Source: Bacteroidales bacterium (GTDB lineage: Bacteria; Bacteroidota; Bacteroidia; Bacteroidales; Paludibacteraceae). Taken from it: a DNA stretch of 64,000 nt. A program made the translations under genes and the position numbers. The stretch is from assembly GCA_012518275.1 (NCBI GenBank), contig JAAYSS010000047.1:19058-83057 (forward strand), read 5' to 3'. Each line of letters opens with the position of its first letter. Position 1 is the first letter of the stretch. Below, in pieces: positions 1-64,000 of this stretch. The notes under the pieces are model-generated. The model did not search any database, was not told the DNA's origin, and saw nothing but the letters and a program-made list of their open reading frames with translations.

Positions 1-888
1 AATGGTTTCATAACCTTCGCCATAAAGCGGCGGAAAAATAAAAATCAAAATGCTGAGGATAACACCGCCGAGCAATAACTTTTGAATCGGCGATTTAATG
101 CTTCGAAAAAAACCTTCCAAAAAATTCATTCCACGCGTAAAATATAGCGAAACCAAACCGCAGGCAATACCCAATACAATCAACCAGGGAATGCGCCCAA
201 CGGCGAATGGCTCATAAGTAGAAAATTGGAATAAAAATGCCTTTCCGGTCAGCACATAGGAAAGAGAAGTAGCTGTAACCGAAGAAATTAACAAAGGAAC
301 TATTGACGTCATGGTCATATCGAGCAATAAGACCTCCAACGTAAAAACAAATCCGGCAATAGGGGCTTTGAAAATACCCCCAATAGCTCCGGCTGCACCA
401 CAACCAATCATCAACATCAAGGTTTTTTGATCGAGTTTAAAAAATTTGCCCAGATTGGAACCGATAGCTGAACCAGTCAAAACGATAGGCGATTCAGCAC
501 CCACCGAACCTCCGAAGCCGATAGTTACGGCACTACCCACTATCGATGTCCACACATTATGCAGTTTTATAATTGATTTTCGCTGGGAAATGGCATAGAG
601 AATTCGAGTTACACCGTGACTGATGTCATCTTTCACAATATATCTGACAAAAAGATACGAAAGGGTAATGCCGACAAATGGGAACAACAGATACCAAAAA
701 CTTACTTCGTCCGGATTAAACCAACCAGTAAGAAGTTTCTGAATAAGATAAATAGCAGATTTTAAAACGTTGGCGGCAATAGAGGCAAAGATTCCTACCA
801 AAAGGCTGAGGAAAAGAACAAAATGGTGCTGCTTGATGTTCTTTTCACGCCATGCTATTAATTTACCGTACCAATTTTTATCAATCAT
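1..888 (-). CDS. ClC-family chloride channel/transporter (3' end cut by window edge)
   Basis: This reading frame is absent from the ORF track because it runs off the left edge; 296 codons are visible from an ATG at 886-888 (MIDKNWYGKLIAWREK). It is strongly hydrophobic. The segment GFGGSVGAESPIV matches the second ClC selectivity motif (G-x-E-x-P, with the gating glutamate), and GGIFKAPIAGFVFTLE matches the conserved ClC helix after it. ClC proteins carry chloride as channels or in exchange for protons across the inner membrane; which mode applies cannot be told here. The C-terminal part, with the ion-coordinating tyrosine and any CBS domains, lies outside the window. Confidence 0.88.
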   Translation of the reverse strand, partial: MIDKNWYGKLIAWREKNIKQHHFVLFLSLLVGIFASIAANVLKSAIYLIQKLLTGWFNPDEVSFWYLLFPFVGITLSYLFVRYIVKDDISHGVTRILYAISQRKSIIKLHNVWTSIVGSAVTIGFGGSVGAESPIVLTGSAIGSNLGKFFKLDQKTLMLMIGCGAAGAIGGIFKAPIAGFVFTLEVLLLDMTMTSIVPLLISSVTATSLSYVLTGKAFLFQFSTYEPFAVGRIPWLIVLGIACGLVSLYFTRGMNFLEGFFRSIKSPIQKLLLGGVILSILIFIFPPLYGEGYETI

Positions 889-969
889 TACCAGTGTAAG
901 TAAATGAAACACAAAGATAATATTTTTTCATTTAGATAGAAAAAATCAAGCGCTAGATTTATTGCACGG

Positions 970-2373
970 CTACATCCCTTTACCTTTGAATAAAATTTCG
1001 AGGGTGAAAAAAATAATTTTTAAATCGGTACCAAGATTCATATCCTCTGTGTACACAATATCATAATTAAGGCGTTCTATCATCTTTTCAATTGTATCTG
1101 CATAACCAATTTTTATCGGTCCCCAAGAGGTTAAACCCGGGCGGATGCGGTAAATCAAGCAATAATACGGTGCCTTTTGGACAATTTGATCAATGTAATA
1201 TTTGCGTTCAGGACGTGGCCCTACTAAACTCATATCCCCTTTTATGACATTAAAAAATTGTGGAATTTCATCTAATCGGTATTTGCGCATCGTGCGTCCA
1301 ACTTTTGTTATCCTATCATCATCAGGACCACTCAGCTGAGGTATCCCTTTTTCAGAATCGTAGTACATGGAACGGAATTTCAACATATTAAAACTCTTTC
1401 CAAATCTTCCGATACGCTCTTGTTTGTACAATACAGGACCTTTAGACCCCATTTTGATGGCTATAGCAAAATAAATCATAAAAGGCGATAACAATATCAA
1501 ACTAAGTACAGATATCACAATATCCATCGCACGTTTCACGCAAAGTTCCCAGTCTGACATGGTGGGCTGCGTAACACTCACCAGCGGATTAATTCCGTAC
1601 TTCTCAATCCTAACTTTCCCCGTCAATATTTCATAAAGACGAGGTGTAAACCAAATATCTACATTGTACTGAAACAGCCGATTGATTACATCAAAAATTC
1701 GATGCCCACCTGGATCATCTAACGCTACCACAACCTCACTAACATTATTATTCTCAATTACTTTCCCAACTTCAAATATATTGCCTAAAATTAATTCGAG
1801 GGGTACATCTTTTTCGAAGGACTCTACTTTCACATAACCAACAACCGTATTAAATAAGGATGTTTTAGAGATTTCTGACGCTATCCTTTGGGCATTTTTC
1901 CCCGTTCCAACAATCAGGGTATTGATTGTCCACTTTTTTCTCTTAAAATTTCGACGAATAATTAAGGTTTGAATAATCCGAAAAAGCCATGTAAAGCCAA
2001 ACAACATCGCATAAAGCACTAAAAGCGAGTAGTAATAATAGGTATAGTCGACCACAATATCGTCGAGAAGTAACACAAAGAAAATAATGACCGAAATAAT
2101 AGCAGTAGTAAGCAAGGTGGTAAAAAACTCAAAGAATTTTGATTCTTTTATGGGATTAAGATAATAGCCGGAAAGGTAGTTTATAGCAAGGCAAAGAAGT
2201 AAGAAAAGTACTAGGTTAGTATAATAGTTATAATTCGGGAAGAAAATCGTAATGTTAGAGAATAAAATCCCGTCATTCACAACCCACCTGAAAATCATAA
2301 AAAGTATCCACACAATCAGTGCTGCTACTAAATCAAAGAATATGTACTTAAAAATGAGTACTTTTTTATTCAT
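970..2373 (-). CDS. Polyprenyl-phosphate sugar-1-phosphate transferase (WcaJ-like)
   Basis: The 467-residue protein has four N-terminal membrane segments (about residues 6-28, 50-68, 80-105, 110-133). A Rossmann-like central domain follows (TLIVGTGKNAQRIASEI), then a C-terminal bacterial sugar-transferase domain from about residue 280. Conserved pieces of that domain are KRAMDIVIS, LYKQERIGRFGKSF, MLKFRSM, LDEIPQFFNVIKGDMSLVGPRPE and RPGLTSWG. The family transfers a sugar-1-phosphate to undecaprenyl phosphate and so starts exopolysaccharide or O-antigen repeat units at the inner membrane. No other polysaccharide genes are adjacent, so the polymer is unknown. The next gene upstream (Sua5) ends 6 bp away. 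Confidence 0.92.
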   Translation of the reverse strand: MNKKVLIFKYIFFDLVAALIVWILFMIFRWVVNDGILFSNITIFFPNYNYYTNLVLFLLLCLAINYLSGYYLNPIKESKFFEFFTTLLTTAIISVIIFFVLLLDDIVVDYTYYYYSLLVLYAMLFGFTWLFRIIQTLIIRRNFKRKKWTINTLIVGTGKNAQRIASEISKTSLFNTVVGYVKVESFEKDVPLELILGNIFEVGKVIENNNVSEVVVALDDPGGHRIFDVINRLFQYNVDIWFTPRLYEILTGKVRIEKYGINPLVSVTQPTMSDWELCVKRAMDIVISVLSLILLSPFMIYFAIAIKMGSKGPVLYKQERIGRFGKSFNMLKFRSMYYDSEKGIPQLSGPDDDRITKVGRTMRKYRLDEIPQFFNVIKGDMSLVGPRPERKYYIDQIVQKAPYYCLIYRIRPGLTSWGPIKIGYADTIEKMIERLNYDIVYTEDMNLGTDLKIIFFTLEILFKGKGM

Positions 2374-2378
2374 ATGCG

Positions 2379-2942
2379 CTATTTCCTTATAATCTCAATC
2401 ACGTTTCCCAAACCAAGTTTTACTATCGAGCTGGGCTGTGCGGGCATGACATCATCTTGTCGGTATTCTACAACATAATCAACCGCGTTAATTATTTCCT
2501 GCGAAATTTCCCCAAAAGAAGTCGGCGGCTTTTCACCGCTAATATTGGCGGATGTCGAAACTATTGGAGCACGAAACATCTCGCACAGTTTTTTCGAAAA
2601 CCACTCATTAGTTACTCTGATACCAATTGTCCCGTCTTCAGCCACTAAGTTTTTAGCTAAATTCTTTGCTTCGGGATAAATAATTGTCAGCGGTTTTGTG
2701 GTCAATTCTATCAAATCCCAAGCTATCTCGGGAATTTCTTTCACATAGGCTTGCAACTTTGCTGTAGAATCAATCAAAACAAGCATTGATTTTGTCTCTT
2801 CGCGCTGTTTAATTTCATAAATACGTTTCACAGCACTCTCGTTAGAAGCATCGCAGCCCAGTCCCCAAATTGTATCTGTTGGGTATAAAATAATGCCGCC
2901 TGCGCGAAGTACTTCTACCGCTTTTTTCAAGTTTTCCTGCAT
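2379..2942 (-). CDS. Threonylcarbamoyl-AMP synthase (Sua5/YrdC/YwlC family)
   Basis: The family makes threonylcarbamoyl-AMP from threonine, bicarbonate and ATP, the first step of t6A37 modification of ANN-decoding tRNAs. The protein is a single YrdC domain: GGIILYPTDTIWGLGCDA near the N-terminus, KQREETKSMLVL, and TSANISGEKPP near residue 140. The track begins five codons earlier at a GTG (2955-2957); I prefer the ATG at 2940-2942 (MQENLKKAVEVLRAGG), giving 187 residues, the normal size for the short YrdC type without the Sua5 C-terminal domain. It lies 6 bp upstream of the sugar transferase and may be cotranscribed with it. Confidence 0.9.
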   Translation of the reverse strand: MQENLKKAVEVLRAGGIILYPTDTIWGLGCDASNESAVKRIYEIKQREETKSMLVLIDSTAKLQAYVKEIPEIAWDLIELTTKPLTIIYPEAKNLAKNLVAEDGTIGIRVTNEWFSKKLCEMFRAPIVSTSANISGEKPPTSFGEISQEIINAVDYVVEYRQDDVMPAQPSSIVKLGLGNVIEIIRK

Positions 2943-3006
2943 ATTGTTCACTTCCACTTAATCAAAACGTAAATATATGAGTTTTATTTTAATGAATGAA
3001 AAACAC

Positions 3007-4338
3007 TTATTGAGTGAGGGAAATTTCTAGGATATTTTTTGTTTTTTCGGTGATCCTAAATCGATTATCTGCTCTTAATCCAATTATCCAAACTATTTTG
3101 TTTTCAGAAACTAATAACCAAATGCTTTCTTTTTGATTTCGGTTGATTTTCTCATCAATAAAAAAATCACTCAATTTTTTGCTTTTTTTCATTCCAAAAG
3201 GATGGAAACTATCACCATGTTTCCATTTTCTGATTGTAAGCGGAAATTGAATTTTATCCGCATCAACGTGTATTCTTTCGGCTGTTTTTGAAACAATGAA
3301 ATTTTCGCTCATCAAGATTTTTTTCAGTGTCAAAGAAATCGGATTTTCGATTGCGGTATCGGTTTCATCTATTGTAAATTCAAGTTTTAAATTCGGTTCA
3401 ATTAAGTCGACAATTAAGTGTTCTCGATCTTTCAATACTCTATGAGTATCTGAGTAATAGCGATTCCCGGGTTCTTTATCCAATCCTTCAAAAACATCCT
3501 TGCTCACGTTGCTGTTAAAGTTATATTCTTGCAAAATTTCATAAAGTACTGTTTGGGGGGCAGGCTGAGATTTCAGTTTTTCAATATTGATAAAAGTTTG
3601 ATTTTCTTGGCTGAAAGTGATTGTTGCTTTAATTTCATTGATTTTTTCAGAATAAATTTTCCAAGCATCACGAAACCTTGAAATATTGTCGGCTAAAGAT
3701 TGTTTTACTGACGGATTGATGTCCGCCATTGCCGGTAAAATAATATTCCGGATTTTATTTCTGCTGTATTCATTTTCCAGATTAGTGGAGTCTGTTACAT
3801 AGTCGAGTTTCTGTTTTTGGGCGTATTTTTCAATTTCGGAACGAGTGCAGCAAAGCATCGGGCGCACGATATTTCCATTTTTTGGTTCAATGCCGGTAAG
3901 TCCTTTCAGCCCGGTTCCACGAATCAAATTCAGCAAGACCGTTTCAATCGAGTCGTCTATGTGGTGAGCAGTTACAATAGCTCGGCATTTATTATCATCA
4001 GCTGTTTTTTTGAACCACGCATAACGTAAATCGCGTGCAGCCATTTCGATGGAAATATTATTAGATTTCGCAAATTTAACGGTATCAAAATCAACTTTTT
4101 TGTAAATTAATTTATAGCTTTCAGCTAATTTTTCCACAAAAAGTTCATCTCGGATTGATTCATCGCCGCGCAGATGAAAATTGCAATGCGCCGCAACGCA
4201 CTCAAAACCTAATTTTTGCAGCATATGGAGCATCACAACTGAATCGGCGCCCCCACTCACACCGACCAAGACCCTTTCATTTTTGTCCAGAAGTTGATTT
4301 GCGTCTATAAATTGTTGAACTTTTTTGAGCATTTCCAT
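3007..4338 (-). CDS. tilS: tRNA(Ile)-lysidine synthase
   Basis: TilS converts cytidine 34 of the CAU-anticodon tRNA-Ile to lysidine using ATP and lysine, so that it reads AUA. The PP-loop ATPase motif SGGADSVV lies about 25 residues in; the N-terminal catalytic core follows (AAHCNFHLRGDES, TAHHIDDSIETVLLNLIRGTGLKGLTG). The C-terminal substrate-binding domain contains RKWKHGDSFHPFGMKKSKKLSDFFIDEKI. The track ORF extends 57 codons further upstream, across the divergent folC promoter and into folC. The ATG at 4336-4338 (or 4330-4332) is the sensible start and gives about 443 residues. Confidence 0.93.
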   Translation of the reverse strand: MEMLKKVQQFIDANQLLDKNERVLVGVSGGADSVVMLHMLQKLGFECVAAHCNFHLRGDESIRDELFVEKLAESYKLIYKKVDFDTVKFAKSNNISIEMAARDLRYAWFKKTADDNKCRAIVTAHHIDDSIETVLLNLIRGTGLKGLTGIEPKNGNIVRPMLCCTRSEIEKYAQKQKLDYVTDSTNLENEYSRNKIRNIILPAMADINPSVKQSLADNISRFRDAWKIYSEKINEIKATITFSQENQTFINIEKLKSQPAPQTVLYEILQEYNFNSNVSKDVFEGLDKEPGNRYYSDTHRVLKDREHLIVDLIEPNLKLEFTIDETDTAIENPISLTLKKILMSENFIVSKTAERIHVDADKIQFPLTIRKWKHGDSFHPFGMKKSKKLSDFFIDEKINRNQKESIWLLVSENKIVWIIGLRADNRFRITEKTKNILEISLTQ

Positions 4339-4355
4339 CGTTTTGAGTATTTTTG
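4324..4355 (+). promoter_or_regulatory. Bacteroidota-type promoter for folC
   Basis: TTTG at 4324-4327 is separated by 20 bp from TATTTTTG at 4348-4355, matching the TTTG/TAnnTTTG promoter of Bacteroidota. Transcription would start near 4362, giving a leader of about 80 nt before folC. The -33 box overlaps the first codons of the divergent tilS gene. Confidence 0.55.
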
Positions 4356-4366
4356 CAACCGTCTTA

Positions 4367-4374
4367 CAAAGATA
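4367..4374 (-). promoter_or_regulatory. -7 box for tilS
   Basis: On the minus strand the sequence reads TATCTTTG, a match to TAnnTTTG, about 29 bp upstream of the tilS ATG. I see no clear -33 TTTG at the expected spacing. Confidence 0.45.
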
Positions 4375-4442
4375 AAAAATACTTTTTGAAATCCGCACGG
4401 CAACTCTGACGGAATCACACATTTCAAAATCAAAATTTCCAA

Positions 4443-5732
4443 ATGAATTACCCTGAAACAATCCAATATCTTTACAATCGCCTGCCTGTTTTTCATCAAA
4501 TTGGCGCAAAAGCCTACAAACCCGGGCTTGAAAATTCCATCAAAATGATGAGCCAACTTGGCAATCCACAAAATAGTTACAAAACAATTCACATTGCAGG
4601 AACGAATGGAAAAGGTTCGGTTTCTCACTTTCTGTCAGCCATTTTGCAGTCGGCAGGGTACAAAGTCGGGCTTTACACTTCGCCCCATTTGGTTGATTTC
4701 AGAGAGCGAATTCGAGTGAATGGCCAAAAAATCAGCGAGCAATATGTTGTCGATTTTGTGAAAGAAAATGAAACCTTTTTTAACAAAATTCAGCCTTCGT
4801 TTTTTGAAGCCACGATGGCAATGGCTTTTCAGTATTTTGCTGATTCAAAGGTAGATATATCCTTAATCGAAGTGGGACTTGGCGGAAGGCTGGACAGCAC
4901 GAATATAATCAACCCAATTTTATCCGTAATCACAAATATTGGATTTGACCACACGGAGTTTCTTGGTGATTCGCTCGATAAAATTGCTGCTGAAAAAGCA
5001 GGAATTATTAAACCAAAAACGCCGGTTGTAATAGGAGAAACCACTTCGGAAACAAAACCGGTCTTTATTGAAAAAGCTATACAGGAAAGTGCTCCTATTA
5101 TTTTTTCAGAAGAAAAACACCAAGTCGATTTCTTCAGATATGATGATAAAATTATGAATGTGGAAGATTCGACGCTTGGGATGTTAAAAATTGGTTTAAG
5201 CGGTGATTATCAACTGAAAAATGTGTCAACAGTTCTTACTTGTTTTGATGAATTAAATAGTTTAGGCTTAAAAATTTCACAAGAAAACGTGAAAGTCGGA
5301 CTGTTGAAAGTAGTTGAAATGACAGGCTTGCAAGGGCGTTGGCAGGAAATTCAGAAAAATCCCCGCGTGATTTTAGACACAGGACATAACGTGGAAGGTG
5401 CAAAACTTGTTGCGTTTCAATTGCGCAAGCAAAGATATAATCGACTTCATATTATTTTTGGAATGGTAAACGACAAAGATGTTACTGGCGTTTTATCGTT
5501 GTTGCCACAAGAAGCTGTGTACTATTTCACTGCTGCTCAGGCCAAAAGAGCTTTGACACCGAAAGAATTACAGGAAAAAGCAAGAAAATACAATTTGGAA
5601 GGAAAAACATTTCCGTCCGTTGATGAAGCAGTAAAAAACGCATTAGATACTGCCAACAAAGACGACCTGATTTTTATCGGTGGAAGTAATTTTATTGTTG
5701 GTGAAGCACTTGCGTTTTTTGACAAACGATAA
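4443..5732 (+). CDS. folC: Bifunctional folylpolyglutamate/dihydrofolate synthase
   Basis: FolC adds glutamate to dihydropteroate and extends the polyglutamate tail of folates in the cytoplasm, using ATP. The ATP-binding motif HIAGTNGKGSVSHFLS lies around residues 49-64, followed by LYTSPHLVDFRERI. A Mur-ligase central domain (SLIEVGLGGRLDSTNI, TNIGFDHTEFLGDS, AAEKAGIIKP) and a C-terminal domain with LDTGHNVEGAK follow. At 429 residues it is of normal length. It is divergent from tilS and convergent with aspA. Confidence 0.95.
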   Translation: MNYPETIQYLYNRLPVFHQIGAKAYKPGLENSIKMMSQLGNPQNSYKTIHIAGTNGKGSVSHFLSAILQSAGYKVGLYTSPHLVDFRERIRVNGQKISEQYVVDFVKENETFFNKIQPSFFEATMAMAFQYFADSKVDISLIEVGLGGRLDSTNIINPILSVITNIGFDHTEFLGDSLDKIAAEKAGIIKPKTPVVIGETTSETKPVFIEKAIQESAPIIFSEEKHQVDFFRYDDKIMNVEDSTLGMLKIGLSGDYQLKNVSTVLTCFDELNSLGLKISQENVKVGLLKVVEMTGLQGRWQEIQKNPRVILDTGHNVEGAKLVAFQLRKQRYNRLHIIFGMVNDKDVTGVLSLLPQEAVYYFTAAQAKRALTPKELQEKARKYNLEGKTFPSVDEAVKNALDTANKDDLIFIGGSNFIVGEALAFFDKR

Positions 5733-5783
5733 AAAAGTGGTAATCAATTCATCAGATTACCACAACAGCAGTTTTTTTAATTT

Positions 5784-7217
5784 TTATTTCAAATTAATTT
5801 TCGAAGGTCTGATCATCTGTTTCGGATCCAAAATTTTGTCCAACTCTTCTTGGGTTAACAGTTTTTTATCAAGAACAAGCTGATACACACTACCACCCGT
5901 TTTCAGAGCTTCTTGAGCTATTTCCGTACAGCTTGCATACCCAATAAACGGCTTTAGTGCCGTAACAATCCCAATAGAGTTTTCTACCATATTGCGACAA
6001 TGGTCGCCATTTGCGGTTATTCCGTCCACGCATTCTACTCGAAGCGTATTGCAAGCACGAGCCAGCCAGGTGCATGATTCGATAACACTTTGAACCATAA
6101 CAGGTTCCATTACGTTTAATTCCAATTGCGCCGCTTCCGATGCCATCGTTACGGTCAAATCATTTCCGATAACTTTGAAACAAACTTGATTTACCACTTC
6201 GGGAATTACCGGATTCACTTTTCCGGGCATAATGGACGACCCGGGTTGCTTAGGTGGAAGGTTAATTTCCGACAGTCCGGTACGTGGTCCGGAAGCCATC
6301 AGGCGAAGGTCGTTACACGTTTTTGACAAGCGGATAGCAAGCATTTTCAATGCAGACGAATAAGCCACCATGGCAGAAGTATCGTGCGTAGCCGCAACCA
6401 AGTTATCAGCTAATGTAATGTTCCAATTAGTAATTTTTTTGATATGTCGCGTGCAGATTTCTGCGTATTCAGGCTCAGCGGTAATGCCTGTACCAATGGC
6501 AGTAGCACCCATATTTATAACAAGTAACCCTTCCGAAACCCGACTTAAGCGCTTCAATTCACTACGCATCGCTTCAGCAAAAGCGCCAAAAGACTGTCCA
6601 AGTGTCATAGGTACAGCATCTTGCAATTGAGTCCGACCCATTTTTATGATATTTTCAAATTCTTTTTCTTTTTTCTCAAACGAAACAATTAGCTTTTCAA
6701 GTGCGCTCTTTATCTCTTCGTGAAGCATGTAAAGCCCTAAACTCATCGCCGTGGGATACGCATCGTTTGTCGATTGTGCCATGTTGATGTGATCGTTCGG
6801 GTTGATAAATTTGTACTCAGCGCGCTCTTTACCCATTATTTCCAATGCCCGGTTGGCTATCACTTCATTAGCATTCATGTTTACGCTCGTTCCCGCACCG
6901 CCTTGCACCAAATCAATGGGAAAATGTTTAGTGTGTTTCCCGTCCATAAGTTCACGGCAAGCTGTAACTACAGCATCTTTTATCGCATCCGCAACTAATC
7001 CAAGTTCGTGATTGGCGAGTATGGCTCCCATTTTCACAATCCCAAGGGCTTTAATAAATTGTGGATGATCTGAAAGTAATTGACGGCTGATGTCAAAATT
7101 TTCGATGCAACGAAGGGTTTGAATTCCAAAAAGTGCATCAGCAGGGACTTCTTTGTCTCCTAAAAGATCATGCTCAACACGAACTTTACCGCTGGTTTTG
7201 AATTTGTACGTATTCAT
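5784..7217 (-). CDS. aspA: Aspartate ammonia-lyase
   Basis: The protein belongs to the aspartase/fumarase superfamily and should deaminate L-aspartate reversibly to fumarate and ammonia. The 477 residues include the N-terminal LLGDKEVPADALFGIQTLR, the TSTNDAYPTA region, GRTQLQDAVPMTLGQ and the flexible catalytic loop GSSIMPGKVNPVIPE. The N-terminal substrate-binding sequence favours aspartase over class II fumarase (which has GxxTQR in a different context). It supplies fumarate for anaerobic respiration or allows aspartate catabolism. It is transcribed alone, divergently from porQ. Confidence 0.92.
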   Translation of the reverse strand: MNTYKFKTSGKVRVEHDLLGDKEVPADALFGIQTLRCIENFDISRQLLSDHPQFIKALGIVKMGAILANHELGLVADAIKDAVVTACRELMDGKHTKHFPIDLVQGGAGTSVNMNANEVIANRALEIMGKERAEYKFINPNDHINMAQSTNDAYPTAMSLGLYMLHEEIKSALEKLIVSFEKKEKEFENIIKMGRTQLQDAVPMTLGQSFGAFAEAMRSELKRLSRVSEGLLVINMGATAIGTGITAEPEYAEICTRHIKKITNWNITLADNLVAATHDTSAMVAYSSALKMLAIRLSKTCNDLRLMASGPRTGLSEINLPPKQPGSSIMPGKVNPVIPEVVNQVCFKVIGNDLTVTMASEAAQLELNVMEPVMVQSVIESCTWLARACNTLRVECVDGITANGDHCRNMVENSIGIVTALKPFIGYASCTEIAQEALKTGGSVYQLVLDKKLLTQEELDKILDPKQMIRPSKINLK

Positions 7218-7243
7218 AGTTAAATTTGATTTATGGATTTCTA

Positions 7244-7251
7244 CAAAGATA
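7244..7251 (-). promoter_or_regulatory. -7 box for aspA
   Basis: The minus strand reads TATCTTTG (TAnnTTTG consensus) 27 bp upstream of the aspA ATG. A convincing -33 element is not visible. Confidence 0.4.
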
Positions 7252-7386
7252 ATATTTTATGGTATGACTGCCTAAGAAAAAAACTAAAAAAATTTAGAAA
7301 ATTTCGTTAACCTTACAAACAATTTTCTAGTTGTTGATTGAATTCAAGTTTTAAAAGTTAAATCTATGAAAAATAATTTTGTTAAA

Positions 7387-7419
7387 ATCGGAATGTTCCG
7401 ATAATAGGTGTTATTTTTG
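7387..7419 (+). promoter_or_regulatory. porQ promoter region with upstream palindrome
   Basis: TATTTTTG at 7412-7419 matches the -7 consensus and would place the start near 7426, about 72 nt before porQ. Immediately upstream, 7387-7402 is ATCGGAATGTTCCGAT: two perfect 7-bp arms around a 2-bp centre. It sits where the -33 box should be, so it could be an operator. That role is an inference. Confidence 0.4.
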
Positions 7420-7497
7420 TACTAAAAACACAATTACAGTAATAGTTTTGCGTTACTATTTACGATTTACATATCAGTTGATTCAGATTCAAATAGT

Positions 7498-8544
7498 ATG
7501 TTTAAGAAAAAGATTGTTCTAACATCCATTCTATTACTCTTAAATTTCTTGTTAGCTTTTCCACAAGCCGGCAGGGGAGTTTATCGATTTTTGGAGCTCC
7601 CCGTATCAGCTCGTGCCGCAGCTGTGGGTGGTAATAATGTATCTCTGCGCGATAATGATGTGAATTTTGCATTGATGAATCCAGCGCTTCTGACCAATGA
7701 AACATACGGCGTCATCGGACTGAATATGGCAAATTATCTGTCGGATATTAAATTTGGGAGTGCAGTATACGGACATAATTTCGGTGAAAATAATCTATTC
7801 GCTTTCGGTGTACAATACGTGGATATGGGAAAATTTGCAGGATATGATGAACTAGGTCAATACACCGAAGATTTTACTGCAAAAGACATCGCTCTGCATA
7901 TCAGCTACGCCCGTCCGTTGAACGATTTTTTTACCGCAGGAGCTACTTTAAAACCAATTTTCTCAGCCTACGAACGATATTCCAGTGTTGGTTTGGCGAT
8001 GGATTTGGGAGTAAATTACAACACAGAACTATTCAAAGCCGGATTAGTTATCAAAAATGCAGGAGTTCAGTTGAAAGGCTATTATTCCGACATCGGCGGG
8101 CAACACCGTGAGCCACTTCCATTTGATGTTCAGCTAGGAGTGACAAAGAAATTTGAACATGCTCCACTACGAATCTCGGTTACCGCCAATAATTTGCACC
8201 GCTGGGATGTAGCAACCTATCAAAAAACCAACAAAAAAGAAACAAACTTGGACGGGACACCCATCGAAAAAAAAATCAGTTTTGCCGATATGGCTTTTAG
8301 GCATTTAACTTTCGGCGTGGAGTTTGTCCCTTCTCAAAATTTTTACGTAGCTGCTGGTTACAACCACCGCCGCAACCGAGAAATGTCTATGGAAGGTTTC
8401 AAAAGCTTGGCCGGATTTTCGCTTGGTGCCGGAGTAAAACTCTACAAATTTCATGTTGGATTTGGCATGACACAATTTCAAGTTGGCAACAATTCCTATC
8501 AGTTCTCTATCAGTACTAATTTAGGCGAGTTTGTAAGTTTCTAA
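7498..8544 (+). CDS. porQ: Type IX secretion system protein PorQ
   Basis: The 348-residue protein has an N-terminal signal peptide ending near FPQAG and a PorV/PorQ-type outer-membrane beta-barrel. Recognisable stretches are RFLELPVSARAAAVGGN, NPALL and the alternating aromatic/glycine strands up to a C-terminal FSISTNLGEFVSF. PorQ belongs to the type IX secretion system, in which PorV and PorQ form attachment complexes at the cell surface with PorU and PorZ. Location just before cmk-ispH-pfkA, although interrupted by cutC on the other strand, fits a Bacteroidales setting. The start is the first ATG before the signal peptide. Confidence 0.85.
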   Translation: MFKKKIVLTSILLLLNFLLAFPQAGRGVYRFLELPVSARAAAVGGNNVSLRDNDVNFALMNPALLTNETYGVIGLNMANYLSDIKFGSAVYGHNFGENNLFAFGVQYVDMGKFAGYDELGQYTEDFTAKDIALHISYARPLNDFFTAGATLKPIFSAYERYSSVGLAMDLGVNYNTELFKAGLVIKNAGVQLKGYYSDIGGQHREPLPFDVQLGVTKKFEHAPLRISVTANNLHRWDVATYQKTNKKETNLDGTPIEKKISFADMAFRHLTFGVEFVPSQNFYVAAGYNHRRNREMSMEGFKSLAGFSLGAGVKLYKFHVGFGMTQFQVGNNSYQFSISTNLGEFVSF

Positions 8545-8623
8545 TTGAAAAATTAACTTATGCTTGCCAATTTCTAAGTCATATCGCAGGTTACCAACCA
8601 ATTAACCAAAATTAGATTACGAA

Positions 8624-9370
8624 TTATAAATTTTTCAAAATTTTCAGCGTCCTTTCTACTCTTTCTGCACTCGTGATTAACGTGCTGTATTCATTAATCG
8701 AAACATTTTTTCCGCCCATAGCGAAATCTGAGTTTCTAAATTTCATTTTGCTTTCAACCGGCTGACGTGCAGATAAATGAAACTCTTCTGCTCCCGATTC
8801 ACGAGCTATTTTACCGATATTCTCTTCATTGATACCACTTCCGGGCATGATAATTATTCTATTGTCGGCTTTTTCAACTAATTCTTTCAGTAAGTCAATC
8901 CCCTGCTCAGCTTTTGATTTCCCACCCGAAGTAAGAAGAGTGTCAAAGCCCAACGAGATGATTTTTTCCAAGCTTTGAAGCGGATCTTTGCAGCGGTCAA
9001 AAGCTCTATGAAAAGTCTTATTCATCCCTTTCGCGGCATTGAGCAGCAACGCGTTTTTTTCCATATCAATTCTGCCATCGGCGGTTAAACACCCAAACAC
9101 AACACCATCAACGCCAACTTTCCGACACATTTCAATATCTTTCAACATTGTACGTATCTCCACATCAGAATAGAGAAAATCCCCGCCACGTGGACGGATA
9201 ATAACGTTCAGTTTTATGTCGAGCAATTCTCGGGCTGTTACTATTTCGCCGTATGAAGGAGTAGTTCCTCCCTCGGGAATGGCAGCGCAAAGTTCTACAC
9301 GATATGCCCCACCCTTTTGGGCTTCCACACAACTGGCAACAGAATTTGCACAAATTTCTATTCGATACAT
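8624..9370 (-). CDS. cutC: CutC family protein
   Basis: This is a complete 248-residue TIM-barrel CutC protein: EICANSVASCVEAQKGGAYRVELCAAIPEGGTTPSYG at the N-terminus, VIIRPRGGDFLYSD, FHRAFDRCKDP and TSGGKSKAEQGI. CutC was named for copper homeostasis, but its direct chemical role is uncertain in many bacteria. It is a lone gene between porQ and cmk on the opposite strand. Confidence 0.92.
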   Translation of the reverse strand: MYRIEICANSVASCVEAQKGGAYRVELCAAIPEGGTTPSYGEIVTARELLDIKLNVIIRPRGGDFLYSDVEIRTMLKDIEMCRKVGVDGVVFGCLTADGRIDMEKNALLLNAAKGMNKTFHRAFDRCKDPLQSLEKIISLGFDTLLTSGGKSKAEQGIDLLKELVEKADNRIIIMPGSGINEENIGKIARESGAEEFHLSARQPVESKMKFRNSDFAMGGKNVSINEYSTLITSAERVERTLKILKNL

Positions 9371-9402
9371 AATTTTAGGATAATTTCTAATATCATTTTG
9401 TA

Positions 9403-9410
9403 CAAAAATA
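9403..9410 (-). promoter_or_regulatory. -7 box for cutC
   Basis: The minus strand reads TATTTTTG, matching TAnnTTTG, 33 bp upstream of the cutC ATG. No clear -33 box was found. Confidence 0.35.
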
Positions 9411-9535
9411 GCTATTTTACTCTACATGAATAAATTTCTCACGATTAATTTTCATCTCATTCTCTTTGTAAAATAAACTTTTATTGAACCGCATTTTTTT
9501 ATTAATTTTACACGCTGAAAAAACAAGGATTTATT

Positions 9536-10219
9536 ATGAAAAAAATAATTGTTGCTATTGACGGTTTGTCGTCTTGCGGGAAAAGCACGATGGCAAAAGA
9601 TTTGGCAAAACATGTCGGATACATCTATGTTGATACTGGCGCAATGTATCGTGCCGTGGCTTTATTTGCAATCAAAAACGGTTGGATGACCGACGATTAC
9701 ATAGACGAAGTTGAACTAAAAAGGCACATCAGAAACATCAAAATAAATTTCCAAACCAATGACGAAGGAACGCAGGACACATACTTGAACGGCGAAAACG
9801 TGGAGAAAGAAATCCGTTCGCTGGAAGTTGGAAACGGAGCCAGTCGGATCAGCACTATCGGGTTTGTGCGTGAAGAGCTGGTCCGTCAGCAACAAGCGAT
9901 GGGAGTCGAAAAAGGAATCGTAATGGACGGACGCGATATCGGTACGGTCGTTTTCCCAAATGCAGAGTTGAAGATATTCCTAACCAGCTCACCAAAAATA
10001 CGTGCTCAAAGGCGTTATGACGAATTAATTGCCAAAGGTGAAAAAGTAAATTTTGAAGAAGTATTGGCAAATATCCGCGAGCGCGACGAACGGGATTCCA
10101 ACCGCAAAGAAAGCCCTTTGCGAAAAGCCGAAGATGCTATAGAAATAGACAATTCACACCTTAACATTGAAGAACAAAACGAACTCTTACGAACTTTATT
10201 TCGTGAAAAAGCGTTTTAA
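9536..10219 (+). CDS. cmk: (d)CMP kinase
   Basis: Cmk phosphorylates CMP and dCMP with ATP in the cytoplasm. The P-loop is GLSSCGKST near residue 10, where most homologues have GPSSSGKST. The CMP-binding region [15 protein letters not shown], the [22 protein letters not shown] strand and the lid [15 protein letters not shown] are all present. At 227 residues it is of normal length. It starts a plus-strand run with ispH (60-bp gap) and pfkA (15-bp gap). Confidence 0.95.
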
Positions 10220-10279
10220 TTCAAATTTGAAGATGTAAGTTTTCTCTATCGAAATTAACATCACAAAACGACAAAATTT

Positions 10280-11164
10280 ATGGCAGATATTGAAATTGAT
10301 CAAAAATCAGGTTTCTGTTTCGGAGTAATAAAAGCCATCTCCAAAGCTGAAGAAGAATTAGCTAAAGGTGAGCCGTTGTATTGTTTAGGCGATATAGTTC
10401 ACAACGGACAAGAAGTTCAACGGTTAACCGACTTGGGTTTGATAACCATTTCGCATGAAGAGTTCAAAAAATTACGAAACGTAAAAGTGCTGTTGCGTGC
10501 ACACGGCGAACCACCATCTACATATAAAATAGCTCGTCAAAATAACATTGAACTGATTGACGCCTCATGTCCTGTTGTCCTTCGATTGCAGAAAAGGATA
10601 AAATCTGCCTATGAAACTGAAAAAACCGGGACAACAGGGAATCAAGACAGTCAAATTGTAATTTACGGAAAAGTCGGCCACGCCGAAGTAATCGGACTGC
10701 TCGGTCAGGTGGATGAAAATGCTATCGTCATTGAAAGTGAAGCTGATTTACACAAAATAGATTTTACTAAAAACATCAAACTTTTTTCTCAAACAACAAA
10801 ACCACTTGATGGATTTAACAAACTTGTAAAAAGTATTTCAGAAAAAATGGCTCCTGACGCAGTTTTTGAATACTTTGACACAATTTGCCGTCAAGTAGCA
10901 AACAGAATGCCAAATATAGCTACCTTTGCAAAGAAAAATGACATTGTGCTTTTTGTTAGCGGAAAGAAAAGTTCTAACGGAAAAGCACTATATGCACACA
11001 GCAAAAACATCAATCCAAATACTTATTTTATCACCAAACCTAACGAAGTAGATGATTTAAAGTTGGATTTGACAAAAAAAATCGGTATCTGTGGAGCCAC
11101 ATCTACTCCGAGATGGCTGATGGAAGCTGTAGCTGACAAAATCGAACAATTAGAGAAAAAATAG
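10280..11164 (+). CDS. ispH: 4-hydroxy-3-methylbut-2-enyl diphosphate reductase
   Basis: IspH catalyses the last step of the non-mevalonate isoprenoid pathway, giving IPP and DMAPP, with an iron-sulfur cluster held by three cysteines. These are visible in SGFCFGV (N-terminus), DASCPVV (about residue 97) and DTICRQVANR (about residue 208). The proton-relay sequence RAHGEPP and the C-terminal GICGATSTPRWLMEAV are also present. The 294-residue length fits the short IspH form without an added S1 domain. Confidence 0.95.
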   Translation: MADIEIDQKSGFCFGVIKAISKAEEELAKGEPLYCLGDIVHNGQEVQRLTDLGLITISHEEFKKLRNVKVLLRAHGEPPSTYKIARQNNIELIDASCPVVLRLQKRIKSAYETEKTGTTGNQDSQIVIYGKVGHAEVIGLLGQVDENAIVIESEADLHKIDFTKNIKLFSQTTKPLDGFNKLVKSISEKMAPDAVFEYFDTICRQVANRMPNIATFAKKNDIVLFVSGKKSSNGKALYAHSKNINPNTYFITKPNEVDDLKLDLTKKIGICGATSTPRWLMEAVADKIEQLEKK

Positions 11165-11179
11165 CATATATATACAAAA

Positions 11180-12163
11180 ATGGAGTACAAAATTAATTGC
11201 ATCGGTATTTTAACCTCCGGAGGTGATGCTCCCGGAATGAATGCAGCCATTCGTTCAGTAACGAGGACTGCTATTTTTAATGGAATTCGTGTAAAAGCCA
11301 TTTATCGTGGGTTCAGAGGGCTGATAACAGGAGAGATTAAAGAATTTCAAACTCAAAACGTAAGTAATATAATACAAAAAGGAGGTACAATCCTGAAAAC
11401 AGCCCGCTGTGATGAGTTCAGATCCTCCGAAGGAAGAAAGATTGCCTACGAACGAATGAAAGAAGAGGAAATAGAAGCTTTAATTGTAATTGGAGGCGAT
11501 GGCTCTTTCACCGGAGCTCGAATTTTCGCCCAAGAGTTTAACATTCCAATCGTAGGAATTCCAGGAACAATTGACAACGATTTATTCGGTACAGATGCCA
11601 CATTAGGCTATGATACGGCACTAAACACTATCACGCAAGCCGTAGACAAAATTCGCGACACAGCATCTTCACACGAACGTCTGTTTTTTATTGAAGTTAT
11701 GGGACGTGATGCCGGATTCCTTGCATTGAATAGTGCTGTTGCTTCTGGCGCTGAAGCAGCCATTGTGCCAGAATTAGAAACAAAAGTTGACCAACTTGCT
11801 GAGCTAATTAAAAACGGATTCCGCAAGTCTAAAAACAGCAGCATAGTAATTGTTGCAGAAAGTGAAATTACCGGTGGTGCCAACGGCCTTGCCGAACGGA
11901 TGCGCATAGAATATCCTGAATATGATGTACGGGTTACAATACTCGGACACATTCAGCGTGGAGGCTCCCCTACGGCGTACGATCGCATTTTAGCCAGCCG
12001 AATGGGAGTAGCAGCCATTGATGCATTGCTTGATGAACAGCGTAATATTATGATTGGAATTGTAGATAATGAAATAGTCCACGTACCGTTTACAAAAGCA
12101 ATTAAGCATGACAAACCGCTTGACGACAAATTAATGGGTGTGTTGCATATTTTGTCTATTTAG
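11180..12163 (+). CDS. pfkA: ATP-dependent 6-phosphofructokinase (classical type)
   Basis: This 327-residue enzyme phosphorylates fructose-6-phosphate in glycolysis. Motifs are [27 protein letters not shown] and [14 protein letters not shown]. The glycines in GGDGS and PGTID mark an ATP-using enzyme of the E. coli PfkA type; PVVE-type effector residues cannot be judged by eye. It follows ispH by 15 bp and is probably cotranscribed. A second PFK of another class lies at 21116-22141. Confidence 0.95.
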
Positions 12164-12345
12164 TGGTGAGCAGTTTGCAATAAGCGGTACACCATTTAAC
12201 CAATCAGCAAGATTGGACATATTAAAACCTTGGATTTTAGATGTTTTTGACAGAAAAACACCGACCGATAATTTACCTTAAAATACCAATATGTTTTTTA
12301 ACCCAACAAAATTTTTGAGAAATATTAATTTAAAATTGAATTATA

Positions 12346-12822
12346 ATGCAAGAAAAATCTGTTCTATTTGTTTGCTTGGGAAATATCTGCCGTTCGCCAA
12401 TGGCTCAAACAATTTTTGAAAAAATAGTTGAAGACAAAGGAGCTGCGGATAAATTTGAGATTGATTCTGCTGGTCTTGGCGACTGGCACACGGGCAACAA
12501 AGCCGACCCGCGTATGCGTTCGCACGCTGAAAAGCGTGGCTACACCATCACCCACAGAGCACGACAAGTACAAAAAAATGATTTCAATAAATTTGACTAC
12601 ATTGTCGGAATGGACGAGCAAAATATTCGGGAACTGAACAACTTAGCAACATCAGATGAACATCGCAACAAAATTCTCCGTATGCGTGATTTTTTAACTC
12701 AATTTGATTCAGACATAATTCCTGATCCTTACTACGGAGATGCTGAAGATTTCGAATACGTAATCGATTTGCTTGAAGATAGTTGTGAAAATTTTTATGA
12801 TTTTATTTCAAAAGAAAGCTGA
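12346..12822 (+). CDS. Low-molecular-weight protein-tyrosine phosphatase
   Basis: The 158-residue protein begins with the catalytic P-loop VCLGNICRSPMAQTIF (C-x5-R-S) and carries the general-acid aspartate in DPYYGDAEDF near residue 127. The family dephosphorylates phosphotyrosine, often on capsule-related BY-kinases; a few members act on phosphoarginine. There is no BY-kinase in the window, so the substrate is open. It is about 180 bp downstream of pfkA and probably separately transcribed. Confidence 0.9.
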   Translation: MQEKSVLFVCLGNICRSPMAQTIFEKIVEDKGAADKFEIDSAGLGDWHTGNKADPRMRSHAEKRGYTITHRARQVQKNDFNKFDYIVGMDEQNIRELNNLATSDEHRNKILRMRDFLTQFDSDIIPDPYYGDAEDFEYVIDLLEDSCENFYDFISKES

Positions 12823-12897
12823 ATATTTAAATAATGGCTTATTTTTTGTAGAGATAATATTTAGTCAAAAACAATAACATTAAAAAAATAATAAATA

Positions 12898-13650
12898 ATG
12901 AAAAAGTTAATTTTACCATTACTCCTTTTAGGTGTAATTTTCAGTTCTTGTAAAAAAGAAGAACCTCTCGGAAGTGTAAAGCTAGACCCAGCAACAGCTA
13001 ATATGACTTATGGAACTAAACTGTCATTAACCCCAAAATATGAACCGGGTCAAGCAGAATCTTTAACTTATGAATGGTCATCAAGCGCCGATTCAATTGT
13101 TTCTGTAAGAGCAGGGCAAGGTGGACTTGGTGAAGCGCAAGCTTTAAGAGTGGGTGATGCTATCATTTATTTGAAAGGATACAAAAGTGGCGATAAAGAC
13201 AAAAAAATATTATTGACAGCTACTTGTAAAATTTCAGTAACACCTCGAACTGCAATTTTTGGAGTTCCACATTTCAAAAAAGGAGAAAGTAAAACTACCC
13301 TTACTAGCTTAGGGGTTGGTACTATGGATAATGACCAATCTACCGATAAGCTTTTGGTGTATACACGTACTCCTGATGCGGTAAACGGAGTTGATAAAAT
13401 CATTTTTGAACTGGATGACAGTAATAAATTAGTAGCAACTTATGCTTACCTTCAAGACACTCCTAACAACAGAGAAAAAGCGACTCAATACATTGAAGAA
13501 CGTTTCAAATATACAGGAAAAACAGTTGGTTCGCTAACTCTCTATGATGCAGGTGTTAGCTCTATGTATGCTTCAGGTACTATGGCTGCACTATTTTTAG
13601 GTACTGATCCAGGAAATGGTATTCCGGGATTAGGAATTAAATTTTGGTAA
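12898..13650 (+). CDS. Putative lipoprotein, function unknown
   Basis: A short signal sequence ends in a lipobox (VIFSSC, then KKEE), so this is probably a lipoprotein. Residues about 30-115 resemble a bacterial Ig-like (BIG2-type) domain: VKLDPATANMTYGTKLSLTPKY, a YEWSSS stretch and a strand ending in LTATCKISV. The remaining 135 residues are beta-rich and I do not recognise them. It ends in an aromatic residue and is followed directly by a good terminator. Confidence 0.75.
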   Translation: MKKLILPLLLLGVIFSSCKKEEPLGSVKLDPATANMTYGTKLSLTPKYEPGQAESLTYEWSSSADSIVSVRAGQGGLGEAQALRVGDAIIYLKGYKSGDKDKKILLTATCKISVTPRTAIFGVPHFKKGESKTTLTSLGVGTMDNDQSTDKLLVYTRTPDAVNGVDKIIFELDDSNKLVATYAYLQDTPNNREKATQYIEERFKYTGKTVGSLTLYDAGVSSMYASGTMAALFLGTDPGNGIPGLGIKFW

Positions 13651-13670
13651 ACTTTTTAACAAACAAAATA

Positions 13671-13702
13671 AAAAAACCGTCAAGTTTTCCTGACGGTTTT
13701 TT
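13671..13702. terminator. Bidirectional intrinsic terminator
   Basis: AAAAAACCGTCA and TGACGGTTTTTT form a 12-bp perfect stem around an 8-nt loop. The A- and T-tracts let it work for the plus-strand lipoprotein and the converging nagB gene. Confidence 0.85.
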
Positions 13703-13726
13703 GTTTTATAACGTAATTTGAATTAT

Positions 13727-15703
13727 CTATTTCTTATATTCAACAAAAGCTTCAATGGCTTCGTATGATGCTAGTCCTAAATCACTATACAGTTTTGCTG
13801 TCGCTTGGTTTCGATCTTCGGCTCGTTGCCAAAACAGGCGTTCATCGTCACCTAAGAAAGGAGCGCTCTCCATCTGTGACTGGTGTTTTAAAATTGAATT
13901 ACGCTTACGACGAAGCTCTTCCGGACTAATTGGAACAGCCATTTCAATATGGTCTATTTCCCACTCGGCCCAAGCTCCGCGGTACATCCACACACGACAA
14001 TCTTTCATCCATTCTTCATTGAGTAATTCATGAAATGCTGCCAAGAATGCATTCAAACACACTTTGTGCGTTCCATGAGGATCGGCTAAGTCACCGGCAA
14101 CAAATATTTGATGCGGTTTGATGGCTTGCAATAAATCCATAATTATTTTCACATCCTTTTCTGTCAATTTACCTTTTTTGATTGTTCCTGTTTCATAAAA
14201 AGGTAAATCTAAATGATGCACATTTTCTGCCGGAACAGAATTATACCTACATGCCGCACGAGCTTCTTCCCGTCTAATTCGTCCTTTCAAATAACGGACA
14301 TCTTCTGTATCAATATCGCCTTTTTGTTTTTCTTCAGTCAAGAATCGATACATATCAAGATACTTTTCTTTCAACTTTCCATCTGACGGGTCAAAACGTT
14401 CTAATACATTTGCCATCAGAGCAATGTAACGGATGGCTTCATCATCTCCAACAGCAATATTCCCTGACGTTTGGTAGGCTACATGTACGTCATGACCTTG
14501 CTCCACTAATCGCTGAAAAGTTCCCCCCATCGAAATCACGTCATCATCAGGATGCGGACTGAAAATAATAATCCGTTTGGGGTATGGGAGAGCACGTTCA
14601 GGACGATTACTATCATCAGCATTAGGCTTTCCGCCGGGCCAACCTGTAATGGTATGTTGTAAATCATTGAATATTTTAATATTAACATTATACGCAGAGC
14701 CGTAAAGAGCAAGCAGCTCATTGAGGCCATTCTGATTATAATCTTTATTGGTAAGTTTTAAAATCGGCTTTCCTGTAACTTGACAAAGCCACACAATCGC
14801 CCTGCGAATTAATGTGTCGGTCCAATCGCATGAACCAACTAACCAAGGATGGCTGATTCGAGTAAGGTGTTGAGCAGACGTCAAATCTAAAACAACATGA
14901 GCATTTTTGTGAAGTTGCAAAAATGATGCCGGTACTGCATCGCAAGCTTTCTTCTCAATAATTTGACTCACAATAGTCGACTTGGCTTCACCCCAAACCA
15001 CCAACGTCACTCTCTTAGCTGAAATAATTGTTGACAACCCCATGGTAAGAGCACTCACAGGCACATCTTCAGCTGATACGTAAAACTGCTGTAAATCTGC
15101 TCTTGACTGATCATCAAGAAGCATAAGGCGTGTTGTAGAACTTGGTTGTGACCCCGGCTCATTATAAGCGATGTTTCCTACTTTTCCAACCGATACAAGT
15201 ACATAGTCCAAACCGCCTAATTTTTCTATTTCCTGTTCATAGTCATCAGCAAACTCAACAACTTTATCTACTTTTACATTTTCAAAAGTGAAAAAATTCT
15301 TCTTCGGCAAGTCTACCTTGTCTATGAGATATTCCCGAAGTAGTTTCGAGTTTGAGTGTTCATTCTTTTTCAACGGATAAAATTCTGTCACATTAAAAAC
15401 AAACACATTTTTGAAGGATAATCCTTCTTCGCGGTGCATACGAACAAGCTCTTGATAAACTCTGAGAGGCGAAGAACCACCGGAAAGCCCTAACACACAA
15501 TGAGCTTTTGCTTTTTGCTTGGAAAGAATCAATGCAGCAATTTCTTTTGCAACGGCCTTCGAACCTTCTTCTTCGGTTTCATAAATGTCAGCCTTCATTT
15601 TTTCAAATCGAGATTGCCGAGTTGCTTCTAAAACATTCTCAGGACGATAATAACGCCGTGGAATTCGTTCCAACGTAATTTTTGAACTTAAATCGAAATT
15701 CAT
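13727..15703 (-). CDS. nagB: Glucosamine-6-phosphate deaminase fused to a LmbE/PIG-L-like domain
   Basis: The 658-residue protein has two parts. Residues about 40-300 are a NagB-type sugar-phosphate isomerase/deaminase domain (LGLSGGSSPLRVYQELV, VFNVTEFYPL, SVGKVGNIAYNEPGS, VTLVVWGEAKS). Residues about 375-650 are a LmbE/PIG-L deacetylase-like domain, with the metal motif IIIFSPHPDDDVISMGG and a later DPHGTHKVC. The first half should convert glucosamine-6-phosphate to fructose-6-phosphate and ammonia. In this family the LmbE half often removes acyl groups from amino sugars, which suggests coupled deacetylation and deamination. The fusion is common in Bacteroidota. Confidence 0.85.
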   Translation of the reverse strand: MNFDLSSKITLERIPRRYYRPENVLEATRQSRFEKMKADIYETEEEGSKAVAKEIAALILSKQKAKAHCVLGLSGGSSPLRVYQELVRMHREEGLSFKNVFVFNVTEFYPLKKNEHSNSKLLREYLIDKVDLPKKNFFTFENVKVDKVVEFADDYEQEIEKLGGLDYVLVSVGKVGNIAYNEPGSQPSSTTRLMLLDDQSRADLQQFYVSAEDVPVSALTMGLSTIISAKRVTLVVWGEAKSTIVSQIIEKKACDAVPASFLQLHKNAHVVLDLTSAQHLTRISHPWLVGSCDWTDTLIRRAIVWLCQVTGKPILKLTNKDYNQNGLNELLALYGSAYNVNIKIFNDLQHTITGWPGGKPNADDSNRPERALPYPKRIIIFSPHPDDDVISMGGTFQRLVEQGHDVHVAYQTSGNIAVGDDEAIRYIALMANVLERFDPSDGKLKEKYLDMYRFLTEEKQKGDIDTEDVRYLKGRIRREEARAACRYNSVPAENVHHLDLPFYETGTIKKGKLTEKDVKIIMDLLQAIKPHQIFVAGDLADPHGTHKVCLNAFLAAFHELLNEEWMKDCRVWMYRGAWAEWEIDHIEMAVPISPEELRRKRNSILKHQSQMESAPFLGDDERLFWQRAEDRNQATAKLYSDLGLASYEAIEAFVEYKK

Positions 15704-15734
15704 AGTTATTTTTGTATAATTATATATTAAGCTA

Positions 15735-15742
15735 CAAAGTTA
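15735..15742 (-). promoter_or_regulatory. -7 box for nagB
   Basis: The minus strand reads TAACTTTG (TAnnTTTG) 32 bp upstream of the nagB ATG. Confidence 0.4.
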
Positions 15743-15898
15743 ACTAAAATTCAGCAAAGGTTCATTTAAAATTTGATTACATTTTTGTAAAATCAAATTA
15801 TGTAAGTTTAATTATAAGTTTAACTAAACTCGGCACGGTTTATGAATTATGAATGATGTTCAATCCAAAATCATTTTTAACCATTAAACTTTTGTTAA

Positions 15899-16237
15899 AT
15901 GAACAATTCTGAAAAAACTTACAATGCTGTTCTTGATACGGAACCAAGAGCTCAGCAAGCGGAAAAAGAACTGACTGTGCCTTCGCTTCCGTTTTGCATT
16001 TTAATGGATGCCGTGGGAATGGCGAGCTACATGTTTCCAGGCATTGGTGAGACGTTTGACGTGGTGTGGGCGCCTATTTCCGGATTTATTTTTATGAAAT
16101 CGTTTGGCGGAATGACCGGTAAAATTGGTGGTTTGATTGCGATGGTAGAAGAAGCCGCGCCGTTTATAGACGTTATCCCGACGTTTACAATTGGACATTT
16201 TTATGTCAAGCATCAGATGAGAAAAAATAAAAAATAA
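15899..16237 (+). CDS. Conserved small membrane-associated protein, function unknown
   Basis: This 112-residue protein has an acidic/polar first 25 residues and then hydrophobic glycine-rich stretches: LMDAVGMASYMFPGIGETFDVVWAP and an IDVIPTFTIGHFYVKHQ end. The layout resembles a small uncharacterised Bacteroidota family that I recognise only by pattern. It is a single gene between nagB (divergent) and hemW (convergent). Confidence 0.65.
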   Translation: MNNSEKTYNAVLDTEPRAQQAEKELTVPSLPFCILMDAVGMASYMFPGIGETFDVVWAPISGFIFMKSFGGMTGKIGGLIAMVEEAAPFIDVIPTFTIGHFYVKHQMRKNKK

Positions 16238-16257
16238 TAGAAACTATTTTACCTTCG

Positions 16258-16305
16258 AAAACCCAGTTGGCTGTTCTTAATAGTTGTTGGCTGGGTTTGT
16301 TTTTG
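16258..16305. terminator. Probable terminator between convergent genes
   Basis: AAACCCAG (16259-16266) pairs with CTGGGTTT (16291-16298) and is followed by GTTTTTG on the plus strand. The 24-nt loop is long, so this is a moderate call. Confidence 0.5.
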
Positions 16306-16320
16306 CTTGAGGGAAAGGTT

Positions 16321-17445
16321 TTACACATACATCAAATCAACGATGATTTTATCTGAAATTAGGATGCCTTCGGAAGTTAAACGAAGGAAGTTGTTGGTTA
16401 TGTGCAATTTGTGATTTTCAATGTATTTAGCTGCTGATTGAATGCAGTAATCATGCATTTTTTCGCCAAATTGATTCTTGACTGCATCAAGATTTATTCC
16501 TTCAATTGTTCTTAGCGAAACCATTACGAAGTCGTTGTATTTATCTTTTTCTGAAAGGATTTCTTTCTCGAAGTAACTTTTTCCGTTTGTAATGTTTCGA
16601 CAATAATTTTCTACAGATGAGATGTTCCATTGGCGTGAATGGATGTTGTACGAATGTGCCGACGGGCCAATTCCGATGTAAGGTGTTTGTGTCCAATAAG
16701 ATGAGTTGTGTTTTGAGCGAAATCCGGGTTTTGAAAAATTGGATATTTCATATTGTTCAAAACCGTTTTTAGCACATATTTTCATCAGATAGTCATACAT
16801 TTCCACAGAGAGTTCATCATCTGCGGGAGCTGTTTTTCCGGCTTTCATTTGCTTCCAAAGTGGGGTGTTTTCTTCATATATCAACCCGTAAGCAGATATG
16901 TGCTGAACATTTAACGTCATTGCCTTGTTTAACTGTTTTTTCCAAGATTCGAGATTTTGACCCGGAAGTCCGAAAATCAGGTCAATGCTGATGTTCTCAA
17001 AACCAGCTTTTTGCGCTAACTTTACTGAAAGCAAAGCCGTTTCGGCAGTATGGCGCCGATTGATGGCTCTCAGTTGCTTGTCGTCAAAACTTTGAATGCC
17101 TATGCTTAAGCGGTTTATGCCGATGTTTCTCAAGGTTTTTAAATAATCCAAGGTCAAATCATCCGGATTTGCTTCCAGAGTAATTTCAGCATCATTATCT
17201 ACATCAAAATTTGTATAAATAACTTGCAGAATTGAATTTATATCAACGGTCTTGAGTACGGAAGGTGTCCCCCCACCGAAATAAATTGTAGAGACAACTT
17301 CATCCAAATATCCTTTTCTCTCATTAATTTCTTGAAGCACAGCACGCACCAGTTCATCCTTTCGTGATAAATTCGTAATCGAATAAAAATCGCAATAGAT
17401 GCACTTTGTTTTGCAATAAGGAATGTGTATATAAATTCCTGCCAT
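16321..17445 (-). CDS. hemW: HemW-like radical SAM protein
   Basis: The radical SAM [4Fe-4S] motif C-x3-C-x2-C is seen as IPYCKTKCIYCDFYS at the very N-terminus. It is followed by STIYFGGGTPSVL, LEANPDDLT, INRLSIGIQSFDD and DLIFGLPGQ. HemW is a heme chaperone that resembles coproporphyrinogen III dehydrogenase (HemN); this length (374 residues) and motif set fit HemW rather than true HemN. The track starts 21 codons earlier, but the family begins MAGIYIHIPYC, so I use the ATG at 17443-17445. Confidence 0.9.
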   Translation of the reverse strand: MAGIYIHIPYCKTKCIYCDFYSITNLSRKDELVRAVLQEINERKGYLDEVVSTIYFGGGTPSVLKTVDINSILQVIYTNFDVDNDAEITLEANPDDLTLDYLKTLRNIGINRLSIGIQSFDDKQLRAINRRHTAETALLSVKLAQKAGFENISIDLIFGLPGQNLESWKKQLNKAMTLNVQHISAYGLIYEENTPLWKQMKAGKTAPADDELSVEMYDYLMKICAKNGFEQYEISNFSKPGFRSKHNSSYWTQTPYIGIGPSAHSYNIHSRQWNISSVENYCRNITNGKSYFEKEILSEKDKYNDFVMVSLRTIEGINLDAVKNQFGEKMHDYCIQSAAKYIENHKLHITNNFLRLTSEGILISDKIIVDLMYV

Positions 17446-17598
17446 TATTTTTGAAATTTGAAACTTGTCCACCGTCTGATGAGATAGAAGTGAACAATCG
17501 TTAATCATGCAAAAATACGACTTGTTGTTCTATTTCACAAAAACAAAAATGAGTCTAAATATCTGTTAAAAAAACTGCAAGAAAAACAATAGAAAACT

Positions 17599-18091
17599 AT
17601 GGCGCAACAAAAAGTAACACAGATTATTCGTGGACAAAAGACCGTTGACGGGGCAGGTATTTGATTAGGAAGAATTTTAGGATTAAGAAATCTTCGAAAT
17701 TTAATCCGTTTTTGATGCTAAATGAATTTAACTCGACTGATTCGAATGAGATTATATCAAAAGCTTTCCCTGGCATCCGCATCGTGGAATTGAAACGGTA
17801 ACGTATCTGCTGAAAGGTGAAATTACACATACCAACAACCTTGAAAATCGTAGAACTATTGGAAGCTTGGCATGTCAATGGATGACTGCCGACTTGAGAA
17901 TTATTCATTAAGAAATGCCACAAGAATCGGAAAGAATATTAGGATGCCAACTTTGGATAAATTTGCCCGCAAAAGATAAAATAACTGACCCTTTCTACCG
18001 TGATATTACAAGTGAAGATATAGAAGTGATAAAAAAGAAAAACAATTATTCTCTATTACTAAAAGACCATTTGTTTAAACTACTTATTTAA
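17599..18091 (+). pseudogene. Broken and truncated pirin-family gene
   Basis: The plus strand reads as a pirin (cupin-fold) gene only if the frame is changed several times. Frame 1 gives QIIRGQKTVDGAGI then a stop. A second frame gives FNPFLMLNEFNSTDSNEI and FPGIRIVELKR then a stop. Another gives RYRFNST-region counterparts such as ETVTYLLKGEITH, and the last gives EMPQESERILGCQLWINLPA and DPFYRDIT. The gene ends about halfway through the normal length at 18091. Several stops and shifts make it non-functional. The track ORF at 17624-17923 on the minus strand is only a shadow. Confidence 0.85.
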
Positions 18092-18155
18092 TTTAACGAT
18101 AGTAAAAAAAAGATAGTCCTATGTAACTATCTTTTTACTAATCCATTAAACATTG

Positions 18156-18230
18156 TCGGGGTGGTGGGATTCGAACTCACGACCACCTGCTCCCAAAGCA
18201 GGTGCGCTAACCGGACTGCGCTACACCCCG
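18156..18230 (-). tRNA. tRNA-Pro (TGG)
   Basis: On the minus strand the cloverleaf has acceptor CGGGGTG/CACCCCG, anticodon arm CTGCT-TTGGGAG-AGCAG with anticodon TGG, and T-loop GTTCGAATC. The gene is 75 nt with discriminator A. CCA is not encoded. Confidence 0.95.
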
Positions 18231-18250
18231 CAATTATTTCAAAAGGACTG

Positions 18251-18258
18251 CAAAGATA
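18251..18258 (-). promoter_or_regulatory. -7 box for tRNA-Pro
   Basis: TATCTTTG on the minus strand, 20 bp upstream of the tRNA-Pro gene, matches the TAnnTTTG consensus. Confidence 0.5.
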
Positions 18259-18316
18259 ATCTAATTTTTTAATTAAAAAAAATATTTGTGTTTTTTACAA
18301 AAAAATTGTATTTCCG

Positions 18317-18971
18317 TAGATGCAAGCACTAAATGCAACATTATTACACAAAGATGCAAAAAATAGTTTTTGGGGGGTATCAAAATTTAGTTTTTTCCTT
18401 GGTCTTTTGTTTAATTCATATTGTACTTATTTGATGTCCTGCTTATTATATGTATCCAAAGATTCTTTTTAGGTATTTATTGTCTAATCAATTTATTGGT
18501 ATATTCATTCAAACCTCTTTCCCATGAAGCATACGAGTGGGCAAAGTAAAACTCAGTGTCAAAAATTCGTGCGATATATTTACGTTCAGCAAATTCGGAA
18601 CCGTTGTCTGCCGTTATGATGTGCACTACATCTTTGAACGGGAGTAATAGTCTGACTAATTCACGTGCCGGTGACTTGGCTTTTCTTCCCTGTTCGAGTT
18701 TCTCGGCAATCAAAAAGCCGGTTTTTCGTTCAACAATAATCAATATCCTCCTTTGTTTTCTTTACCAACAATGGTTCCACTTCCCAGTCTTCCAGACGTG
18801 CTCTCTTATCAACTATATCGGGTCGCAGTTCTATGCTTATCTTATCCTTTATAATCGTCGATTCACTTCCTATCGGTCGTTTCCGATGTTTCAACTTTAT
18901 GACGCAGATGTTTATAAAGCGTCCTTCCAGAATACTTTTACTTTGTGTTACATTTACTAATTGAACTTACA
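18317..18971 (-). mobile_element. IS30-type element remnant, copy A (N-terminal half deleted)
   Basis: The left end (CACTAAATGCAACA near 18330) and the right end (which on the minus strand starts TTCAATTAGTAAATGTAACA) form imperfect inverted repeats. Both ends also occur on copy B at 19253-20020. Inside, the first ~130 codons of the transposase are missing. The element is on the minus strand next to tRNA-Pro. Its exact ends are uncertain by a few bases. Confidence 0.75.
18340..18930 (-). pseudogene. IS30 transposase fragment (C-terminal half), frameshifted
   Basis: Reading leftward, one frame gives KLKHRKRPIGSESTIIKDK and IELRPDIVDKRARLEDWEVE, then shifts. The next frame (track ORF 18477-18743) gives IIVERKTGFLIAEKL, ITADNGSEFAERKYI and SYASWERGLNEYTNKLIRQ, the DDE catalytic half of IS30 transposases. 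It then stops where LIRQYFPK would continue. The tail (VQYELNKRPRKKLNFDTPQKLF) is still visible in degenerate form. It cannot make an active transposase. Confidence 0.8.
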
Positions 18972-19005
18972 AAAATCACAAAAATGTAAATTTGCCTATG
19001 AAAAT

Positions 19006-19036
19006 TTTGTGAAATTTATTTAATTGTCTATCTTTG
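19006..19036 (+). promoter_or_regulatory. Consensus promoter for tRNA-Met
   Basis: TTTG at 19006-19009, a 19-bp spacer and TATCTTTG at 19029-19036 give a perfect Bacteroidota promoter, about 24 bp before the tRNA. Confidence 0.8.
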
Positions 19037-19060
19037 CACCCACAAATTTTTGAAAAGAAT

Positions 19061-19134
19061 GGCGAGATAGCTCAGATGGTTAGAGCGCGTGATTCATAAT
19101 CACGAGGTCCCGAGTTCAATTCTCGGTCTCGCTA
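19061..19134 (+). tRNA. tRNA-Met (CAT)
   Basis: The 74-nt cloverleaf has acceptor GGCGAGA/TCTCGCT, anticodon stem GTGAT-TCATAAT-ATCAC style arm with anticodon CAT, and T-arm CCGAG-TTCAATT-CTCGG. CAT could also be the lysidine-modified tRNA-Ile2; the sequence does not look like an initiator (no C1-A72 mismatch), but elongator Met and Ile2 cannot be separated by eye. Confidence 0.88.
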
Positions 19135-19139
19135 CATTG

Positions 19140-19182
19140 AAAACCAGAGAGTAACACCCATTTTGTGATTCTCTGGTTTTTT
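19140..19182 (+). terminator. Terminator of tRNA-Met
   Basis: AAAACCAGAGA pairs with TCTCTGGTTTT across a 19-nt loop and is followed by a T-run. Confidence 0.75.
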
Positions 19183-19252
19183 AATTTTCAAATAATTGTC
19201 AAACATATAAAACTTTAATTTTCTTCAAAAATATACTTTCTGTATAATAAGC

Positions 19253-20020
19253 GTAGATTTAAGTACTAAATGCAACATTATTATGCAAAGATGAAAAAAT
19301 ATCTTTTGGGGGGTATCAAAATTTAGTTTTTTCTCAGTCTTTTATTTAATTCATATTGTACTTGTTTGATGTCCTGCATCGCTTTCTTTACCGACAATGG
19401 CGCCTACTTACCTGTCTCCCAAACGTGCTTTCTCATCAACTATATCAGGTCGCAGTTCTATGATTATCTTATCCTTAATAATCGTCGGTTCACTTCCTGT
19501 CGGTCGTTTCCAATGTTTTAACCTATAACGCAAATGTTTATAAACGTCCCGCCCCAAAGCTTTGTCTTCCTGAATATACTGAAATATAGTTTCGTGAGAA
19601 ACCATATCTATGTTATTTTTCTTGCAATAGCCGACTATTTGCTCGGGCGACCACTTTTTCTTTAAATGCTCTTCGATAAATTCTCGTTTTTGCCTTGTAA
19701 AGGTACGTCTTCGATGGAAACGCTGTTTACGAAAATCGGCTTTCCTCTGAGCTGTCTTGTAATTGTAAACACCCCGTTTATCAGAGCTGTTTCGTTTAAT
19801 TTCACGTGAGATTACTGATCTGTCCTTACCTATTGTCTTGGCAATAAAACTTTGACTGTAGCCTTGCTTGAATAACACAGAAATTGTGTACCTTTGTTCT
19901 CGGGTTAAATGTTTTTTCTTTTTCATAACAACACAAAAGTAAGATTTTTGACCTAATTTTGGCGGGCATGCCACGCCAGAATGCTTTTATTTTGTGTTGC
20001 ATTTACTAATTGAACTTACA
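19253..20020 (-). mobile_element. IS30-type element remnant, copy B (catalytic core deleted)
   Basis: The ends match copy A closely (left end with AAGTACTAAATGCAACA, right end with GTTGCATTTACTAATTGAAC). The transposase N-terminal half is intact, but the sequence jumps at about 19380-19390 from IVGKES straight to the C-terminal tail region. The DDE core of about 135 codons is therefore missing. Copies A and B are in the same orientation and flank tRNA-Met. Confidence 0.75.
19408..19974 (-). pseudogene. IS30 transposase fragment (N-terminal half)
   Basis: The fragment contains the IS30 helix-turn-helix region (HLTREQRYTISVLFKQGYSQSFIAKTIGKDRSVISREIKRN), then the conserved LKKKWSPEQIVGY and SHETIFQYIQED. 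It runs out of homology at RPDIVDEKARLGDR, where LGDWE and the DDE domain would follow. The true start is probably the ATG of MKKKKHLTREQRY rather than the track start. It might still bind element ends, but it cannot transpose. Confidence 0.8.
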
Positions 20021-20078
20021 ATAGTTTATTTATTAACAATAATCAAATTATTTAATTTAAAATTCACATTATTTTCAG

Positions 20079-20086
20079 TACTTTTG
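20079..20086 (+). promoter_or_regulatory. -7 box for prs
   Basis: TACTTTTG matches TAnnTTTG, 36 bp upstream of the prs ATG. The expected -33 position is AT-rich without a clear TTTG. Confidence 0.4.
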
Positions 20087-20122
20087 TAGAAAATTTATCA
20101 CCCCTTAATTTTTACGAAAATT

Positions 20123-21067
20123 ATGTCAGATGCAGCTACTTTATTTAAAGTATTTTCTGGTACAAAAAATCGCGATTTAGCAGAAAAAATTTGTGAGAGT
20201 TTAAACTGGCCACTTGGGCGAATGAACATTGAACACTTTTCCGATGGTGAATTTGCCGTTTCCTATGAAGAATCTATCCGCGGACAATACATTTACCTTG
20301 TCCAATCCACATTCCCGAATTCTGATAATTTAATGGAGCTTTTGCTGATGATTGACGCCGCCAAACGTGCATCAGCTTACAAGGTTATTGCCGTAATTCC
20401 TTATTTCGGATGGGCAAGGCAAGATAGGAAAGACAAGCCGCGTGTGTCTATCGGAGCAAAATTAGTTGCCGATATGCTTACAGTAGCAGGCGTTGATAGG
20501 GTAATCACAATGGATTTGCATGCCGATCAGATTCAAGGTTTTTTCAATATTCCGCTTGATCATTTATATGCATCTACCATTTTTATTCCTTACCTTAAAG
20601 CGCTCAAATTGGACAATTTAGTAATTGCGTCACCTGACGTTGGTGGCTCAAAAAGAGCAAGTTCTTACTCCAAGCACTTAGAAGTTCCAATGGTTCTCTG
20701 TCACAAAACTCGTGAAAAAGCGAATGTTGTTGGCGAAATGCGAATAATTGGCGATGTGGAAGGTAAAAATGTAGTCATTGTTGATGATATGGCCGATACT
20801 GCAGGCACACTTTGTAAAGCTTCAAACCTTATGAAGGAAAAGGGTGCAAAAAGTGTAAGAGCCATGGTATCACACGGGATAATGTCAGGCAATGCAGCAC
20901 AAAATGTAATGAATTCAGCACTGACTGAGATTGTTTTCACCGATTCCATTCCCTACGATCGCAGTAAGTGTCCGAAAGTTAAAGTGTTGAGTATAGCTGA
21001 TATGTTTGCTGAGACTATTCGACGTGTTCAAGAACACAAATCCATCAGTGAACTGTATTTGCTATAA
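20123..21067 (+). CDS. prs: Ribose-phosphate pyrophosphokinase
   Basis: Prs makes PRPP from ribose-5-phosphate and ATP for nucleotide, histidine and tryptophan synthesis. The 314-residue protein shows MNIEHFSDGEFAVSYEESIRG, YFGWARQDRKDKPRVSIGAKLVADML, the DLHADQIQGFF flexible region and the PRPP-binding loop VVIVDDMADTAGTL. It is a single-gene unit with its own promoter and terminator, directly after the IS30 remnant. Confidence 0.95.
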   Translation: MSDAATLFKVFSGTKNRDLAEKICESLNWPLGRMNIEHFSDGEFAVSYEESIRGQYIYLVQSTFPNSDNLMELLLMIDAAKRASAYKVIAVIPYFGWARQDRKDKPRVSIGAKLVADMLTVAGVDRVITMDLHADQIQGFFNIPLDHLYASTIFIPYLKALKLDNLVIASPDVGGSKRASSYSKHLEVPMVLCHKTREKANVVGEMRIIGDVEGKNVVIVDDMADTAGTLCKASNLMKEKGAKSVRAMVSHGIMSGNAAQNVMNSALTEIVFTDSIPYDRSKCPKVKVLSIADMFAETIRRVQEHKSISELYLL

Positions 21068-21083
21068 TGAAAAACTAATTTAA

Positions 21084-21117
21084 GGGCATTCAAAAAATCT
21101 TGAATGCCCCTTTTTTT
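21084..21117 (+). terminator. Terminator of prs
   Basis: GGGCATTCAA and TTGAATGCCC form a perfect 10-bp stem with a 6-nt loop and a C(T)7 tail. It overlaps the stop of the convergent gene by a base or two. Confidence 0.85.
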
Positions 21118-22141
21118 ATTTTCCGAAAGAAATTCCTAATCTTTTACCCTGTTTCACCATGATATGATCCCGAGTAACAAGTCTGAGTTTATCGGCCACT
21201 TCTTCCAACGGCACATCTGTTATCTTATCAATTCCTTTAATAGAAACCATCCTGCCAAAACGTTTATTGTGAATAAGCTTAACAGCGTGTCCACCCATCA
21301 ATGTTCCCAAATTTCTGTCGGAAGGTGAAGGCGATCCACCACGCTGAATATATCCAAGAACGGTTTCACGAGTTTCTATTCCTGTCAATCTTTCAATTTC
21401 ACGTGCAAAATAAGTTGCCGGATGATGCCCACCTGTTCCACCTTTCACCTCAATCCCCTCAGCCACAGCAACTATCGAATATGCTTTCCCACTTTTCTTC
21501 CGTTTATTTAATACATCCACAATAACTTTCATATCGTAACCCAACTCCGGAAGCAAAATAACATCTGCCCCACCGGCCATTCCTGCATAAAGCGTTATCC
21601 ATCCGGCGTGGTGCCCCATCAACTCAATCACCATAACTCGCTGATGCGAACTGGCGGTAGAATGTAATCTATCTATCGCATCAGTAGCAATATCTACAGC
21701 CGATTGAAAACCAAAGGTAATATCCGTTCCGTAAACATCGTTATCGATAGTTTTGGGGATGCCCACCACATTCAAGCCTAACTCAGATAGTTGCCAAGTT
21801 GTACGTTGTGTACCATTTCCTCCAATACATACAAGGCAATCCAGCTCCAACTCTTTGTATGCTGTTTTTATTTTATCCCTATCACTCCTATCGGGAGATT
21901 TAAGAATTTTTCGAAATTCTTTCTCACGAGCAGTTCCTAAAATTGTTCCACCCAACGTAAGAATACCCGATAAAGATGCATCCGTAAGCGTGGAAATGTC
22001 TTTATGAAGCAAACCCGAAAAACCATTGTGGATGCCTATCACATCCATTCCATATCTATTAATTGCTGTTTTACCTACTCCACGAATGGTAGCGTTTATA
22101 CCCGGGCAGTCACCGCCCGATGAAAGAATTCCGATTTTCAT
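21116..22141 (-). CDS. 6-phosphofructokinase, second type
   Basis: This 341-residue PFK differs in class from pfkA at 11180. It carries GILSSGGDCPGINATIRG, IGGNGTQRT and GIPKTIDNDVYGTD. The lysine in PKTIDND is typical of pyrophosphate-dependent and group III enzymes, while glycine in GGNGT (rather than Asp in GGDDT) favours ATP. It is therefore probably an ATP-using group III PFK, but the phosphoryl donor needs assay. The track adds two codons from a TTG; the ATG at 22139-22141 is preferred. Confidence 0.88.
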   Translation of the reverse strand: MKIGILSSGGDCPGINATIRGVGKTAINRYGMDVIGIHNGFSGLLHKDISTLTDASLSGILTLGGTILGTAREKEFRKILKSPDRSDRDKIKTAYKELELDCLVCIGGNGTQRTTWQLSELGLNVVGIPKTIDNDVYGTDITFGFQSAVDIATDAIDRLHSTASSHQRVMVIELMGHHAGWITLYAGMAGGADVILLPELGYDMKVIVDVLNKRKKSGKAYSIVAVAEGIEVKGGTGGHHPATYFAREIERLTGIETRETVLGYIQRGGSPSPSDRNLGTLMGGHAVKLIHNKRFGRMVSIKGIDKITDVPLEEVADKLRLVTRDHIMVKQGKRLGISFGK

Positions 22142-22174
22142 AATCAATCTATTTTCATTTAATTTTATAATTTA

Positions 22175-22182
22175 CAAAGTTA
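22175..22182 (-). promoter_or_regulatory. -7 box for the second phosphofructokinase
   Basis: The minus strand reads TAACTTTG 34 bp upstream of the ATG. The rest of the 320-bp gap (22142-22460) is AT-rich and holds only this and the promoter of the divergent barrel gene. Confidence 0.4.
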
Positions 22183-22403
22183 AATGAAAAACTTGAAATA
22201 TTGGGTAACAATTATTTTATAGTTCTTCTGAATAAATTTTTATTGCCAAAAAAAATTCCTTTTGGTCTAACAATCAATTTTCTATGCGAAAAATAAATTT
22301 AACTTTAAATTTTAAAAATATTCTCTTTTCAACATCTAGAGTTCGATTTTAAAAATTCGTACAACAATTTTATCTCCAAATTTAAAAAGCAACACCCCAT
22401 TGA

Positions 22404-22434
22404 TTGTTTTTTGTCTCATTTTTGCATATATTTG
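22404..22434 (+). promoter_or_regulatory. Promoter of the barrel/RND/LolA-like operon
   Basis: TTG at 22404-22406, a 20-bp spacer and TATATTTG at 22427-22434 fit the Bacteroidota promoter. The start would be near 22441, about 20 nt before the ATG at 22461. That also argues against the track start at 22404. Confidence 0.5.
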
Positions 22435-22460
22435 TATGGAAAAATTTTAAATTTATATTT

Positions 22461-23819
22461 ATGAAACGATTTGCATCCATCTTTTTTGTAGCTTGCTTAT
22501 CTGTAAGCCATTTATTCTCCCAAAGCCTTTTTGAGTCGGCACTTGATTCAGTTTCTACAGATAATGGAGAAGGTACTTCTCCCATCAGTATGAATGGATA
22601 CACTCGCGGATCTGTATTCGGGGGCGGAAAAACGTACGATTTGGCGACGACTTTTGCCGAATTTGCTTTACAAACAAATCTGACAAAAGGGAAAACGCTT
22701 TTAAATTCGGACATCCGATTCCGTACCGGCGTGTTTTTTAATCAAAATGAACAGCACGTGCAATTCAAAGAGCTTTACGCAGGATACTCTGACGACATTT
22801 TCAGCGTGATGCTTGGTAACCAGATTGTTAGCTGGGGACGTACCGACGGATTTAATCCAACAAACAACATTACTCCAAACGATTATTTCTTCCTGACAGC
22901 CGATCCCGATGACCAGAAACTTTCTAACTTCATGTTGAGAAGCAAAATCAGAGCATCTCAATTTATTGATATTGAGCTAATCGGAATACCTTTTTATATA
23001 CCATCCAACTACCGTTATGATTTATTTGACATGGGCCCGAATGTGACTTTCGGTCCAGGCGTATATCCTGAAAAGAAATTGAAAAACGGTGCTCTTGCCG
23101 GTCGGGTAAATTTTGATTTGCCCCAAATCGGTTGGTCACTCTCCTACTTCAACGGCTACGACCCGTATCACGGATTTGATGTGCAAGATGTAGATTTTTC
23201 AACAGGTAACCCAATTCTAACAAACGTTGCCGCAGCTTATCGGAAACAAACGATAGGCGCTGACTTTGCTATACCTATACAAAACTTCATTATTCGAGGT
23301 GAAATGGCATATAATATAACAGATAATCCGGATAACAAGATGTACATTCCAGCTTCTGATTTTAGCTATGTAGGTGGATTAGAAACAAATTTCAGTGGTT
23401 TCACAATAATCGCTCAATACATCGGGAAAGCAGTTTCGGATTTCAAAGAACTGACAGTTCCTGTTCTCGCTGACCCGACAAATCCGATGGCGCAAATGGA
23501 GTACGCCGGACAAATGATTGATTATGAAAACCGACTTTTCAACCGAAAAATTTTCAACCAGCAGGAAAAAACAAATCATGCGGCATCGCTTACTTTAACC
23601 AAATCATTTGGGTATGATGCTTGGAATGCTGAGCTGACCGCTTTTCATAATTTCACATCAAAAGAATCGCTAATACGTCCAAAATTGACCTGGAAAATTA
23701 ATGACTCGTTGGCAACAGCCATCGGAGGTAATTATATGAAAGGAGAAGATAAAACGATGTTTGGATATGCATCAAAAATCATGAACGGTGCGTTTCTCGA
23801 GCTAAAAGCAACTTTTTAA
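22461..23819 (+). CDS. Outer-membrane beta-barrel protein (DUF1302-like)
   Basis: The protein has a signal peptide (MKRFASIFFVACLSVSHLFSQ) and about 430 residues of alternating beta-strand sequence. These include LQTNLTKGKTLLNSDIRFRTG, LGNQIVSWGRTDGFNPTNNITPNDY and a C-terminal FLELKATF ending in Phe, as outer-membrane barrels do. The WGRTDGFNPTN stretch resembles DUF1302-type barrels. It is 22 bp upstream of an RND permease, with a LolA-like protein after that, suggesting one envelope transport pathway. The track start is 19 codons too far upstream. Confidence 0.75.
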   Translation: MKRFASIFFVACLSVSHLFSQSLFESALDSVSTDNGEGTSPISMNGYTRGSVFGGGKTYDLATTFAEFALQTNLTKGKTLLNSDIRFRTGVFFNQNEQHVQFKELYAGYSDDIFSVMLGNQIVSWGRTDGFNPTNNITPNDYFFLTADPDDQKLSNFMLRSKIRASQFIDIELIGIPFYIPSNYRYDLFDMGPNVTFGPGVYPEKKLKNGALAGRVNFDLPQIGWSLSYFNGYDPYHGFDVQDVDFSTGNPILTNVAAAYRKQTIGADFAIPIQNFIIRGEMAYNITDNPDNKMYIPASDFSYVGGLETNFSGFTIIAQYIGKAVSDFKELTVPVLADPTNPMAQMEYAGQMIDYENRLFNRKIFNQQEKTNHAASLTLTKSFGYDAWNAELTAFHNFTSKESLIRPKLTWKINDSLATAIGGNYMKGEDKTMFGYASKIMNGAFLELKATF

Positions 23820-23841
23820 ACTTATAGAACTAGATTAGAAA

Positions 23842-26103
23842 ATGAAAAAATCGATGTTTGTTATCCGTTACCGCTGGTGGATAATTATTGCAACTGTGTT
23901 AACGGTAATTATTTCGGGTCTATTACTTTTCAAGGTAGAAATCAATTCCGACTTGGAAACTTATCTTCCAGAACAAATAAATTCAAGAAAAAACACAAAA
24001 TTTATTCATGAAGTTTTTGGAGAAAGTGAGCCGATTTTAATCACCATAAAAGCTGATGATGTTTTGGCTACATCCACCCTGGAACGCATTCAGGATCTAT
24101 CAGACGCATTTGCTCAAGAATTGAACTATAAGAATGTTTTTTCTCTTTTTGAGGCAAAAAACATCCGTTCGGAAGAGGGAGCAATGATTGTGGACCCGAT
24201 AATTCAAGTAATACCCCAAACAGATGAGGAACGGGAATTTTTACGCGAAGAGATTAAAAAAAATGACCTTGCATACAAGTTAGTTGTATCCGAAGACTTC
24301 AAATATGCGCTGATTATTTTAAATTCTGATAAAACTTTGCCCGATGATGAACTGATGGGAAACCTGAAGGAAACATTGAGCCTTTACCCCGGCCCGGAAG
24401 AGGTGGAGATTACCGGACAACCCTATCTGCGCGAGGATGCAAACAATAAAATAAGCCACGACTTAATGATTCTGCTACCGGTAGGACTCATTCTGATGTT
24501 TTTTATGTTGCTGATTTCTTTCAAAGAAATAAGAGCTGTTCTACTTCCCTTCTCCGTGGTTGTATTTTCGATCATTGTGGCACTCGGCATGATTCCACTT
24601 TTCGGGTGGCAATTGGGCATTATCGGAATACTCATCCCTATAATGATGATTGCAATCGCCAATAATTACGGTGTCTATTTCATAGCTCGATATCAAGATT
24701 TAAACGCCAACCAACCGCATTTAGGCATGTATAGAATTGTACAACACTCTGTCAATTATTTGACCAAACCCGTACTTTTCTGTGGTTTAACCACCATAGT
24801 CGGAATTCTTGGACTGGTGGCACATCTGTTACTTCCGGCACGTCAAATGGGTGTGGTAGCCGGTATTGCCATTGCATTTGCGTTGGTTGTGAGTTTAATG
24901 TTTATTCCGGCGGTTATGTCCATGATGAAAAAAGGGAAACCGCATAAAGATTTATCCGAAGATTCCAATGGTTTCTTCTCCAAGCTATTACACGGAACAG
25001 GAAATTTAGTGAATAAGAATCCTAAAGGGGTTCTGACAGGATTTATTGTATTCTTTGTCCTGTGTACATTGGGACTTATGTTCTTCAAAGTAGCTCCTGA
25101 TGCCAACACCGTGCTTCCAAAGAACCATTCGTTTAACAAAGGAATTGATATTGTTGATGAAAATTTTGGCGGAAGTAAGATGATAAATCTTATGATTGAA
25201 GGCGATGTGAAGGAGCCGAAATTAATGAACAAGTTGAACGAGTTGGAACAAGAGTTTGAAAGCTTGGATAACGTGGGAAACGTAACTTCGATTGCTACGG
25301 TAGTTCGTGAAATCAGCAAAGCGATGAACGATTCTACAAGTCCTGAATTTGGAAAAATTCCTGAATCGCGCGAAGGAATTGCACAATATTTAGAATTGTA
25401 CAGTATGAGCAGTGACCCGGAAGACATTGAGCAATTTGTAGATTTTGATTATACTAACACATTGGTAAACATCCAATTTAAAGCTAATAACATTGCCGAA
25501 ATCAACCAACTTATAGATGATATAAAAGTAAAACTGGGCGATTATGCTAATGATGTAACCATTGCCGGATACAGCTTGATAGAAAAAGAGATGAGTGAAT
25601 CGATATTGAAAGGGCAAAATTATTCCTTGATTTTCGCGTTTATCGCTATTATCATTCTGCTTTCCATTATTTTCAGAAGCTTTACAGCAGGACTTTTGGG
25701 TAGCTTACCGCTCGTTTTTGCTGTATTCTGTACCTTTGGATTAATGGGATGGCTTGGCTTGGAACTAAACATTGTAACTGCCTTACTCTCATCTATTTCC
25801 ATCGGTCTTGGAGTTGACTTTACGATACACATATTTTGGAGAATTAAGTGGGAACTGGCAGAAGGGAAAGATTATGCGACAAGTGTGAAAAACACGCTTA
25901 TCACCATTGGGCGTGGAATTAGTATTAATGCTTTTTCGGTTATGATTGGATTTGCAGTACTGTTTATTTCTGCGTTTCCACTCATTCGGTCATTTGCATT
26001 TCTCATAATCATTTCTTTGTTCCTATGTCTGATATCTGCTCTGGTTTTTATTCCTGCATTGTGTATCACATTGAAACCTAAATTTTTAGAAAGAGAAGAT
26101 TAA
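23842..26103 (+). CDS. RND/MMPL-family transporter
   Basis: The 753-residue protein has the two-fold RND design: a first TM at about 8-28, a periplasmic loop (about 30-205), then TMs 2-6 (LMILLPVGLILMFFMLLISF onward). The second half repeats this: TM 7 at about 400, a loop to 590, then TMs 8-12. The motif LSSISIGLGVDFTIHIFWR resembles the RND/sterol-sensing-like TM4 region. Such proteins use the proton gradient to move lipids or other hydrophobic compounds. The partners suggest lipid or lipoprotein traffic to the outer membrane. Confidence 0.85.
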   Translation: MKKSMFVIRYRWWIIIATVLTVIISGLLLFKVEINSDLETYLPEQINSRKNTKFIHEVFGESEPILITIKADDVLATSTLERIQDLSDAFAQELNYKNVFSLFEAKNIRSEEGAMIVDPIIQVIPQTDEEREFLREEIKKNDLAYKLVVSEDFKYALIILNSDKTLPDDELMGNLKETLSLYPGPEEVEITGQPYLREDANNKISHDLMILLPVGLILMFFMLLISFKEIRAVLLPFSVVVFSIIVALGMIPLFGWQLGIIGILIPIMMIAIANNYGVYFIARYQDLNANQPHLGMYRIVQHSVNYLTKPVLFCGLTTIVGILGLVAHLLLPARQMGVVAGIAIAFALVVSLMFIPAVMSMMKKGKPHKDLSEDSNGFFSKLLHGTGNLVNKNPKGVLTGFIVFFVLCTLGLMFFKVAPDANTVLPKNHSFNKGIDIVDENFGGSKMINLMIEGDVKEPKLMNKLNELEQEFESLDNVGNVTSIATVVREISKAMNDSTSPEFGKIPESREGIAQYLELYSMSSDPEDIEQFVDFDYTNTLVNIQFKANNIAEINQLIDDIKVKLGDYANDVTIAGYSLIEKEMSESILKGQNYSLIFAFIAIIILLSIIFRSFTAGLLGSLPLVFAVFCTFGLMGWLGLELNIVTALLSSISIGLGVDFTIHIFWRIKWELAEGKDYATSVKNTLITIGRGISINAFSVMIGFAVLFISAFPLIRSFAFLIIISLFLCLISALVFIPALCITLKPKFLERED

Positions 26104-26229
26104 AACAACAACAAATTACAAATCAAAATTTTAATTATATTATTTAACTTATCAACCTTAAAATACTGAAAATAAAAGTCAGTATCCCGACAAACTTAGT
26201 TTCGTCGGAACTTAAAAAAAATTATAAAA

Positions 26230-27006
26230 ATGAAATCAAAAAAAATCTTTGCAACTATACTATTAGTTGCCTTATTTACAGGAAATTTATTTGCACAAAG
26301 CGCAAACGAAATCAACAAAAAATCGATGGACGCCATTGAAGTTGGAAATATGGAAATGATATCTACCATAAATATCCGCGATGCAAGGGGAAATAATCGT
26401 GTACGAAAGATTACCACCGCATCGAAGCAATTTGGTAATGTAACAAAAATGATTATCCGCTTCATTTCTCCGGCTGATGTAAAAGGGACTGCGCTGTTAG
26501 TTCATGATTATGAAAAGAAATCGGACGACATGTGGATTTACATGCCAGCATTAAGAAAAGTACGCCGCATTGTTAGCTCTGAAAAGAGTAAAAACTTTAT
26601 GGGTTCTGAATTTACTAATGGCGATATGAGCAAACCAAATCTGGATAATTACAATTCCACTATTTTGGGCTCGGTTAATTATGGAGGTAGAAATTGCTGG
26701 AAAATTCAATCGGTAGGAAAAACTTCTGCTATTCAGGCTGAAGATGGATTCAGCAAACGGATAAGCTACATTGAAAAATCAACCTATCTATGCCACAAAG
26801 TTGAATATTACGATTTAAGAGGCAGATTGCACCGCACTCAAACAATCAGTGATTACAGAAGGCTAAAGAATGGAAAATATTTTGCCTACAAAATGGTGAT
26901 GGAAAATAATAAAAACGGTCGGAAATCGGAAATGATTATTAATAATTTCCAATTGGGATCAAACCTTTCTGAAAGTGCTTTTGCTCCTGCTGCATTGAAT
27001 AAATAA
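26230..27006 (+). CDS. Outer-membrane lipoprotein-sorting-like protein (LolA fold)
   Basis: A signal peptide (ALFTGNLFAQ) precedes a 237-residue domain of the LolA-like type. Typical stretches are RKITTASKQFGNVTKMIIRFISPADVKGTALLVHDYE, DMWIYMPALRKVRRIVSSEKSKNFMGSEFTNGDMS and the closing NNFQLGSNLSESAFAP. This family (COG2834-like) is regularly found beside MMPL/RND permeases and is thought to carry a lipid-like cargo across the periplasm. The 126-bp gap from the RND gene contains no strong terminator, so one operon is likely. Confidence 0.82.
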   Translation: MKSKKIFATILLVALFTGNLFAQSANEINKKSMDAIEVGNMEMISTINIRDARGNNRVRKITTASKQFGNVTKMIIRFISPADVKGTALLVHDYEKKSDDMWIYMPALRKVRRIVSSEKSKNFMGSEFTNGDMSKPNLDNYNSTILGSVNYGGRNCWKIQSVGKTSAIQAEDGFSKRISYIEKSTYLCHKVEYYDLRGRLHRTQTISDYRRLKNGKYFAYKMVMENNKNGRKSEMIINNFQLGSNLSESAFAPAALNK

Positions 27007-27062
27007 CTTTAGAGTAATTAAATTGGGATTATTTTACAATCACAATCCAATCCCCATTAACT

Positions 27063-27098
27063 CAACTCCCCCTGCTTTTCAAGGGGGAGTTGTGTTTA
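27063..27098. terminator. Terminator between the LolA-like gene and ftsK
   Basis: CAACTCCCCCT and AGGGGGAGTTG form an 11-bp perfect stem with an 8-nt loop. The tail TGTTTAAT is only moderately T-rich. Confidence 0.65.
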
Positions 27099-27193
27099 AT
27101 CGGCATAAATTAATTAAAATTAAGGGATTTTACACACAGAAAGCTTCCAGAAAATTCAAGCAGCAAGAAGTCAAGTATTAAAATCACAAATGA

Positions 27194-29623
27194 TTAAATA
27201 TCATTCAATAATTGCTCCAACTCATATTCAGTCTGAACCAATACTTGTCTTGCTTTGCTTCCTTCGCTCGGACCTACTATTCCTGCCACTTCAAGCTGGT
27301 CAGTAAGACGTCCGGCACGATTATATCCGATAGAAAATTTTCGTTGAATCATTGATGTAGAGCCTTGTTGTGTAGCTACAACCATACGTGCTACATCTTC
27401 AAAAAGCGGATCGCGCTTAGCCATATCCACAGAAGTTGGATCTGCCCCTTCTCCTTCCGCACCGGTATATTCCGGCAGATAAAACGCAGTGGGATAACCT
27501 CGTTGATCGCCTATAAACTGGGCAATCCGCTCCACTTCCGGCGTGTCAACAAATGCGCACTGTACACGCGTCAAGTCATTTCCCTGTGAGAAGAGCATAT
27601 CACCCCTACCCACTAATTGATTTGCACCCGGAGCATCAAGAATTGTCCGCGAGTCTATCATGGATGAAACTCGAAAAGCCATTCGAGCCGGGAAATTAGC
27701 TTTGATTACACCTGTAATAATATTTACCGAAGGACGCTGTGTAGCTATAATCATATGAATTCCCACTGCGCGGGCAAGCTGAGCAATACGTGCAATCGGC
27801 ATCTCCACCTCTTTTCCGGCAGTCATAATTAAATCTCCAAATTCATCTACAATAACTACGATATACGGTAAGAATCGGTGTCCTTTTTCTGGATTTAATT
27901 CACGGTTTATAAATTTTTCGTTGTATTCTCTGATATTTCGGACATGTGCTTTTTTCAACAAATCATACCTATCATCCATTTCTATACACAGTGAATTTAA
28001 TGTTTGAACCACCTGTGTTGTGTCGGTAATAATCGCATCATCTCCATCGGGTAGTTTTGCCAAAAAATGTTTTTCAATAGCCCCGTAGATACTAAATTCT
28101 ACTTTTTTCGGGTCAATTAGCACAAATTTCAAATGCGACGGATGCTTTTTATACAACAAAGAAGTTATCATCGCATTGAGACCAACTGATTTTCCTTGTC
28201 CGGTCGCTCCGGCAACCAGTAAGTGAGGCATTTTAGTCAAATCAACTATAAAGATTTCGTTTGTAATTGTCTTTCCAAAGGCAATCGGCAAAATAAATTG
28301 TGAATCCGCAAACTTCTTTGAAGCAATTATCGAACGCATTGAAACGATTTTAGGTTCTTTATTCGGCACTTCAATACCAATGGTTCCTTTTCCCGGAATC
28401 GGTGCAATAATACGAATACCCGTAGCAGCCAGACTGAGCATTATATCTGACTCTAAATTTCGAATTTTCGAGATACGTATGCCCGATTTTGGCACAATTT
28501 CGTAGAGCGTAATCGTAGGTCCTACCGTTGCTTTTATAGATTTAATCTCAATACCAAAATTGCGAAGCGTTGTAATAATCCGATCTTTATTAGCGTTTTG
28601 TTCAGTTACATCTACTTGCAAATCAGTATCTGAACTGTATTTTTTAAGCAGTTCTAGCGTAGGTGGCTGGTAACGAGACAAGTCAAGGGTCGGGTCATAC
28701 TTTCCTAATTTTGCTACACTGTAATTAGAATTAGAATCAGCATCTTTACCTGTCTTATCCCCCGCAACATCAGACTTCGGCACATTTACTTCAAATTCTA
28801 CATCTTCTGAATCTTCCGATTCCTTGGATGAAGCTGTTTTACGTAACGGCTCTTTTTCTTGGACTTCTTCTGATTTTGGTTCTACTATCCATTCCTCGGG
28901 TACAGTTTCAGTACCGACTGCTACTGGTGCATCTTCTTCTGGATGTTTTAAATCTTCTTTAACAAAAATATTTTTCAAAAATGGAATCGTTCCACCCCAC
29001 ACAAACACCATGTAAACAATCAATCCGGCAATCAAACTTAGTGCCGTGCCAAGCCTTCCGATGAATGAATTTAGAATATCGACCGCAATGTAATTACCGT
29101 GAGAGCCACCGAGAGCAAAAAATGAAGGCTGAATGGCAGGAAAAAGATTGGCAACAAAACCGAGCAATACCGAGAGCCATATCAACCAAAAAAATGAGTG
29201 CAAAAACGCAACCCAAATCGGCATGACTTTCACCCGCATCAATCGCAACGAAACAATTACTAAAAAGAAAAGTATGGCAAAAGAAGAAATCCCGAACAAG
29301 TTATCTATAAACGTTTCTGAGAGATAGGCTCCCATTACCGATGTCCAGTTTTTAACTTCATAACGTTCGGCAAGTGCTTCTTTGAACGTGTTGTTGTCAA
29401 ATACGCTTTTATCTGCTGCACCTGTAAAAAAATAGGATACAAACGACATGAACACATATAAAACAACCATTGCAAGAATAATTCCAACCACAAAATGAGT
29501 TCGTTCGTCTCTGAAAAAATCAACAATTTTGGAAATAACGCCTAATCCACCCGAACTTCCGGATGATTGCTTTGAAGTCTTAGTACGTTGGTTCCTTTTA
29601 TTTTTAACTGGTTTCTTAGCCAT
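27194..29623 (-). CDS. ftsK: DNA translocase FtsK
   Basis: FtsK pumps chromosome ends through the closing septum and activates XerCD resolution. The 809 residues hold an N-terminal basic stretch, four membrane segments (about 45-215), a charged linker (about 225-310), the FtsK alpha domain, and the RecA-like motor. Walker A is VAGATGQGKSVGLN and Walker B is IVVIDEFGDLI-like (VVIVDEFGDL). The DNA-sequence-reading gamma domain is at the C-terminus (SMIQRKFSIGYNRAGRLTDQLEVAGIVG). Confidence 0.95.
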   Translation of the reverse strand: MAKKPVKNKRNQRTKTSKQSSGSSGGLGVISKIVDFFRDERTHFVVGIILAMVVLYVFMSFVSYFFTGAADKSVFDNNTFKEALAERYEVKNWTSVMGAYLSETFIDNLFGISSFAILFFLVIVSLRLMRVKVMPIWVAFLHSFFWLIWLSVLLGFVANLFPAIQPSFFALGGSHGNYIAVDILNSFIGRLGTALSLIAGLIVYMVFVWGGTIPFLKNIFVKEDLKHPEEDAPVAVGTETVPEEWIVEPKSEEVQEKEPLRKTASSKESEDSEDVEFEVNVPKSDVAGDKTGKDADSNSNYSVAKLGKYDPTLDLSRYQPPTLELLKKYSSDTDLQVDVTEQNANKDRIITTLRNFGIEIKSIKATVGPTITLYEIVPKSGIRISKIRNLESDIMLSLAATGIRIIAPIPGKGTIGIEVPNKEPKIVSMRSIIASKKFADSQFILPIAFGKTITNEIFIVDLTKMPHLLVAGATGQGKSVGLNAMITSLLYKKHPSHLKFVLIDPKKVEFSIYGAIEKHFLAKLPDGDDAIITDTTQVVQTLNSLCIEMDDRYDLLKKAHVRNIREYNEKFINRELNPEKGHRFLPYIVVIVDEFGDLIMTAGKEVEMPIARIAQLARAVGIHMIIATQRPSVNIITGVIKANFPARMAFRVSSMIDSRTILDAPGANQLVGRGDMLFSQGNDLTRVQCAFVDTPEVERIAQFIGDQRGYPTAFYLPEYTGAEGEGADPTSVDMAKRDPLFEDVARMVVATQQGSTSMIQRKFSIGYNRAGRLTDQLEVAGIVGPSEGSKARQVLVQTEYELEQLLNDI

Positions 29624-29680
29624 TTAATGAAAATTTGTCGTGAAAACTGTAAATAAAGAAATAAATACAGAACTAAATTG

Positions 29681-29688
29681 CAAAATTA
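29681..29688 (-). promoter_or_regulatory. -7 box for ftsK
   Basis: TAATTTTG on the minus strand, 58 bp upstream of the ftsK ATG, matches TAnnTTTG. Confidence 0.35.
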
Positions 29689-29721
29689 CTAAAAATGAAT
29701 GGCAATAAAAACGCTTTTTGT

Positions 29722-29729
29722 TAAATTTG
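29722..29729 (+). promoter_or_regulatory. -7 box for nth
   Basis: TAAATTTG matches TAnnTTTG and would give a leader of about 67 nt before nth. Confidence 0.35.
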
Positions 29730-29802
29730 CAAGAAAATAAAAATCTGTCGGGTACATCCGCATTTTGAGAAGCGGGAAAAATCCATTTGAAATTTCACTT
29801 TA

Positions 29803-30447
29803 ATGACAAAAAAAGAAAGATACGAGAAAATCATCAGTTGGTTTGAGCAAAATCAACCTGATGCAGAAACGGAACTTACCTACTCTGATCCGTTCAGTTT
29901 GCTTGTTGCGGTTATTTTATCAGCTCAATGCACAGACAAGAGAGTCAATATGATAACACCAAAATTAATTCATGACTACCCCACCGCCGAAGCGATGGCG
30001 AGTGCCGAGCCTGAAACGATTTATGAATATATAAAATCCTGCTCTTTCCCAAATAATAAAGCCAAACATTTAGTCGGAATGGCAAAAAAACTGGTTAACG
30101 ATTTTAACGGAATTATTCCAAGCGACGTGGATGATTTACAAAAACTGCCCGGAGTGGGAAGAAAAACAGCTAATGTGATTGCTTCTGTAATATTTGGTCT
30201 GCCGGCAATGGCGGTTGATACACATGTGTTCAGGGTTTCGGAACGCTTGGGGCTCACTACAAACTCGAAAAATCCGCTTCAAACCGAGAAAGAACTGGTA
30301 AAACACATTCCGGATAAACTAATTCCAAAGGCACATCATTGGCTGATTCTACATGGACGATATACTTGTACGGCTCGGAAGCCAAAATGCGATATCTGCG
30401 GACTTACTGAATGGTGCAAATGGTACGCGAACAGAGCTAAAGAATAA
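29803..30447 (+). CDS. nth: Endonuclease III
   Basis: Nth is a base-excision glycosylase/AP lyase for oxidised pyrimidines. The helix-hairpin-helix LPGVGRKTANVI contains the catalytic lysine; the catalytic aspartate is in AVDTHVFRVSERLGL. The C-terminal [4Fe-4S] cluster motif C-x6-C-x2-C-x5-C is seen as CTARKPKCDICGLTEWC. At 214 residues it is full length. Confidence 0.95.
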   Translation: MTKKERYEKIISWFEQNQPDAETELTYSDPFSLLVAVILSAQCTDKRVNMITPKLIHDYPTAEAMASAEPETIYEYIKSCSFPNNKAKHLVGMAKKLVNDFNGIIPSDVDDLQKLPGVGRKTANVIASVIFGLPAMAVDTHVFRVSERLGLTTNSKNPLQTEKELVKHIPDKLIPKAHHWLILHGRYTCTARKPKCDICGLTEWCKWYANRAKE

Positions 30448-30482
30448 GAGATTAAGAATGATGAATGAAACTTGTTTCAATG

Positions 30483-30513
30483 TTTCACTATTTCCTATAT
30501 TTTTGTAACTTTG
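30483..30513 (+). promoter_or_regulatory. Promoter of the DUF4199-GT2 unit
   Basis: TAACTTTG at 30506-30513 matches the -7 consensus; TTTC at 30483-30486, 19 bp upstream, is a weak -33 box. The ATG follows at 30539. Confidence 0.4.
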
Positions 30514-30538
30514 TAATTTATTTTTAGAAGTAAGATTT

Positions 30539-31045
30539 ATGAAGAAAAACATGATGAATACAGCTATGCGCAATGGCTTGATTTTAGGAGTTTTATTCTC
30601 AATAAACTTTTTAATCACAACCACAGAAAATTCGGCACTCGGATTGATAACGTACTTGATTGTAGGGCTTATCGTTTATTTAACATACAGATACACCGTT
30701 CACTATCGAGATACGGAATTGGGCGGCGCCATTAGCTTTGGGCGTGCATATCTGTTTGTTATTGTTCAATTTTTCTTTGCATCCATCATCTCAGCATTTG
30801 TAAAATACTTCTACCTAAGATATAGTAAAACATCTTTTTTAGAAAACATGTTTAATCAAAGCATGGAAGTTATGGAGAAGATTCTACCTACTGTATCCGG
30901 CGAGATGTACGATGCAATGGAAGTGATTACAAATCCACAATCCTACACGCTTATGACAGCGTGGACAAATATACTTTTAGCACTAATTCTTGGTTTAATT
31001 ATTGCTGCAATCGTAAAACGAAAAAGGTTTCCGTTTGATTTTTAA
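30539..31045 (+). CDS. DUF4199-like membrane protein
   Basis: The 168-residue protein has four predicted membrane segments (about 10-30, 34-50, 70-95, 145-163) and the conserved YRDTELGGAISFGRAYLF segment between the second and third. This layout matches DUF4199, whose function is unknown. It directly precedes a polyprenyl-phosphate-type glycosyltransferase (57-bp gap), a pairing usual in Bacteroidota. A role in supporting the glycosyltransferase is inference only. Confidence 0.8.
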   Translation: MKKNMMNTAMRNGLILGVLFSINFLITTTENSALGLITYLIVGLIVYLTYRYTVHYRDTELGGAISFGRAYLFVIVQFFFASIISAFVKYFYLRYSKTSFLENMFNQSMEVMEKILPTVSGEMYDAMEVITNPQSYTLMTAWTNILLALILGLIIAAIVKRKRFPFDF

Positions 31046-31101
31046 GTCTTTAATTATAAATAATTTAAGCAGAATAACACTTATTTCTCTAATTTTATCC
31101 A

Positions 31102-32055
31102 ATGAATATTTCAGTAGTAATCCCTTTATACAACGAAGCAGAATCATTACCCAAACTTTACGAGTGGATTGAGCGGGTAATGAATGAGAACAAATTTTCC
31201 TTCGAAGTAATCTTTGTGGATGATGGCAGTACGGACGATTCTTGGGCTGTGATTGAAGGATTGCAAACAAAATCGCCCGATAATATTCGTGGAATAAAAT
31301 TCAGACATAACTACGGTAAATCACCGGCTCTTCATTGTGGTTTCCAAGAAGCGATTGGCGACGTGGTAATTACGATGGATGCTGACTTGCAGGACAGTCC
31401 GGATGAAATTCCGGAACTTTACAGCATGATAGTCAACGACAATTACGATTTAGTCTCGGGCTGGAAGCGGAAACGATACGACTCGAAACTGACCAAGAAT
31501 CTGCCATCTAAACTTTACAACGCCACGGCGCGTATGGTTACCGGCATACGCCTGCACGACATGAACTGCGGGCTGAAAGCCTACCGCAACGAAGTAGTGA
31601 AAAACATTGAAGTGTTTGGCGATACGCACCGCTACATCCCTTATTTGGCAAAAAATGCAGGATTCACCCGAATTGGTGAAAAGGTGGTGAAACACCGCAA
31701 GCGTGAATTTGGCGAGTCAAAATTTGGAATGAATCGATTTGTAAATGGTTATCTCGATTTAATCACGTTGTGGTTTCTATCCAAGTTTGGCAAAAAACCG
31801 ATGCATTTTTTCGGACTTTGGGGCAGCCTAATGTTCATTCTCGGCTTTATTGCAGTCGTTGCAGTAGGCGTGAACAAACTTTTGGCGTTGTACAAGCACA
31901 TTCCGGAACGATTGGTGACAGACAATCCTTACTTTTATCTTTCGCTGGTTGCAATGATTTTGGGAACCCTGCTTTTTTTGACGGGATTTTTAGGCGAATT
32001 GATAACACGAAACGCACCGGAAAGAAATGATTATAATATCGAGAAAAAAATATAA
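31102..32055 (+). CDS. Family 2 glycosyltransferase (polyprenyl-phosphate type)
   Basis: The GT-A domain covers about residues 1-225: ISVVIPLYNEAESLPKLYEWIE, VDDGSTDDSW and MDADLQDSPDEIPEL (the DxD metal motif). Two membrane helices follow (about 235-260 and 275-300). This DPM1/GtrB-like design transfers a sugar from a nucleotide donor to a polyprenyl phosphate at the inner membrane. The sugar cannot be told from the sequence. Confidence 0.9.
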   Translation: MNISVVIPLYNEAESLPKLYEWIERVMNENKFSFEVIFVDDGSTDDSWAVIEGLQTKSPDNIRGIKFRHNYGKSPALHCGFQEAIGDVVITMDADLQDSPDEIPELYSMIVNDNYDLVSGWKRKRYDSKLTKNLPSKLYNATARMVTGIRLHDMNCGLKAYRNEVVKNIEVFGDTHRYIPYLAKNAGFTRIGEKVVKHRKREFGESKFGMNRFVNGYLDLITLWFLSKFGKKPMHFFGLWGSLMFILGFIAVVAVGVNKLLALYKHIPERLVTDNPYFYLSLVAMILGTLLFLTGFLGELITRNAPERNDYNIEKKI

Positions 32056-32089
32056 GAGAAAAACTTAGTTCTGTTCCTTAATCAAAAAA

Positions 32090-32467
32090 ATGAAACAAAT
32101 ATTACTCATAGGGTTTGGTGGATTTCTCGGGAGCATAGCCCGATATTTGGTATCTAAACTGAATATTGTTTGGCAGTTTTACAACATTCCCATGGGTACG
32201 CTGGTTGTAAACATTGTTGGGAGTTTACTTATTGGATTTTTTGCAGGATTATTAGCTCACAACATAACTTCCAACGAAAATTTAAAGTTGTTTCTTATCA
32301 CGGGAATCTGTGGTGGGTTTACTACATTTTCGGCATTTGCTTTTGAAAACATGCAGCTTATCCAAAACGGACACAACGTCGCTGCGATAATTTACATTTC
32401 CGTCAGCGTTTTTCTCGGAATTATAGCCGTAATCGGGGGACTTGTTCTTAGTAAATCTTTTATTTAA
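32090..32467 (+). CDS. crcB: Fluoride efflux channel CrcB/Fluc
   Basis: The 125-residue protein has four membrane helices and the family motifs GFGGFLGSIARYL, GTLVVNIVGSLLIGFFAG (with the conserved asparagine) and CGGFTTFSAFAFE. It forms dual-topology dimers that export fluoride. I see no fluoride riboswitch in the 34-bp gap upstream. Confidence 0.93.
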   Translation: MKQILLIGFGGFLGSIARYLVSKLNIVWQFYNIPMGTLVVNIVGSLLIGFFAGLLAHNITSNENLKLFLITGICGGFTTFSAFAFENMQLIQNGHNVAAIIYISVSVFLGIIAVIGGLVLSKSFI

Positions 32468-32477
32468 TTATTTTTCA

Positions 32478-32987
32478 ATGGAACTACTAAAATATACGAT
32501 TCCTGCCATTCTGGTTCTTATTTTGGTCTATTTTCTGATGCATCGTTTTTTCAAAAATGAAGCTAAAAGAAGAAATTTGGAATTGAAAAAATCCAACCTT
32601 CAAATCGTAACGCCTACACGGATGCGGGCTTACGAACGATTGGCATTACTTCTCGAACGCATCAATCCAAACAATATGTTGGTAAATAAAATCGATGAGT
32701 CGATGAACTGCATTCAATTTCAAACATCGGTTTTGAGTGATATCCGCCGAGAATTTGACCACAATATTTCGCAGCAAATTTACGTCAGCGAAGAGCTTTG
32801 GGAACAGATAGAAGATGCACGTGAAAATCTGATACAACTAATCAACGCGGCTGCTACGCAATGCAAAGCCGACGAACCCGCTACTAAGCTGGCAAGCATC
32901 ATCATTGAAGCGTATAACATGCCGGAAGACACTGCACTAAATGCAGCAATGAGGGCATTAAAAGAAGAAGTTAATGAACTTTTTTAA
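32478..32987 (+). CDS. Conserved membrane-anchored protein, function unknown
   Basis: From the ATG at 32478 (the track adds 12 codons from a non-ATG inside crcB), the 169-residue protein has one N-terminal membrane helix (TIPAILVLILVYFLM). A helical cytoplasmic domain follows, with TPTRMRAYERLALLLERINPNN, DIRREFDHNISQQIYVSEELWEQI and a final ALNAAMRALKEEV. It looks like a small Bacteroidota-specific DUF family that I cannot name firmly. Its stop overlaps the next gene's start by 1 bp, so the two are translationally linked. Confidence 0.72.
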   Translation: MELLKYTIPAILVLILVYFLMHRFFKNEAKRRNLELKKSNLQIVTPTRMRAYERLALLLERINPNNMLVNKIDESMNCIQFQTSVLSDIRREFDHNISQQIYVSEELWEQIEDARENLIQLINAAATQCKADEPATKLASIIIEAYNMPEDTALNAAMRALKEEVNELF

Positions 32988-33475
32988 TGAAAAAAACAGG
33001 ACTTAACATATTATTTATCATTGCTTTATCTGTCGGAATTCTATCTTGCGACACGGATGACACGTGCCGAAAAAGCCGTACTGTATTGCTTGGGATGAAT
33101 TTTTATCTGGATAGCATCAACAGCAAAACAAATCAGCTGGTAGTACAAAATCTCGCTATCGATAGCCTTTGGATAAAAGGCGAAGGATTGGATAAGTATT
33201 TCTATTCAAAAGAAAGCAAAAATTCCGTTAAATTACCGCTAAATTCATTCGCACAAGAATCCAAATACATGATGCGATTTAACGAAACCATCGATACGGT
33301 TCTCATTAAGCATCAGAATTTTACCGAATTTCTTTCGCTTGAATGCGGTTACATACGCACGCACAAGATTGATACGGTAATTTCTACCAATAATTTTATT
33401 GACAGCATTTCCATTAATCAAGAAAACGTAGGCACCATTTATGTCGAAAATATTCAGATTCATCATAATAAGTAG
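32987..33475 (+). CDS. DUF6452-like lipoprotein
   Basis: A lipobox (VGILSC) follows a signal sequence; the mature 140 residues are beta-rich, with NFYLDSINSKTNQLVVQNLAIDSLWIKGEG and LECGYIRTHKIDT. It matches the DUF6452 pattern by eye and, as in many Bacteroidota, is followed by a DUF6048-like gene. That gene starts 35 bp before this one ends. Function is unknown. Confidence 0.72.
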   Translation: MKKTGLNILFIIALSVGILSCDTDDTCRKSRTVLLGMNFYLDSINSKTNQLVVQNLAIDSLWIKGEGLDKYFYSKESKNSVKLPLNSFAQESKYMMRFNETIDTVLIKHQNFTEFLSLECGYIRTHKIDTVISTNNFIDSISINQENVGTIYVENIQIHHNK

Positions 33476-34151
33476 TGTTTTCTTTTTGGGCTTGCTGTCA
33501 AGCATTCACGCACAAGAAGAAGTGAAACCGATTAAAAAAACCGTAGAAAAATCAGATACGGTCAAAGTTAAAGTTTGGCAAGGATTTTTCGTAGAATTTG
33601 ACGTTGCGCCGCTTATAGAAAGCGCACTCATCAACAAGTACGCCTACACCTATCAGGGAAATCTGATGATAAATCTTAGCAACCGTTTTTTCCCTATGAT
33701 TGAAATGGGGTATGCCGGAGCCGACAAGACGAACATTAACGAAATTAGTTTCAAAACCAGCGGTATGTTTCAAAAAATCGGGATAGATTTCAGACTGCTA
33801 AAACCGCATCCATCAGCCACTATCAAGCACAACTTTGTGCTTGGCGGACTGAGATTTGGAATGAGCAACTTCAACTATTCTATTAACAACGCATTAATTG
33901 AAGACCCATACTGGGGCGGTTCGGAAATAATTAATGAAAATTCAATTCCTTCCACAAAATATTGGTTCGAATTCGTAGCCGGAACACGTGTATCTCTTTA
34001 CAAAAACATTTATTTAGGTTGGAACGTAAGAAACAAAAGATTACTGAATAAAACGAAGGAAGGCGAAATCTCGCCTTGGTATGTACCCGGGTATGGATTA
34101 GGAAAATCACCCATTTGGGGATTCAGCTACACGGTGGGATATAAATTTTAG
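33441..34151 (+). CDS. DUF6048-like outer-membrane protein
   Basis: The protein has a signal peptide (FFLGLLSSIHAQ) and about 210 residues of barrel-like strands, including VWQGFFVEFDVAPLIESALIN, FVLGGLRFGMSNFNYSI and a C-terminal WGFSYTVGYKF ending in Phe. It overlaps the upstream lipoprotein gene by 35 bp in another frame, which strongly suggests coupled expression and a shared envelope function. No function is known. Confidence 0.75.
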   Translation: MSKIFRFIIISSVFFLGLLSSIHAQEEVKPIKKTVEKSDTVKVKVWQGFFVEFDVAPLIESALINKYAYTYQGNLMINLSNRFFPMIEMGYAGADKTNINEISFKTSGMFQKIGIDFRLLKPHPSATIKHNFVLGGLRFGMSNFNYSINNALIEDPYWGGSEIINENSIPSTKYWFEFVAGTRVSLYKNIYLGWNVRNKRLLNKTKEGEISPWYVPGYGLGKSPIWGFSYTVGYKF

Positions 34152-34197
34152 AATTGAAAACAGACACGAAAATTAATAATTCAAAAAACAAATAACT

Positions 34198-36219
34198 ATG
34201 AATTCAACAAAAGAACTTAATCTTGCAGCTGACAACATCCGCGTTCTTGCGGCGGCTATGGTAGAAAACGCAAAATCCGGGCATCCGGGCGGCGCAATGG
34301 GTGGTGCCGATTTTATCAACGTATTGTATTCTGAATTTTTAGAATATGATCCTGAAAACCCACGCTGGGAATGCCGTGACAGGTTTTTCTTGGATCCGGG
34401 ACACATGTCGCCGATGCTTTACTCGGTTTTGGCACTAACCAGAAAATATTCCATGGAAGATTTGAAACAATTTCGCCAGTGGGACAGCGTTACACCCGGG
34501 CATCCGGAATTAGACGTTGACCGCGGTGTTGAAAACACGTCCGGTCCGCTTGGACAAGGTCACGTTTTTGCCGTTGGAGCAGCCATTGCTGCTAAATTCT
34601 TAAAAGCCCGTTTTGGCGATTTAATGAATCAAACCATCTACGCATTTATTTCTGACGGTGGAATTCAAGAAGAAATTTCGCAAGGCGCCGGACGAATTGC
34701 CGGGCACTTAGGGCTTGACAATTTGATTATGTTTTACGACTCTAACAACGTTCAGCTTTCCACTTTTACCGATTCGGTTACGAGCGAAGACGTGGCTATG
34801 AAATATCGGGCTTGGAACTGGAATGTAGTCGAAATCAACGGAAATAATGTTACAGAAATCAGGACTGCACTCAAACAAGCCAAAAAGGAAGCTGAAAAAC
34901 CGACTCTTATCATCGGTAGAACAGTTATGGGAAAAGGCGCAATAAAAGCTGACGGCAGCTCTCATGAAAATCAAGTGAACACACACGGACAGCCACTCAG
35001 CAAAGCTGGAGCCAGTATTACTGAAACCATTAAAAACCTGGGCGGAGATCCGGAAAATCCGTTTGTAATATTTGAAGAAACAAAAGCGCTGTACGCGCGT
35101 CGAGAAGCTGAATTAAAAGAAATTGTAAAAGCTAAAAAAGCAGCACAAAAAGAATGGGCTGAAGAAAATCCTGAACTGGCTGAGAAGTATAAAAATTTCT
35201 TCTCAGGAAAAGCACCGAAATTGGATTGGGCGTCCATTGAGCAAAAAGCCAATCAGGCAACTCGCGCCGCTTCTTCTACCGTTCTTGGTTTCTTGGCTGA
35301 AAACGTTGAGAACATGATTGTTTCAAGTGCCGACTTAAGCAATTCTGACAAAACTGACGGTTTCTTGAAAAAAACAAAACAGATGGAAAAAGGTGATTTC
35401 TCAGGCAAGTTCCTTCAAGCCGGTGTTTCTGAACTTACTATGGCTTGCATAGCAAACGGAATTGCTCTTCACGGCGGTGTACATGTTGCTTGCGGAACAT
35501 TTTTCGTGTTCTCCGACTACATGAAACCTGCCGTGCGCATGGCAGCCCTAATGGAGCTACCTGTAAAATACATTTGGACACACGATGCATTCCGCGTGGG
35601 CGAAGACGGACCTACCCACGAACCGGTTGAGCAGGAAGCGCAAATCCGTTTGATGGAAAAATTGAAAAACCATAACGGTGAGAACTCGATGCTGGTACTT
35701 CGTCCGGCTGATGTGGAAGAAGCTACCGTGAGCTGGAAAATGGCGATGGAAAACACCGCTACACCGACCGGCTTGATTTTTTCACGCCAAAACATCACCA
35801 ACCTGCCGGCTGAAAACAGAAAAGAAGCAGCCTATCAAGCCGAAAAAGGTGGTTACGTGGTAGAATGTGATGGCAATCCGGATATCGTTCTTATCGCTTC
35901 AGGTTCAGAAGTTGCCACACTGGTTGAAGGCGCGGCGCTACTTCGTGCCGACAGCATTAAAGTGCGCATCGTTTCAGTTCCTTCTGAAGGATTATTCCGC
36001 TTACAGTCAGCAGAATATCAAGCAAGAGTGTTGCCGAAAGGGGTAAAACGCTTTGGACTTACAGCCGGACTACCGGTAAATCTGCTTGGTTTAGTAGGCG
36101 AAAACGGGGCTATCTGGGGATTGGAATCATTCGGATTCTCAGCACCTTACAAAGTACTGGATGAAAAGCTCGGTTTTACAGCTGAAAATGTTTATAAGCA
36201 AGTAAAAGCTATTTTGTAA
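34198..36219 (+). CDS. tkt: Transketolase
   Basis: The enzyme transfers two-carbon units in the pentose phosphate pathway with thiamine diphosphate. The N-terminal ThDP domain shows ENAKSGHPGGAMGGADF, DPGHMSPMLYSVLAL, SGPLGQGHVFAVGAA and SDGGIQEEISQGAGRI-NLIMFYDSNNVQLS. The pyrimidine-binding domain contains HDAFRVGEDGPTHEPVEQEAQ, and the C-terminal domain begins near DGNPDIVLIASGSEV. At 673 residues it is full length and stands alone with its own terminator. Confidence 0.95.
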   Translation: MNSTKELNLAADNIRVLAAAMVENAKSGHPGGAMGGADFINVLYSEFLEYDPENPRWECRDRFFLDPGHMSPMLYSVLALTRKYSMEDLKQFRQWDSVTPGHPELDVDRGVENTSGPLGQGHVFAVGAAIAAKFLKARFGDLMNQTIYAFISDGGIQEEISQGAGRIAGHLGLDNLIMFYDSNNVQLSTFTDSVTSEDVAMKYRAWNWNVVEINGNNVTEIRTALKQAKKEAEKPTLIIGRTVMGKGAIKADGSSHENQVNTHGQPLSKAGASITETIKNLGGDPENPFVIFEETKALYARREAELKEIVKAKKAAQKEWAEENPELAEKYKNFFSGKAPKLDWASIEQKANQATRAASSTVLGFLAENVENMIVSSADLSNSDKTDGFLKKTKQMEKGDFSGKFLQAGVSELTMACIANGIALHGGVHVACGTFFVFSDYMKPAVRMAALMELPVKYIWTHDAFRVGEDGPTHEPVEQEAQIRLMEKLKNHNGENSMLVLRPADVEEATVSWKMAMENTATPTGLIFSRQNITNLPAENRKEAAYQAEKGGYVVECDGNPDIVLIASGSEVATLVEGAALLRADSIKVRIVSVPSEGLFRLQSAEYQARVLPKGVKRFGLTAGLPVNLLGLVGENGAIWGLESFGFSAPYKVLDEKLGFTAENVYKQVKAIL

Positions 36220-36246
36220 TAATTAGCTGATCACAACAAATAAATA

Positions 36247-36290
36247 CTATTCAACTCTTTTTTGAAATTTGAAAAGAGTTGAATAGTTTT
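36247..36290 (+). terminator. Terminator of tkt
   Basis: CTATTCAACTCTTTT pairs with AAAAGAGTTGAATAG (15 bp, 10-nt loop) and is followed by TTTTGTTTT. Confidence 0.8.
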
Positions 36291-36318
36291 GTTTTCAGCT
36301 ATTTATGTATTTTTATAA

Positions 36319-36326
36319 TAATTTTG
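36319..36326 (+). promoter_or_regulatory. -7 box for mntP
   Basis: TAATTTTG matches TAnnTTTG. Transcription would start near 36333, only 5 nt before the ATG at 36338, so the track start at 36305 would not be on the message. Confidence 0.4.
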
Positions 36327-36337
36327 TTTATTCATTA

Positions 36338-36925
36338 ATGGATTTCACATCAATCTTGTTAATTGCAATCGGTCTGTCGATGGACAGTTTAGCTGTTTCA
36401 ATCAGCCAGGGCGTTTGTTCCAAAAAACTACAAGTATCACAAGCGCTGTTGCTGGCAGTAATTTTCGGATTTTTCCAAGGTGCGATGCCCTTGTTGGGAT
36501 ATAGCATCGGGCAGCTTTTTGCAGATGTGATACGGTCTGTTGATCACTGGATTGCATTTGTTATTTTACTCTTGATCGGTATCAAAATGATTATTGAAAG
36601 CATAAAAAAATCCAAGCAAAAGGATAACTATGGATGCGAAGAAGAGTGTACAGAAGAAAACTTTCGATTGAGATACTTAACAGTTCTTGCTGTAGCCACA
36701 AGTATAGACGCTATGGCTACCGGCTTGATTTTCACGGCATACCCTGCAATGATTCTGCCCGCAGTCCTTATCATTGCAGCCACAACATTTGTTTTTTCAC
36801 TGCTTGGTGTAAAACTTGGACACAAGTTCGGCTCTCGGTTTAAATTCAATTTTGAGATTTTAGGCGGTATTGTGCTAATCTTTATTGGGGTTAAGATATT
36901 ATTAGAGCATCTTACAGCCATCTGA
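36338..36925 (+). CDS. mntP: Manganese efflux pump MntP
   Basis: The 195-residue protein has six membrane helices in two repeats, each with an acidic metal-site motif: GLSMDSLAVSISQG in the first and ATSIDAMATGLIF in the second. MntP exports Mn2+ from the cytoplasm. The ATG at 36338 (MDFTSILLIAIGLSMDS) is chosen over the track start 11 codons upstream because of family length and the promoter position. I see no yybP-ykoY-type riboswitch ahead of it. Confidence 0.9.
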   Translation: MDFTSILLIAIGLSMDSLAVSISQGVCSKKLQVSQALLLAVIFGFFQGAMPLLGYSIGQLFADVIRSVDHWIAFVILLLIGIKMIIESIKKSKQKDNYGCEEECTEENFRLRYLTVLAVATSIDAMATGLIFTAYPAMILPAVLIIAATTFVFSLLGVKLGHKFGSRFKFNFEILGGIVLIFIGVKILLEHLTAI

Positions 36926-36985
36926 TTTTTTATAAACATTATTCAACTTTAAGATGTTTCTTTAATAGTTCGATTAAAAATAATT

Positions 36986-38263
36986 ATGGAATTAAAAATG
37001 GAAGAAATTCAAAATTCAGCGTTTGAAGTAACGGCATGGACAAACCAATTGTTGCAAAATTGGGGTGTAAACAGTGATTTAATCAATCTTTTTACTTTAT
37101 TGTTACAATTGACTATCGTCATTTTAATAGCTTTCATTTTTCAATGGATTGTACGAAAAATCATCGTGTTAGTATTGAAACAAATAGGCAAACTACCCAA
37201 AATGAAATTGGCAGAATTTCTGATACATGACAAATTCCCAACCTATTTAGCATTAACAGTGCCTTTGATTTGGGTAAAAAACACCATTCCTGTGGTTTTT
37301 GAAAACTATCCGACGACAATTTCAGTCCTTGAAAAGTTAATAGGCATCTTCATTGTTTTAATGATTTTCTGGCTTGTCAGTTCCTTTTTAAAATCGCTTT
37401 CAAAACACCTGCTTATACAAACAAAGTACAGCGACAAACCGATTGAAAGCTATTTCCAAGTTGTAAAAATAGTCGTATTAATTTTCTGTGCCGGGGCTAT
37501 CTTTACCATTCTGTCCGGTCAGAGTTTCGGAGCGTTTTTCACAGCCATGGGTGCCGCGTCCGCCATCATGATGCTGATTTTCAAAGACACTATTTTAGGG
37601 TTTGTTGCCAGCATTCAGGTAAGTACCAACGATATGGTACGCATCGGCGACTGGATTACCATTCCGAAATTCAACGCTGACGGTATTGTGCAACAAATCA
37701 CGCTGACGACCGTGAAAGTCAAAAATTTCGATAAAACCATCAGCACCGTTCCCACCTATGCGCTGATTTCAGATTCGTTCCAAAATTGGCGGGAAATGCA
37801 GAATGACGGCGCAAGGCGGATAAAACGTTCTATCTTTCTAAAACAATCTTCATTCCGCTACATTCAAAAAGATGAGTTGGAAAAGTTCAAAAAAATTCAA
37901 TTAATCAGCAGTTACATCGACGAACGTCAGCATATTATTGATGCCTACAACGAAGAATTTGAAGTCGATTTAGGCGTACAGGTGAATGGCAGAAACTTGA
38001 CGAATATCGGGCTTTTCAGGAAATACACGGAAAATTACTTAAAGAATCACCCAAATGTTAGAAAGGATTTGACGCTGATGGTACGACAATTGGCTCCTAC
38101 TGAAAGTGGACTTCCTTTAGAAATTTATTGTTTTACAAACACTACCGTTTGGCAAGAGTACGAGAACATTATGGCTGATATTTTTGACCATCTGACTTCG
38201 GCAGTTCGATTTTTCGACTTGAAGATATTTGAGAATCTATCAGATAGTGGTCCGGTAGAATAA
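36986..38263 (+). CDS. Mechanosensitive ion channel, MscS family (YbdG-like)
   Basis: Four to five membrane helices (about 30-60, 80-100, 110-135, 155-180) precede the pore-lining helix and beta domain: GAFFTAMGAASAIMMLIFKDTILGFVASIQVSTNDMVRIGDWIT, then GIVQQITLTTVKVKNFDKTISTVPTYALISDSFQNWREM. The C-terminal cytoplasmic part is longer than in MscS, as in YbdG. The channel opens under membrane tension on osmotic downshift. A second in-frame ATG four codons later could be the start. Confidence 0.9.
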   Translation: MELKMEEIQNSAFEVTAWTNQLLQNWGVNSDLINLFTLLLQLTIVILIAFIFQWIVRKIIVLVLKQIGKLPKMKLAEFLIHDKFPTYLALTVPLIWVKNTIPVVFENYPTTISVLEKLIGIFIVLMIFWLVSSFLKSLSKHLLIQTKYSDKPIESYFQVVKIVVLIFCAGAIFTILSGQSFGAFFTAMGAASAIMMLIFKDTILGFVASIQVSTNDMVRIGDWITIPKFNADGIVQQITLTTVKVKNFDKTISTVPTYALISDSFQNWREMQNDGARRIKRSIFLKQSSFRYIQKDELEKFKKIQLISSYIDERQHIIDAYNEEFEVDLGVQVNGRNLTNIGLFRKYTENYLKNHPNVRKDLTLMVRQLAPTESGLPLEIYCFTNTTVWQEYENIMADIFDHLTSAVRFFDLKIFENLSDSGPVE

Positions 38264-38279
38264 TTGCAATCCCTTTATC

Positions 38280-38382
38280 GAACCGCTCAAATCAATAAAT
38301 CTGAACGCTTGGGTTTTTCTACCCGAGCGCTCAAACCCAACACATCTGAGCGTTCAAACCTAACACATCTGAGCGCTCACAG
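38280..38382. repeat. Small tandem repeat, period 22-23 bp
   Basis: The gap between the convergent MscS-like and ABC genes holds about 4.5 units. Each begins GAGCG(C/T)TCAAAC or a variant and ends with CACATCT/AAATCT. The third and fourth full units (38325-38347, 38348-38370) differ at two bases; units one and two are more diverged, and unit five is cut short. Units two and three together also form an imperfect hairpin (AACGCTTGGGT with ACCCGAGCGCT) that could terminate transcription. Confidence 0.7.
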
Positions 38383-38397
38383 TAATCAATCGGCATT

Positions 38398-39732
38398 TTA
38401 CTTTACTCTCAACCACTTCCACAGCTCTTTCCAACTCACTTTTTTGCCGTACATCAAAATTCCGGTGCGGTAAATCTTTCCTGCCAGCCACGTGGAAGCA
38501 ATAAACGAGCCGACGAGTACGGCAAGCGACAGTAAAATCTGCCACATCGGCACGTCGTAAGGCACACGCGCCATCATCACTACGGGCGAAGTGAACGGAA
38601 TCATCGAACCCCAAAAAGCCAAGGCGCTGTCGGGACTTTGCGAAGCGTAAATCCCTATAAACAAGGCGAATATTATCGGTAGAGTTATTGGCATGGAAAA
38701 CTGCTGCGTATCGGTTTCGTTGTCCACAGCCGACCCGATGGCGGCGAAAAGCGACGCATAAAGCAGATATCCGCCAAGGAAATAAAGCAGGAACAGCACG
38801 GATACTTTCACAAAGTCAAAACCGGAAAGCATCGTCATCACCTTACTTATCATTTCCGCAGAATCGCCTTCTGAAACAGTTTGCCCCATTTGAACAGCTT
38901 CCGACATGGAAGATGTGTTAAATCCGGGACCGAAAATAGCCGTTCCGATGCCGGTCAAAATCAGCGTAAAAACTATCCAAATGGTAAATTGAGTCAGCCC
39001 GACAAGCGCAATCCCAATGATTTTCCCCATCATCAGCTCAAAAGGCTTGACCGATGAGATAATTACTTCCACGATTCGGCTCGTTTTTTCCTGCAAAACA
39101 CCCGACATCACCTGTGAGCCGTAACTCATGATGAAAATATAAATCAAAAAAGCAGACACCATGCCGATAATAAGCGCCATCTCTGCCGAACCTTCCTTTT
39201 CCTTGCCCGAGCTGTCCCATTTAATCGTTGTGATTTTAATGTTGGATTTGGACTGCTCGATTTTTTCTTTCAAATCTTGTATGTTCAAAGCCTCTAACTT
39301 CTTGTCGCGAACGTAGTTATTCAACTGATTGGCGATGTAGCTTTTCAATTCAACGTTAATCTGTTTCTCGGAATAAATCGTTACGGCATTCGGATTTTCA
39401 ACCAAATCTTCCGAAATGTATAACACGGCTGAAAGTTCGTTCTTTTTATTTGATGTTGTCTTATCTGACCGCTCTTTCCGAATATCGTCAATGGATGTGT
39501 CGGTAAATACAAACGTGTACTGCTCGCTGCTTTTCAAAACATCTCGAAGCGAACGGGTATTGTCCACCACAACGATGTTTTTAACCGTTTCATCTTTTAG
39601 CGTCGTTATCCACATCGGCAAAATAATCATTGCCGCCATAAAGATGGGTGTGAGAAACGTGAGCAATAAAAATGATTTTTTCATTACCCGCGAAACGTAT
39701 TCGCGCTGGATGATAATTCCTATCTTGGACAT
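38398..39732 (-). CDS. ABC-2 type transporter permease (NatB-like)
   Basis: The protein has one N-terminal TM (about 18-42), an extracytoplasmic domain to about residue 180, then six C-terminal membrane helices from MALIIGMVSAFLIYIFIMSYG onward. The conserved stretch SYGSQVMSGVLQEKTSRIVEVIISSVKPFELMMGKIIGI marks the NatB/ABC-2 exporter family. With the ATPase upstream (66-bp gap) it should form an exporter, of sodium or a small molecule; the substrate is unknown. Confidence 0.88.
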   Translation of the reverse strand: MSKIGIIIQREYVSRVMKKSFLLLTFLTPIFMAAMIILPMWITTLKDETVKNIVVVDNTRSLRDVLKSSEQYTFVFTDTSIDDIRKERSDKTTSNKKNELSAVLYISEDLVENPNAVTIYSEKQINVELKSYIANQLNNYVRDKKLEALNIQDLKEKIEQSKSNIKITTIKWDSSGKEKEGSAEMALIIGMVSAFLIYIFIMSYGSQVMSGVLQEKTSRIVEVIISSVKPFELMMGKIIGIALVGLTQFTIWIVFTLILTGIGTAIFGPGFNTSSMSEAVQMGQTVSEGDSAEMISKVMTMLSGFDFVKVSVLFLLYFLGGYLLYASLFAAIGSAVDNETDTQQFSMPITLPIIFALFIGIYASQSPDSALAFWGSMIPFTSPVVMMARVPYDVPMWQILLSLAVLVGSFIASTWLAGKIYRTGILMYGKKVSWKELWKWLRVK

Positions 39733-39797
39733 TTTAATTGATTGATGGTTGAGTAGTTAATAGTTAAATGGTAACTTCGTGTTTCAATCTCCTGACT

Positions 39798-40694
39798 TTA
39801 AGCCTTTGTTACCGTTCGGATAAAAATATCGTTCATCGTGGGCAATAATTCTTCAAATGAATAGACCTGAGTTTGAGCGATGATTTCTTGCAGGATTTCG
39901 TTATTCGACTTCTCGTTTCGTTTTTTAAGCGTCGTTTCAAAGGCTCCGTTTTTCTGAATTTGAGAAATAATATCGCAGTTTTCAAGCGTCACGGCATCGG
40001 CGGTTTTCACGAAAAGGCTGTCAGATGCATGCGAAGCTCGAATTTCAGCTACATTCCCTTGTAGAACGACTTTGGATTTATGAACCAACGAAATGTTTTC
40101 GCAGAGCTCTTCCACCGATTCCATGTTGTGAGTCGAGAAAATAATGGTTGTCCCTTGGTCGCGAAGTGCCAAAATTTCACGTTTCAGCAGGTCGGCATTT
40201 ACCGGATCAAATCCGCTGAACGGTTCGTCAAAAATCAGCAGTTCCGGTTCGTGCAGAATGGTTGTGATAAACTGCACTTTTTGCGCCATCCCTTTGGATA
40301 GTTCTTCCACTTTCTTGCCCCACCAGTCCTGAATTTCAAACTTCTCAAACCAATACTTCAGCGATTTCAGCGCATCTGCCTTGCTCATCCCTTTCAGACG
40401 CGCCAAGTAAACAGCCTGCTCACCCACTTTCATTTTTTTGTACAGCCCGCGCTCTTCCGGCAAGTAGCCGATGTTTCGCACATCTTCAAGTTGAAGCTTT
40501 TTCCCGTTCAACAAAACTTCTCCGCTATCGGGCGCAGTTATGCAGTTGATAATGCGAATCAGCGTAGTTTTTCCGGCACCGTTTGGTCCAAGAAGCCCAT
40601 ACACAGTTCCTTTCGGAATTTCCAAGCTGACACCATCCAAGGCACGATGCCCGGCGTATTGCTTCACAACGTTATTTACTTCAAGAAATTTCAA
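39798..40694 (-). CDS. ABC transporter ATP-binding protein (NatA-like)
   Basis: The 298-residue ATPase has Walker A GLLGPNGAGKTTLIRI, Q-loop region YLPEERGLYKKM, signature LSKGMAQKVQF, Walker B LLIFDEPFSGFDP and the H-loop IFSTHNM. A C-terminal extension of about 80 residues is typical of the NatA/DUF4162 type. It partners with the permease encoded directly downstream. Confidence 0.92.
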   Translation of the reverse strand: MKFLEVNNVVKQYAGHRALDGVSLEIPKGTVYGLLGPNGAGKTTLIRIINCITAPDSGEVLLNGKKLQLEDVRNIGYLPEERGLYKKMKVGEQAVYLARLKGMSKADALKSLKYWFEKFEIQDWWGKKVEELSKGMAQKVQFITTILHEPELLIFDEPFSGFDPVNADLLKREILALRDQGTTIIFSTHNMESVEELCENISLVHKSKVVLQGNVAEIRASHASDSLFVKTADAVTLENCDIISQIQKNGAFETTLKKRNEKSNNEILQEIIAQTQVYSFEELLPTMNDIFIRTVTKA

Positions 40695-40760
40695 TTTGAT
40701 AAATTTGTTAAATGATTGTTTGGATGTTAAACGTATAAACTCTTGAACTCTTTTTATTCA

Positions 40761-41783
40761 TCACATCTTAAACGATACACTTACGCCTAAGAAATTGTTC
40801 TGCGGATTGACAATAAACGAGCCGAGCATCAGTACAAAATCATACCACATATGTGCCGCTACTGCCGGTCCGATATCATATCCCCGTTTTTGAACATCGT
40901 ATCCGAACAAATAACCCATCACGGAAGTCACCGCAACCTGCGTGAAAGTGGCAGCGTAATCGGGCTTTTTTGACATCATAAGATTGGTCAAATGGGCTCC
41001 CCCAAAAATCAAACTAGAATAAATCAAACCTTTCCGCTGTCCATATTTATAATCCAGCATCGGCATCACTGCATTCCTAAACACATACTCTTCTGACACT
41101 CCCGCACCAAAACTTGCCGCCAGCGAAACTCCGCCGTATAGTGCCAACGCATGATTGGGGTTAACATATCGATTCATCACCATCATCTGTTCCACCTGTC
41201 CGAAATAACGATTCGGCTTTGGACCAAGCAAAAAAAGTTCCGCAACGGCAATGGCAACAAATGCCCCTGTTATCGGCGTAAAAAAATTCTTAGGCTGAAA
41301 GGGTGCCAACAGTAAATCGTTGTATTGTATCGGATCGTACCGAAAATCAGGATTGTTATATTGTATATATTCCATCCTGTTTCGGAAGAAATCAACTTTA
41401 TCTACACTATAAGCCTGCAAACCAATTAACAACGGGAAATTAGAGTACGGCGACGAGTTTTCCCTTCCGAACCTATCGCTGTTTATCAATCCGTACGTAA
41501 TACCGCCAACAGCCAAGCTCGAAAAAACAATCCCTTCAGCTATTCTTTTGTCATAAAAATGGGTACCTCCGGGAACATAAAATGTCCAATTCGGGTAAAG
41601 TTTCGGGGCTGTTTGAGACAAAATCGCTTCCTCTTCACTCGGTTTTTCAAGGCTGTTACCGTTTAACTGCAAATTAACACTCGCCGAGTCATTCAATTCA
41701 ATAGCTACACTATCCGTTGGAAATTGAGCCAGCAATATTCCGGTAGCAAAAAATAGATATGCAATAATAGTAATAAATCTCAT
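40761..41783 (-). CDS. CPBP-family intramembrane protease (Abi/Rce1-like)
   Basis: After a signal-like first helix and a 60-residue linker, the protein has several membrane segments and the three CPBP motifs: GVSEEYVFRNAVMP (EExxxR), IFGGAHLTN (FxxxH) and AAHMWYDFVLML (HxxxD). These residues form the active site of glutamic-type intramembrane proteases. The substrate is unknown. Proteins of this family can also be non-proteolytic, but all key residues are kept here. Confidence 0.82.
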   Translation of the reverse strand: MRFITIIAYLFFATGILLAQFPTDSVAIELNDSASVNLQLNGNSLEKPSEEEAILSQTAPKLYPNWTFYVPGGTHFYDKRIAEGIVFSSLAVGGITYGLINSDRFGRENSSPYSNFPLLIGLQAYSVDKVDFFRNRMEYIQYNNPDFRYDPIQYNDLLLAPFQPKNFFTPITGAFVAIAVAELFLLGPKPNRYFGQVEQMMVMNRYVNPNHALALYGGVSLAASFGAGVSEEYVFRNAVMPMLDYKYGQRKGLIYSSLIFGGAHLTNLMMSKKPDYAATFTQVAVTSVMGYLFGYDVQKRGYDIGPAVAAHMWYDFVLMLGSFIVNPQNNFLGVSVSFKM

Positions 41784-41821
41784 AGGTTGGGTTTAAGTTT
41801 TATTTCATGCAATTCGTATAT

Positions 41822-42511
41822 TTACACTTTTCCTTCATCTGCAAAGCTGTAATAGCTGTTTCCGGCAATGATAAGGTGATCCAAAAAACGTATTTCGATA
41901 GCGTTACAGCCATTTTTTATTTTCTGCGTTACCGAATAATCATCTCCGCTCGGCTTCTTCTCACCCGACGGATGATTGTGTGCCACAGCAATGGCGTGAG
42001 CTGACTTTTCCAGCGCCAACCGAAGCAATATCGGGATATCTACAACGGTTTGACGCATACCGCCTTTCGTTAAATTAACTACTTCCATCACTTTATTTGC
42101 CCCGTTCAGAAACACCGCCCAAAACTCCTCGTGATTCAAATCTTCCATCCTCGGTCCGAAGACATCAAATAAATCACTGCTTTGCGTAATTTGTTTCCGT
42201 TCCAGCACCTCCTCGGTTCTCCGCCTTTTCCCTATTTCAAGGGCAGCAATTAAAGTTATCGCTTTGGCTTCGCCGATGCCTTTGAACTTCTTTAAATCCG
42301 ATATTGATAAGCGAGCTAACTCGTTCAAATTATTGTGATTTTCACTTAAAATCCGCCTGCAAAGCTCCACAGCCGTTTCATCCCTATTACCTGAACCGAT
42401 TAATATTGCCAGCAGCTCAGCATCGGAAAGTGCCGAAGCGCCTTTCTTCATCAGCTTTTCACGCGGGCGATCGTCCTCAGCCCATTCGGTTATGGTTAAT
42501 CGTTTTGTCAT
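41822..42511 (-). CDS. radC: RadC family protein (JAB/MPN domain)
   Basis: The N-terminal UPF0758 helix-hairpin-helix part (EWAEDDRPREKLMKKGASALSDAELLAILIGSG, KFKGIGEAKAITLIAALEIGKRR) is followed by the JAMM domain with metal motif AVAHNHPSGEKKPSGDD. Despite its name, a direct DNA-repair role is doubtful. The track starts at a TTG; the ATG at 42509-42511 (MTKRLTITEW) gives the usual 229 residues. Confidence 0.92.
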   Translation of the reverse strand: MTKRLTITEWAEDDRPREKLMKKGASALSDAELLAILIGSGNRDETAVELCRRILSENHNNLNELARLSISDLKKFKGIGEAKAITLIAALEIGKRRRTEEVLERKQITQSSDLFDVFGPRMEDLNHEEFWAVFLNGANKVMEVVNLTKGGMRQTVVDIPILLRLALEKSAHAIAVAHNHPSGEKKPSGDDYSVTQKIKNGCNAIEIRFLDHLIIAGNSYYSFADEGKV

Positions 42512-42569
42512 GTTTTTTAAGTTAGATGAACGAAAAGAGAAGCTCAATATTCAAAAAACATTTAGTTAT

Positions 42570-43676
42570 TTACTGCTTATTGGCTTCTTCCAAATGCCTA
42601 ACCACATCTTCGTTTTCATCGTAAATACTTAAATCAATATTATTCAATTTCCCGTTATCAATAAGCGATTTCAACAACGGATAAATCGGGAATTCCTCTG
42701 TCCAATAACGTTTGCAAAGAAAAATCATCGGACTGGCGAAACCATAGCTTTCGTAATGGTTTTGAGCCAAATCCATAAAAATCTCCTGCATCGTTCCGGC
42801 ACTTCCGGGTGAGAAAATCACACCGCCTTTGGCGATGGCAAGCAAACCTTCTTCGCGCAAACTGTTTTCGAAAAACTTGGCAATGTGCGTAGCAAACGGC
42901 GTAGAAAGCTCATGACCGTAGAGCCATGTCGGTATTCCAAGGCTTTTGAATTCGGATTCAGGATATTTTTCGAGCACTTGAAACGATGTTTTCAGCCAAT
43001 CGGGATGCGAGTAAATCGGCGCAGGGCTAAATATTCGCACGGCATCTTCCAGCTCAGCGTCTGTCTTACCCGCAAACCAAGCCCCCAGATGCAACGCTTC
43101 CATGGCTCCCGGACCACCTCCGGAACACATCAAATAACCTTTCTCGGTCAGAATCTTTGATAACTTTGCGGTTTGCAAATAAAGTTTTTCGTCTCGTCTC
43201 AGTTTGTGCCCACCCATGATAGCCAGCACTTTGCGTTCATCATAATCCGAAAGGAAGTCGTGTTTGGCATCGTAAATGGAATGGTCATGAAGCGAGCGAG
43301 CCAGCGTTTCCTTGATGTTCCGCGTTTCCGAACCACCCATTTTTTTGTAATAATCATACACGATTTTATCCCTTGTCGCCAAATAAGTTTCCGGCTTTCT
43401 GTAATCGTAGCCGTTGTATAGTTTCTCTTTGTTGTAAAGCCCCGACGGGTAAATACTGAACGGAACGCTTAATCGTGGAAAAATGTAATTATTGGGAAAC
43501 AAGTAATTTATTAGTTTGTCTGTCATTTTACAATCAAGAAACAAACAGTTTTTCACGGCAATACACATCATCCGTTCCTCGAGCCTCGTAAAGTCCAACC
43601 TTTGAAAAGCTATTTTTGAAAGCTTTTCATTCTTAATAACTTCTCGTAATTCTTCTTGTTTCTTTATCTTTCGCAT
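42570..43676 (-). CDS. LOG-like nucleotide-binding protein with N-terminal extension
   Basis: Residues about 145-368 form a Rossmann-type LOG domain: VLAIMGGHKLRRDEK, GYLMCSGGGPGAMEALHLGAWFAG and FSPGSAGTMQEIFMDLAQNHY (a variant of PGGxGTxxE). LOG proteins split nucleotide 5'-monophosphates at the N-glycosidic bond, and some make cytokinins. The first 140 residues are not LOG and include a short pentapeptide-like run (FQRLDFTRLEER, NCLFLDCKM). The serine in place of the second glycine of PGG could change activity. Confidence 0.75.
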   Translation of the reverse strand: MRKIKKQEELREVIKNEKLSKIAFQRLDFTRLEERMMCIAVKNCLFLDCKMTDKLINYLFPNNYIFPRLSVPFSIYPSGLYNKEKLYNGYDYRKPETYLATRDKIVYDYYKKMGGSETRNIKETLARSLHDHSIYDAKHDFLSDYDERKVLAIMGGHKLRRDEKLYLQTAKLSKILTEKGYLMCSGGGPGAMEALHLGAWFAGKTDAELEDAVRIFSPAPIYSHPDWLKTSFQVLEKYPESEFKSLGIPTWLYGHELSTPFATHIAKFFENSLREEGLLAIAKGGVIFSPGSAGTMQEIFMDLAQNHYESYGFASPMIFLCKRYWTEEFPIYPLLKSLIDNGKLNNIDLSIYDENEDVVRHLEEANKQ

Positions 43677-43766
43677 GGTTATAAAAATTTAACACATCTC
43701 CTACCCTGTGCCTGAATATGACCTCCGCAAAACATACTCCCCATCCACCACACACCAATCTCCAAA

Positions 43767-44777
43767 CTAATACCCCGATTTTTCCAGCAGTTCCTGATAA
43801 TTATTCATCTGCATCAATGCAGGCAGGGTTACGTTTTTATTTTTATTCATAAAGCTCTCCACTATTCGAAGCCCCATCCACTCCCCCAGCCTTCCCGGCG
43901 ATTCTTGTGAAATAGGCGCAGTAAACGGCGCCACCTTCATGTACTTTCGGATTAAATGTTGGTCGGACGAAAACAAATCTTTCTGCGCAACAATGGCTTT
44001 CCAGATTTCCGTTTCGTGTGTTTCTGCCCACAATTGCTGTTCTTGTGAGTACCCCACAATATCTTTCATCTCCTTTTCAGACATCGCTACGGAAAGCAGG
44101 AACAATACCTTGCCCCGATACAGCATATTGTCAATCAGTCGATTTTGCGAAGCATCAAACATAAAATTTCTAAAAAGCACGGCAGATACTACATCAATCG
44201 GTAATCGTTCTGCAACAAAGTTTTGAAGCATATAATCATAAACGATATCTTTATAAGGCTCAAAATCAGCACCTAAATAAAAATCCGTACCTACGCCAAA
44301 CACCGTGCGGTCAAGGCTCATAAGCATCGGAACATTCAGCCCGGACACGTAAAAATAGAGCTCGGGCAGGGTCAAGTTCGGGAAATAATGATGAATGAAG
44401 GTGAAAGCATCGGCAATTTCGTTTTGAATGGAAGAAATATCGGTAAACACATCCAACACCTTCCTATTCACGTCTTTCACAAGCGGATAATTAACAAAAT
44501 CGCTCAACATTTTGCCAATCGTATCGCGGTCGGTTACTGAAGAATTCGTCATGTTTTCGATAAAAAGGGGAAGGAATTTCGGATATTTAACCAGCAATGA
44601 TTCAACCGATTCAGCTAAATTGACCGTATCTAAACGTATCAAATCCCTGTCGAAACGGCGGATATTCACCTCCACCCTGTTTTTCTTGGTGTCAATGTGA
44701 AAGCGATTCTTCTTCCCGCAAGACGGAAGCAATAAGAGTAACGAAAGCAAAAGTATGTAGATGTTAGATTTTACCAT
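43767..44777 (-). CDS. gldB: Gliding motility lipoprotein GldB family
   Basis: The 336-residue protein has a lipobox (LLLLLPSC, then GKKNRF) and the GldB-type body: IRRFDRDLIRLDT, LPLFIENM, FTFIHHYFPNLTLPELYFYVSGLN, GVGTDFYLGADFEPYK and RMGEWMGLRIVESFM-like (GRLGEWMGLRIVESFM) near the end. GldB is needed for gliding in flavobacteria. In non-gliding Bacteroidales its role is unclear, but it occurs together with type IX secretion genes. Confidence 0.87.
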   Translation of the reverse strand: MVKSNIYILLLSLLLLLPSCGKKNRFHIDTKKNRVEVNIRRFDRDLIRLDTVNLAESVESLLVKYPKFLPLFIENMTNSSVTDRDTIGKMLSDFVNYPLVKDVNRKVLDVFTDISSIQNEIADAFTFIHHYFPNLTLPELYFYVSGLNVPMLMSLDRTVFGVGTDFYLGADFEPYKDIVYDYMLQNFVAERLPIDVVSAVLFRNFMFDASQNRLIDNMLYRGKVLFLLSVAMSEKEMKDIVGYSQEQQLWAETHETEIWKAIVAQKDLFSSDQHLIRKYMKVAPFTAPISQESPGRLGEWMGLRIVESFMNKNKNVTLPALMQMNNYQELLEKSGY

Positions 44778-44889
44778 TTAAGGTACAAAAATAGTAAAAT
44801 TAACGGAAGAATCGCACTTATCTTTCGCATCAAAACACTTTTACCGAAAATAAAGGGTACTTTCTGTAGTCCGGTTCTAATAATTTTTG

Positions 44890-44897
44890 TACTTTTG
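44890..44897 (+). promoter_or_regulatory. -7 box for tRNA-Gln
   Basis: TACTTTTG matches TAnnTTTG and lies 11 bp before the tRNA-Gln gene, which fits a start near 44904. Confidence 0.5.
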
Positions 44898-44907
44898 TGG
44901 TTCCAAT

Positions 44908-44978
44908 TGTCCTATAGTGTAACGGTAGCACACCAGTCTCTGGATCTGTTAGTCAAGGTTCGAATCCTTGTAGGACAA
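44908..44978 (+). tRNA. tRNA-Gln (CTG), integration target
   Basis: Acceptor TGTCCTA/TAGGACA, D-arm GTGT/GCAC, T-arm CAAGG-TTCGAAT-CCTTG and discriminator A form a 71-nt cloverleaf. The anticodon loop CTCTGGA gives CTG. The anticodon stem CCAGT/TCTGT has mismatches at 27-43 (C-T) and 31-39 (T-T), leaving three pairs. The last 14 bases of the gene lie inside the duplicated att core, so the integrated element rebuilds an intact tRNA 3' end. Confidence 0.85.
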
Positions 44979-44980
44979 CA
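44965..44980 (+). repeat. attL core (tRNA-Gln 3' end)
   Basis: TCCTTGTAGGACAACA is the 3' end of tRNA-Gln and occurs again exactly at 50710-50725. The 16-bp direct repeat brackets the integrase-bearing element. Confidence 0.88.
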
Positions 44981-44982
44981 AT

Positions 44983-45016
44983 AAACCGCAACACAATGTC
45001 TGTGTTGCGGTTTTTA
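44983..45016 (+). terminator. Terminator of tRNA-Gln, carried by the element
   Basis: AAACCGCAACACA and TGTGTTGCGGTTT form a perfect 13-bp stem (5-nt loop) followed by a T-run. It starts 2 bp inside the element, so the element supplies the tRNA's terminator. Confidence 0.85.
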
Positions 45017-45020
45017 TTTC

Positions 45021-45043
45021 AAAGGGTGAAAATTAGGGTGAAA
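45021..45043 (+). repeat. Terminal 23-bp repeat, left copy
   Basis: Two GGGTGAAA units separated by ATTA, within a 23-bp sequence identical to 50550-50572 and in the same orientation. The likely role is an integrase or excisionase arm site. Confidence 0.75.
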
Positions 45044-45065
45044 GTGGTTGCGGAAAAGTTGTTTT

Positions 45066-45096
45066 TTTGATAACTCGAATAAACATTCTATCTTTG
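45066..45096 (+). promoter_or_regulatory. Consensus promoter for the element's small RNA
   Basis: TTTG at 45066-45069, 19-bp spacer, TATCTTTG at 45089-45096: a perfect Bacteroidota promoter with a start expected near 45102. No convincing ORF follows it. Confidence 0.75.
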
Positions 45097-45101
45097 TAGC
45101 A

Positions 45102-45175
45102 CCTACCAACATTTTTGCCGTTGGTTGGTTAAACACTTTGACGGGCGGGGTGGTTCTCGCCTGTCTTTATTTTTA
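45102..45175 (+). ncRNA. Candidate small RNA of about 74 nt
   Basis: From the predicted start, the transcript folds into a first hairpin (ACCAAC with GTTGGT). A second, GC-rich hairpin (GACGGGCG with CGCCTGTC, one G-T pair) is followed by TTTATTTTT, an intrinsic terminator. The promoter, two stems and terminator in 110 bp define a complete small-RNA unit. The overlapping track ORF (45048-45257) starts before the promoter and is not credible. No known RNA family is recognised; copy-number or immunity control is a guess. Confidence 0.6.
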
Positions 45176-45203
45176 TAAATTTATATTCCAGTTGTTAAAC
45201 GAA

Positions 45204-45247
45204 AAATCCCCACTATACATCGTATTTGTATGGGGATTTATTTTTTC
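45204..45247 (+). terminator. Second intrinsic terminator downstream of the small RNA
   Basis: AAATCCCCA and TGGGGATTT form a 9-bp stem around an 18-nt loop, followed by ATTTTTTC. Confidence 0.6.
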
Positions 45248-45507
45248 TAATTGTTAAAAAAGTACCCTATGAAAACATGAAAGAAAAATGCTATCTTATT
45301 GATATTCAATAACGTAATTCTATTTGACATAATGTAAGTTATAGGCATTAACTTTCATTAACTTATTAAAGTATTGATTATGTGGGTATTAGCGAATATC
45401 TTAGATATTTCACATTTAACAGATTCGCTGTATTGCAAAGATAAGTTAAATTCTCGTTAAATTACTGTTAAAAAATGGCGGGATGATTCCCACCGTTTTC
45501 TTTTAAG
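45248..45507. other. AT-rich non-coding control region of the element
   Basis: About 260 bp holds no credible gene. It contains a leftward -7 box (TATCTTTG, minus strand, 45436-45443), an inverted pair AGCGAAT/ATTCGCT (about 45391-45428) enclosing the near-palindrome GAATATCTTAGATATTTC, and an imperfect inverted repeat GGCGGGA/TCCCACC at about 45477-45493. Candidate roles are replication origin, operator region or antisense RNA; none is shown directly. Confidence 0.4.
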
Positions 45508-45515
45508 TAACTTTG
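45508..45515 (+). promoter_or_regulatory. -7 box of the 68-residue gene
   Basis: TAACTTTG lies 5 bp before the ATG, so the message would be leaderless or nearly so. Confidence 0.4.
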
Positions 45516-45520
45516 TAAAT

Positions 45521-45727
45521 ATGAAAGAAGAATTGACTATAAAGATGCATTCAGAGCTTGCTATTAGTCCTCGTATTGAAGAGCTGCATCGTTGTATGAC
45601 AATTTGGTGTCATTCTGGGATTAAATCTGAAAATAACCAAAATTTTGAAAAGGTATGTGAGCGATATGGTGTGAGTAAGGCTGTTGTTCTGAAAAATAAG
45701 AAATATTGTCTTTCACTTATCGAATAA
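45521..45727 (+). CDS. Small element protein (68 aa), function unknown
   Basis: The 68-residue product (MKEELTIKMHSELAISPRI...) is mixed charged and helical, with two cysteines and ERYGVSKAVVLKNKKYC near the end, which might be a short helix-turn-helix-like segment. It is the only plus-strand gene in the element and faces away from the control region. A -7 box and a strong terminator bracket it, which supports it as real. I do not recognise its family. Confidence 0.6.
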   Translation: MKEELTIKMHSELAISPRIEELHRCMTIWCHSGIKSENNQNFEKVCERYGVSKAVVLKNKKYCLSLIE

Positions 45728-45728
45728 A

Positions 45729-45762
45729 AAAAGTAGGCTGGTTTTTTACCAACCTACTTTTT
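45729..45762. terminator. Bidirectional terminator
   Basis: AAAGTAGGCTGG pairs with CCAACCTACTTT (one G-T pair) with A- and T-runs on either side. It separates the 68-aa gene from the converging minus-strand genes. Confidence 0.8.
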
Positions 45763-45805
45763 CATTGTGTCTATATTCCGCAACGGCATTTTCATATTAT
45801 TTTAT

Positions 45806-46042
45806 TTACAGTTTCAACTGATTAATATCTTCGATTGTTTCCAAATTAAGTTTTACACTTCTTGTTATTTGCTCCATTATCGCGTTTTGCAATTTAAAAA
45901 CTGGATTTGTTACCTTACTCGATTCAAGCGGAATGTGAATGTTAGCATAATCAACAATCCGCGCTTCTAACTTCACTAAATCCTCATAAATTCCTACAAG
46001 CTGATTTGTACGTTCTGTTACATCAAATTTTTTTGTATTCAT
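45806..46042 (-). CDS. Small helical element protein (78 aa), function unknown
   Basis: The product (MNTKKFDVTERTNQLVGIYEDL...) is predicted all-helical with heptad-like hydrophobic spacing. It begins K-F-x-V-(S/T), like its upstream neighbour, and the two may be distant paralogues. The gap between them is 5 bp, so they should be cotranscribed and perhaps act together. Confidence 0.6.
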   Translation of the reverse strand: MNTKKFDVTERTNQLVGIYEDLVKLEARIVDYANIHIPLESSKVTNPVFKLQNAIMEQITRSVKLNLETIEDINQLKL

Positions 46043-46047
46043 AGTGA

Positions 46048-46296
46048 TTAGATAATTACTCCTTTGTTTTTATTTAAACTCAAATTTTCATCAATGGAGC
46101 TTAAAACATAATGAAAAACTTCATCTTTTAGATTCGTGATGACTGGGTAAAAACATTCATTCATTACCTCATCAACTTTAGAATCTTCTACATATTCGCT
46201 TACTGTTTTATAAATTTGTTCGCAAGTGTCATCGATATTTTTTATACACTCAATAAAATCTGCTGTTTGTTTGCTTACTTTAAATTGTTTTTCCAT
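46048..46296 (-). CDS. Small acidic helical element protein (82 aa), function unknown
   Basis: The product (MEKQFKVSKQTADFIECIKNI...) is acidic and helical, with three cysteines. It is the first gene after the twin palindromes at 46387-46443. With its 5-bp-spaced partner it forms a two-gene unit. The layout recalls a toxin-antitoxin or regulator pair, but neither protein carries a recognisable toxin or DNA-binding motif, so I do not make that call. Confidence 0.6.
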   Translation of the reverse strand: MEKQFKVSKQTADFIECIKNIDDTCEQIYKTVSEYVEDSKVDEVMNECFYPVITNLKDEVFHYVLSSIDENLSLNKNKGVII

Positions 46297-46386
46297 ACTA
46301 TTTTAAAATTTATTTTTAGTGATTAATAACTTCTGCAATAATACAATATTATCTTATAAGAAACAAGTTAAAAACATATAAATCAG

Positions 46387-46443
46387 CGTATTAAAATAAT
46401 ACGTTTTGGGCTTATTTTTTAACATTCGTATTAAAATAATACG
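46387..46443. repeat. Twin 17-bp palindromes, 40 bp apart
   Basis: CGTATTAAAATAATACG occurs twice exactly (46387-46403 and 46427-46443). Each is an inverted repeat with 6-bp arms and a 5-bp AT centre. They lie between the stop of the GRPKGT gene and the start of the two small genes, where an operator or a replication iteron pair could act. Confidence 0.7.
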
Positions 46444-46446
46444 CTT

Positions 46447-46758
46447 TTAGTACTCGGTCTCAAGTTCTTTCAAAAGTTCTTTCGCTTCTTCTTTGCTAAG
46501 TTCTACCTCCTGAATAAATTCAATATCAGTTTGTACACTTTGCATTTTTGGTGTTGTGTATTCAAGCAGTTTTATCAAAATGTTTAACCGGTCTTTTGGT
46601 TCTACTGCCAACAAATCTTTTTCAAATTGGATTCGGTTCTTATCCAATAAAAAATTAATCCATTCCCTAACACTTTGAGTGATTTTGTTGGGTGTGCCTT
46701 TTTTCCGCCCCCCGGTTTTGGGTGTTCCTTTTGGTCTTCCTACTGTTTTTTTATTCAT
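46447..46758 (-). CDS. Phage/element small basic protein with GRPKGT N-terminus
   Basis: The 103-residue protein starts with a basic glycine-rich segment (VGRPKGTPKTGGRKKGTPNK), then a helical body with LDKNRIQFEKDLLAVEPKDRLNILIKLLEYTTPK and an acidic end. Proteins with this plan are common in Bacteroidota phages and mobile elements. The basic head should bind DNA. Some look like small terminase subunits in position and size, but that role is only a hypothesis here. Confidence 0.7.
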   Translation of the reverse strand: MNKKTVGRPKGTPKTGGRKKGTPNKITQSVREWINFLLDKNRIQFEKDLLAVEPKDRLNILIKLLEYTTPKMQSVQTDIEFIQEVELSKEEAKELLKELETEY

Positions 46759-46880
46759 TTCTATTTATTTCTACTTTAGAAATTAACACTCTTATTTTCA
46801 AAGGCATACTGAAAAATAAATTTTCGGACGCCCCATTAGTTTTTTATTTTGCTTATTCGTTTAATTTCAGTCGCTGCATT

Positions 46881-47630
46881 TTATAGTTTTTCATCATAAT
46901 GGCTTTTTTGACTAATTCTGCGTTTATTCTCTCCATTGTTTTCTGTGTTGATTTTATGATTATACCAATTTGCAAAATGTTTTTTCGCATCGTTTATTGA
47001 TTTTTTTTGCGCCCCCTCAGTTTCCAGTTTCTTAAAAAAAGAATTTATGGAATAAATTATTTCCTCTTTGCTTTTGTGATAATTCATGCACAAAATTTCA
47101 ATATGCCTTTCGTCTTCTAAAAATATCTTTTTACAATCGGATAATTCTATTTCAAAATTTTGTGAGAATTTGTTCTTATTCTCATTCTCATTCTTATTCT
47201 TATTATTATTCTTATTCTTATTCTTATTACCGATATGGTATTCGTATGGTATTGATACTGTATCTGTATTATATACATACTCTATCAAGTCCCGATTCTT
47301 AACCATAGTAAGCCCTTTATTTACAGCACTTATTACTTTTGGAGATTTATTTTTATTATACTTATTCCAGTTAATAATTGCCATTTCATTAGTTTCTTCT
47401 GAATAAACTATCTTTTCAGCATTTTCAAAAAAATCTATTAGCTTTGTAACTTCATCTATTGAAACACCTAAGTCAAAAGAAATTTGCCTTTTAGTTATTT
47501 CATATATTCCGCATTGAGTAGTACGTTCATTTGTCAGTAAGTAAATAAAGAATAGCTTCTTTATTGGATCTAATTCGGAAATGAAACTATCACTCCAATA
47601 TGTAGTATGTACATTTCTATAAATTGCCAT
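46881..47630 (-). CDS. Replication-initiator-like protein with N/K-rich linker
   Basis: The first 120 residues resemble the winged-helix N-terminus of phage replication (DnaD/O-like) proteins: TYWSDSFISELDPIKKLFFIYLLTNERTTQCGIYEITKRQISFDLG. A low-complexity (NK)n/(NE)n linker lies at about 135-157. A C-terminal helical domain (EIEL..CKKIFLEDERHIEILCM...WYNHKI) resembles the DnaD C-terminal region. It probably opens the element's origin or loads the host helicase. It is 3 bp downstream of the nuclease gene. Confidence 0.65.
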   Translation of the reverse strand: MAIYRNVHTTYWSDSFISELDPIKKLFFIYLLTNERTTQCGIYEITKRQISFDLGVSIDEVTKLIDFFENAEKIVYSEETNEMAIINWNKYNKNKSPKVISAVNKGLTMVKNRDLIEYVYNTDTVSIPYEYHIGNKNKNKNNNKNKNENENKNKFSQNFEIELSDCKKIFLEDERHIEILCMNYHKSKEEIIYSINSFFKKLETEGAQKKSINDAKKHFANWYNHKINTENNGENKRRISQKSHYDEKL

Positions 47631-47633
47631 AAT

Positions 47634-48125
47634 TCAAAAATTTTTATTAAACCATTCTACGAACGTTGTAAAATCTTTTGCTATATAGTAAACACCGCCC
47701 GCGCTTTCAATATCCCGCTGATATTTCTTTTGTGCCTCACTTTGGCGGTCTGCTCCAATCTTAACCTCAATTTTAACACTCCTGCCGTTGATTGTAGCGG
47801 ATATGTCGGCACTTCCGGGCGTTGATGTACCTTTTACCCATTCAATACTTCCAATCGTTCTACGAAGCCCTAAAACGTCTGTATAAGTTTTGCGTTTGTC
47901 GATCGGTATGCCGGTGGTGTTTATCCTTTCAGCTTGCCCGCCTTTAAGTTTAATATATGCAATGATAGCTTTTGTAAGACCGTTGGCGGTCTTATCGGTG
48001 TGTGTAATCGGTGCAAGGAGTTCCGCCGGTATATTCGGATATTTTAACCGCTTGCGCTTCATTAACTCACTCTCAAGCCGTTTAATGCTTTCCGGTTTTT
48101 TGTATTTAGTTAAACACTTAGCCAT
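47634..48125 (-). CDS. VRR-NUC-like nuclease
   Basis: The 163-residue protein ends in a PD-(D/E)XK-type domain: TPGSADISATINGRSVKIEVKIGADRQSEAQKKYQRDIESAGGVYYIAK carries the D...E-V-K catalytic pattern and the Q-x3-Q helix of the VRR-NUC family. Such nucleases are found beside phage replication genes and can cut branched DNA. Residues 1-90 are a helical extension. It sits 3 bp after the HTH gene and 3 bp before the replication gene. Confidence 0.8.
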   Translation of the reverse strand: MAKCLTKYKKPESIKRLESELMKRKRLKYPNIPAELLAPITHTDKTANGLTKAIIAYIKLKGGQAERINTTGIPIDKRKTYTDVLGLRRTIGSIEWVKGTSTPGSADISATINGRSVKIEVKIGADRQSEAQKKYQRDIESAGGVYYIAKDFTTFVEWFNKNF

Positions 48126-48128
48126 AAT

Positions 48129-48440
48129 TTACACCCTCCGATATTTAAGTGTTTCAACATCTTTCATTGTATCGCAGATAATGTTCTTTTCGTAGCGTAT
48201 GAGCGAACCAATCCTTTTGGCGGGGATTATTCCCTTTTTAGTCCATTTGTGCAATGTGGGCAACGATACACCCAAATACTCGGCTGTTTGCTTTCGTGTT
48301 AATAATTCCGGTGTAGTGTCGGTGGATTCTGGTGGCGTTAATTGTTCTACCGCCTTTTGTACTTCGTTTGATACGATTGTTTGAATTGAGTTTTGAAAAT
48401 CGTTAAAACTAATTCCGTTTAATAAAATTTCGTTTGTCAT
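48129..48440 (-). CDS. Excisionase-like helix-turn-helix protein
   Basis: The 103-residue product has a MerR-type/HTH_17 domain: LLTRKQTAEYLGVSLPTLHKWTKKGIIPAKRIGSLIRYEK at about residues 46-85. This family includes excisionases (Xis/AlpA-like) of integrative elements. It heads the nuclease/replication operon rather than being next to the integrase, so it may both bend DNA for excision and regulate that operon. The first 45 residues are helical and not recognised. Confidence 0.82.
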   Translation of the reverse strand: MTNEILLNGISFNDFQNSIQTIVSNEVQKAVEQLTPPESTDTTPELLTRKQTAEYLGVSLPTLHKWTKKGIIPAKRIGSLIRYEKNIICDTMKDVETLKYRRV

Positions 48441-48480
48441 AATCTTGTTTTTATTAAAGTTTACGACAAAGTTGCGGTTT

Positions 48481-48535
48481 TGATAAAAAATAAAACTTCC
48501 AAAGTTCCGATTGGGATAAATGGAATTTTGGAAGT
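48481..48535 (-). terminator. Terminator of the integrase operon
   Basis: ACTTCCAAAGTTCC (48495-48508) pairs with GGAATTTTGGAAGT (48522-48535), 14 positions with one G-T pair. On the minus strand it is followed by TTTTATTTTTT. It separates the integrase-220aa unit from the HTH operon, which must have its own promoter in the remaining 40 bp. Confidence 0.8.
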
Positions 48536-48560
48536 GAAAATATTGATTAAGATAGAGTAA

Positions 48561-49223
48561 TTAAATAAAATATTTCGTCAATTCTTCTTTTACATAATTT
48601 TCAATTAAATCTGTGTTTCTTGCGGTGTTTCTTGTAATACCGCCTCTAACAGCGCAAAAAACGTTTTTTTCTTTTTTTTCAACAACTTTACAGCCAAATT
48701 TATCATAAAAAACTGAAATTCCATCACTTCCTCGATAAAATTCTTTTTGTATTACGTTATTTTCTATCAGATAATAAAAAATCCGTGCAAAGTCTATGAA
48801 TTTAGATATTAGTTTCTCATTTTCATCAATATATGAACAACGTTTTAACACATTAATTAAATCACTTATTTTGTGGCGGTATTTTTTTTCAAATAGACCT
48901 TCAAACGTTAATTCATGCTTTTCTGCTGGCTTATTTGGTAGCTGTGAATCTTTTATGCCTTTCTCAATTAGCAACAAATCAACTTCAACTATTAACCTAT
49001 CTCGAAGTTCGATTAAAGCTGGCGGTGCTTTAAGTATAAGGTCAGGTATGGTGCGTAAAACTCTATCTTCTTCAAGTAAATCACTTTTTAAACTTTCTAA
49101 AAGATAACTAACAACGCCCGGGTTATAATCATTGAAATTCTTCTTTAACCTTTTCAATTGTTTCACCTGATTCAATGTGGTTTCGTATCGTTCTACTTTT
49201 TGAGAGATTGTTGTTGAACTCAT
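48561..49223 (-). CDS. Unrecognised 220-residue protein coupled to the integrase
   Basis: The start codon overlaps the integrase stop by 4 bp (ATGA), so the two are translationally coupled. The N-terminal half is helical (QVKQLKRLKKNFNDYNPGVVSYLLESL, DLILKAPPALIELRDRLIVEVDLLL). The C-terminal half (GLFEKKYRHKISDLINVLKRC, NNVIQKEFYRGSDGISVFYDKFG, RNTARNTDLIENYVKEELTKYF) looks like a compact regulatory or winged-helix-like domain. I do not recognise the family. Coupling suggests a role in recombination control or a cargo tied to integration. Confidence 0.7.
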   Translation of the reverse strand: MSSTTISQKVERYETTLNQVKQLKRLKKNFNDYNPGVVSYLLESLKSDLLEEDRVLRTIPDLILKAPPALIELRDRLIVEVDLLLIEKGIKDSQLPNKPAEKHELTFEGLFEKKYRHKISDLINVLKRCSYIDENEKLISKFIDFARIFYYLIENNVIQKEFYRGSDGISVFYDKFGCKVVEKKEKNVFCAVRGGITRNTARNTDLIENYVKEELTKYFI

Positions 49224-50500
49224 TTTGCTATCGTTAAGGGATTAAAGAACTTATGAGATTTCAGTTTCATTGCATTATCCTTGCTACTCATTTTAATGTA
49301 TTTCATAAATGCACTTTCGGTTTTGTGTCCGGTTATCTCCATTATTGAAAGTACCGGAACGTCTGCCAAATAGGCATTCGTTGCAAAAGAACGGCGGGCG
49401 GTGTGGCTCGTTACTAACTTATATTTTGGCGTTGTTGAACTGACTAACATTCCTTTTATTCGGTTTTGGGTTGTTATTGGTTCATTTATCTCTGCTTTTT
49501 CCGCTACTTCCTTAATGTATTCGTTGTATTTTTGATTACTGATTGACTTTGGTAGCTGATAATCGTATTTCTCGAATATCTGTTTTACTCTCGTATGTAT
49601 CGGAATATCTACGATTCTTTCAGTCTTTTGCGTTTTAAGACTAATCGTATTATCGGAAGTAATGTTATCTTTTGTTAGTCGGAAAAGGTCGGAATATCTT
49701 AAACCGGTATAACTTCCAATAATAAACATATCCCTAACAGTTTCTAAATACTTTGGTAGGTTGGAAAGGTTGTACATTTTCGAAAGCTCCGTTTCATTCA
49801 AATAAATGCTCTCTGTTTCCTCTTTCGGTTTACTAAATGATTTCTTTTGATAGTCTAATGATACGTCAATACCTCGTTCGTTAGCCTTGTTTAGTATCGT
49901 TTTTATAATCTTTATTCGTGTGCCGATAGTGTTTTGTGCTAAACCCAAATCGGTAAGGTATTTCACAAATAAATTATAAAAATCAATATCGGCGTTTTTG
50001 TATGTTAATACGGTTTTATGTTTCTTTTCATAGTCTTTCAGATTACGCAAAACAACCTTATAACTTTTTAATGTGGATTTTTTATAAGGTAGGGTATCAA
50101 TCAAATGCTGTGTGAACTGCGTTAATGTCAAATTAGCAAGACTTGTTGCATCTGTAGCAGTGTTTTTCTGTTTTATAACCTTATCGAGTTCGTTTTTGAT
50201 TTCGTCTTTGGTTGGTGTAGATCCGCTGTTTTTGAATGATAGCAAAACAGCGTTAATCATACTTTCGATGTCATCCAGACGTTGGTTAAATTCCGGATAT
50301 TCCGGAAATTTGGCGGTACTCTTTGCCCTGCAAGTCTTTTTGTTCCAAAATTTCGGATTGATTGTTTCTGAAATATAATATCTCAAATAATTATATTTCG
50401 TTTTGTTGCCAATTTTGACCGGTTCACTAATTGGGATTTGTGCGTAAAGTGGTGTAGTATCCCCTTTTGTATATTTACGGGTAAAACTAATTTTTGCCAT
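49220..50500 (-). CDS. int: Tyrosine recombinase (element integrase)
   Basis: The 426-residue integrase has an N-terminal arm-binding domain, a SAM-like core-binding domain (about 125-215: LTQFTQHLIDTLPYKKSTLKSYKVVLRNLKDYEKKH) and the catalytic domain. Active-site residues are visible: Arg in SYTGLRYSDLFRL, Lys in SLKTQKTERIVDIP, His-x2-Arg in VTSHTARRSFATNAY, His in MEITGHKTESAF and the nucleophile Tyr in MKYIKMS. It is next to attR and should recombine the tRNA-Gln site. Confidence 0.95.
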   Translation of the reverse strand: MAKISFTRKYTKGDTTPLYAQIPISEPVKIGNKTKYNYLRYYISETINPKFWNKKTCRAKSTAKFPEYPEFNQRLDDIESMINAVLLSFKNSGSTPTKDEIKNELDKVIKQKNTATDATSLANLTLTQFTQHLIDTLPYKKSTLKSYKVVLRNLKDYEKKHKTVLTYKNADIDFYNLFVKYLTDLGLAQNTIGTRIKIIKTILNKANERGIDVSLDYQKKSFSKPKEETESIYLNETELSKMYNLSNLPKYLETVRDMFIIGSYTGLRYSDLFRLTKDNITSDNTISLKTQKTERIVDIPIHTRVKQIFEKYDYQLPKSISNQKYNEYIKEVAEKAEINEPITTQNRIKGMLVSSTTPKYKLVTSHTARRSFATNAYLADVPVLSIMEITGHKTESAFMKYIKMSSKDNAMKLKSHKFFNPLTIAK

Positions 50501-50529
50501 AATTGAATAATGATTGGTTAAACACTATG

Positions 50530-50537
50530 CAAATATA
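50530..50537 (-). promoter_or_regulatory. -7 box for the integrase
   Basis: TATATTTG on the minus strand, 30 bp upstream of the integrase ATG. The 23-bp terminal repeat (50550-50572) covers the -33 region, so integrase binding there could repress its own gene. Confidence 0.45.
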
Positions 50538-50549
50538 ACAAATTCTTTT

Positions 50550-50572
50550 AAAGGGTGAAAATTAGGGTGAAA
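50550..50572 (+). repeat. Terminal 23-bp repeat, right copy
   Basis: Identical in sequence and orientation to 45021-45043 (two GGGTGAAA units 4 bp apart). It lies between the integrase promoter and attR. Confidence 0.75.
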
Positions 50573-50704
50573 ATATTTTTAATTTAACTTTACTTATATT
50601 TATTCTGAAAATGAAAATATTTTGTAAAAAACGCAATACAGTGCGTATTATAAGCATTTTAATAAATAATTTAGATAAAAATAAATAATAAAAGGAAAAT
50701 ATAA

Positions 50705-50725
50705 TGTTGTCCTTGTAGGACAACA
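50705..50725 (+). repeat. attR core within a 21-bp palindrome
   Basis: TGTTGTCC and GGACAACA form perfect 8-bp arms around TTGTA. The right 16 bp equal the tRNA-Gln 3' end at 44965-44980. The region from 50573 to 50704 has no gene. Confidence 0.85.
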
Positions 50726-50834
50726 CTTAGGCGTGTATTAGTTATTGATATATTGGTGTTTAGCACAGTTTCACATCTCCTTATTTTCTCATCGTACTCA
50801 CTCTCCACTCTTTCAGTCACTCTTTCTCTCGGTT

Positions 50835-51116
50835 TCACAGTTTCTCATCCAGCAGTGCTTCTTGTTCACGGCACCAAATCAACGACTTTTTATAACTCGA
50901 CATCGCTTTGATATAGGTTTTACGGTAGCTATCAACCGATTCTCGGAATTGCCCCAACGCTTCCAAATAGGCATCGTAATCTGATACCAGCTGAGTGTAA
51001 TGCCGAGCCACATCAATATCGTACGGCTGCTCTTCGTCATAAATTACTATACGCTCCTGCAGCTGATACATGGCTCTTCGTAAACGATAATATCTTTCTA
51101 CATCTATTTTTCGCAT
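50835..51116 (-). CDS. Small tyrosine-rich helical protein, function unknown
   Basis: The 93-residue product (MRKIDVERYYRLRRAMYQ...) is helical, with ten tyrosines and a C-terminal SSYKKSLIWCREQEALLDEKL. Codon use and composition look coding rather than random. It is the first chromosomal gene after attR, with no close neighbour in either direction, and I do not recognise it. Confidence 0.55.
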   Translation of the reverse strand: MRKIDVERYYRLRRAMYQLQERIVIYDEEQPYDIDVARHYTQLVSDYDAYLEALGQFRESVDSYRKTYIKAMSSYKKSLIWCREQEALLDEKL

Positions 51117-51184
51117 AATAAATTAATTAACAAATTAACAAGTAAACAAGGTCTAATTGCTTAGGTCTGTGGTGTCTGTTAATT

Positions 51185-51270
51185 CTACCAAGGTTGAAGA
51201 AAAAGATAAGGTTATATAAACCCCTTTCCGCTTTTGCGGATAACCTTATCTTTCTTCAGTACCTTAGTAG
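51185..51270. repeat. Long imperfect hairpin element
   Basis: CTACCAAGGTTGAAGAAA..GATAAGGTTAT pairs with ATAACCTTATC..TCTTCAGTACCTTAGTAG over about 30 positions. The loop contains a nested CCGCTTTTGCGG hairpin. It is non-coding and resembles a small MITE or a REP-like palindrome. Confidence 0.6.
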
Positions 51271-51379
51271 CAATCCAATTAAAAGAACCTTATTACCTTA
51301 TTTTTTCTAATCCCTCCTGCGGGTACCTGCCTATAGTCTGTTGCCGTCCCATTTATGAGACGGATAGGCAGTACCATCT

Positions 51380-51594
51380 GCATGGGATTTATCCCAACTA
51401 GAATTGGGCTAAAGCCCGAAGGGGTGTGGAGCTTGCTTTCCGTCAGTTAAAACTGACGGAAATAGACCTTTCCGCACCAGAGGGATTAAGTCTTTATACT
51501 TTATAACTTTTAACTTTTAACTGAAATTACTAACCCCTCCCCCTTCGGGGTACCTGCCTGCGGCAGACAGGCTCCCCTTTGGTCAAAAGGGGAG
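51380..51594. repeat. Intergenic palindrome mosaic, block 1
   Basis: Three modules follow each other. One has TGGGCTAAAGCCC (51380-51423). The next is CCGTCAGTTAAAACTGACGG, a perfect palindrome (51440-51459). The third has CCCCTTCGGGG, CCTGCCTGCGGCAGACAGG and CTCCCCTTTGGTCAAAAGGGGAG (to 51594). The same modules in the same order recur at 53816-54232. The rest of the 745-bp gap up to 51862 shows no gene. Confidence 0.75.
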
Positions 51595-51862
51595 AGTGGC
51601 GCCGTACAACCCATTATCATTATTTACTTTGTATGAACATCGCTATGTTCCTTTACATATAGTTTACTGTTCTTACGTTGCAGCCCGCGGCTCCCGATTC
51701 TCGGGACAAGCTCTTTCTCATTGAGGGGGATTGGGGTGTCCCGCCACCAAGTCTCCAGTTCCTGCAGACTGAACCAACAATCTGCAGGATGTGTTAGTTA
51801 ATTGATAATTGACAGTTGATAATTATATGGTCCATTGTCAATTATCTATTATTCATTATCCA

Positions 51863-53617
51863 TTAAAGAATCACTTTAGCGCTTCTGTCGCCGGCTCTTA
51901 CGATAACGATTTGGTTTTTCGTTAAGCCGTTGATGCGTGTTTCTTCTGCAGTAGCAACTGTTTCTGCTATTTTAGCACCCAACGCATTATAAACCGTTAC
52001 TACATCACCGATTACCGTGGGTATCAGCAGGCTGCTGCCTTCTGAGCGGATGCCCCACTCACGGGCGGTTATTTCTTCCACACTTGTATCATCACATACG
52101 GCGCTGTTATCACCATTAATTTCAATCGAATTCCAATCCTTATCATATTCAATAAACTTCTCCCAGCCTTTATCATACAAGATTTTGGTATTGGAAGTTT
52201 TCATGGCTTCCCAAGCTCCGCCGAGAAGTTCAATACCGTATCCCTCTTCTGCCGCTTCGGGGAGGATTTCGTAGATTTTATTTAACACGCAGGCATCAAG
52301 ATCACCTTCAAGCTGAATCATTGATAAGTCGTACGATTCCGGTGCAAATACCACGTCCTTCAGCGCCGAGTATTTCTGTTCGTTCCAATAATTAACAGTG
52401 ATGCTTACCGATAACAATTCAGGGTTATTAGAAAAGTCGGCTTTAATGATATGAACATTTCCGTCTCCCGGCTGACGTTGAGTCGTTTCCACTAAGTTAA
52501 ACGTAACGGCTTTATTTTCCAAGTAGAACTTTATTTCAGAACCTTTGGAGTAGCCGGTTACATTACCTTTCCCTGAAAGTTGAGTGTTACCCGTACAGTA
52601 TTCTACCAACTCACCGTCACCCCAATCTACCTGAATCCGATAGGAGCCGTGCTTCTTTTCATAAGTAATCTCCTCCATCGTGATTATGTCGAAAGAAAAG
52701 AAGTGGTCGGGTTCTACCGTAAGTACAACGTCGGGAGTATCTTTCAGCTTTACAATGTCATCACCGCAGCGCACTCTACCTTCGCCGTAGTTATGTATCT
52801 CAAAGGTCTTAGCCTTTGTTGTTATTTTGTTCACTCCGTGCATGCCCGGGTTTCCGTCGTAATTAAATCGGATATTGACCTGATTGCCGTCTTTATCGGT
52901 TGTCGGTTCCGGGATGTACTCATTAATGATGCGGTTCAACTCGCAGGTCTGAAACATATTGTCCCTTATGTACAATTCTCCCAGTACGCCGTCTTTTACA
53001 AACGTTGCCTCCGGTGAAAGTTTTAATTCCGAGTAGCGCGTTTTGGTCACATCTATCTTCCAGATATTTGGGGAATTGCTTAGATCCAGTACCCCTCCTA
53101 CAGTTCCATAATTTAAGATTAATATTTCCAACTTGGTCATTACCGTAAAGTCAATGTCACTTTTAAGTCCTGTTATACGTAGTCTGTTCAGGTTTACGTT
53201 TTTGCTTAGGTCAAGCTCAGAACCTCCTCCTCCTATTTCCAAATCTTCCAGTTCCGGGGCATTGGTAACATCCAACGAAACAAGGCCTGATGCCTTGAAT
53301 TTATAAAGTTTGGGAGCGTAAATCTTAACAACTCCGCCCTGATAATCCGGCGCAATGGCAACGATTTGAATCGGCGTTTTGTTCTGGTCATTGATTTCCT
53401 GTTTCACGCCGTCGCCCCAGTCGATATAAATCTTTTTCCCTTCCGCGTCAGCTTCGTCACGGGCATAGGTGAAGTCTAAGGTAGCCTTTTGGTAATCATA
53501 CTTTTGCCCCACATAGGTAGAATCGAATTGGAGAATTGCCTTAGGCTCATCGGTTTGCGCTACTGCAGCCCATGCCATGGTTATTAGGCATAAGATTGCT
53601 AATGTAATTTTCTTCAT
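51863..53617 (-). CDS. Secreted LRR/DWGDG-repeat protein, probable type IX cargo
   Basis: The 584 residues start with a signal peptide ending AAVAQ. Two similar modules follow, each opening with a DWGDG motif (IYIDWGDGVKQ near 65, IQVDWGDGELV near 330), then a leucine-rich-repeat-like stretch, and closing with C-x-LN-x-I (FQTCELNRIINEYIP and LDACVLNKIYEILP). The last 70 residues (VYNALGAKIAET, then INGLTKNQIVIVRAGDRSAKVIL) resemble a type IX sorting domain. It is probably displayed on or released from the surface and may bind a ligand. It lies downstream of the TonB receptor group. Confidence 0.75.
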   Translation of the reverse strand: MKKITLAILCLITMAWAAVAQTDEPKAILQFDSTYVGQKYDYQKATLDFTYARDEADAEGKKIYIDWGDGVKQEINDQNKTPIQIVAIAPDYQGGVVKIYAPKLYKFKASGLVSLDVTNAPELEDLEIGGGGSELDLSKNVNLNRLRITGLKSDIDFTVMTKLEILILNYGTVGGVLDLSNSPNIWKIDVTKTRYSELKLSPEATFVKDGVLGELYIRDNMFQTCELNRIINEYIPEPTTDKDGNQVNIRFNYDGNPGMHGVNKITTKAKTFEIHNYGEGRVRCGDDIVKLKDTPDVVLTVEPDHFFSFDIITMEEITYEKKHGSYRIQVDWGDGELVEYCTGNTQLSGKGNVTGYSKGSEIKFYLENKAVTFNLVETTQRQPGDGNVHIIKADFSNNPELLSVSITVNYWNEQKYSALKDVVFAPESYDLSMIQLEGDLDACVLNKIYEILPEAAEEGYGIELLGGAWEAMKTSNTKILYDKGWEKFIEYDKDWNSIEINGDNSAVCDDTSVEEITAREWGIRSEGSSLLIPTVIGDVVTVYNALGAKIAETVATAEETRINGLTKNQIVIVRAGDRSAKVIL

Positions 53618-53815
53618 TTTAATTGATTTGTTTTACGTCCTTCTCCTGTAAAAGGACTTTTGTTAATAAATTATTTAATTAATTATGTGTTTCAGGCGTT
53701 AGAATGATAAGGCCATGTGTTTGATTGGTTTATCCAATGTTTAATTGTTTATCCTTTGCTGTCTGTGTTATCATCTTATATGAAAGAAGATCGCTATGTT
53801 CATTATATCTATTCT

Positions 53816-54232
53816 GCATGGGATTTATCCCTACTAAAATTGGGCTAAAGCCCGAAGGGATAAGGGGGCATTGTTATCCGTCAGTTAAAACTTACGGCAA
53901 TAGACCTAACGAACAGTTAAAACTGACGGCAATAAACCCTTGAACAATCCCTAACCAGAAGTTTACGGCGTTCCTACCGAGAGCGTTGTTTCGGTCTGTC
54001 TGTAACTCTCATCATTTTTCAATTCCCTTCCGTTTCCCATCCGATTCTTCGGGAGGAACTCCCCCTTAATCTAAGGGGACTGCTTGTCCCGAACGCTTTC
54101 GGGAAGGACATAATCCAGAGGGGTTAAATCTTTCTATTTTATAACTTTTAACTTGTAACTGAGATTACTAACCCCTCCCCCTTCGGGGACCTGCCTGCGG
54201 CAGGCAGGCTCCCCTTTGGTCAAAAGGGGAGG
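53816..54232. repeat. Intergenic palindrome mosaic, block 2
   Basis: A second set of the 51380-51594 modules: GGATTTATCC...GGGCTAAAGCCC (53816-53859), CCGTCAGTTAAAACTTACGG and a partial third copy (53878 onward), and the CCCCTTCGGGG/CCTGCCTGCGGCAGGCAGG/CTCCCCTTTGGTCAAAAGGGGAG module (54138-54232). The whole gap 53618-54414 has no gene. Confidence 0.75.
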
Positions 54233-54414
54233 ACTTGTCCCGAGAATCGGGAACGGCAGAGTGCTACAATCATCATTATCTCCTTTCCTTTGCATTCTGC
54301 TACTATCATCATATTCTCTGCACACTACAACATCCACCAACCACATTCACCATTCATAATTTATAAATCATCATTCGTGACGTCTCCCCGTCACAAAGTC
54401 TCCAACTCACCAAC

Positions 54415-55389
54415 TCACTCTATCGTTATCCCAAGTGTATCCCTACCCTGCCAATGCGTATGCGGTTCTATATCTATAAATTTAAAGTGTCCAAACTTTC
54501 TTGTTGAATCCGGGCGTACTTCTTCAAATATATACATGGCTACCCCTTGTTCGTAAAGTTTCTTGTCAACCCCATTCTTTCCTTTGGGGGGCATGATTCC
54601 ATAATCACCGACCATAGTAGGCTCAAAAAAACGTTCCGCATTTACGCCGTCAATGGTCCATACCAACTCATCCGTACCGGCTTTCACCACATCTACATAA
54701 AGCCAGTTGCTGCGGAATATCTGTCCGGCCGCCTCCACGCTGTCTTTCCTTAGGGGAATATCTACCGCTTCTGAAAATTCGGTCCACGAGGGGATTACAT
54801 TTTTCAGCTCCGCCACGTATTCTATATCTTTCATTCGCCTAATTTCCTTCCGGGTGTATTCTCTCCCTCCATTTTTCCTCGGCAGGTAGTAGAAGCGCAT
54901 ATCCACAGGGTCCGTATATTTACTTACACCGAGCCTTAGTATAAACTTGGCACGTGTAAACCCCTTTTCGGGTGGTTCGGGTATATCAATTCCCTCTATC
55001 AACTGCTCTCCGTCGTATATATACTTGAAAAACATCAACTGATTAAACCCTTCTCCCAGACCGGGGTGGGTAAGTTCAAACTCTTTAAGTACCTGCGTGG
55101 TGTCTGATGACTTGACCAAGCTGAAGTGATACCGCTTATCTTTATCGGGAAATGCATATACAGATCCTTGCAAGTATGACCCACCGATAGCCTCATGCCG
55201 CACTCTGTATTTATTGTCACGCAAAAGATAAAGAGGTTCTCCAAGGCTAAACCCTTTAACATAAAGCGTAATTACGGGATAGCTCTGCGGTGTGGCTTTG
55301 CCGTGGTCGCCGCACGAAGTAAGCCCTACCGACAGCATCGTAGCTGCAATAAGCGCCATGATTAGTTTGTTATAAAGTTTTGTTTTCAT
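54415..55389 (-). CDS. Putative outer-membrane lipoprotein, function unknown
   Basis: A signal sequence with lipobox (SVGLTSC, then GDHGK) precedes about 295 residues of beta-rich sequence (YPVITLYVKGFSLGEPLYLL, FTRAKFILRLGVSKYTDPVDMRFYYLPRK). It follows the TonB-dependent receptor by 109 bp on the same strand. It occupies the place where a SusD-type ligand binder would lie, but has no SusD/TPR features. It may be the receptor's surface partner. Confidence 0.65.
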   Translation of the reverse strand: MKTKLYNKLIMALIAATMLSVGLTSCGDHGKATPQSYPVITLYVKGFSLGEPLYLLRDNKYRVRHEAIGGSYLQGSVYAFPDKDKRYHFSLVKSSDTTQVLKEFELTHPGLGEGFNQLMFFKYIYDGEQLIEGIDIPEPPEKGFTRAKFILRLGVSKYTDPVDMRFYYLPRKNGGREYTRKEIRRMKDIEYVAELKNVIPSWTEFSEAVDIPLRKDSVEAAGQIFRSNWLYVDVVKAGTDELVWTIDGVNAERFFEPTMVGDYGIMPPKGKNGVDKKLYEQGVAMYIFEEVRPDSTRKFGHFKFIDIEPHTHWQGRDTLGITIE

Positions 55390-55498
55390 TGTTTATGGAT
55401 TGAATTTGTAATGTCTAAAAGTTTATTAGTATTTATTATGTCGTTGTTACGTAGCTGTCCGCCACTCTCCCCATCTCCCAGTCACCAACCACTCCACC

Positions 55499-58400
55499 CT
55501 ACAAATCCCAACCTATTGAGATAGAGAACGTGCGTCCCGGGCGGATAACGTAAGTTAAATAATCATCGTCGTCTCTGTAGTCGGGATTCTCCTTGTTAGG
55601 TACAAAGTCCACTTTCAAGTAGGGATACCCTTCAGGTGTATGCGTCTGTATCCGTTTATTATCGTAGTCTTTTATATTTCTATAGTATATGGTATATGGC
55701 GATAACAAATTACTCATATTCAGTTTGATGTTGATGTTTGGTTTTTTGAATCGGTAACTTAACTGCGCATCCAGCTTGCCGTCTTTATCCTGATACTCCG
55801 TCTGCTCCATGCCTTGATAGGAGAAGTAAAGTACTCGCCTTCCGCTTGCGTTATACACCATGTTGGCACCGAAGCGGGGTCCGTCATACATCAGCCCTAA
55901 ATTATATATATAGGGTGTTTGCCCGTAAAGGGGGCGTTGCAGCACGCGTGGTTCCCTATGTACTTTACCGTGCAAATCGGTAAAGGCATCGTAATAGTTT
56001 TCAACCTTAGACATTATCAGTGTCAGGTTACCCGATAGCCACAAGTCTTTCAGTGCGGGCGTGATAAAGTCAAAACTCTTACGCAGCTCAAACTCGTAGC
56101 CCCAGTTCTTAGCCCAGTTGGTATTTTCAAGCAAGTAAGCGGTATGTCCTGATGCCGATCTCGATACCAGCTCAATGGGGCTGTCGAGGTATCGGTAGAA
56201 TCCTCCTATGCTGATGATTTCTCCCGCTCCGGGATAGATGTCGATACGTGCATCGTAGGAAGTAATGTGCGTACTTTTCAGGTTATCTGCTCCTGCACGG
56301 TACGCCCCGAACACCGGGTCGTAAAAGTGAAACTGGAGCCGTTCTTGCAGTTCGGGTCTTAATACCGATTGCGAGTAAGAGAGCCTGAAATCCATCCACT
56401 TCAACGGCGATATGGTTAAGTTAGCCGAAGGGATAATAGCCCAAGGCTCTTCGGGTTTAATGTCTTTTTGCTGAATGTGTACATTTAGCCCTTTCACTTC
56501 CTCATTTACAAAATTGGTGTATCGGTAGTTTACAAAGCGTGCGCCCCACACCAACCTCAATATGCTCCACTTGTGTTCAAGCATACCAAAGAAGGCAATC
56601 TCATCAGTTCTCCCGTGAAACTGCGGAATCTTACCGCCTGAACCCGGGAGCCAAGAATAGAATGCAAACCCACGGAGATGCATATGGTCCGGATGAATGG
56701 CATCTTGAAACGACAGGTAGCGATAACGGGGGTCTAAATTTCCTCCGGGCACCCCGAGTGTAACTTCACGGAAAGAGAACTCTCCTTCCTTGCCGTTTAT
56801 CATGCCTCCGGTCTTGAATTGATTCTTTATCGGTCCTATGTTGAAATTGACACTTCCTGCCACATCACCCTGCAGCATGCGCTCGTAGTTTTGGTGATCG
56901 CCCATGTAGTTACCAAGCTGCTCGCGTCTCATCGGACCTCCTCCCCCCCAGCTCCAATACGGATATCCCGCATTAGTTCTTTCAGTCCACTCGGTTCTTC
57001 CCACACCGGCATAGCGTCTCTTGGCATATGTATGAGAGAGTGTCCAATCAAGGGCGAAGATACCGAAACGGTGTTTCCCTTCGAGCTTACTCTGTATCAA
57101 GTCCTGAAACAAGGGTGAAGCATAATTGATATAGGTGTCGCCGGTTCCCCCTCCGGAGCCCAACTCTTCGTTAATGCCTTGCAATGAGCTATAGGTATTG
57201 TCAAATTTACGTACGTAGATGTTTCGGAATCCGAGGTGATGTTTACCATACTCCCACCCCACATTGAAAATACCGCTGAGGATGGTGCTGAACTTATCGT
57301 TCCTTCCACTGTTTCTTCTGTCATCAGGCGCATTCAGCAAAGTATCTAAATTAGTGAATGTACGTGTATGCCAATTGCCTCGTGTAATAGAGAGGACACT
57401 GTCGGCTGCTTGTGTGTTTCGGTAGCTGAGTGCCGTTACAAATCCTAACTTTCCGGCTTTCTCTGTACGAAATACCTTTCCCCACGTCATCTGGGCATTG
57501 CTATTGGGCATTGAGGTATATCTATAAGGAGTTACCAAGTCGTACTTGAAGAGCTTGCTCTGCTCGTACATAAAGGGCTCGGGGTGGTATTTGAACGGAT
57601 CGGGACCAACATGATAGTTAAATTCATCTCCACTTGGGAAGGCTCTACGCCCGTCGTCAAATCCGAGGTAATCCAGCTTGCCTCGCTTAGGCATCCACAT
57701 TTCTTTGAAGGTGCTTTGATCGTTCACTCCTCCACCGATACTTATTGTGAAGAAGTCTGCCTGAGGAATATCGCGGGTAAATACCTGCACGTATCCGCCG
57801 GCAAAGGTAGTGTTCATGTCAGGAGTAATACTTTTACTAACCATGATGTTCTCAATCAATGATGAAGGTATCAGGTCAAAAGAAAATCCTTTACTTGCCA
57901 CGTCAGTACTGGGAAGTACTACCCCGTCCAGCGATGATGAATTCCAACGTTCGCTCATGCCTCTAACAGATACGTTCTTTCCGTCCACCAGCGTAACTCC
58001 CGTTACACGCTTAAGGGCTTCTTGCACATTTTTATCAGGAGTCTTTGATATCTGCTCCGATGAAAGTACTGCGGACACCTGCGGCGCCAGCTTCTGTATT
58101 TGTATGGAACCCGCTGCCGTACTCCGGTTGTAATTGGCTGTTACGGTTACTTCCTCCAGCTGCTTTCCTTCTTGTGCCAACACTACATTTAGAGGTGTTA
58201 TCTCACGCTCTTTAATTACCACGTCTGTGATCTGTGTGGTCTGGTAGCTGATGTAGCTCACCTCAACGGTGTAGGTGCCTACGGGAAGCTCAAAGCTATA
58301 ATCGCCATCAAGTCCGGTAATGGTACCGTAATCCTTTTCGAGCACCCTCACTCCTGCACCGATAAGGGTTTCACCCGTTTCATCCATCACCATTCCGGCA

Positions 58401-58774
58401 AGGGTACCTTTTGCGGATGGCTTGGCTGCCACTGTTTTACGAACGGTGTCTGTAACCGTAACGACACGGGGCGCGGGTTTTCGGTAGATAGCCACCATGC
58501 CGTCGCCCGTCATGCGATATGCCAGCGGCGTGTTCTCCAACGATTTGGAGAGCATCCCCGCAGCGTTATTACGCTCTATCTGTAAGGGGGAAACCCTTAT
58601 TCCCTTCACCATGTCTGTCGTGTAGGTGATAGACACCCCGGTGCGTGCGCTGATTTCATCCAGTCGCTGCTGTAAACTCTGACCCGGGAACGTAAGTGTA
58701 CCAGCTTGTGCCGACAGCGAAAATACCGCTGTAGACAATAATAATAGTAGTAAAATAATCAAGTTTCGTTTCAT
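55499..58774 (-). CDS. TonB-dependent receptor with STN signalling domain
   Basis: After a signal peptide, an STN (secretin/TonB short N-terminal) domain lies at about 27-95 (TLTFPGQSLQQRLDEISARTGVSITY). A carboxypeptidase-regulatory-like domain follows (about 122-205: LAGMVMDETGETLIGAGVRVLEKDYGTITGLDGDYSFELPVGTYTVEVSYI). The plug starts near 225 (NVQEALKRVTGVTLVDGKNVSVRGM), and the 22-strand barrel ends in FSISIGWDL. The STN domain should contact the FecR anti-sigma factor encoded upstream, so ligand binding would switch on the ECF sigma factor. The ligand is unknown. Confidence 0.88.
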   Translation of the reverse strand: MKRNLIILLLLLLSTAVFSLSAQAGTLTFPGQSLQQRLDEISARTGVSITYTTDMVKGIRVSPLQIERNNAAGMLSKSLENTPLAYRMTGDGMVAIYRKPAPRVVTVTDTVRKTVAAKPSAKGTLAGMVMDETGETLIGAGVRVLEKDYGTITGLDGDYSFELPVGTYTVEVSYISYQTTQITDVVIKEREITPLNVVLAQEGKQLEEVTVTANYNRSTAAGSIQIQKLAPQVSAVLSSEQISKTPDKNVQEALKRVTGVTLVDGKNVSVRGMSERWNSSSLDGVVLPSTDVASKGFSFDLIPSSLIENIMVSKSITPDMNTTFAGGYVQVFTRDIPQADFFTISIGGGVNDQSTFKEMWMPKRGKLDYLGFDDGRRAFPSGDEFNYHVGPDPFKYHPEPFMYEQSKLFKYDLVTPYRYTSMPNSNAQMTWGKVFRTEKAGKLGFVTALSYRNTQAADSVLSITRGNWHTRTFTNLDTLLNAPDDRRNSGRNDKFSTILSGIFNVGWEYGKHHLGFRNIYVRKFDNTYSSLQGINEELGSGGGTGDTYINYASPLFQDLIQSKLEGKHRFGIFALDWTLSHTYAKRRYAGVGRTEWTERTNAGYPYWSWGGGGPMRREQLGNYMGDHQNYERMLQGDVAGSVNFNIGPIKNQFKTGGMINGKEGEFSFREVTLGVPGGNLDPRYRYLSFQDAIHPDHMHLRGFAFYSWLPGSGGKIPQFHGRTDEIAFFGMLEHKWSILRLVWGARFVNYRYTNFVNEEVKGLNVHIQQKDIKPEEPWAIIPSANLTISPLKWMDFRLSYSQSVLRPELQERLQFHFYDPVFGAYRAGADNLKSTHITSYDARIDIYPGAGEIISIGGFYRYLDSPIELVSRSASGHTAYLLENTNWAKNWGYEFELRKSFDFITPALKDLWLSGNLTLIMSKVENYYDAFTDLHGKVHREPRVLQRPLYGQTPYIYNLGLMYDGPRFGANMVYNASGRRVLYFSYQGMEQTEYQDKDGKLDAQLSYRFKKPNINIKLNMSNLLSPYTIYYRNIKDYDNKRIQTHTPEGYPYLKVDFVPNKENPDYRDDDDYLTYVIRPGRTFSISIGWDL

Positions 58775-58961
58775 TCTTATACCTTCTTATACCTTAATTT
58801 TGAATCGTTTAATTTCCTGCCTGCCATCCACGGCTGATAACCCCACCATAGCGAGTAAACCGTAGGTGTTTTGTTGTCACGTTATAGTATTGTTATTCAT
58901 TATGTAGTTTGTCATTCATCATTTGTTGTCTGCTACTCTCCCCGTCACCAACCACCAATCA

Positions 58962-59996
58962 CTAATCGCCAAAAACTAACACATCTCCTTTCATTTCATA
59001 CCGTACACCAAAAGATTTGGCAACAGCGCGGGCTATTTCCTTCGGCGGTGTGGAATGATGATAGACTGCATTCAGCTCCATGGCTTGAGGTAAGGCATTG
59101 CCTTTCACCACTACTTCCACATCGTAATATTGCTTTAGCCGCATGCTAAACTCTTTCAACCCGGCATCAACAAATATGATTTTTCCCTTGCGCCACTCTT
59201 GGCTCAGCTCGCTGTCGGCTACTCCCTGTGTCAGCACTCCGGTAGTTTTGTTAAAATCAGCCTTTTGGTCGGGCGTTAGTTGCACAGCTTCTCCGTCGGC
59301 AGTACTCACCTGCACTTTTCCTGTTCGCACGCTGACTACTTGCTCTGTCAGTTCGTTATAGGCTTTAATATTAAAAGAGGTGCCGAGTACGCGGGTTTGC
59401 AACCCGTCAGCGGTATGGACGATAAAAGGGCGTAAGGAGTCTTTCGCCACATCAAAGAAAGCCTCCCCCTCATCGAGCCACACTTCGCGCGTTTGAGCGG
59501 TAAATTTATCTTTTCGTAAAGTTAATTTGGAGTTTACGTTCAGGTACACCACCGTACCGTCCGATAACTGTAAACTACGGATGTTCCGCTGAGTGGTAAA
59601 GCTGTCGGTTACAAGGGTTTGAGCTGTGAGCGTTTCGGTATGTTGTAGAATGGTATTGCGCACCACCGGAAGGTTAAGCACTATAAGCAATAACACGGCA
59701 GCTGCTGCCATCCCGTATCGTACAAGGGCTCTATTTTGTCGTCTATACTTGTAGGCAGTCTGTGCGGTTCTTAGCTCAGGAATCTCTCGCTGTAAAAATA
59801 TACGAAACCTTTTCTCGGCTTCATCCACTTGGTCACGAGTCAATTCTATTTTCTTTTTGTTGCTCCTGTACTTACGCAATAATCGATCTATTATCGCATT
59901 CTCCTTCGGTGAAAAATTACCTTGTTTAAAGCGCAGGAAGAATCCTTTGAATAGTATCTCCTTTTCCTGTCGGGACAGCTTCTTTTTGTCTTTCAT
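58962..59996 (-). CDS. FecR-family anti-sigma factor
   Basis: The 344-residue protein has a cytoplasmic N-terminal part (about 1-90) that should hold the sigma factor, one membrane helix (about 95-113: YGMAAAAVLLLIVLNLPVV), the periplasmic FecR domain (QRNIRSLQLSDGTVVYLNVNSKLTL, VWLDEGEAFFDVAKDSLRPFIVHT, VRTGKVQVSTADGEAVQLTPDQKA), and a C-terminal DUF4974-like domain (MRLKQYYDVEVVVKGNALPQAMELNAVYHH). It lies between the sigma factor (divergent) and the receptor gene. Confidence 0.9.
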   Translation of the reverse strand: MKDKKKLSRQEKEILFKGFFLRFKQGNFSPKENAIIDRLLRKYRSNKKKIELTRDQVDEAEKRFRIFLQREIPELRTAQTAYKYRRQNRALVRYGMAAAAVLLLIVLNLPVVRNTILQHTETLTAQTLVTDSFTTQRNIRSLQLSDGTVVYLNVNSKLTLRKDKFTAQTREVWLDEGEAFFDVAKDSLRPFIVHTADGLQTRVLGTSFNIKAYNELTEQVVSVRTGKVQVSTADGEAVQLTPDQKADFNKTTGVLTQGVADSELSQEWRKGKIIFVDAGLKEFSMRLKQYYDVEVVVKGNALPQAMELNAVYHHSTPPKEIARAVAKSFGVRYEMKGDVLVFGD

Positions 59997-60173
59997 TGTT
60001 GAAGTCGTTTTTTTATGCTTCCTATAATAAGTTACGTATTTAGTGGGGTGGAATCTACTTGGCTAAAATGTTAAAAAAGACGCTTTATTTCTTAAAAACA
60101 AGATGAGTGAACACTACTACCTACTGATAATAAAGCCAATAAATAGTGTTAAAAGTCACATATTAAGTTACTG

Positions 60174-60191
60174 TTACATTTTGAAATGTAA
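60174..60191. promoter_or_regulatory. Palindrome in the sigma/anti-sigma intergenic region
   Basis: TTACATTTTGAAATGTAA has perfect 8-bp arms around TG. It lies 87 bp upstream of the sigma-factor start in the 280-bp divergent gap (59997-60277), which holds no gene. It could be an operator. Confidence 0.4.
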
Positions 60192-60277
60192 TAGTTCCTT
60201 AATATAAACATCATAGTATTTTAATAAAGGGGTATCCTTTATGTAAAAAAAAAGTACTTACTTTGCGCTTAAGAAAT

Positions 60278-60934
60278 ATGAAGGTAACAATGAGAAAAAC
60301 AGACGGTGAACTTCTGGCTGCAATCAGCAAAAAGGATAAGACTGCTTATACCCAATTCTTCAATCAATACTGCAGGCTTCTTTATGTAAAAGTAGTAGGA
60401 ATGACCCGTGATACAACCGACGCTGAAGATATTCTCCAAAACTTCTGGTTGAAACTTTGGAACGAGGGGGGTGATTTTATCTCGTGCGATAAAAACGGGT
60501 CAGCTCGAAGTTACATCATACAACATCTTCGCTTCAAAACAATGGATTATTTCAGGCAACAAGCGCGTGAAATAATTTCGGTAGAAGACATCAACCTTAC
60601 CGAAGAGGAAATGCTGGTATACAGTAATATTATGGAAGAGATGGATTTGAACTCGTTATTTGAAGAGATAGATGAGTTACTTGCAAATAACTCGGAGCTG
60701 GCAAGGTCCATCTTCTGGATGCGTATTAACAATTATCCTGCAAAAGAAGTAGCAGGGAAACTATCGGTAAAAATTCAGACCGTTTACAATAAGTACTCAG
60801 AATCACTGGCGTTGGTCAAAGAACACCTAAAGACCAATCATCCGGAACTAACCAAAAACATATCCATGGCTTCCAACCAAAAGGACAGTTATGCACTGAT
60901 TATTTGTTTTCTACTAAGCTCCACAAATTTATAA
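60278..60934 (+). CDS. ECF RNA polymerase sigma factor
   Basis: Sigma region 2 is at about residues 22-85 (YTQFFNQYCRLLYVKVVGMTRDTTDAEDILQNFWLKLWNE) and region 4 at about 135-185 (LARSIFWMRINNYPAKEVAGKLSVKIQTVYNKYSESLALVKEHL). The last 35 residues end in a short hydrophobic stretch (YALIICFLLSSTNL), unusual for a soluble sigma factor. It probably drives the receptor group when released by FecR. The track starts at a TTG; the ATG at 60278 is preferred, with a second ATG at 60290 possible. Confidence 0.88.
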   Translation: MKVTMRKTDGELLAAISKKDKTAYTQFFNQYCRLLYVKVVGMTRDTTDAEDILQNFWLKLWNEGGDFISCDKNGSARSYIIQHLRFKTMDYFRQQAREIISVEDINLTEEEMLVYSNIMEEMDLNSLFEEIDELLANNSELARSIFWMRINNYPAKEVAGKLSVKIQTVYNKYSESLALVKEHLKTNHPELTKNISMASNQKDSYALIICFLLSSTNL

Positions 60935-60981
60935 ATAGAAATAAAACCAACCTATCCTAATTACTTTTAAGGATGATACAA

Positions 60982-61019
60982 AAAAGAGAGTACCCTTTTT
61001 TCAAAGCGTACTCTCTTTT
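60982..61019. terminator. Terminator after the sigma factor
   Basis: AAAAGAGAGTAC and GTACTCTCTTTT form a perfect 12-bp stem. The flanking A- and T-runs suit both the sigma gene and the converging tRNA-Thr. Confidence 0.85.
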
Positions 61020-61028
61020 CTATTTTTG

Positions 61029-61102
61029 AGCCTCTTGTCGGATTCGAACCAACGACCCCGAGATTACAAATCACGTGCTCTGGCCAACTGAGCTAAAGAG
61101 GC
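61029..61102 (-). tRNA. tRNA-Thr (TGT)
   Basis: The minus strand forms acceptor GCCTCTT/AAGAGGC, anticodon loop TTTGTAA with anticodon TGT, and T-loop TTCGAATC. The gene is 74 nt with discriminator T. It begins within 4 bp of the SRP RNA 3' end. Confidence 0.95.
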
Positions 61103-61105
61103 AAG

Positions 61106-61203
61106 TGGGTAAGCTTACTGTATCGCACCGCTACAACCTTCGACCCTTGCTGCGGTCAGGCCCTGGGGGAGTTAGAAGGGAGCTGGTCGTACAGGACTTA
61201 CCC
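61106..61203 (-). ncRNA. ffs: Signal recognition particle RNA, small bacterial type
   Basis: The minus strand begins GGGTAAGTCC and ends GCTTACCC, closing a long hairpin of about 98 nt. The conserved Ffh-binding region is seen as CCCCCAGGGCCTGACCGCAGCAAGGG: symmetric-loop CAGG/AGCA flanks with a TGAC tetraloop instead of the more usual GGAA. The RNA joins Ffh in targeting membrane proteins. It lies directly upstream of tRNA-Thr in one transcript. Confidence 0.88.
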
Positions 61204-61208
61204 AGGCA

Positions 61209-61239
61209 CAAAAGTACTACATTTCAATGATATGACAAA
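61209..61239 (-). promoter_or_regulatory. Consensus promoter for SRP RNA and tRNA-Thr
   Basis: On the minus strand TTTG (61236-61239), a 19-bp spacer and TACTTTTG (61209-61216) predict a start at about 61202-61204, the 5' end of the SRP RNA. Confidence 0.8.
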
Positions 61240-61397
61240 ATTTCGGGAAAATAAAATTCGTAAATTCAAGTGTAAACTCAAATAAATCCATTATTTTATC
61301 GTTTAAGAATTGCCAGTAAAACTAAAATGCGTAATATTGCAGATGAAATGTTTTGGCAAAATCTTTGTAAAGAAGAACCTATAAAACAAGTAAAACA

Positions 61398-62654
61398 ATG
61401 AAGATAAAACACTCATTTATAATAGCTTTTTTTACAGTGTTTTGTGCTAATATGATGCTGGGACAAGAGGTTTTTCATACTCAGATATTCAAAGATAACA
61501 TCAAAACGCTTCAAGTAAAAACGAATGGTAATCCACTTTCAGAGCCTATAATTGAACTTAATAGCAACGATGTTCTGACAATTAGTTTTGATGAAATGTC
61601 TCACGAAGGACATTCTTTTTCTTATGAAATAAAGCATTGTAACACCGATTGGACTGAATCGAACCTTTCATCAGCTGAATTTATTCAAGGATTTTCACGT
61701 GGTTATGTTGATGATTACACACTATCGGTGAATACTACTTTTTTATATACCAATTACCAATTTTCTCTGCCTAATAATAATGTAAATTTTAATGTGTCAG
61801 GCAATTATATTGTTAATATATTTGAGGATAATGATAGAGATAATCCTGTTGTCAGTCTTCGATTTTATGTCGTAGACCCGAAGGTGGAAATTGTGCCGCA
61901 AGTTCGCGGAAACACAGATTCTGAGCTTTACAGCTCCAAACAACAAGTTGATTTTGATATCCTTATGAGAAATTATAAGATTCAGGACCCCCATTCAGAA
62001 TTAAAAGTAGTAGTTCGGCAAAACGGACGTATGGATAATGAAGTCACTGACTTGAAACCGACCTATTATTCTTCGGGTAAATTAAGCTATATGAACAACC
62101 GTGATTTAATTTTTGAGGGTGGAAATGAATATCATCGCATTGATTTTTCATCCATCTATAATTACGACGAACGGATTAGTGAAATCAAATTTGTTCGCCC
62201 GCATTACGAAGTTTTTGTGGCAGAAAATTTCATCCAGTCCAAGCTACCGTACCAAACCGATTTTGATATAAATGGAAAATTTGTGATTAATTATCAAAAT
62301 GGTTTTGATAGTGATTTGGAGGCAGATTATATGTATGTTCATATTTTTCTTCCTGTGGAAAAGCAACTTGAAAACGGAGCAATTTATTTGGGCGGATACT
62401 GGAATTATAATCAAATGAATGAAGCATCTCGGATGAGTTATGACTCTTATAATAAATTGTATTACAAAACTTTACTCTTAAAACAAGGAGGATACAATTA
62501 CCAGTTTTGGTATCTGCCCAAGCAAGCAGAGAAAGCCCTTGTAAAACCAATCGACGGAAGTTACTGGCAGACTCAAAATGAATATGCGATTTATGTTTAT
62601 CATCGTCCATGGGGTGGGAGATACGACCAGCTTATCGGGGTGACAATCTTGTAA
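61398..62654 (+). CDS. Type IX secretion system plug protein (DUF5103 family)
   Basis: The 418-residue protein has a signal peptide (ending MMLGQ). Its N-terminal domain has the family landmarks YEIKHCNTDWTESNLSSAEFIQGF and YTNYQFSLPNNNVNFNVSGNYIVNIFEDND. The C-terminal part contains YLGGYWNYNQMNEASRMSYD and a final PWGGRYDQLIGV. DUF5103 proteins have been identified as the periplasmic plug of the SprA translocon. Presence with porQ and gldB in one window supports a working type IX system. Confidence 0.85.
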   Translation: MKIKHSFIIAFFTVFCANMMLGQEVFHTQIFKDNIKTLQVKTNGNPLSEPIIELNSNDVLTISFDEMSHEGHSFSYEIKHCNTDWTESNLSSAEFIQGFSRGYVDDYTLSVNTTFLYTNYQFSLPNNNVNFNVSGNYIVNIFEDNDRDNPVVSLRFYVVDPKVEIVPQVRGNTDSELYSSKQQVDFDILMRNYKIQDPHSELKVVVRQNGRMDNEVTDLKPTYYSSGKLSYMNNRDLIFEGGNEYHRIDFSSIYNYDERISEIKFVRPHYEVFVAENFIQSKLPYQTDFDINGKFVINYQNGFDSDLEADYMYVHIFLPVEKQLENGAIYLGGYWNYNQMNEASRMSYDSYNKLYYKTLLLKQGGYNYQFWYLPKQAEKALVKPIDGSYWQTQNEYAIYVYHRPWGGRYDQLIGVTIL

Positions 62655-62684
62655 CAAAACACATTTAATCAATTTCAGGACAAT

Positions 62685-63950
62685 ATGCTTGTTTATAAAT
62701 TTGGAGGCGCATCAGTGCGTTCAGCAGAAGGAATTAAGAACATTGTTAAAATTGTTTCCGGTATTAAGGAAGACTTGTTTATTGTTGTATCAGCAATGGG
62801 CAAAACTACCAACGCACTGGAAGATGTGCAGGCAGCCTTTATGAAAGCTGACCGCGAAGGTGCACTAAGCAAACTCAGTGAAGTTGAAACCTATCACAAG
62901 CAGATAATCAAAGAACTTTTTGCTGATGAAGCAAACGGAAATACTGCTTTCAAGTCGGTGTTCGATGAGTTGAAAAGTCTGATTGAAACTGGTTTAGGAG
63001 ACGATTATGATAGATGGTACGACCAGATTGTTTCTTACGGCGAGATAATTTCTACGATGATTGTGGGAGCCTATCTTACGGAATGTGGGCTATGCAATAA
63101 GTGGCTGGATATGCGAAAATTGTTGATAACCGATAGTAATTTCCGTGAAGCTAACGTTAATGTGTTTGAATCCGAGAAAAGATTTAAAGAAGTAGTCCGT
63201 TTTGATGATTGCAAAATTTATATCGGACAAGGTTTTATCGGCTCAAACATTCAAGGGAGACCAACTACACTCGGTCGAGAAGGTTCGGATTATTCCGCTG
63301 CCGTGGTGGGAAATATACTTGATGCAGAGAGTGTTACGATTTGGAAAGATGTTCCGGGGGTGTTAAATGCCGACCCACGAATTTTTGAGAAAACGGTTCA
63401 TATCCCAGAATTGACCTATCTTGATGCCGTGGAGCTGGCTTACAGTGGCGCACAAGTAATTCACCCAAAGACCATCAAGCCTCTGGAAAACAAGCAGATA
63501 CCGTTATATGTTCGTCCTTTCAACACCCCAACAGAAGCAGGCTCGGTCATCAAATCTGAAATCGCGAAGCCGATTGGTGTTCCTGTATTAATTTTGAAGA
63601 AAAACCAAGTGCTTTTCACACTTCGTCCATTGGATTTTTCATTTATTTTAGAAGAAAGTTTATCGTGGATATTTATGGTAGTGGAGAAATACCGCCTGAA
63701 AGTTTCTCTGATACAAAGTTCGGCTGTAAGCATATCCATTTGTGTAAATAACAGCCGTTATCTCCAACGTGCATTTGATGAACTTTCAACTGATTATCGG
63801 GTTTCATATAACAAAGACTTGGAATTACTTACTATACGTGGTACAAATCCGGAAATAATTAAAGAAACAACAACCGGAAGGGAAATACTTGTGCAGCAAC
63901 GGACTCGTCGGATTGCCCGTTTTGTGATGCGTGAAAAAACTATAAAATAA
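62685..63950 (+). CDS. Aspartate kinase
   Basis: The enzyme phosphorylates aspartate at the head of the lysine/threonine/methionine/DAP pathway. KFGGASV at the N-terminus, the GREGSDYSAAVVG motif (about 205) and VTIWKDVPGVLNADPRI form the kinase domain to about residue 290. Two ACT-like domains follow (VLFTLRPLDFSFILEE, SLIQSSAVSISICV), so feedback control by an amino acid is likely. It is 30 bp after the plug gene; no homoserine dehydrogenase part is fused. Confidence 0.93.
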   Translation: MLVYKFGGASVRSAEGIKNIVKIVSGIKEDLFIVVSAMGKTTNALEDVQAAFMKADREGALSKLSEVETYHKQIIKELFADEANGNTAFKSVFDELKSLIETGLGDDYDRWYDQIVSYGEIISTMIVGAYLTECGLCNKWLDMRKLLITDSNFREANVNVFESEKRFKEVVRFDDCKIYIGQGFIGSNIQGRPTTLGREGSDYSAAVVGNILDAESVTIWKDVPGVLNADPRIFEKTVHIPELTYLDAVELAYSGAQVIHPKTIKPLENKQIPLYVRPFNTPTEAGSVIKSEIAKPIGVPVLILKKNQVLFTLRPLDFSFILEESLSWIFMVVEKYRLKVSLIQSSAVSISICVNNSRYLQRAFDELSTDYRVSYNKDLELLTIRGTNPEIIKETTTGREILVQQRTRRIARFVMREKTIK

Positions 63951-63984
63951 AAAACGGTTTCAATTAAATTAAAACCGTTTTGTT
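63951..63984 (+). terminator. Terminator of the aspartate kinase gene
   Basis: AAAACGGTTT pairs with AAACCGTTTT around an 11-nt loop, followed by GTTGG. The last 16 bp of the window show nothing further. Confidence 0.75.
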
Positions 63985-64000
63985 GGTGCGCAGGATGAGG

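Follow-up and report, generated by a model that had tools for sequence, protein, structure and literature searches.

The protein encoded between the integrase gene (int) and the excisionase-like gene (xis) of a small integrated element of a Bacteroidales bacterium, here called X, is probably (about 60%) a sequence-specific DNA-binding regulator of the excision (xis) operon that is swapped between elements together with its operator. X occupies a fixed slot, in which it is hypervariable and its domains are shuffled, and the repeats beside it co-vary with the type of its C-terminal domain rather than with the integrase. From these patterns we infer that X binds DNA and controls xis. For small elements of Bacteroidota in general, we give about even odds to a layout in which a conserved int-xis module carries an exchangeable cassette drawn from unrecognised DNA-binding families, specificity domain and operator being swapped together, which would provide a private excision switch much as phage immunity regions do.

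Results

The element is 5.7 kb long and is integrated in the 3' end of a tRNA-Gln gene (tRNA call at 44908-44979 of the window, by which we mean the whole stretch of 64,000 nucleotides that was analysed). The attachment core TCCTTGTAGGACAACA is present as a direct repeat, with one copy inside tRNA-Gln (44965..44980) and the other at 50710..50725. Near both ends lie arm-type direct repeats, TTTTCACCCTAATTTTCACCC (50543..50572 and 45014-45043, 93%), which are probably integrase arm sites; paired direct repeats are also found in the leaders of other, related integrases. On the minus strand, a tyrosine integrase of 426 aa (49220..50500; Pfam Phage_integrase 2.5e-11, Phage_int_SAM_5 2.6e-11) is followed by X (220 aa, 48561..49223) and, as the earlier note had read from the sequence, the ATG of X overlaps the TGA of the integrase gene by 4 bp, so that X is translationally coupled to it, and an excisionase-like gene comes next. 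This gene encodes an HTH_17 protein of 103 aa (xis, 48129..48440; Pfam 3.2e-10), which is 75% identical to its counterpart in L003, a sister element that is also located in tRNA-Gln and has a 19-bp core. Further downstream on the same strand are the genes for a nuclease-like protein of 163 aa (47634..48125; PHROG endonuclease 8e-6; 76% identical in L003), which judging by its motif may be of the PD-(D/E)XK or VRR-NUC type, and for a replisome organizer of 249 aa that is a DnaD-like helicase loader (46881..47630; phrog_6251 2e-44, phrog_1701 2e-29). Small ORFs complete the gene set.

The earlier note's remark that X matches no recognised family was borne out: nothing meaningful was found in Pfam, NCBIfam, PHROG or PADLOC, nor among PDB sequences, and there were no close homologues in GTDB contigs, IMG/VR, 150 relatives or phage records. 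Foldseek searches of PDB and BFVD with low-confidence structure models of the whole protein and its domains gave nothing significant, and the AF2 model of the C-terminal domain (pTM 0.64) had no PDB match at a meaningful E value. Neither Pfam nor the structure models with Foldseek revealed a recognisable DNA-binding fold. The RteC family (PF09357) was rejected as an identity for X (no Pfam match; hhalign probability 0.1% against the RteC alignment), PADLOC placed it in no known defence family, and it matched no excisionase or HTH_17 profile, the next gene being the only one in the element that does.

Integrase searches yielded about 100 related loci, and the order int-X-xis was observed in 37 rows, corresponding to 36 distinct places. 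In these rows the X ORFs encode 164-549 aa and share the strand of the integrase gene; their distance from its stop ranges from -26 to +93 bp, mostly from -8 to +60 bp, and an excisionase-like gene follows. Among the loci with the closest integrases (BLAST bits of at least 240, enough downstream DNA), 20 have int-X-xis, four have X with no xis detected, one has xis directly after int and five have neither; L092, L096 and L102 are int-xis elements that lack X. The related elements have varied replication genes and reside at varied tRNA sites (Gln, Asp, Leu, Arg, Phe, Met), and X therefore belongs with the int-xis module and not with the rest of the element. The HTH protein of L097/L190 was excluded as a slot protein; the genes that come after it look HipB/HipA-type, not like xis. 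A literature search, which missed most subscription journals, returned no description of the int-X-xis slot.

Within this conserved arrangement X is hypervariable. At integrase identities of 50-65%, xis is ~53% identical and X ~25%, which is mostly no better than shuffled sequence. Comparison of the window element with L003 shows the exchange at the DNA level: identity is 76% as far as the final base of int, is absent over X and stands at 78% from 10 bp before xis onwards, meaning that all the DNA between the int stop and that point has been replaced. The earlier note had named a similar integrase lacking this X in a like element as what would speak against its proposal, and L003, with the same element type and tRNA-Gln but an unrelated X, is in spirit such a case. 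Exchange can also take place within X. The integrases of L145 and L147 are 95% identical and their DNA is 86% identical across int and the beginning of X; the N-terminal residues 1-205 of the two X proteins are common to both (E 1e-40), their C-terminal domains are unrelated, the repeats that follow are different, and similarity returns 35 bp before xis, at the -7 box. Conversely, L012 and L145 have integrases that are only 39% identical, X C-termini that are 41% identical, and GGAAYGT repeats in both. Based on these two comparisons, it is unlikely that the repeats are read by Int or Xis.

The C-terminal domains were grouped into five types, labels that are based on how similar the sequences are in a modest number of loci. 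Type a comprises the domain of the window element (~residues 104-220, 48561..48914, minus strand) and those of L004, the second ORF of L007, L125/L154 and L021; type b those of L085, L093, L006, L009, L110, L108, L095, L087, L147 and L016; type c L012 and L145; type d L011 and L022; and type e L109 and L091. A three-member type-a profile searched against 395 genomes gave one weak int-linked match, which proved real (L125), and a five-member profile including L125 gave no further convincing match in 252 genomes. In the genomes searched with these profiles, type a was convincingly found only beside such integrases.

Between the end of X and the xis promoter lie element-specific palindromes or tandem repeats. 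Tandem repeats are enriched after X, with 9 of 30 regions at p<0.05 versus 10 of 139 other intergenic regions (Fisher 6e-5); in a held-out test only three loci were usable, and none was significant. Repeat similarity follows the C-terminal type (permutation p 0.0018 overall; 0.0014 at integrase identities below 50% and 0.007 below 42%), and in pairs of different type it does not correlate with integrase identity. Putative operator and specificity domain thus co-vary according to these tests, some of which are post hoc, having been designed after the sequences had been inspected.

In the window element, the putative operator CTTCCAAAATTCC...CGGAACTTTGGAAGT (48495..48534, minus strand) is supported by RNA folding and by half-sites and a spacing common to L004, L007 and L021. 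It precedes a putative xis -7 box, CAACTTTG (48467..48474, minus strand), which fits TAnnTTTG with one mismatch; the promoter consensus is TAnnTTTG at -7 and TTTG at -33 (PMC7366714). The site coincides with the hairpin in which the earlier note had seen a terminator shared by the integrase gene and X. This hairpin is real: its RNA fold has -14.6 kcal/mol (z -4.0; 0 of 200 shuffles as stable) and is followed by a U-rich tail. L004, L007 and L021 have half-sites like those of the window element, in L004 and L007 as equivalent inverted repeats, without a terminator T-run; the hairpin is therefore probably a palindrome to which a protein binds, and would serve as operator in addition to, or in place of, terminating transcription. 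In all four elements the distance from a GGAA to the xis -7 box is exactly 22 nt, and a second GGAA lies 30-31 nt before the box; L007 had been typed as a before its site was inspected. TTCC/GGAA half-sites average 3.8 in type a and 0.4 elsewhere (permutation p 0.0007), and are absent from the remote type-a members L125/L154. Scored as a tandem repeat, the window site is not significant (p 0.43).

Discussion

We propose that X is translated together with the integrase and that its C-terminal domain binds palindromic or tandem half-sites located after its own stop codon and ahead of the xis promoter; for the window element these would be the TTCC/GGAA half-sites at 48495-48534. The N-terminal domain probably has a sensing or dimerisation function. 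Binding upstream of xis would set xis transcription and, hence, excision. X, or its C-terminal domain alone, would move between elements along with its operator, so that every element has a private switch while the rest of the int-xis module stays conserved. The type-b repeats of L110 and L039 abut the -7 box, a position that suggests repression, and the type-a half-site, at a fixed 22 nt and near -33, would fit repression or activation alike. The slot protein of L158, the only one in the slot that has a C-terminal HTH_17, was counted in favour of a regulator. Of the two guesses in the earlier note, a control factor tied to the integrase is the better one, because the position of X is conserved and the putative operator before xis co-varies with its C-terminal domain.

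The extreme variability of X at a fixed place, and its lack of a known family, could also be expected if the slot after int were an insertion site ready for expression, at which anti-phage or superinfection-exclusion genes particular to each element come and go, the repeats belonging to the swapped cassettes for other reasons. The defence hotspots of phages and satellites likewise have variable content at a fixed place. Yet the slot nearly always holds one protein, on the same strand and tightly coupled to int, the 35 slot proteins are free of any defence enzyme pattern (Pfam, PADLOC), X itself has no PADLOC match or enzymatic domain, and the C-terminal types recur and follow the repeats before xis. 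The defence cargo that the earlier note had considered gained no positive support, and we regard it as unlikely. Slightly less likely again is that X is an accessory directionality factor, or an att-binding recombination cofactor that works with the integrase. Its coupling to int and its position next to xis would suit such a role, for which the Bacteroides IMEs Tn4555 and NBU1 offer a precedent in that their excision needs extra proteins or regions (PMC5704250). Against it, changes in X do not follow those in int or xis, related int-xis elements exist without X, and the co-varying sites are at the xis promoter and not at the att ends. A cofactor matched to this integrase, another suggestion of the earlier note, is improbable because X C-termini can be unrelated even where the integrases are as much as 95% identical and xis remains matched. 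Both the cargo and an Xis-like directionality factor are thus less likely than a DNA-binding regulator.

The least probable of these alternatives is that the inverted repeats found between X and xis only terminate transcription and move with X, whose function would then be another one. The palindrome of the window element does fold as a terminator, and in L003, L006 and L087 a hairpin is also followed by a T-run. However, the half-sites of L004, L007 and L021 keep the identical 22-nt distance to the -7 box without any T-run, and several sites consist of direct, not inverted, repeats (L010, L012, L109).

A regulator of this kind would have partial parallels in known systems. In the SaPI phage satellites, the gene of the master repressor Stl is located near int, and satellite repressors of this type are derepressed by a helper-phage protein. 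Like Stl, X would be a modular regulator, largely helical and encoded close to int, that controls the excision and replication genes of the element to which it belongs. The HTH of Stl is N-terminal and its inducer-binding domains are C-terminal, whereas in X it is the C-terminal domain that appears to set operator specificity; unlike Stl, X is placed after int and on the same strand as xis, and no sequence relation between the two was found. The modularity of Stl repressors has been described (PMC9927489). RteC of the CTnDOT-type elements is likewise a Bacteroidota regulator of excision genes, and RteC-domain genes, too, occur directly upstream of HTH_17 genes, but RteC has no profile similarity to X and its gene is not coupled to the integrase gene. 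In heteroimmune lambdoid phages, the immunity regulator and its operators are swapped together while the rest of the module stays conserved; in the present elements the swapped unit is located between int and xis, and its proteins are of unrecognised families. If our reading is right, it provides a function and a DNA target for unannotated, fast-diverging genes beside Bacteroidota integrases, would explain why such slot genes match no family, and offers private excision switches for study whose operator specificity can be read from sequence.

Other features of the window element and its relatives

At its end, the coding sequence of X contains the iteron-like CAAGAAACACCG/CAAGAAACACAG (48611-48634), found only there within the element. 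A 103-aa protein (46447-46758, minus strand), for which PHROG matches are weak only, has an N-terminal GRPKGTPKTGGRKKGTPNK motif that by eye resembles some phage packaging-related proteins. Just after this ORF and upstream of the two small ORFs at 45806-46296, two 21-nt repeats, CGTATTAAAATAATACG, each palindromic, are present at 46387-46447 and are possibly another operator.

Near the distal end, a putative sRNA (45091-45172, plus strand) has a promoter, TATCTTTG, and a terminator hairpin (45140-45165). It carries TTGGTTAAACACT, which is complementary to AGTGTTTAACCAA in the integrase leader (50514-50525, minus strand), and L003 has the same unit with an altered hairpin and an unchanged leader motif. 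A pattern scan of viral contigs found no such unit. The complementarity possibly reflects a small RNA or, alternatively, a site for a protein that is present on each of the two att arms. The arm-type repeats differ between the two elements, TTTTCACCC in the window element and ATTCTTACC in L003, and the DNA similarity of their int genes is confined to roughly the last two thirds of the gene; the integrase N-terminus may be exchanged together with its arm sites.

L173-L176, L182 and L006 are elements of ~4.5-7.5 kb at tRNA genes that have int-X-xis and no obvious capsid or relaxase genes, and by eye some of their proteins look like replication initiators of the HUH or filamentous-phage type. In L158, the slot protein of a remote integrase (440-1468, minus strand) ends in an HTH_17 excisionase-like domain, as if X and xis were fused.
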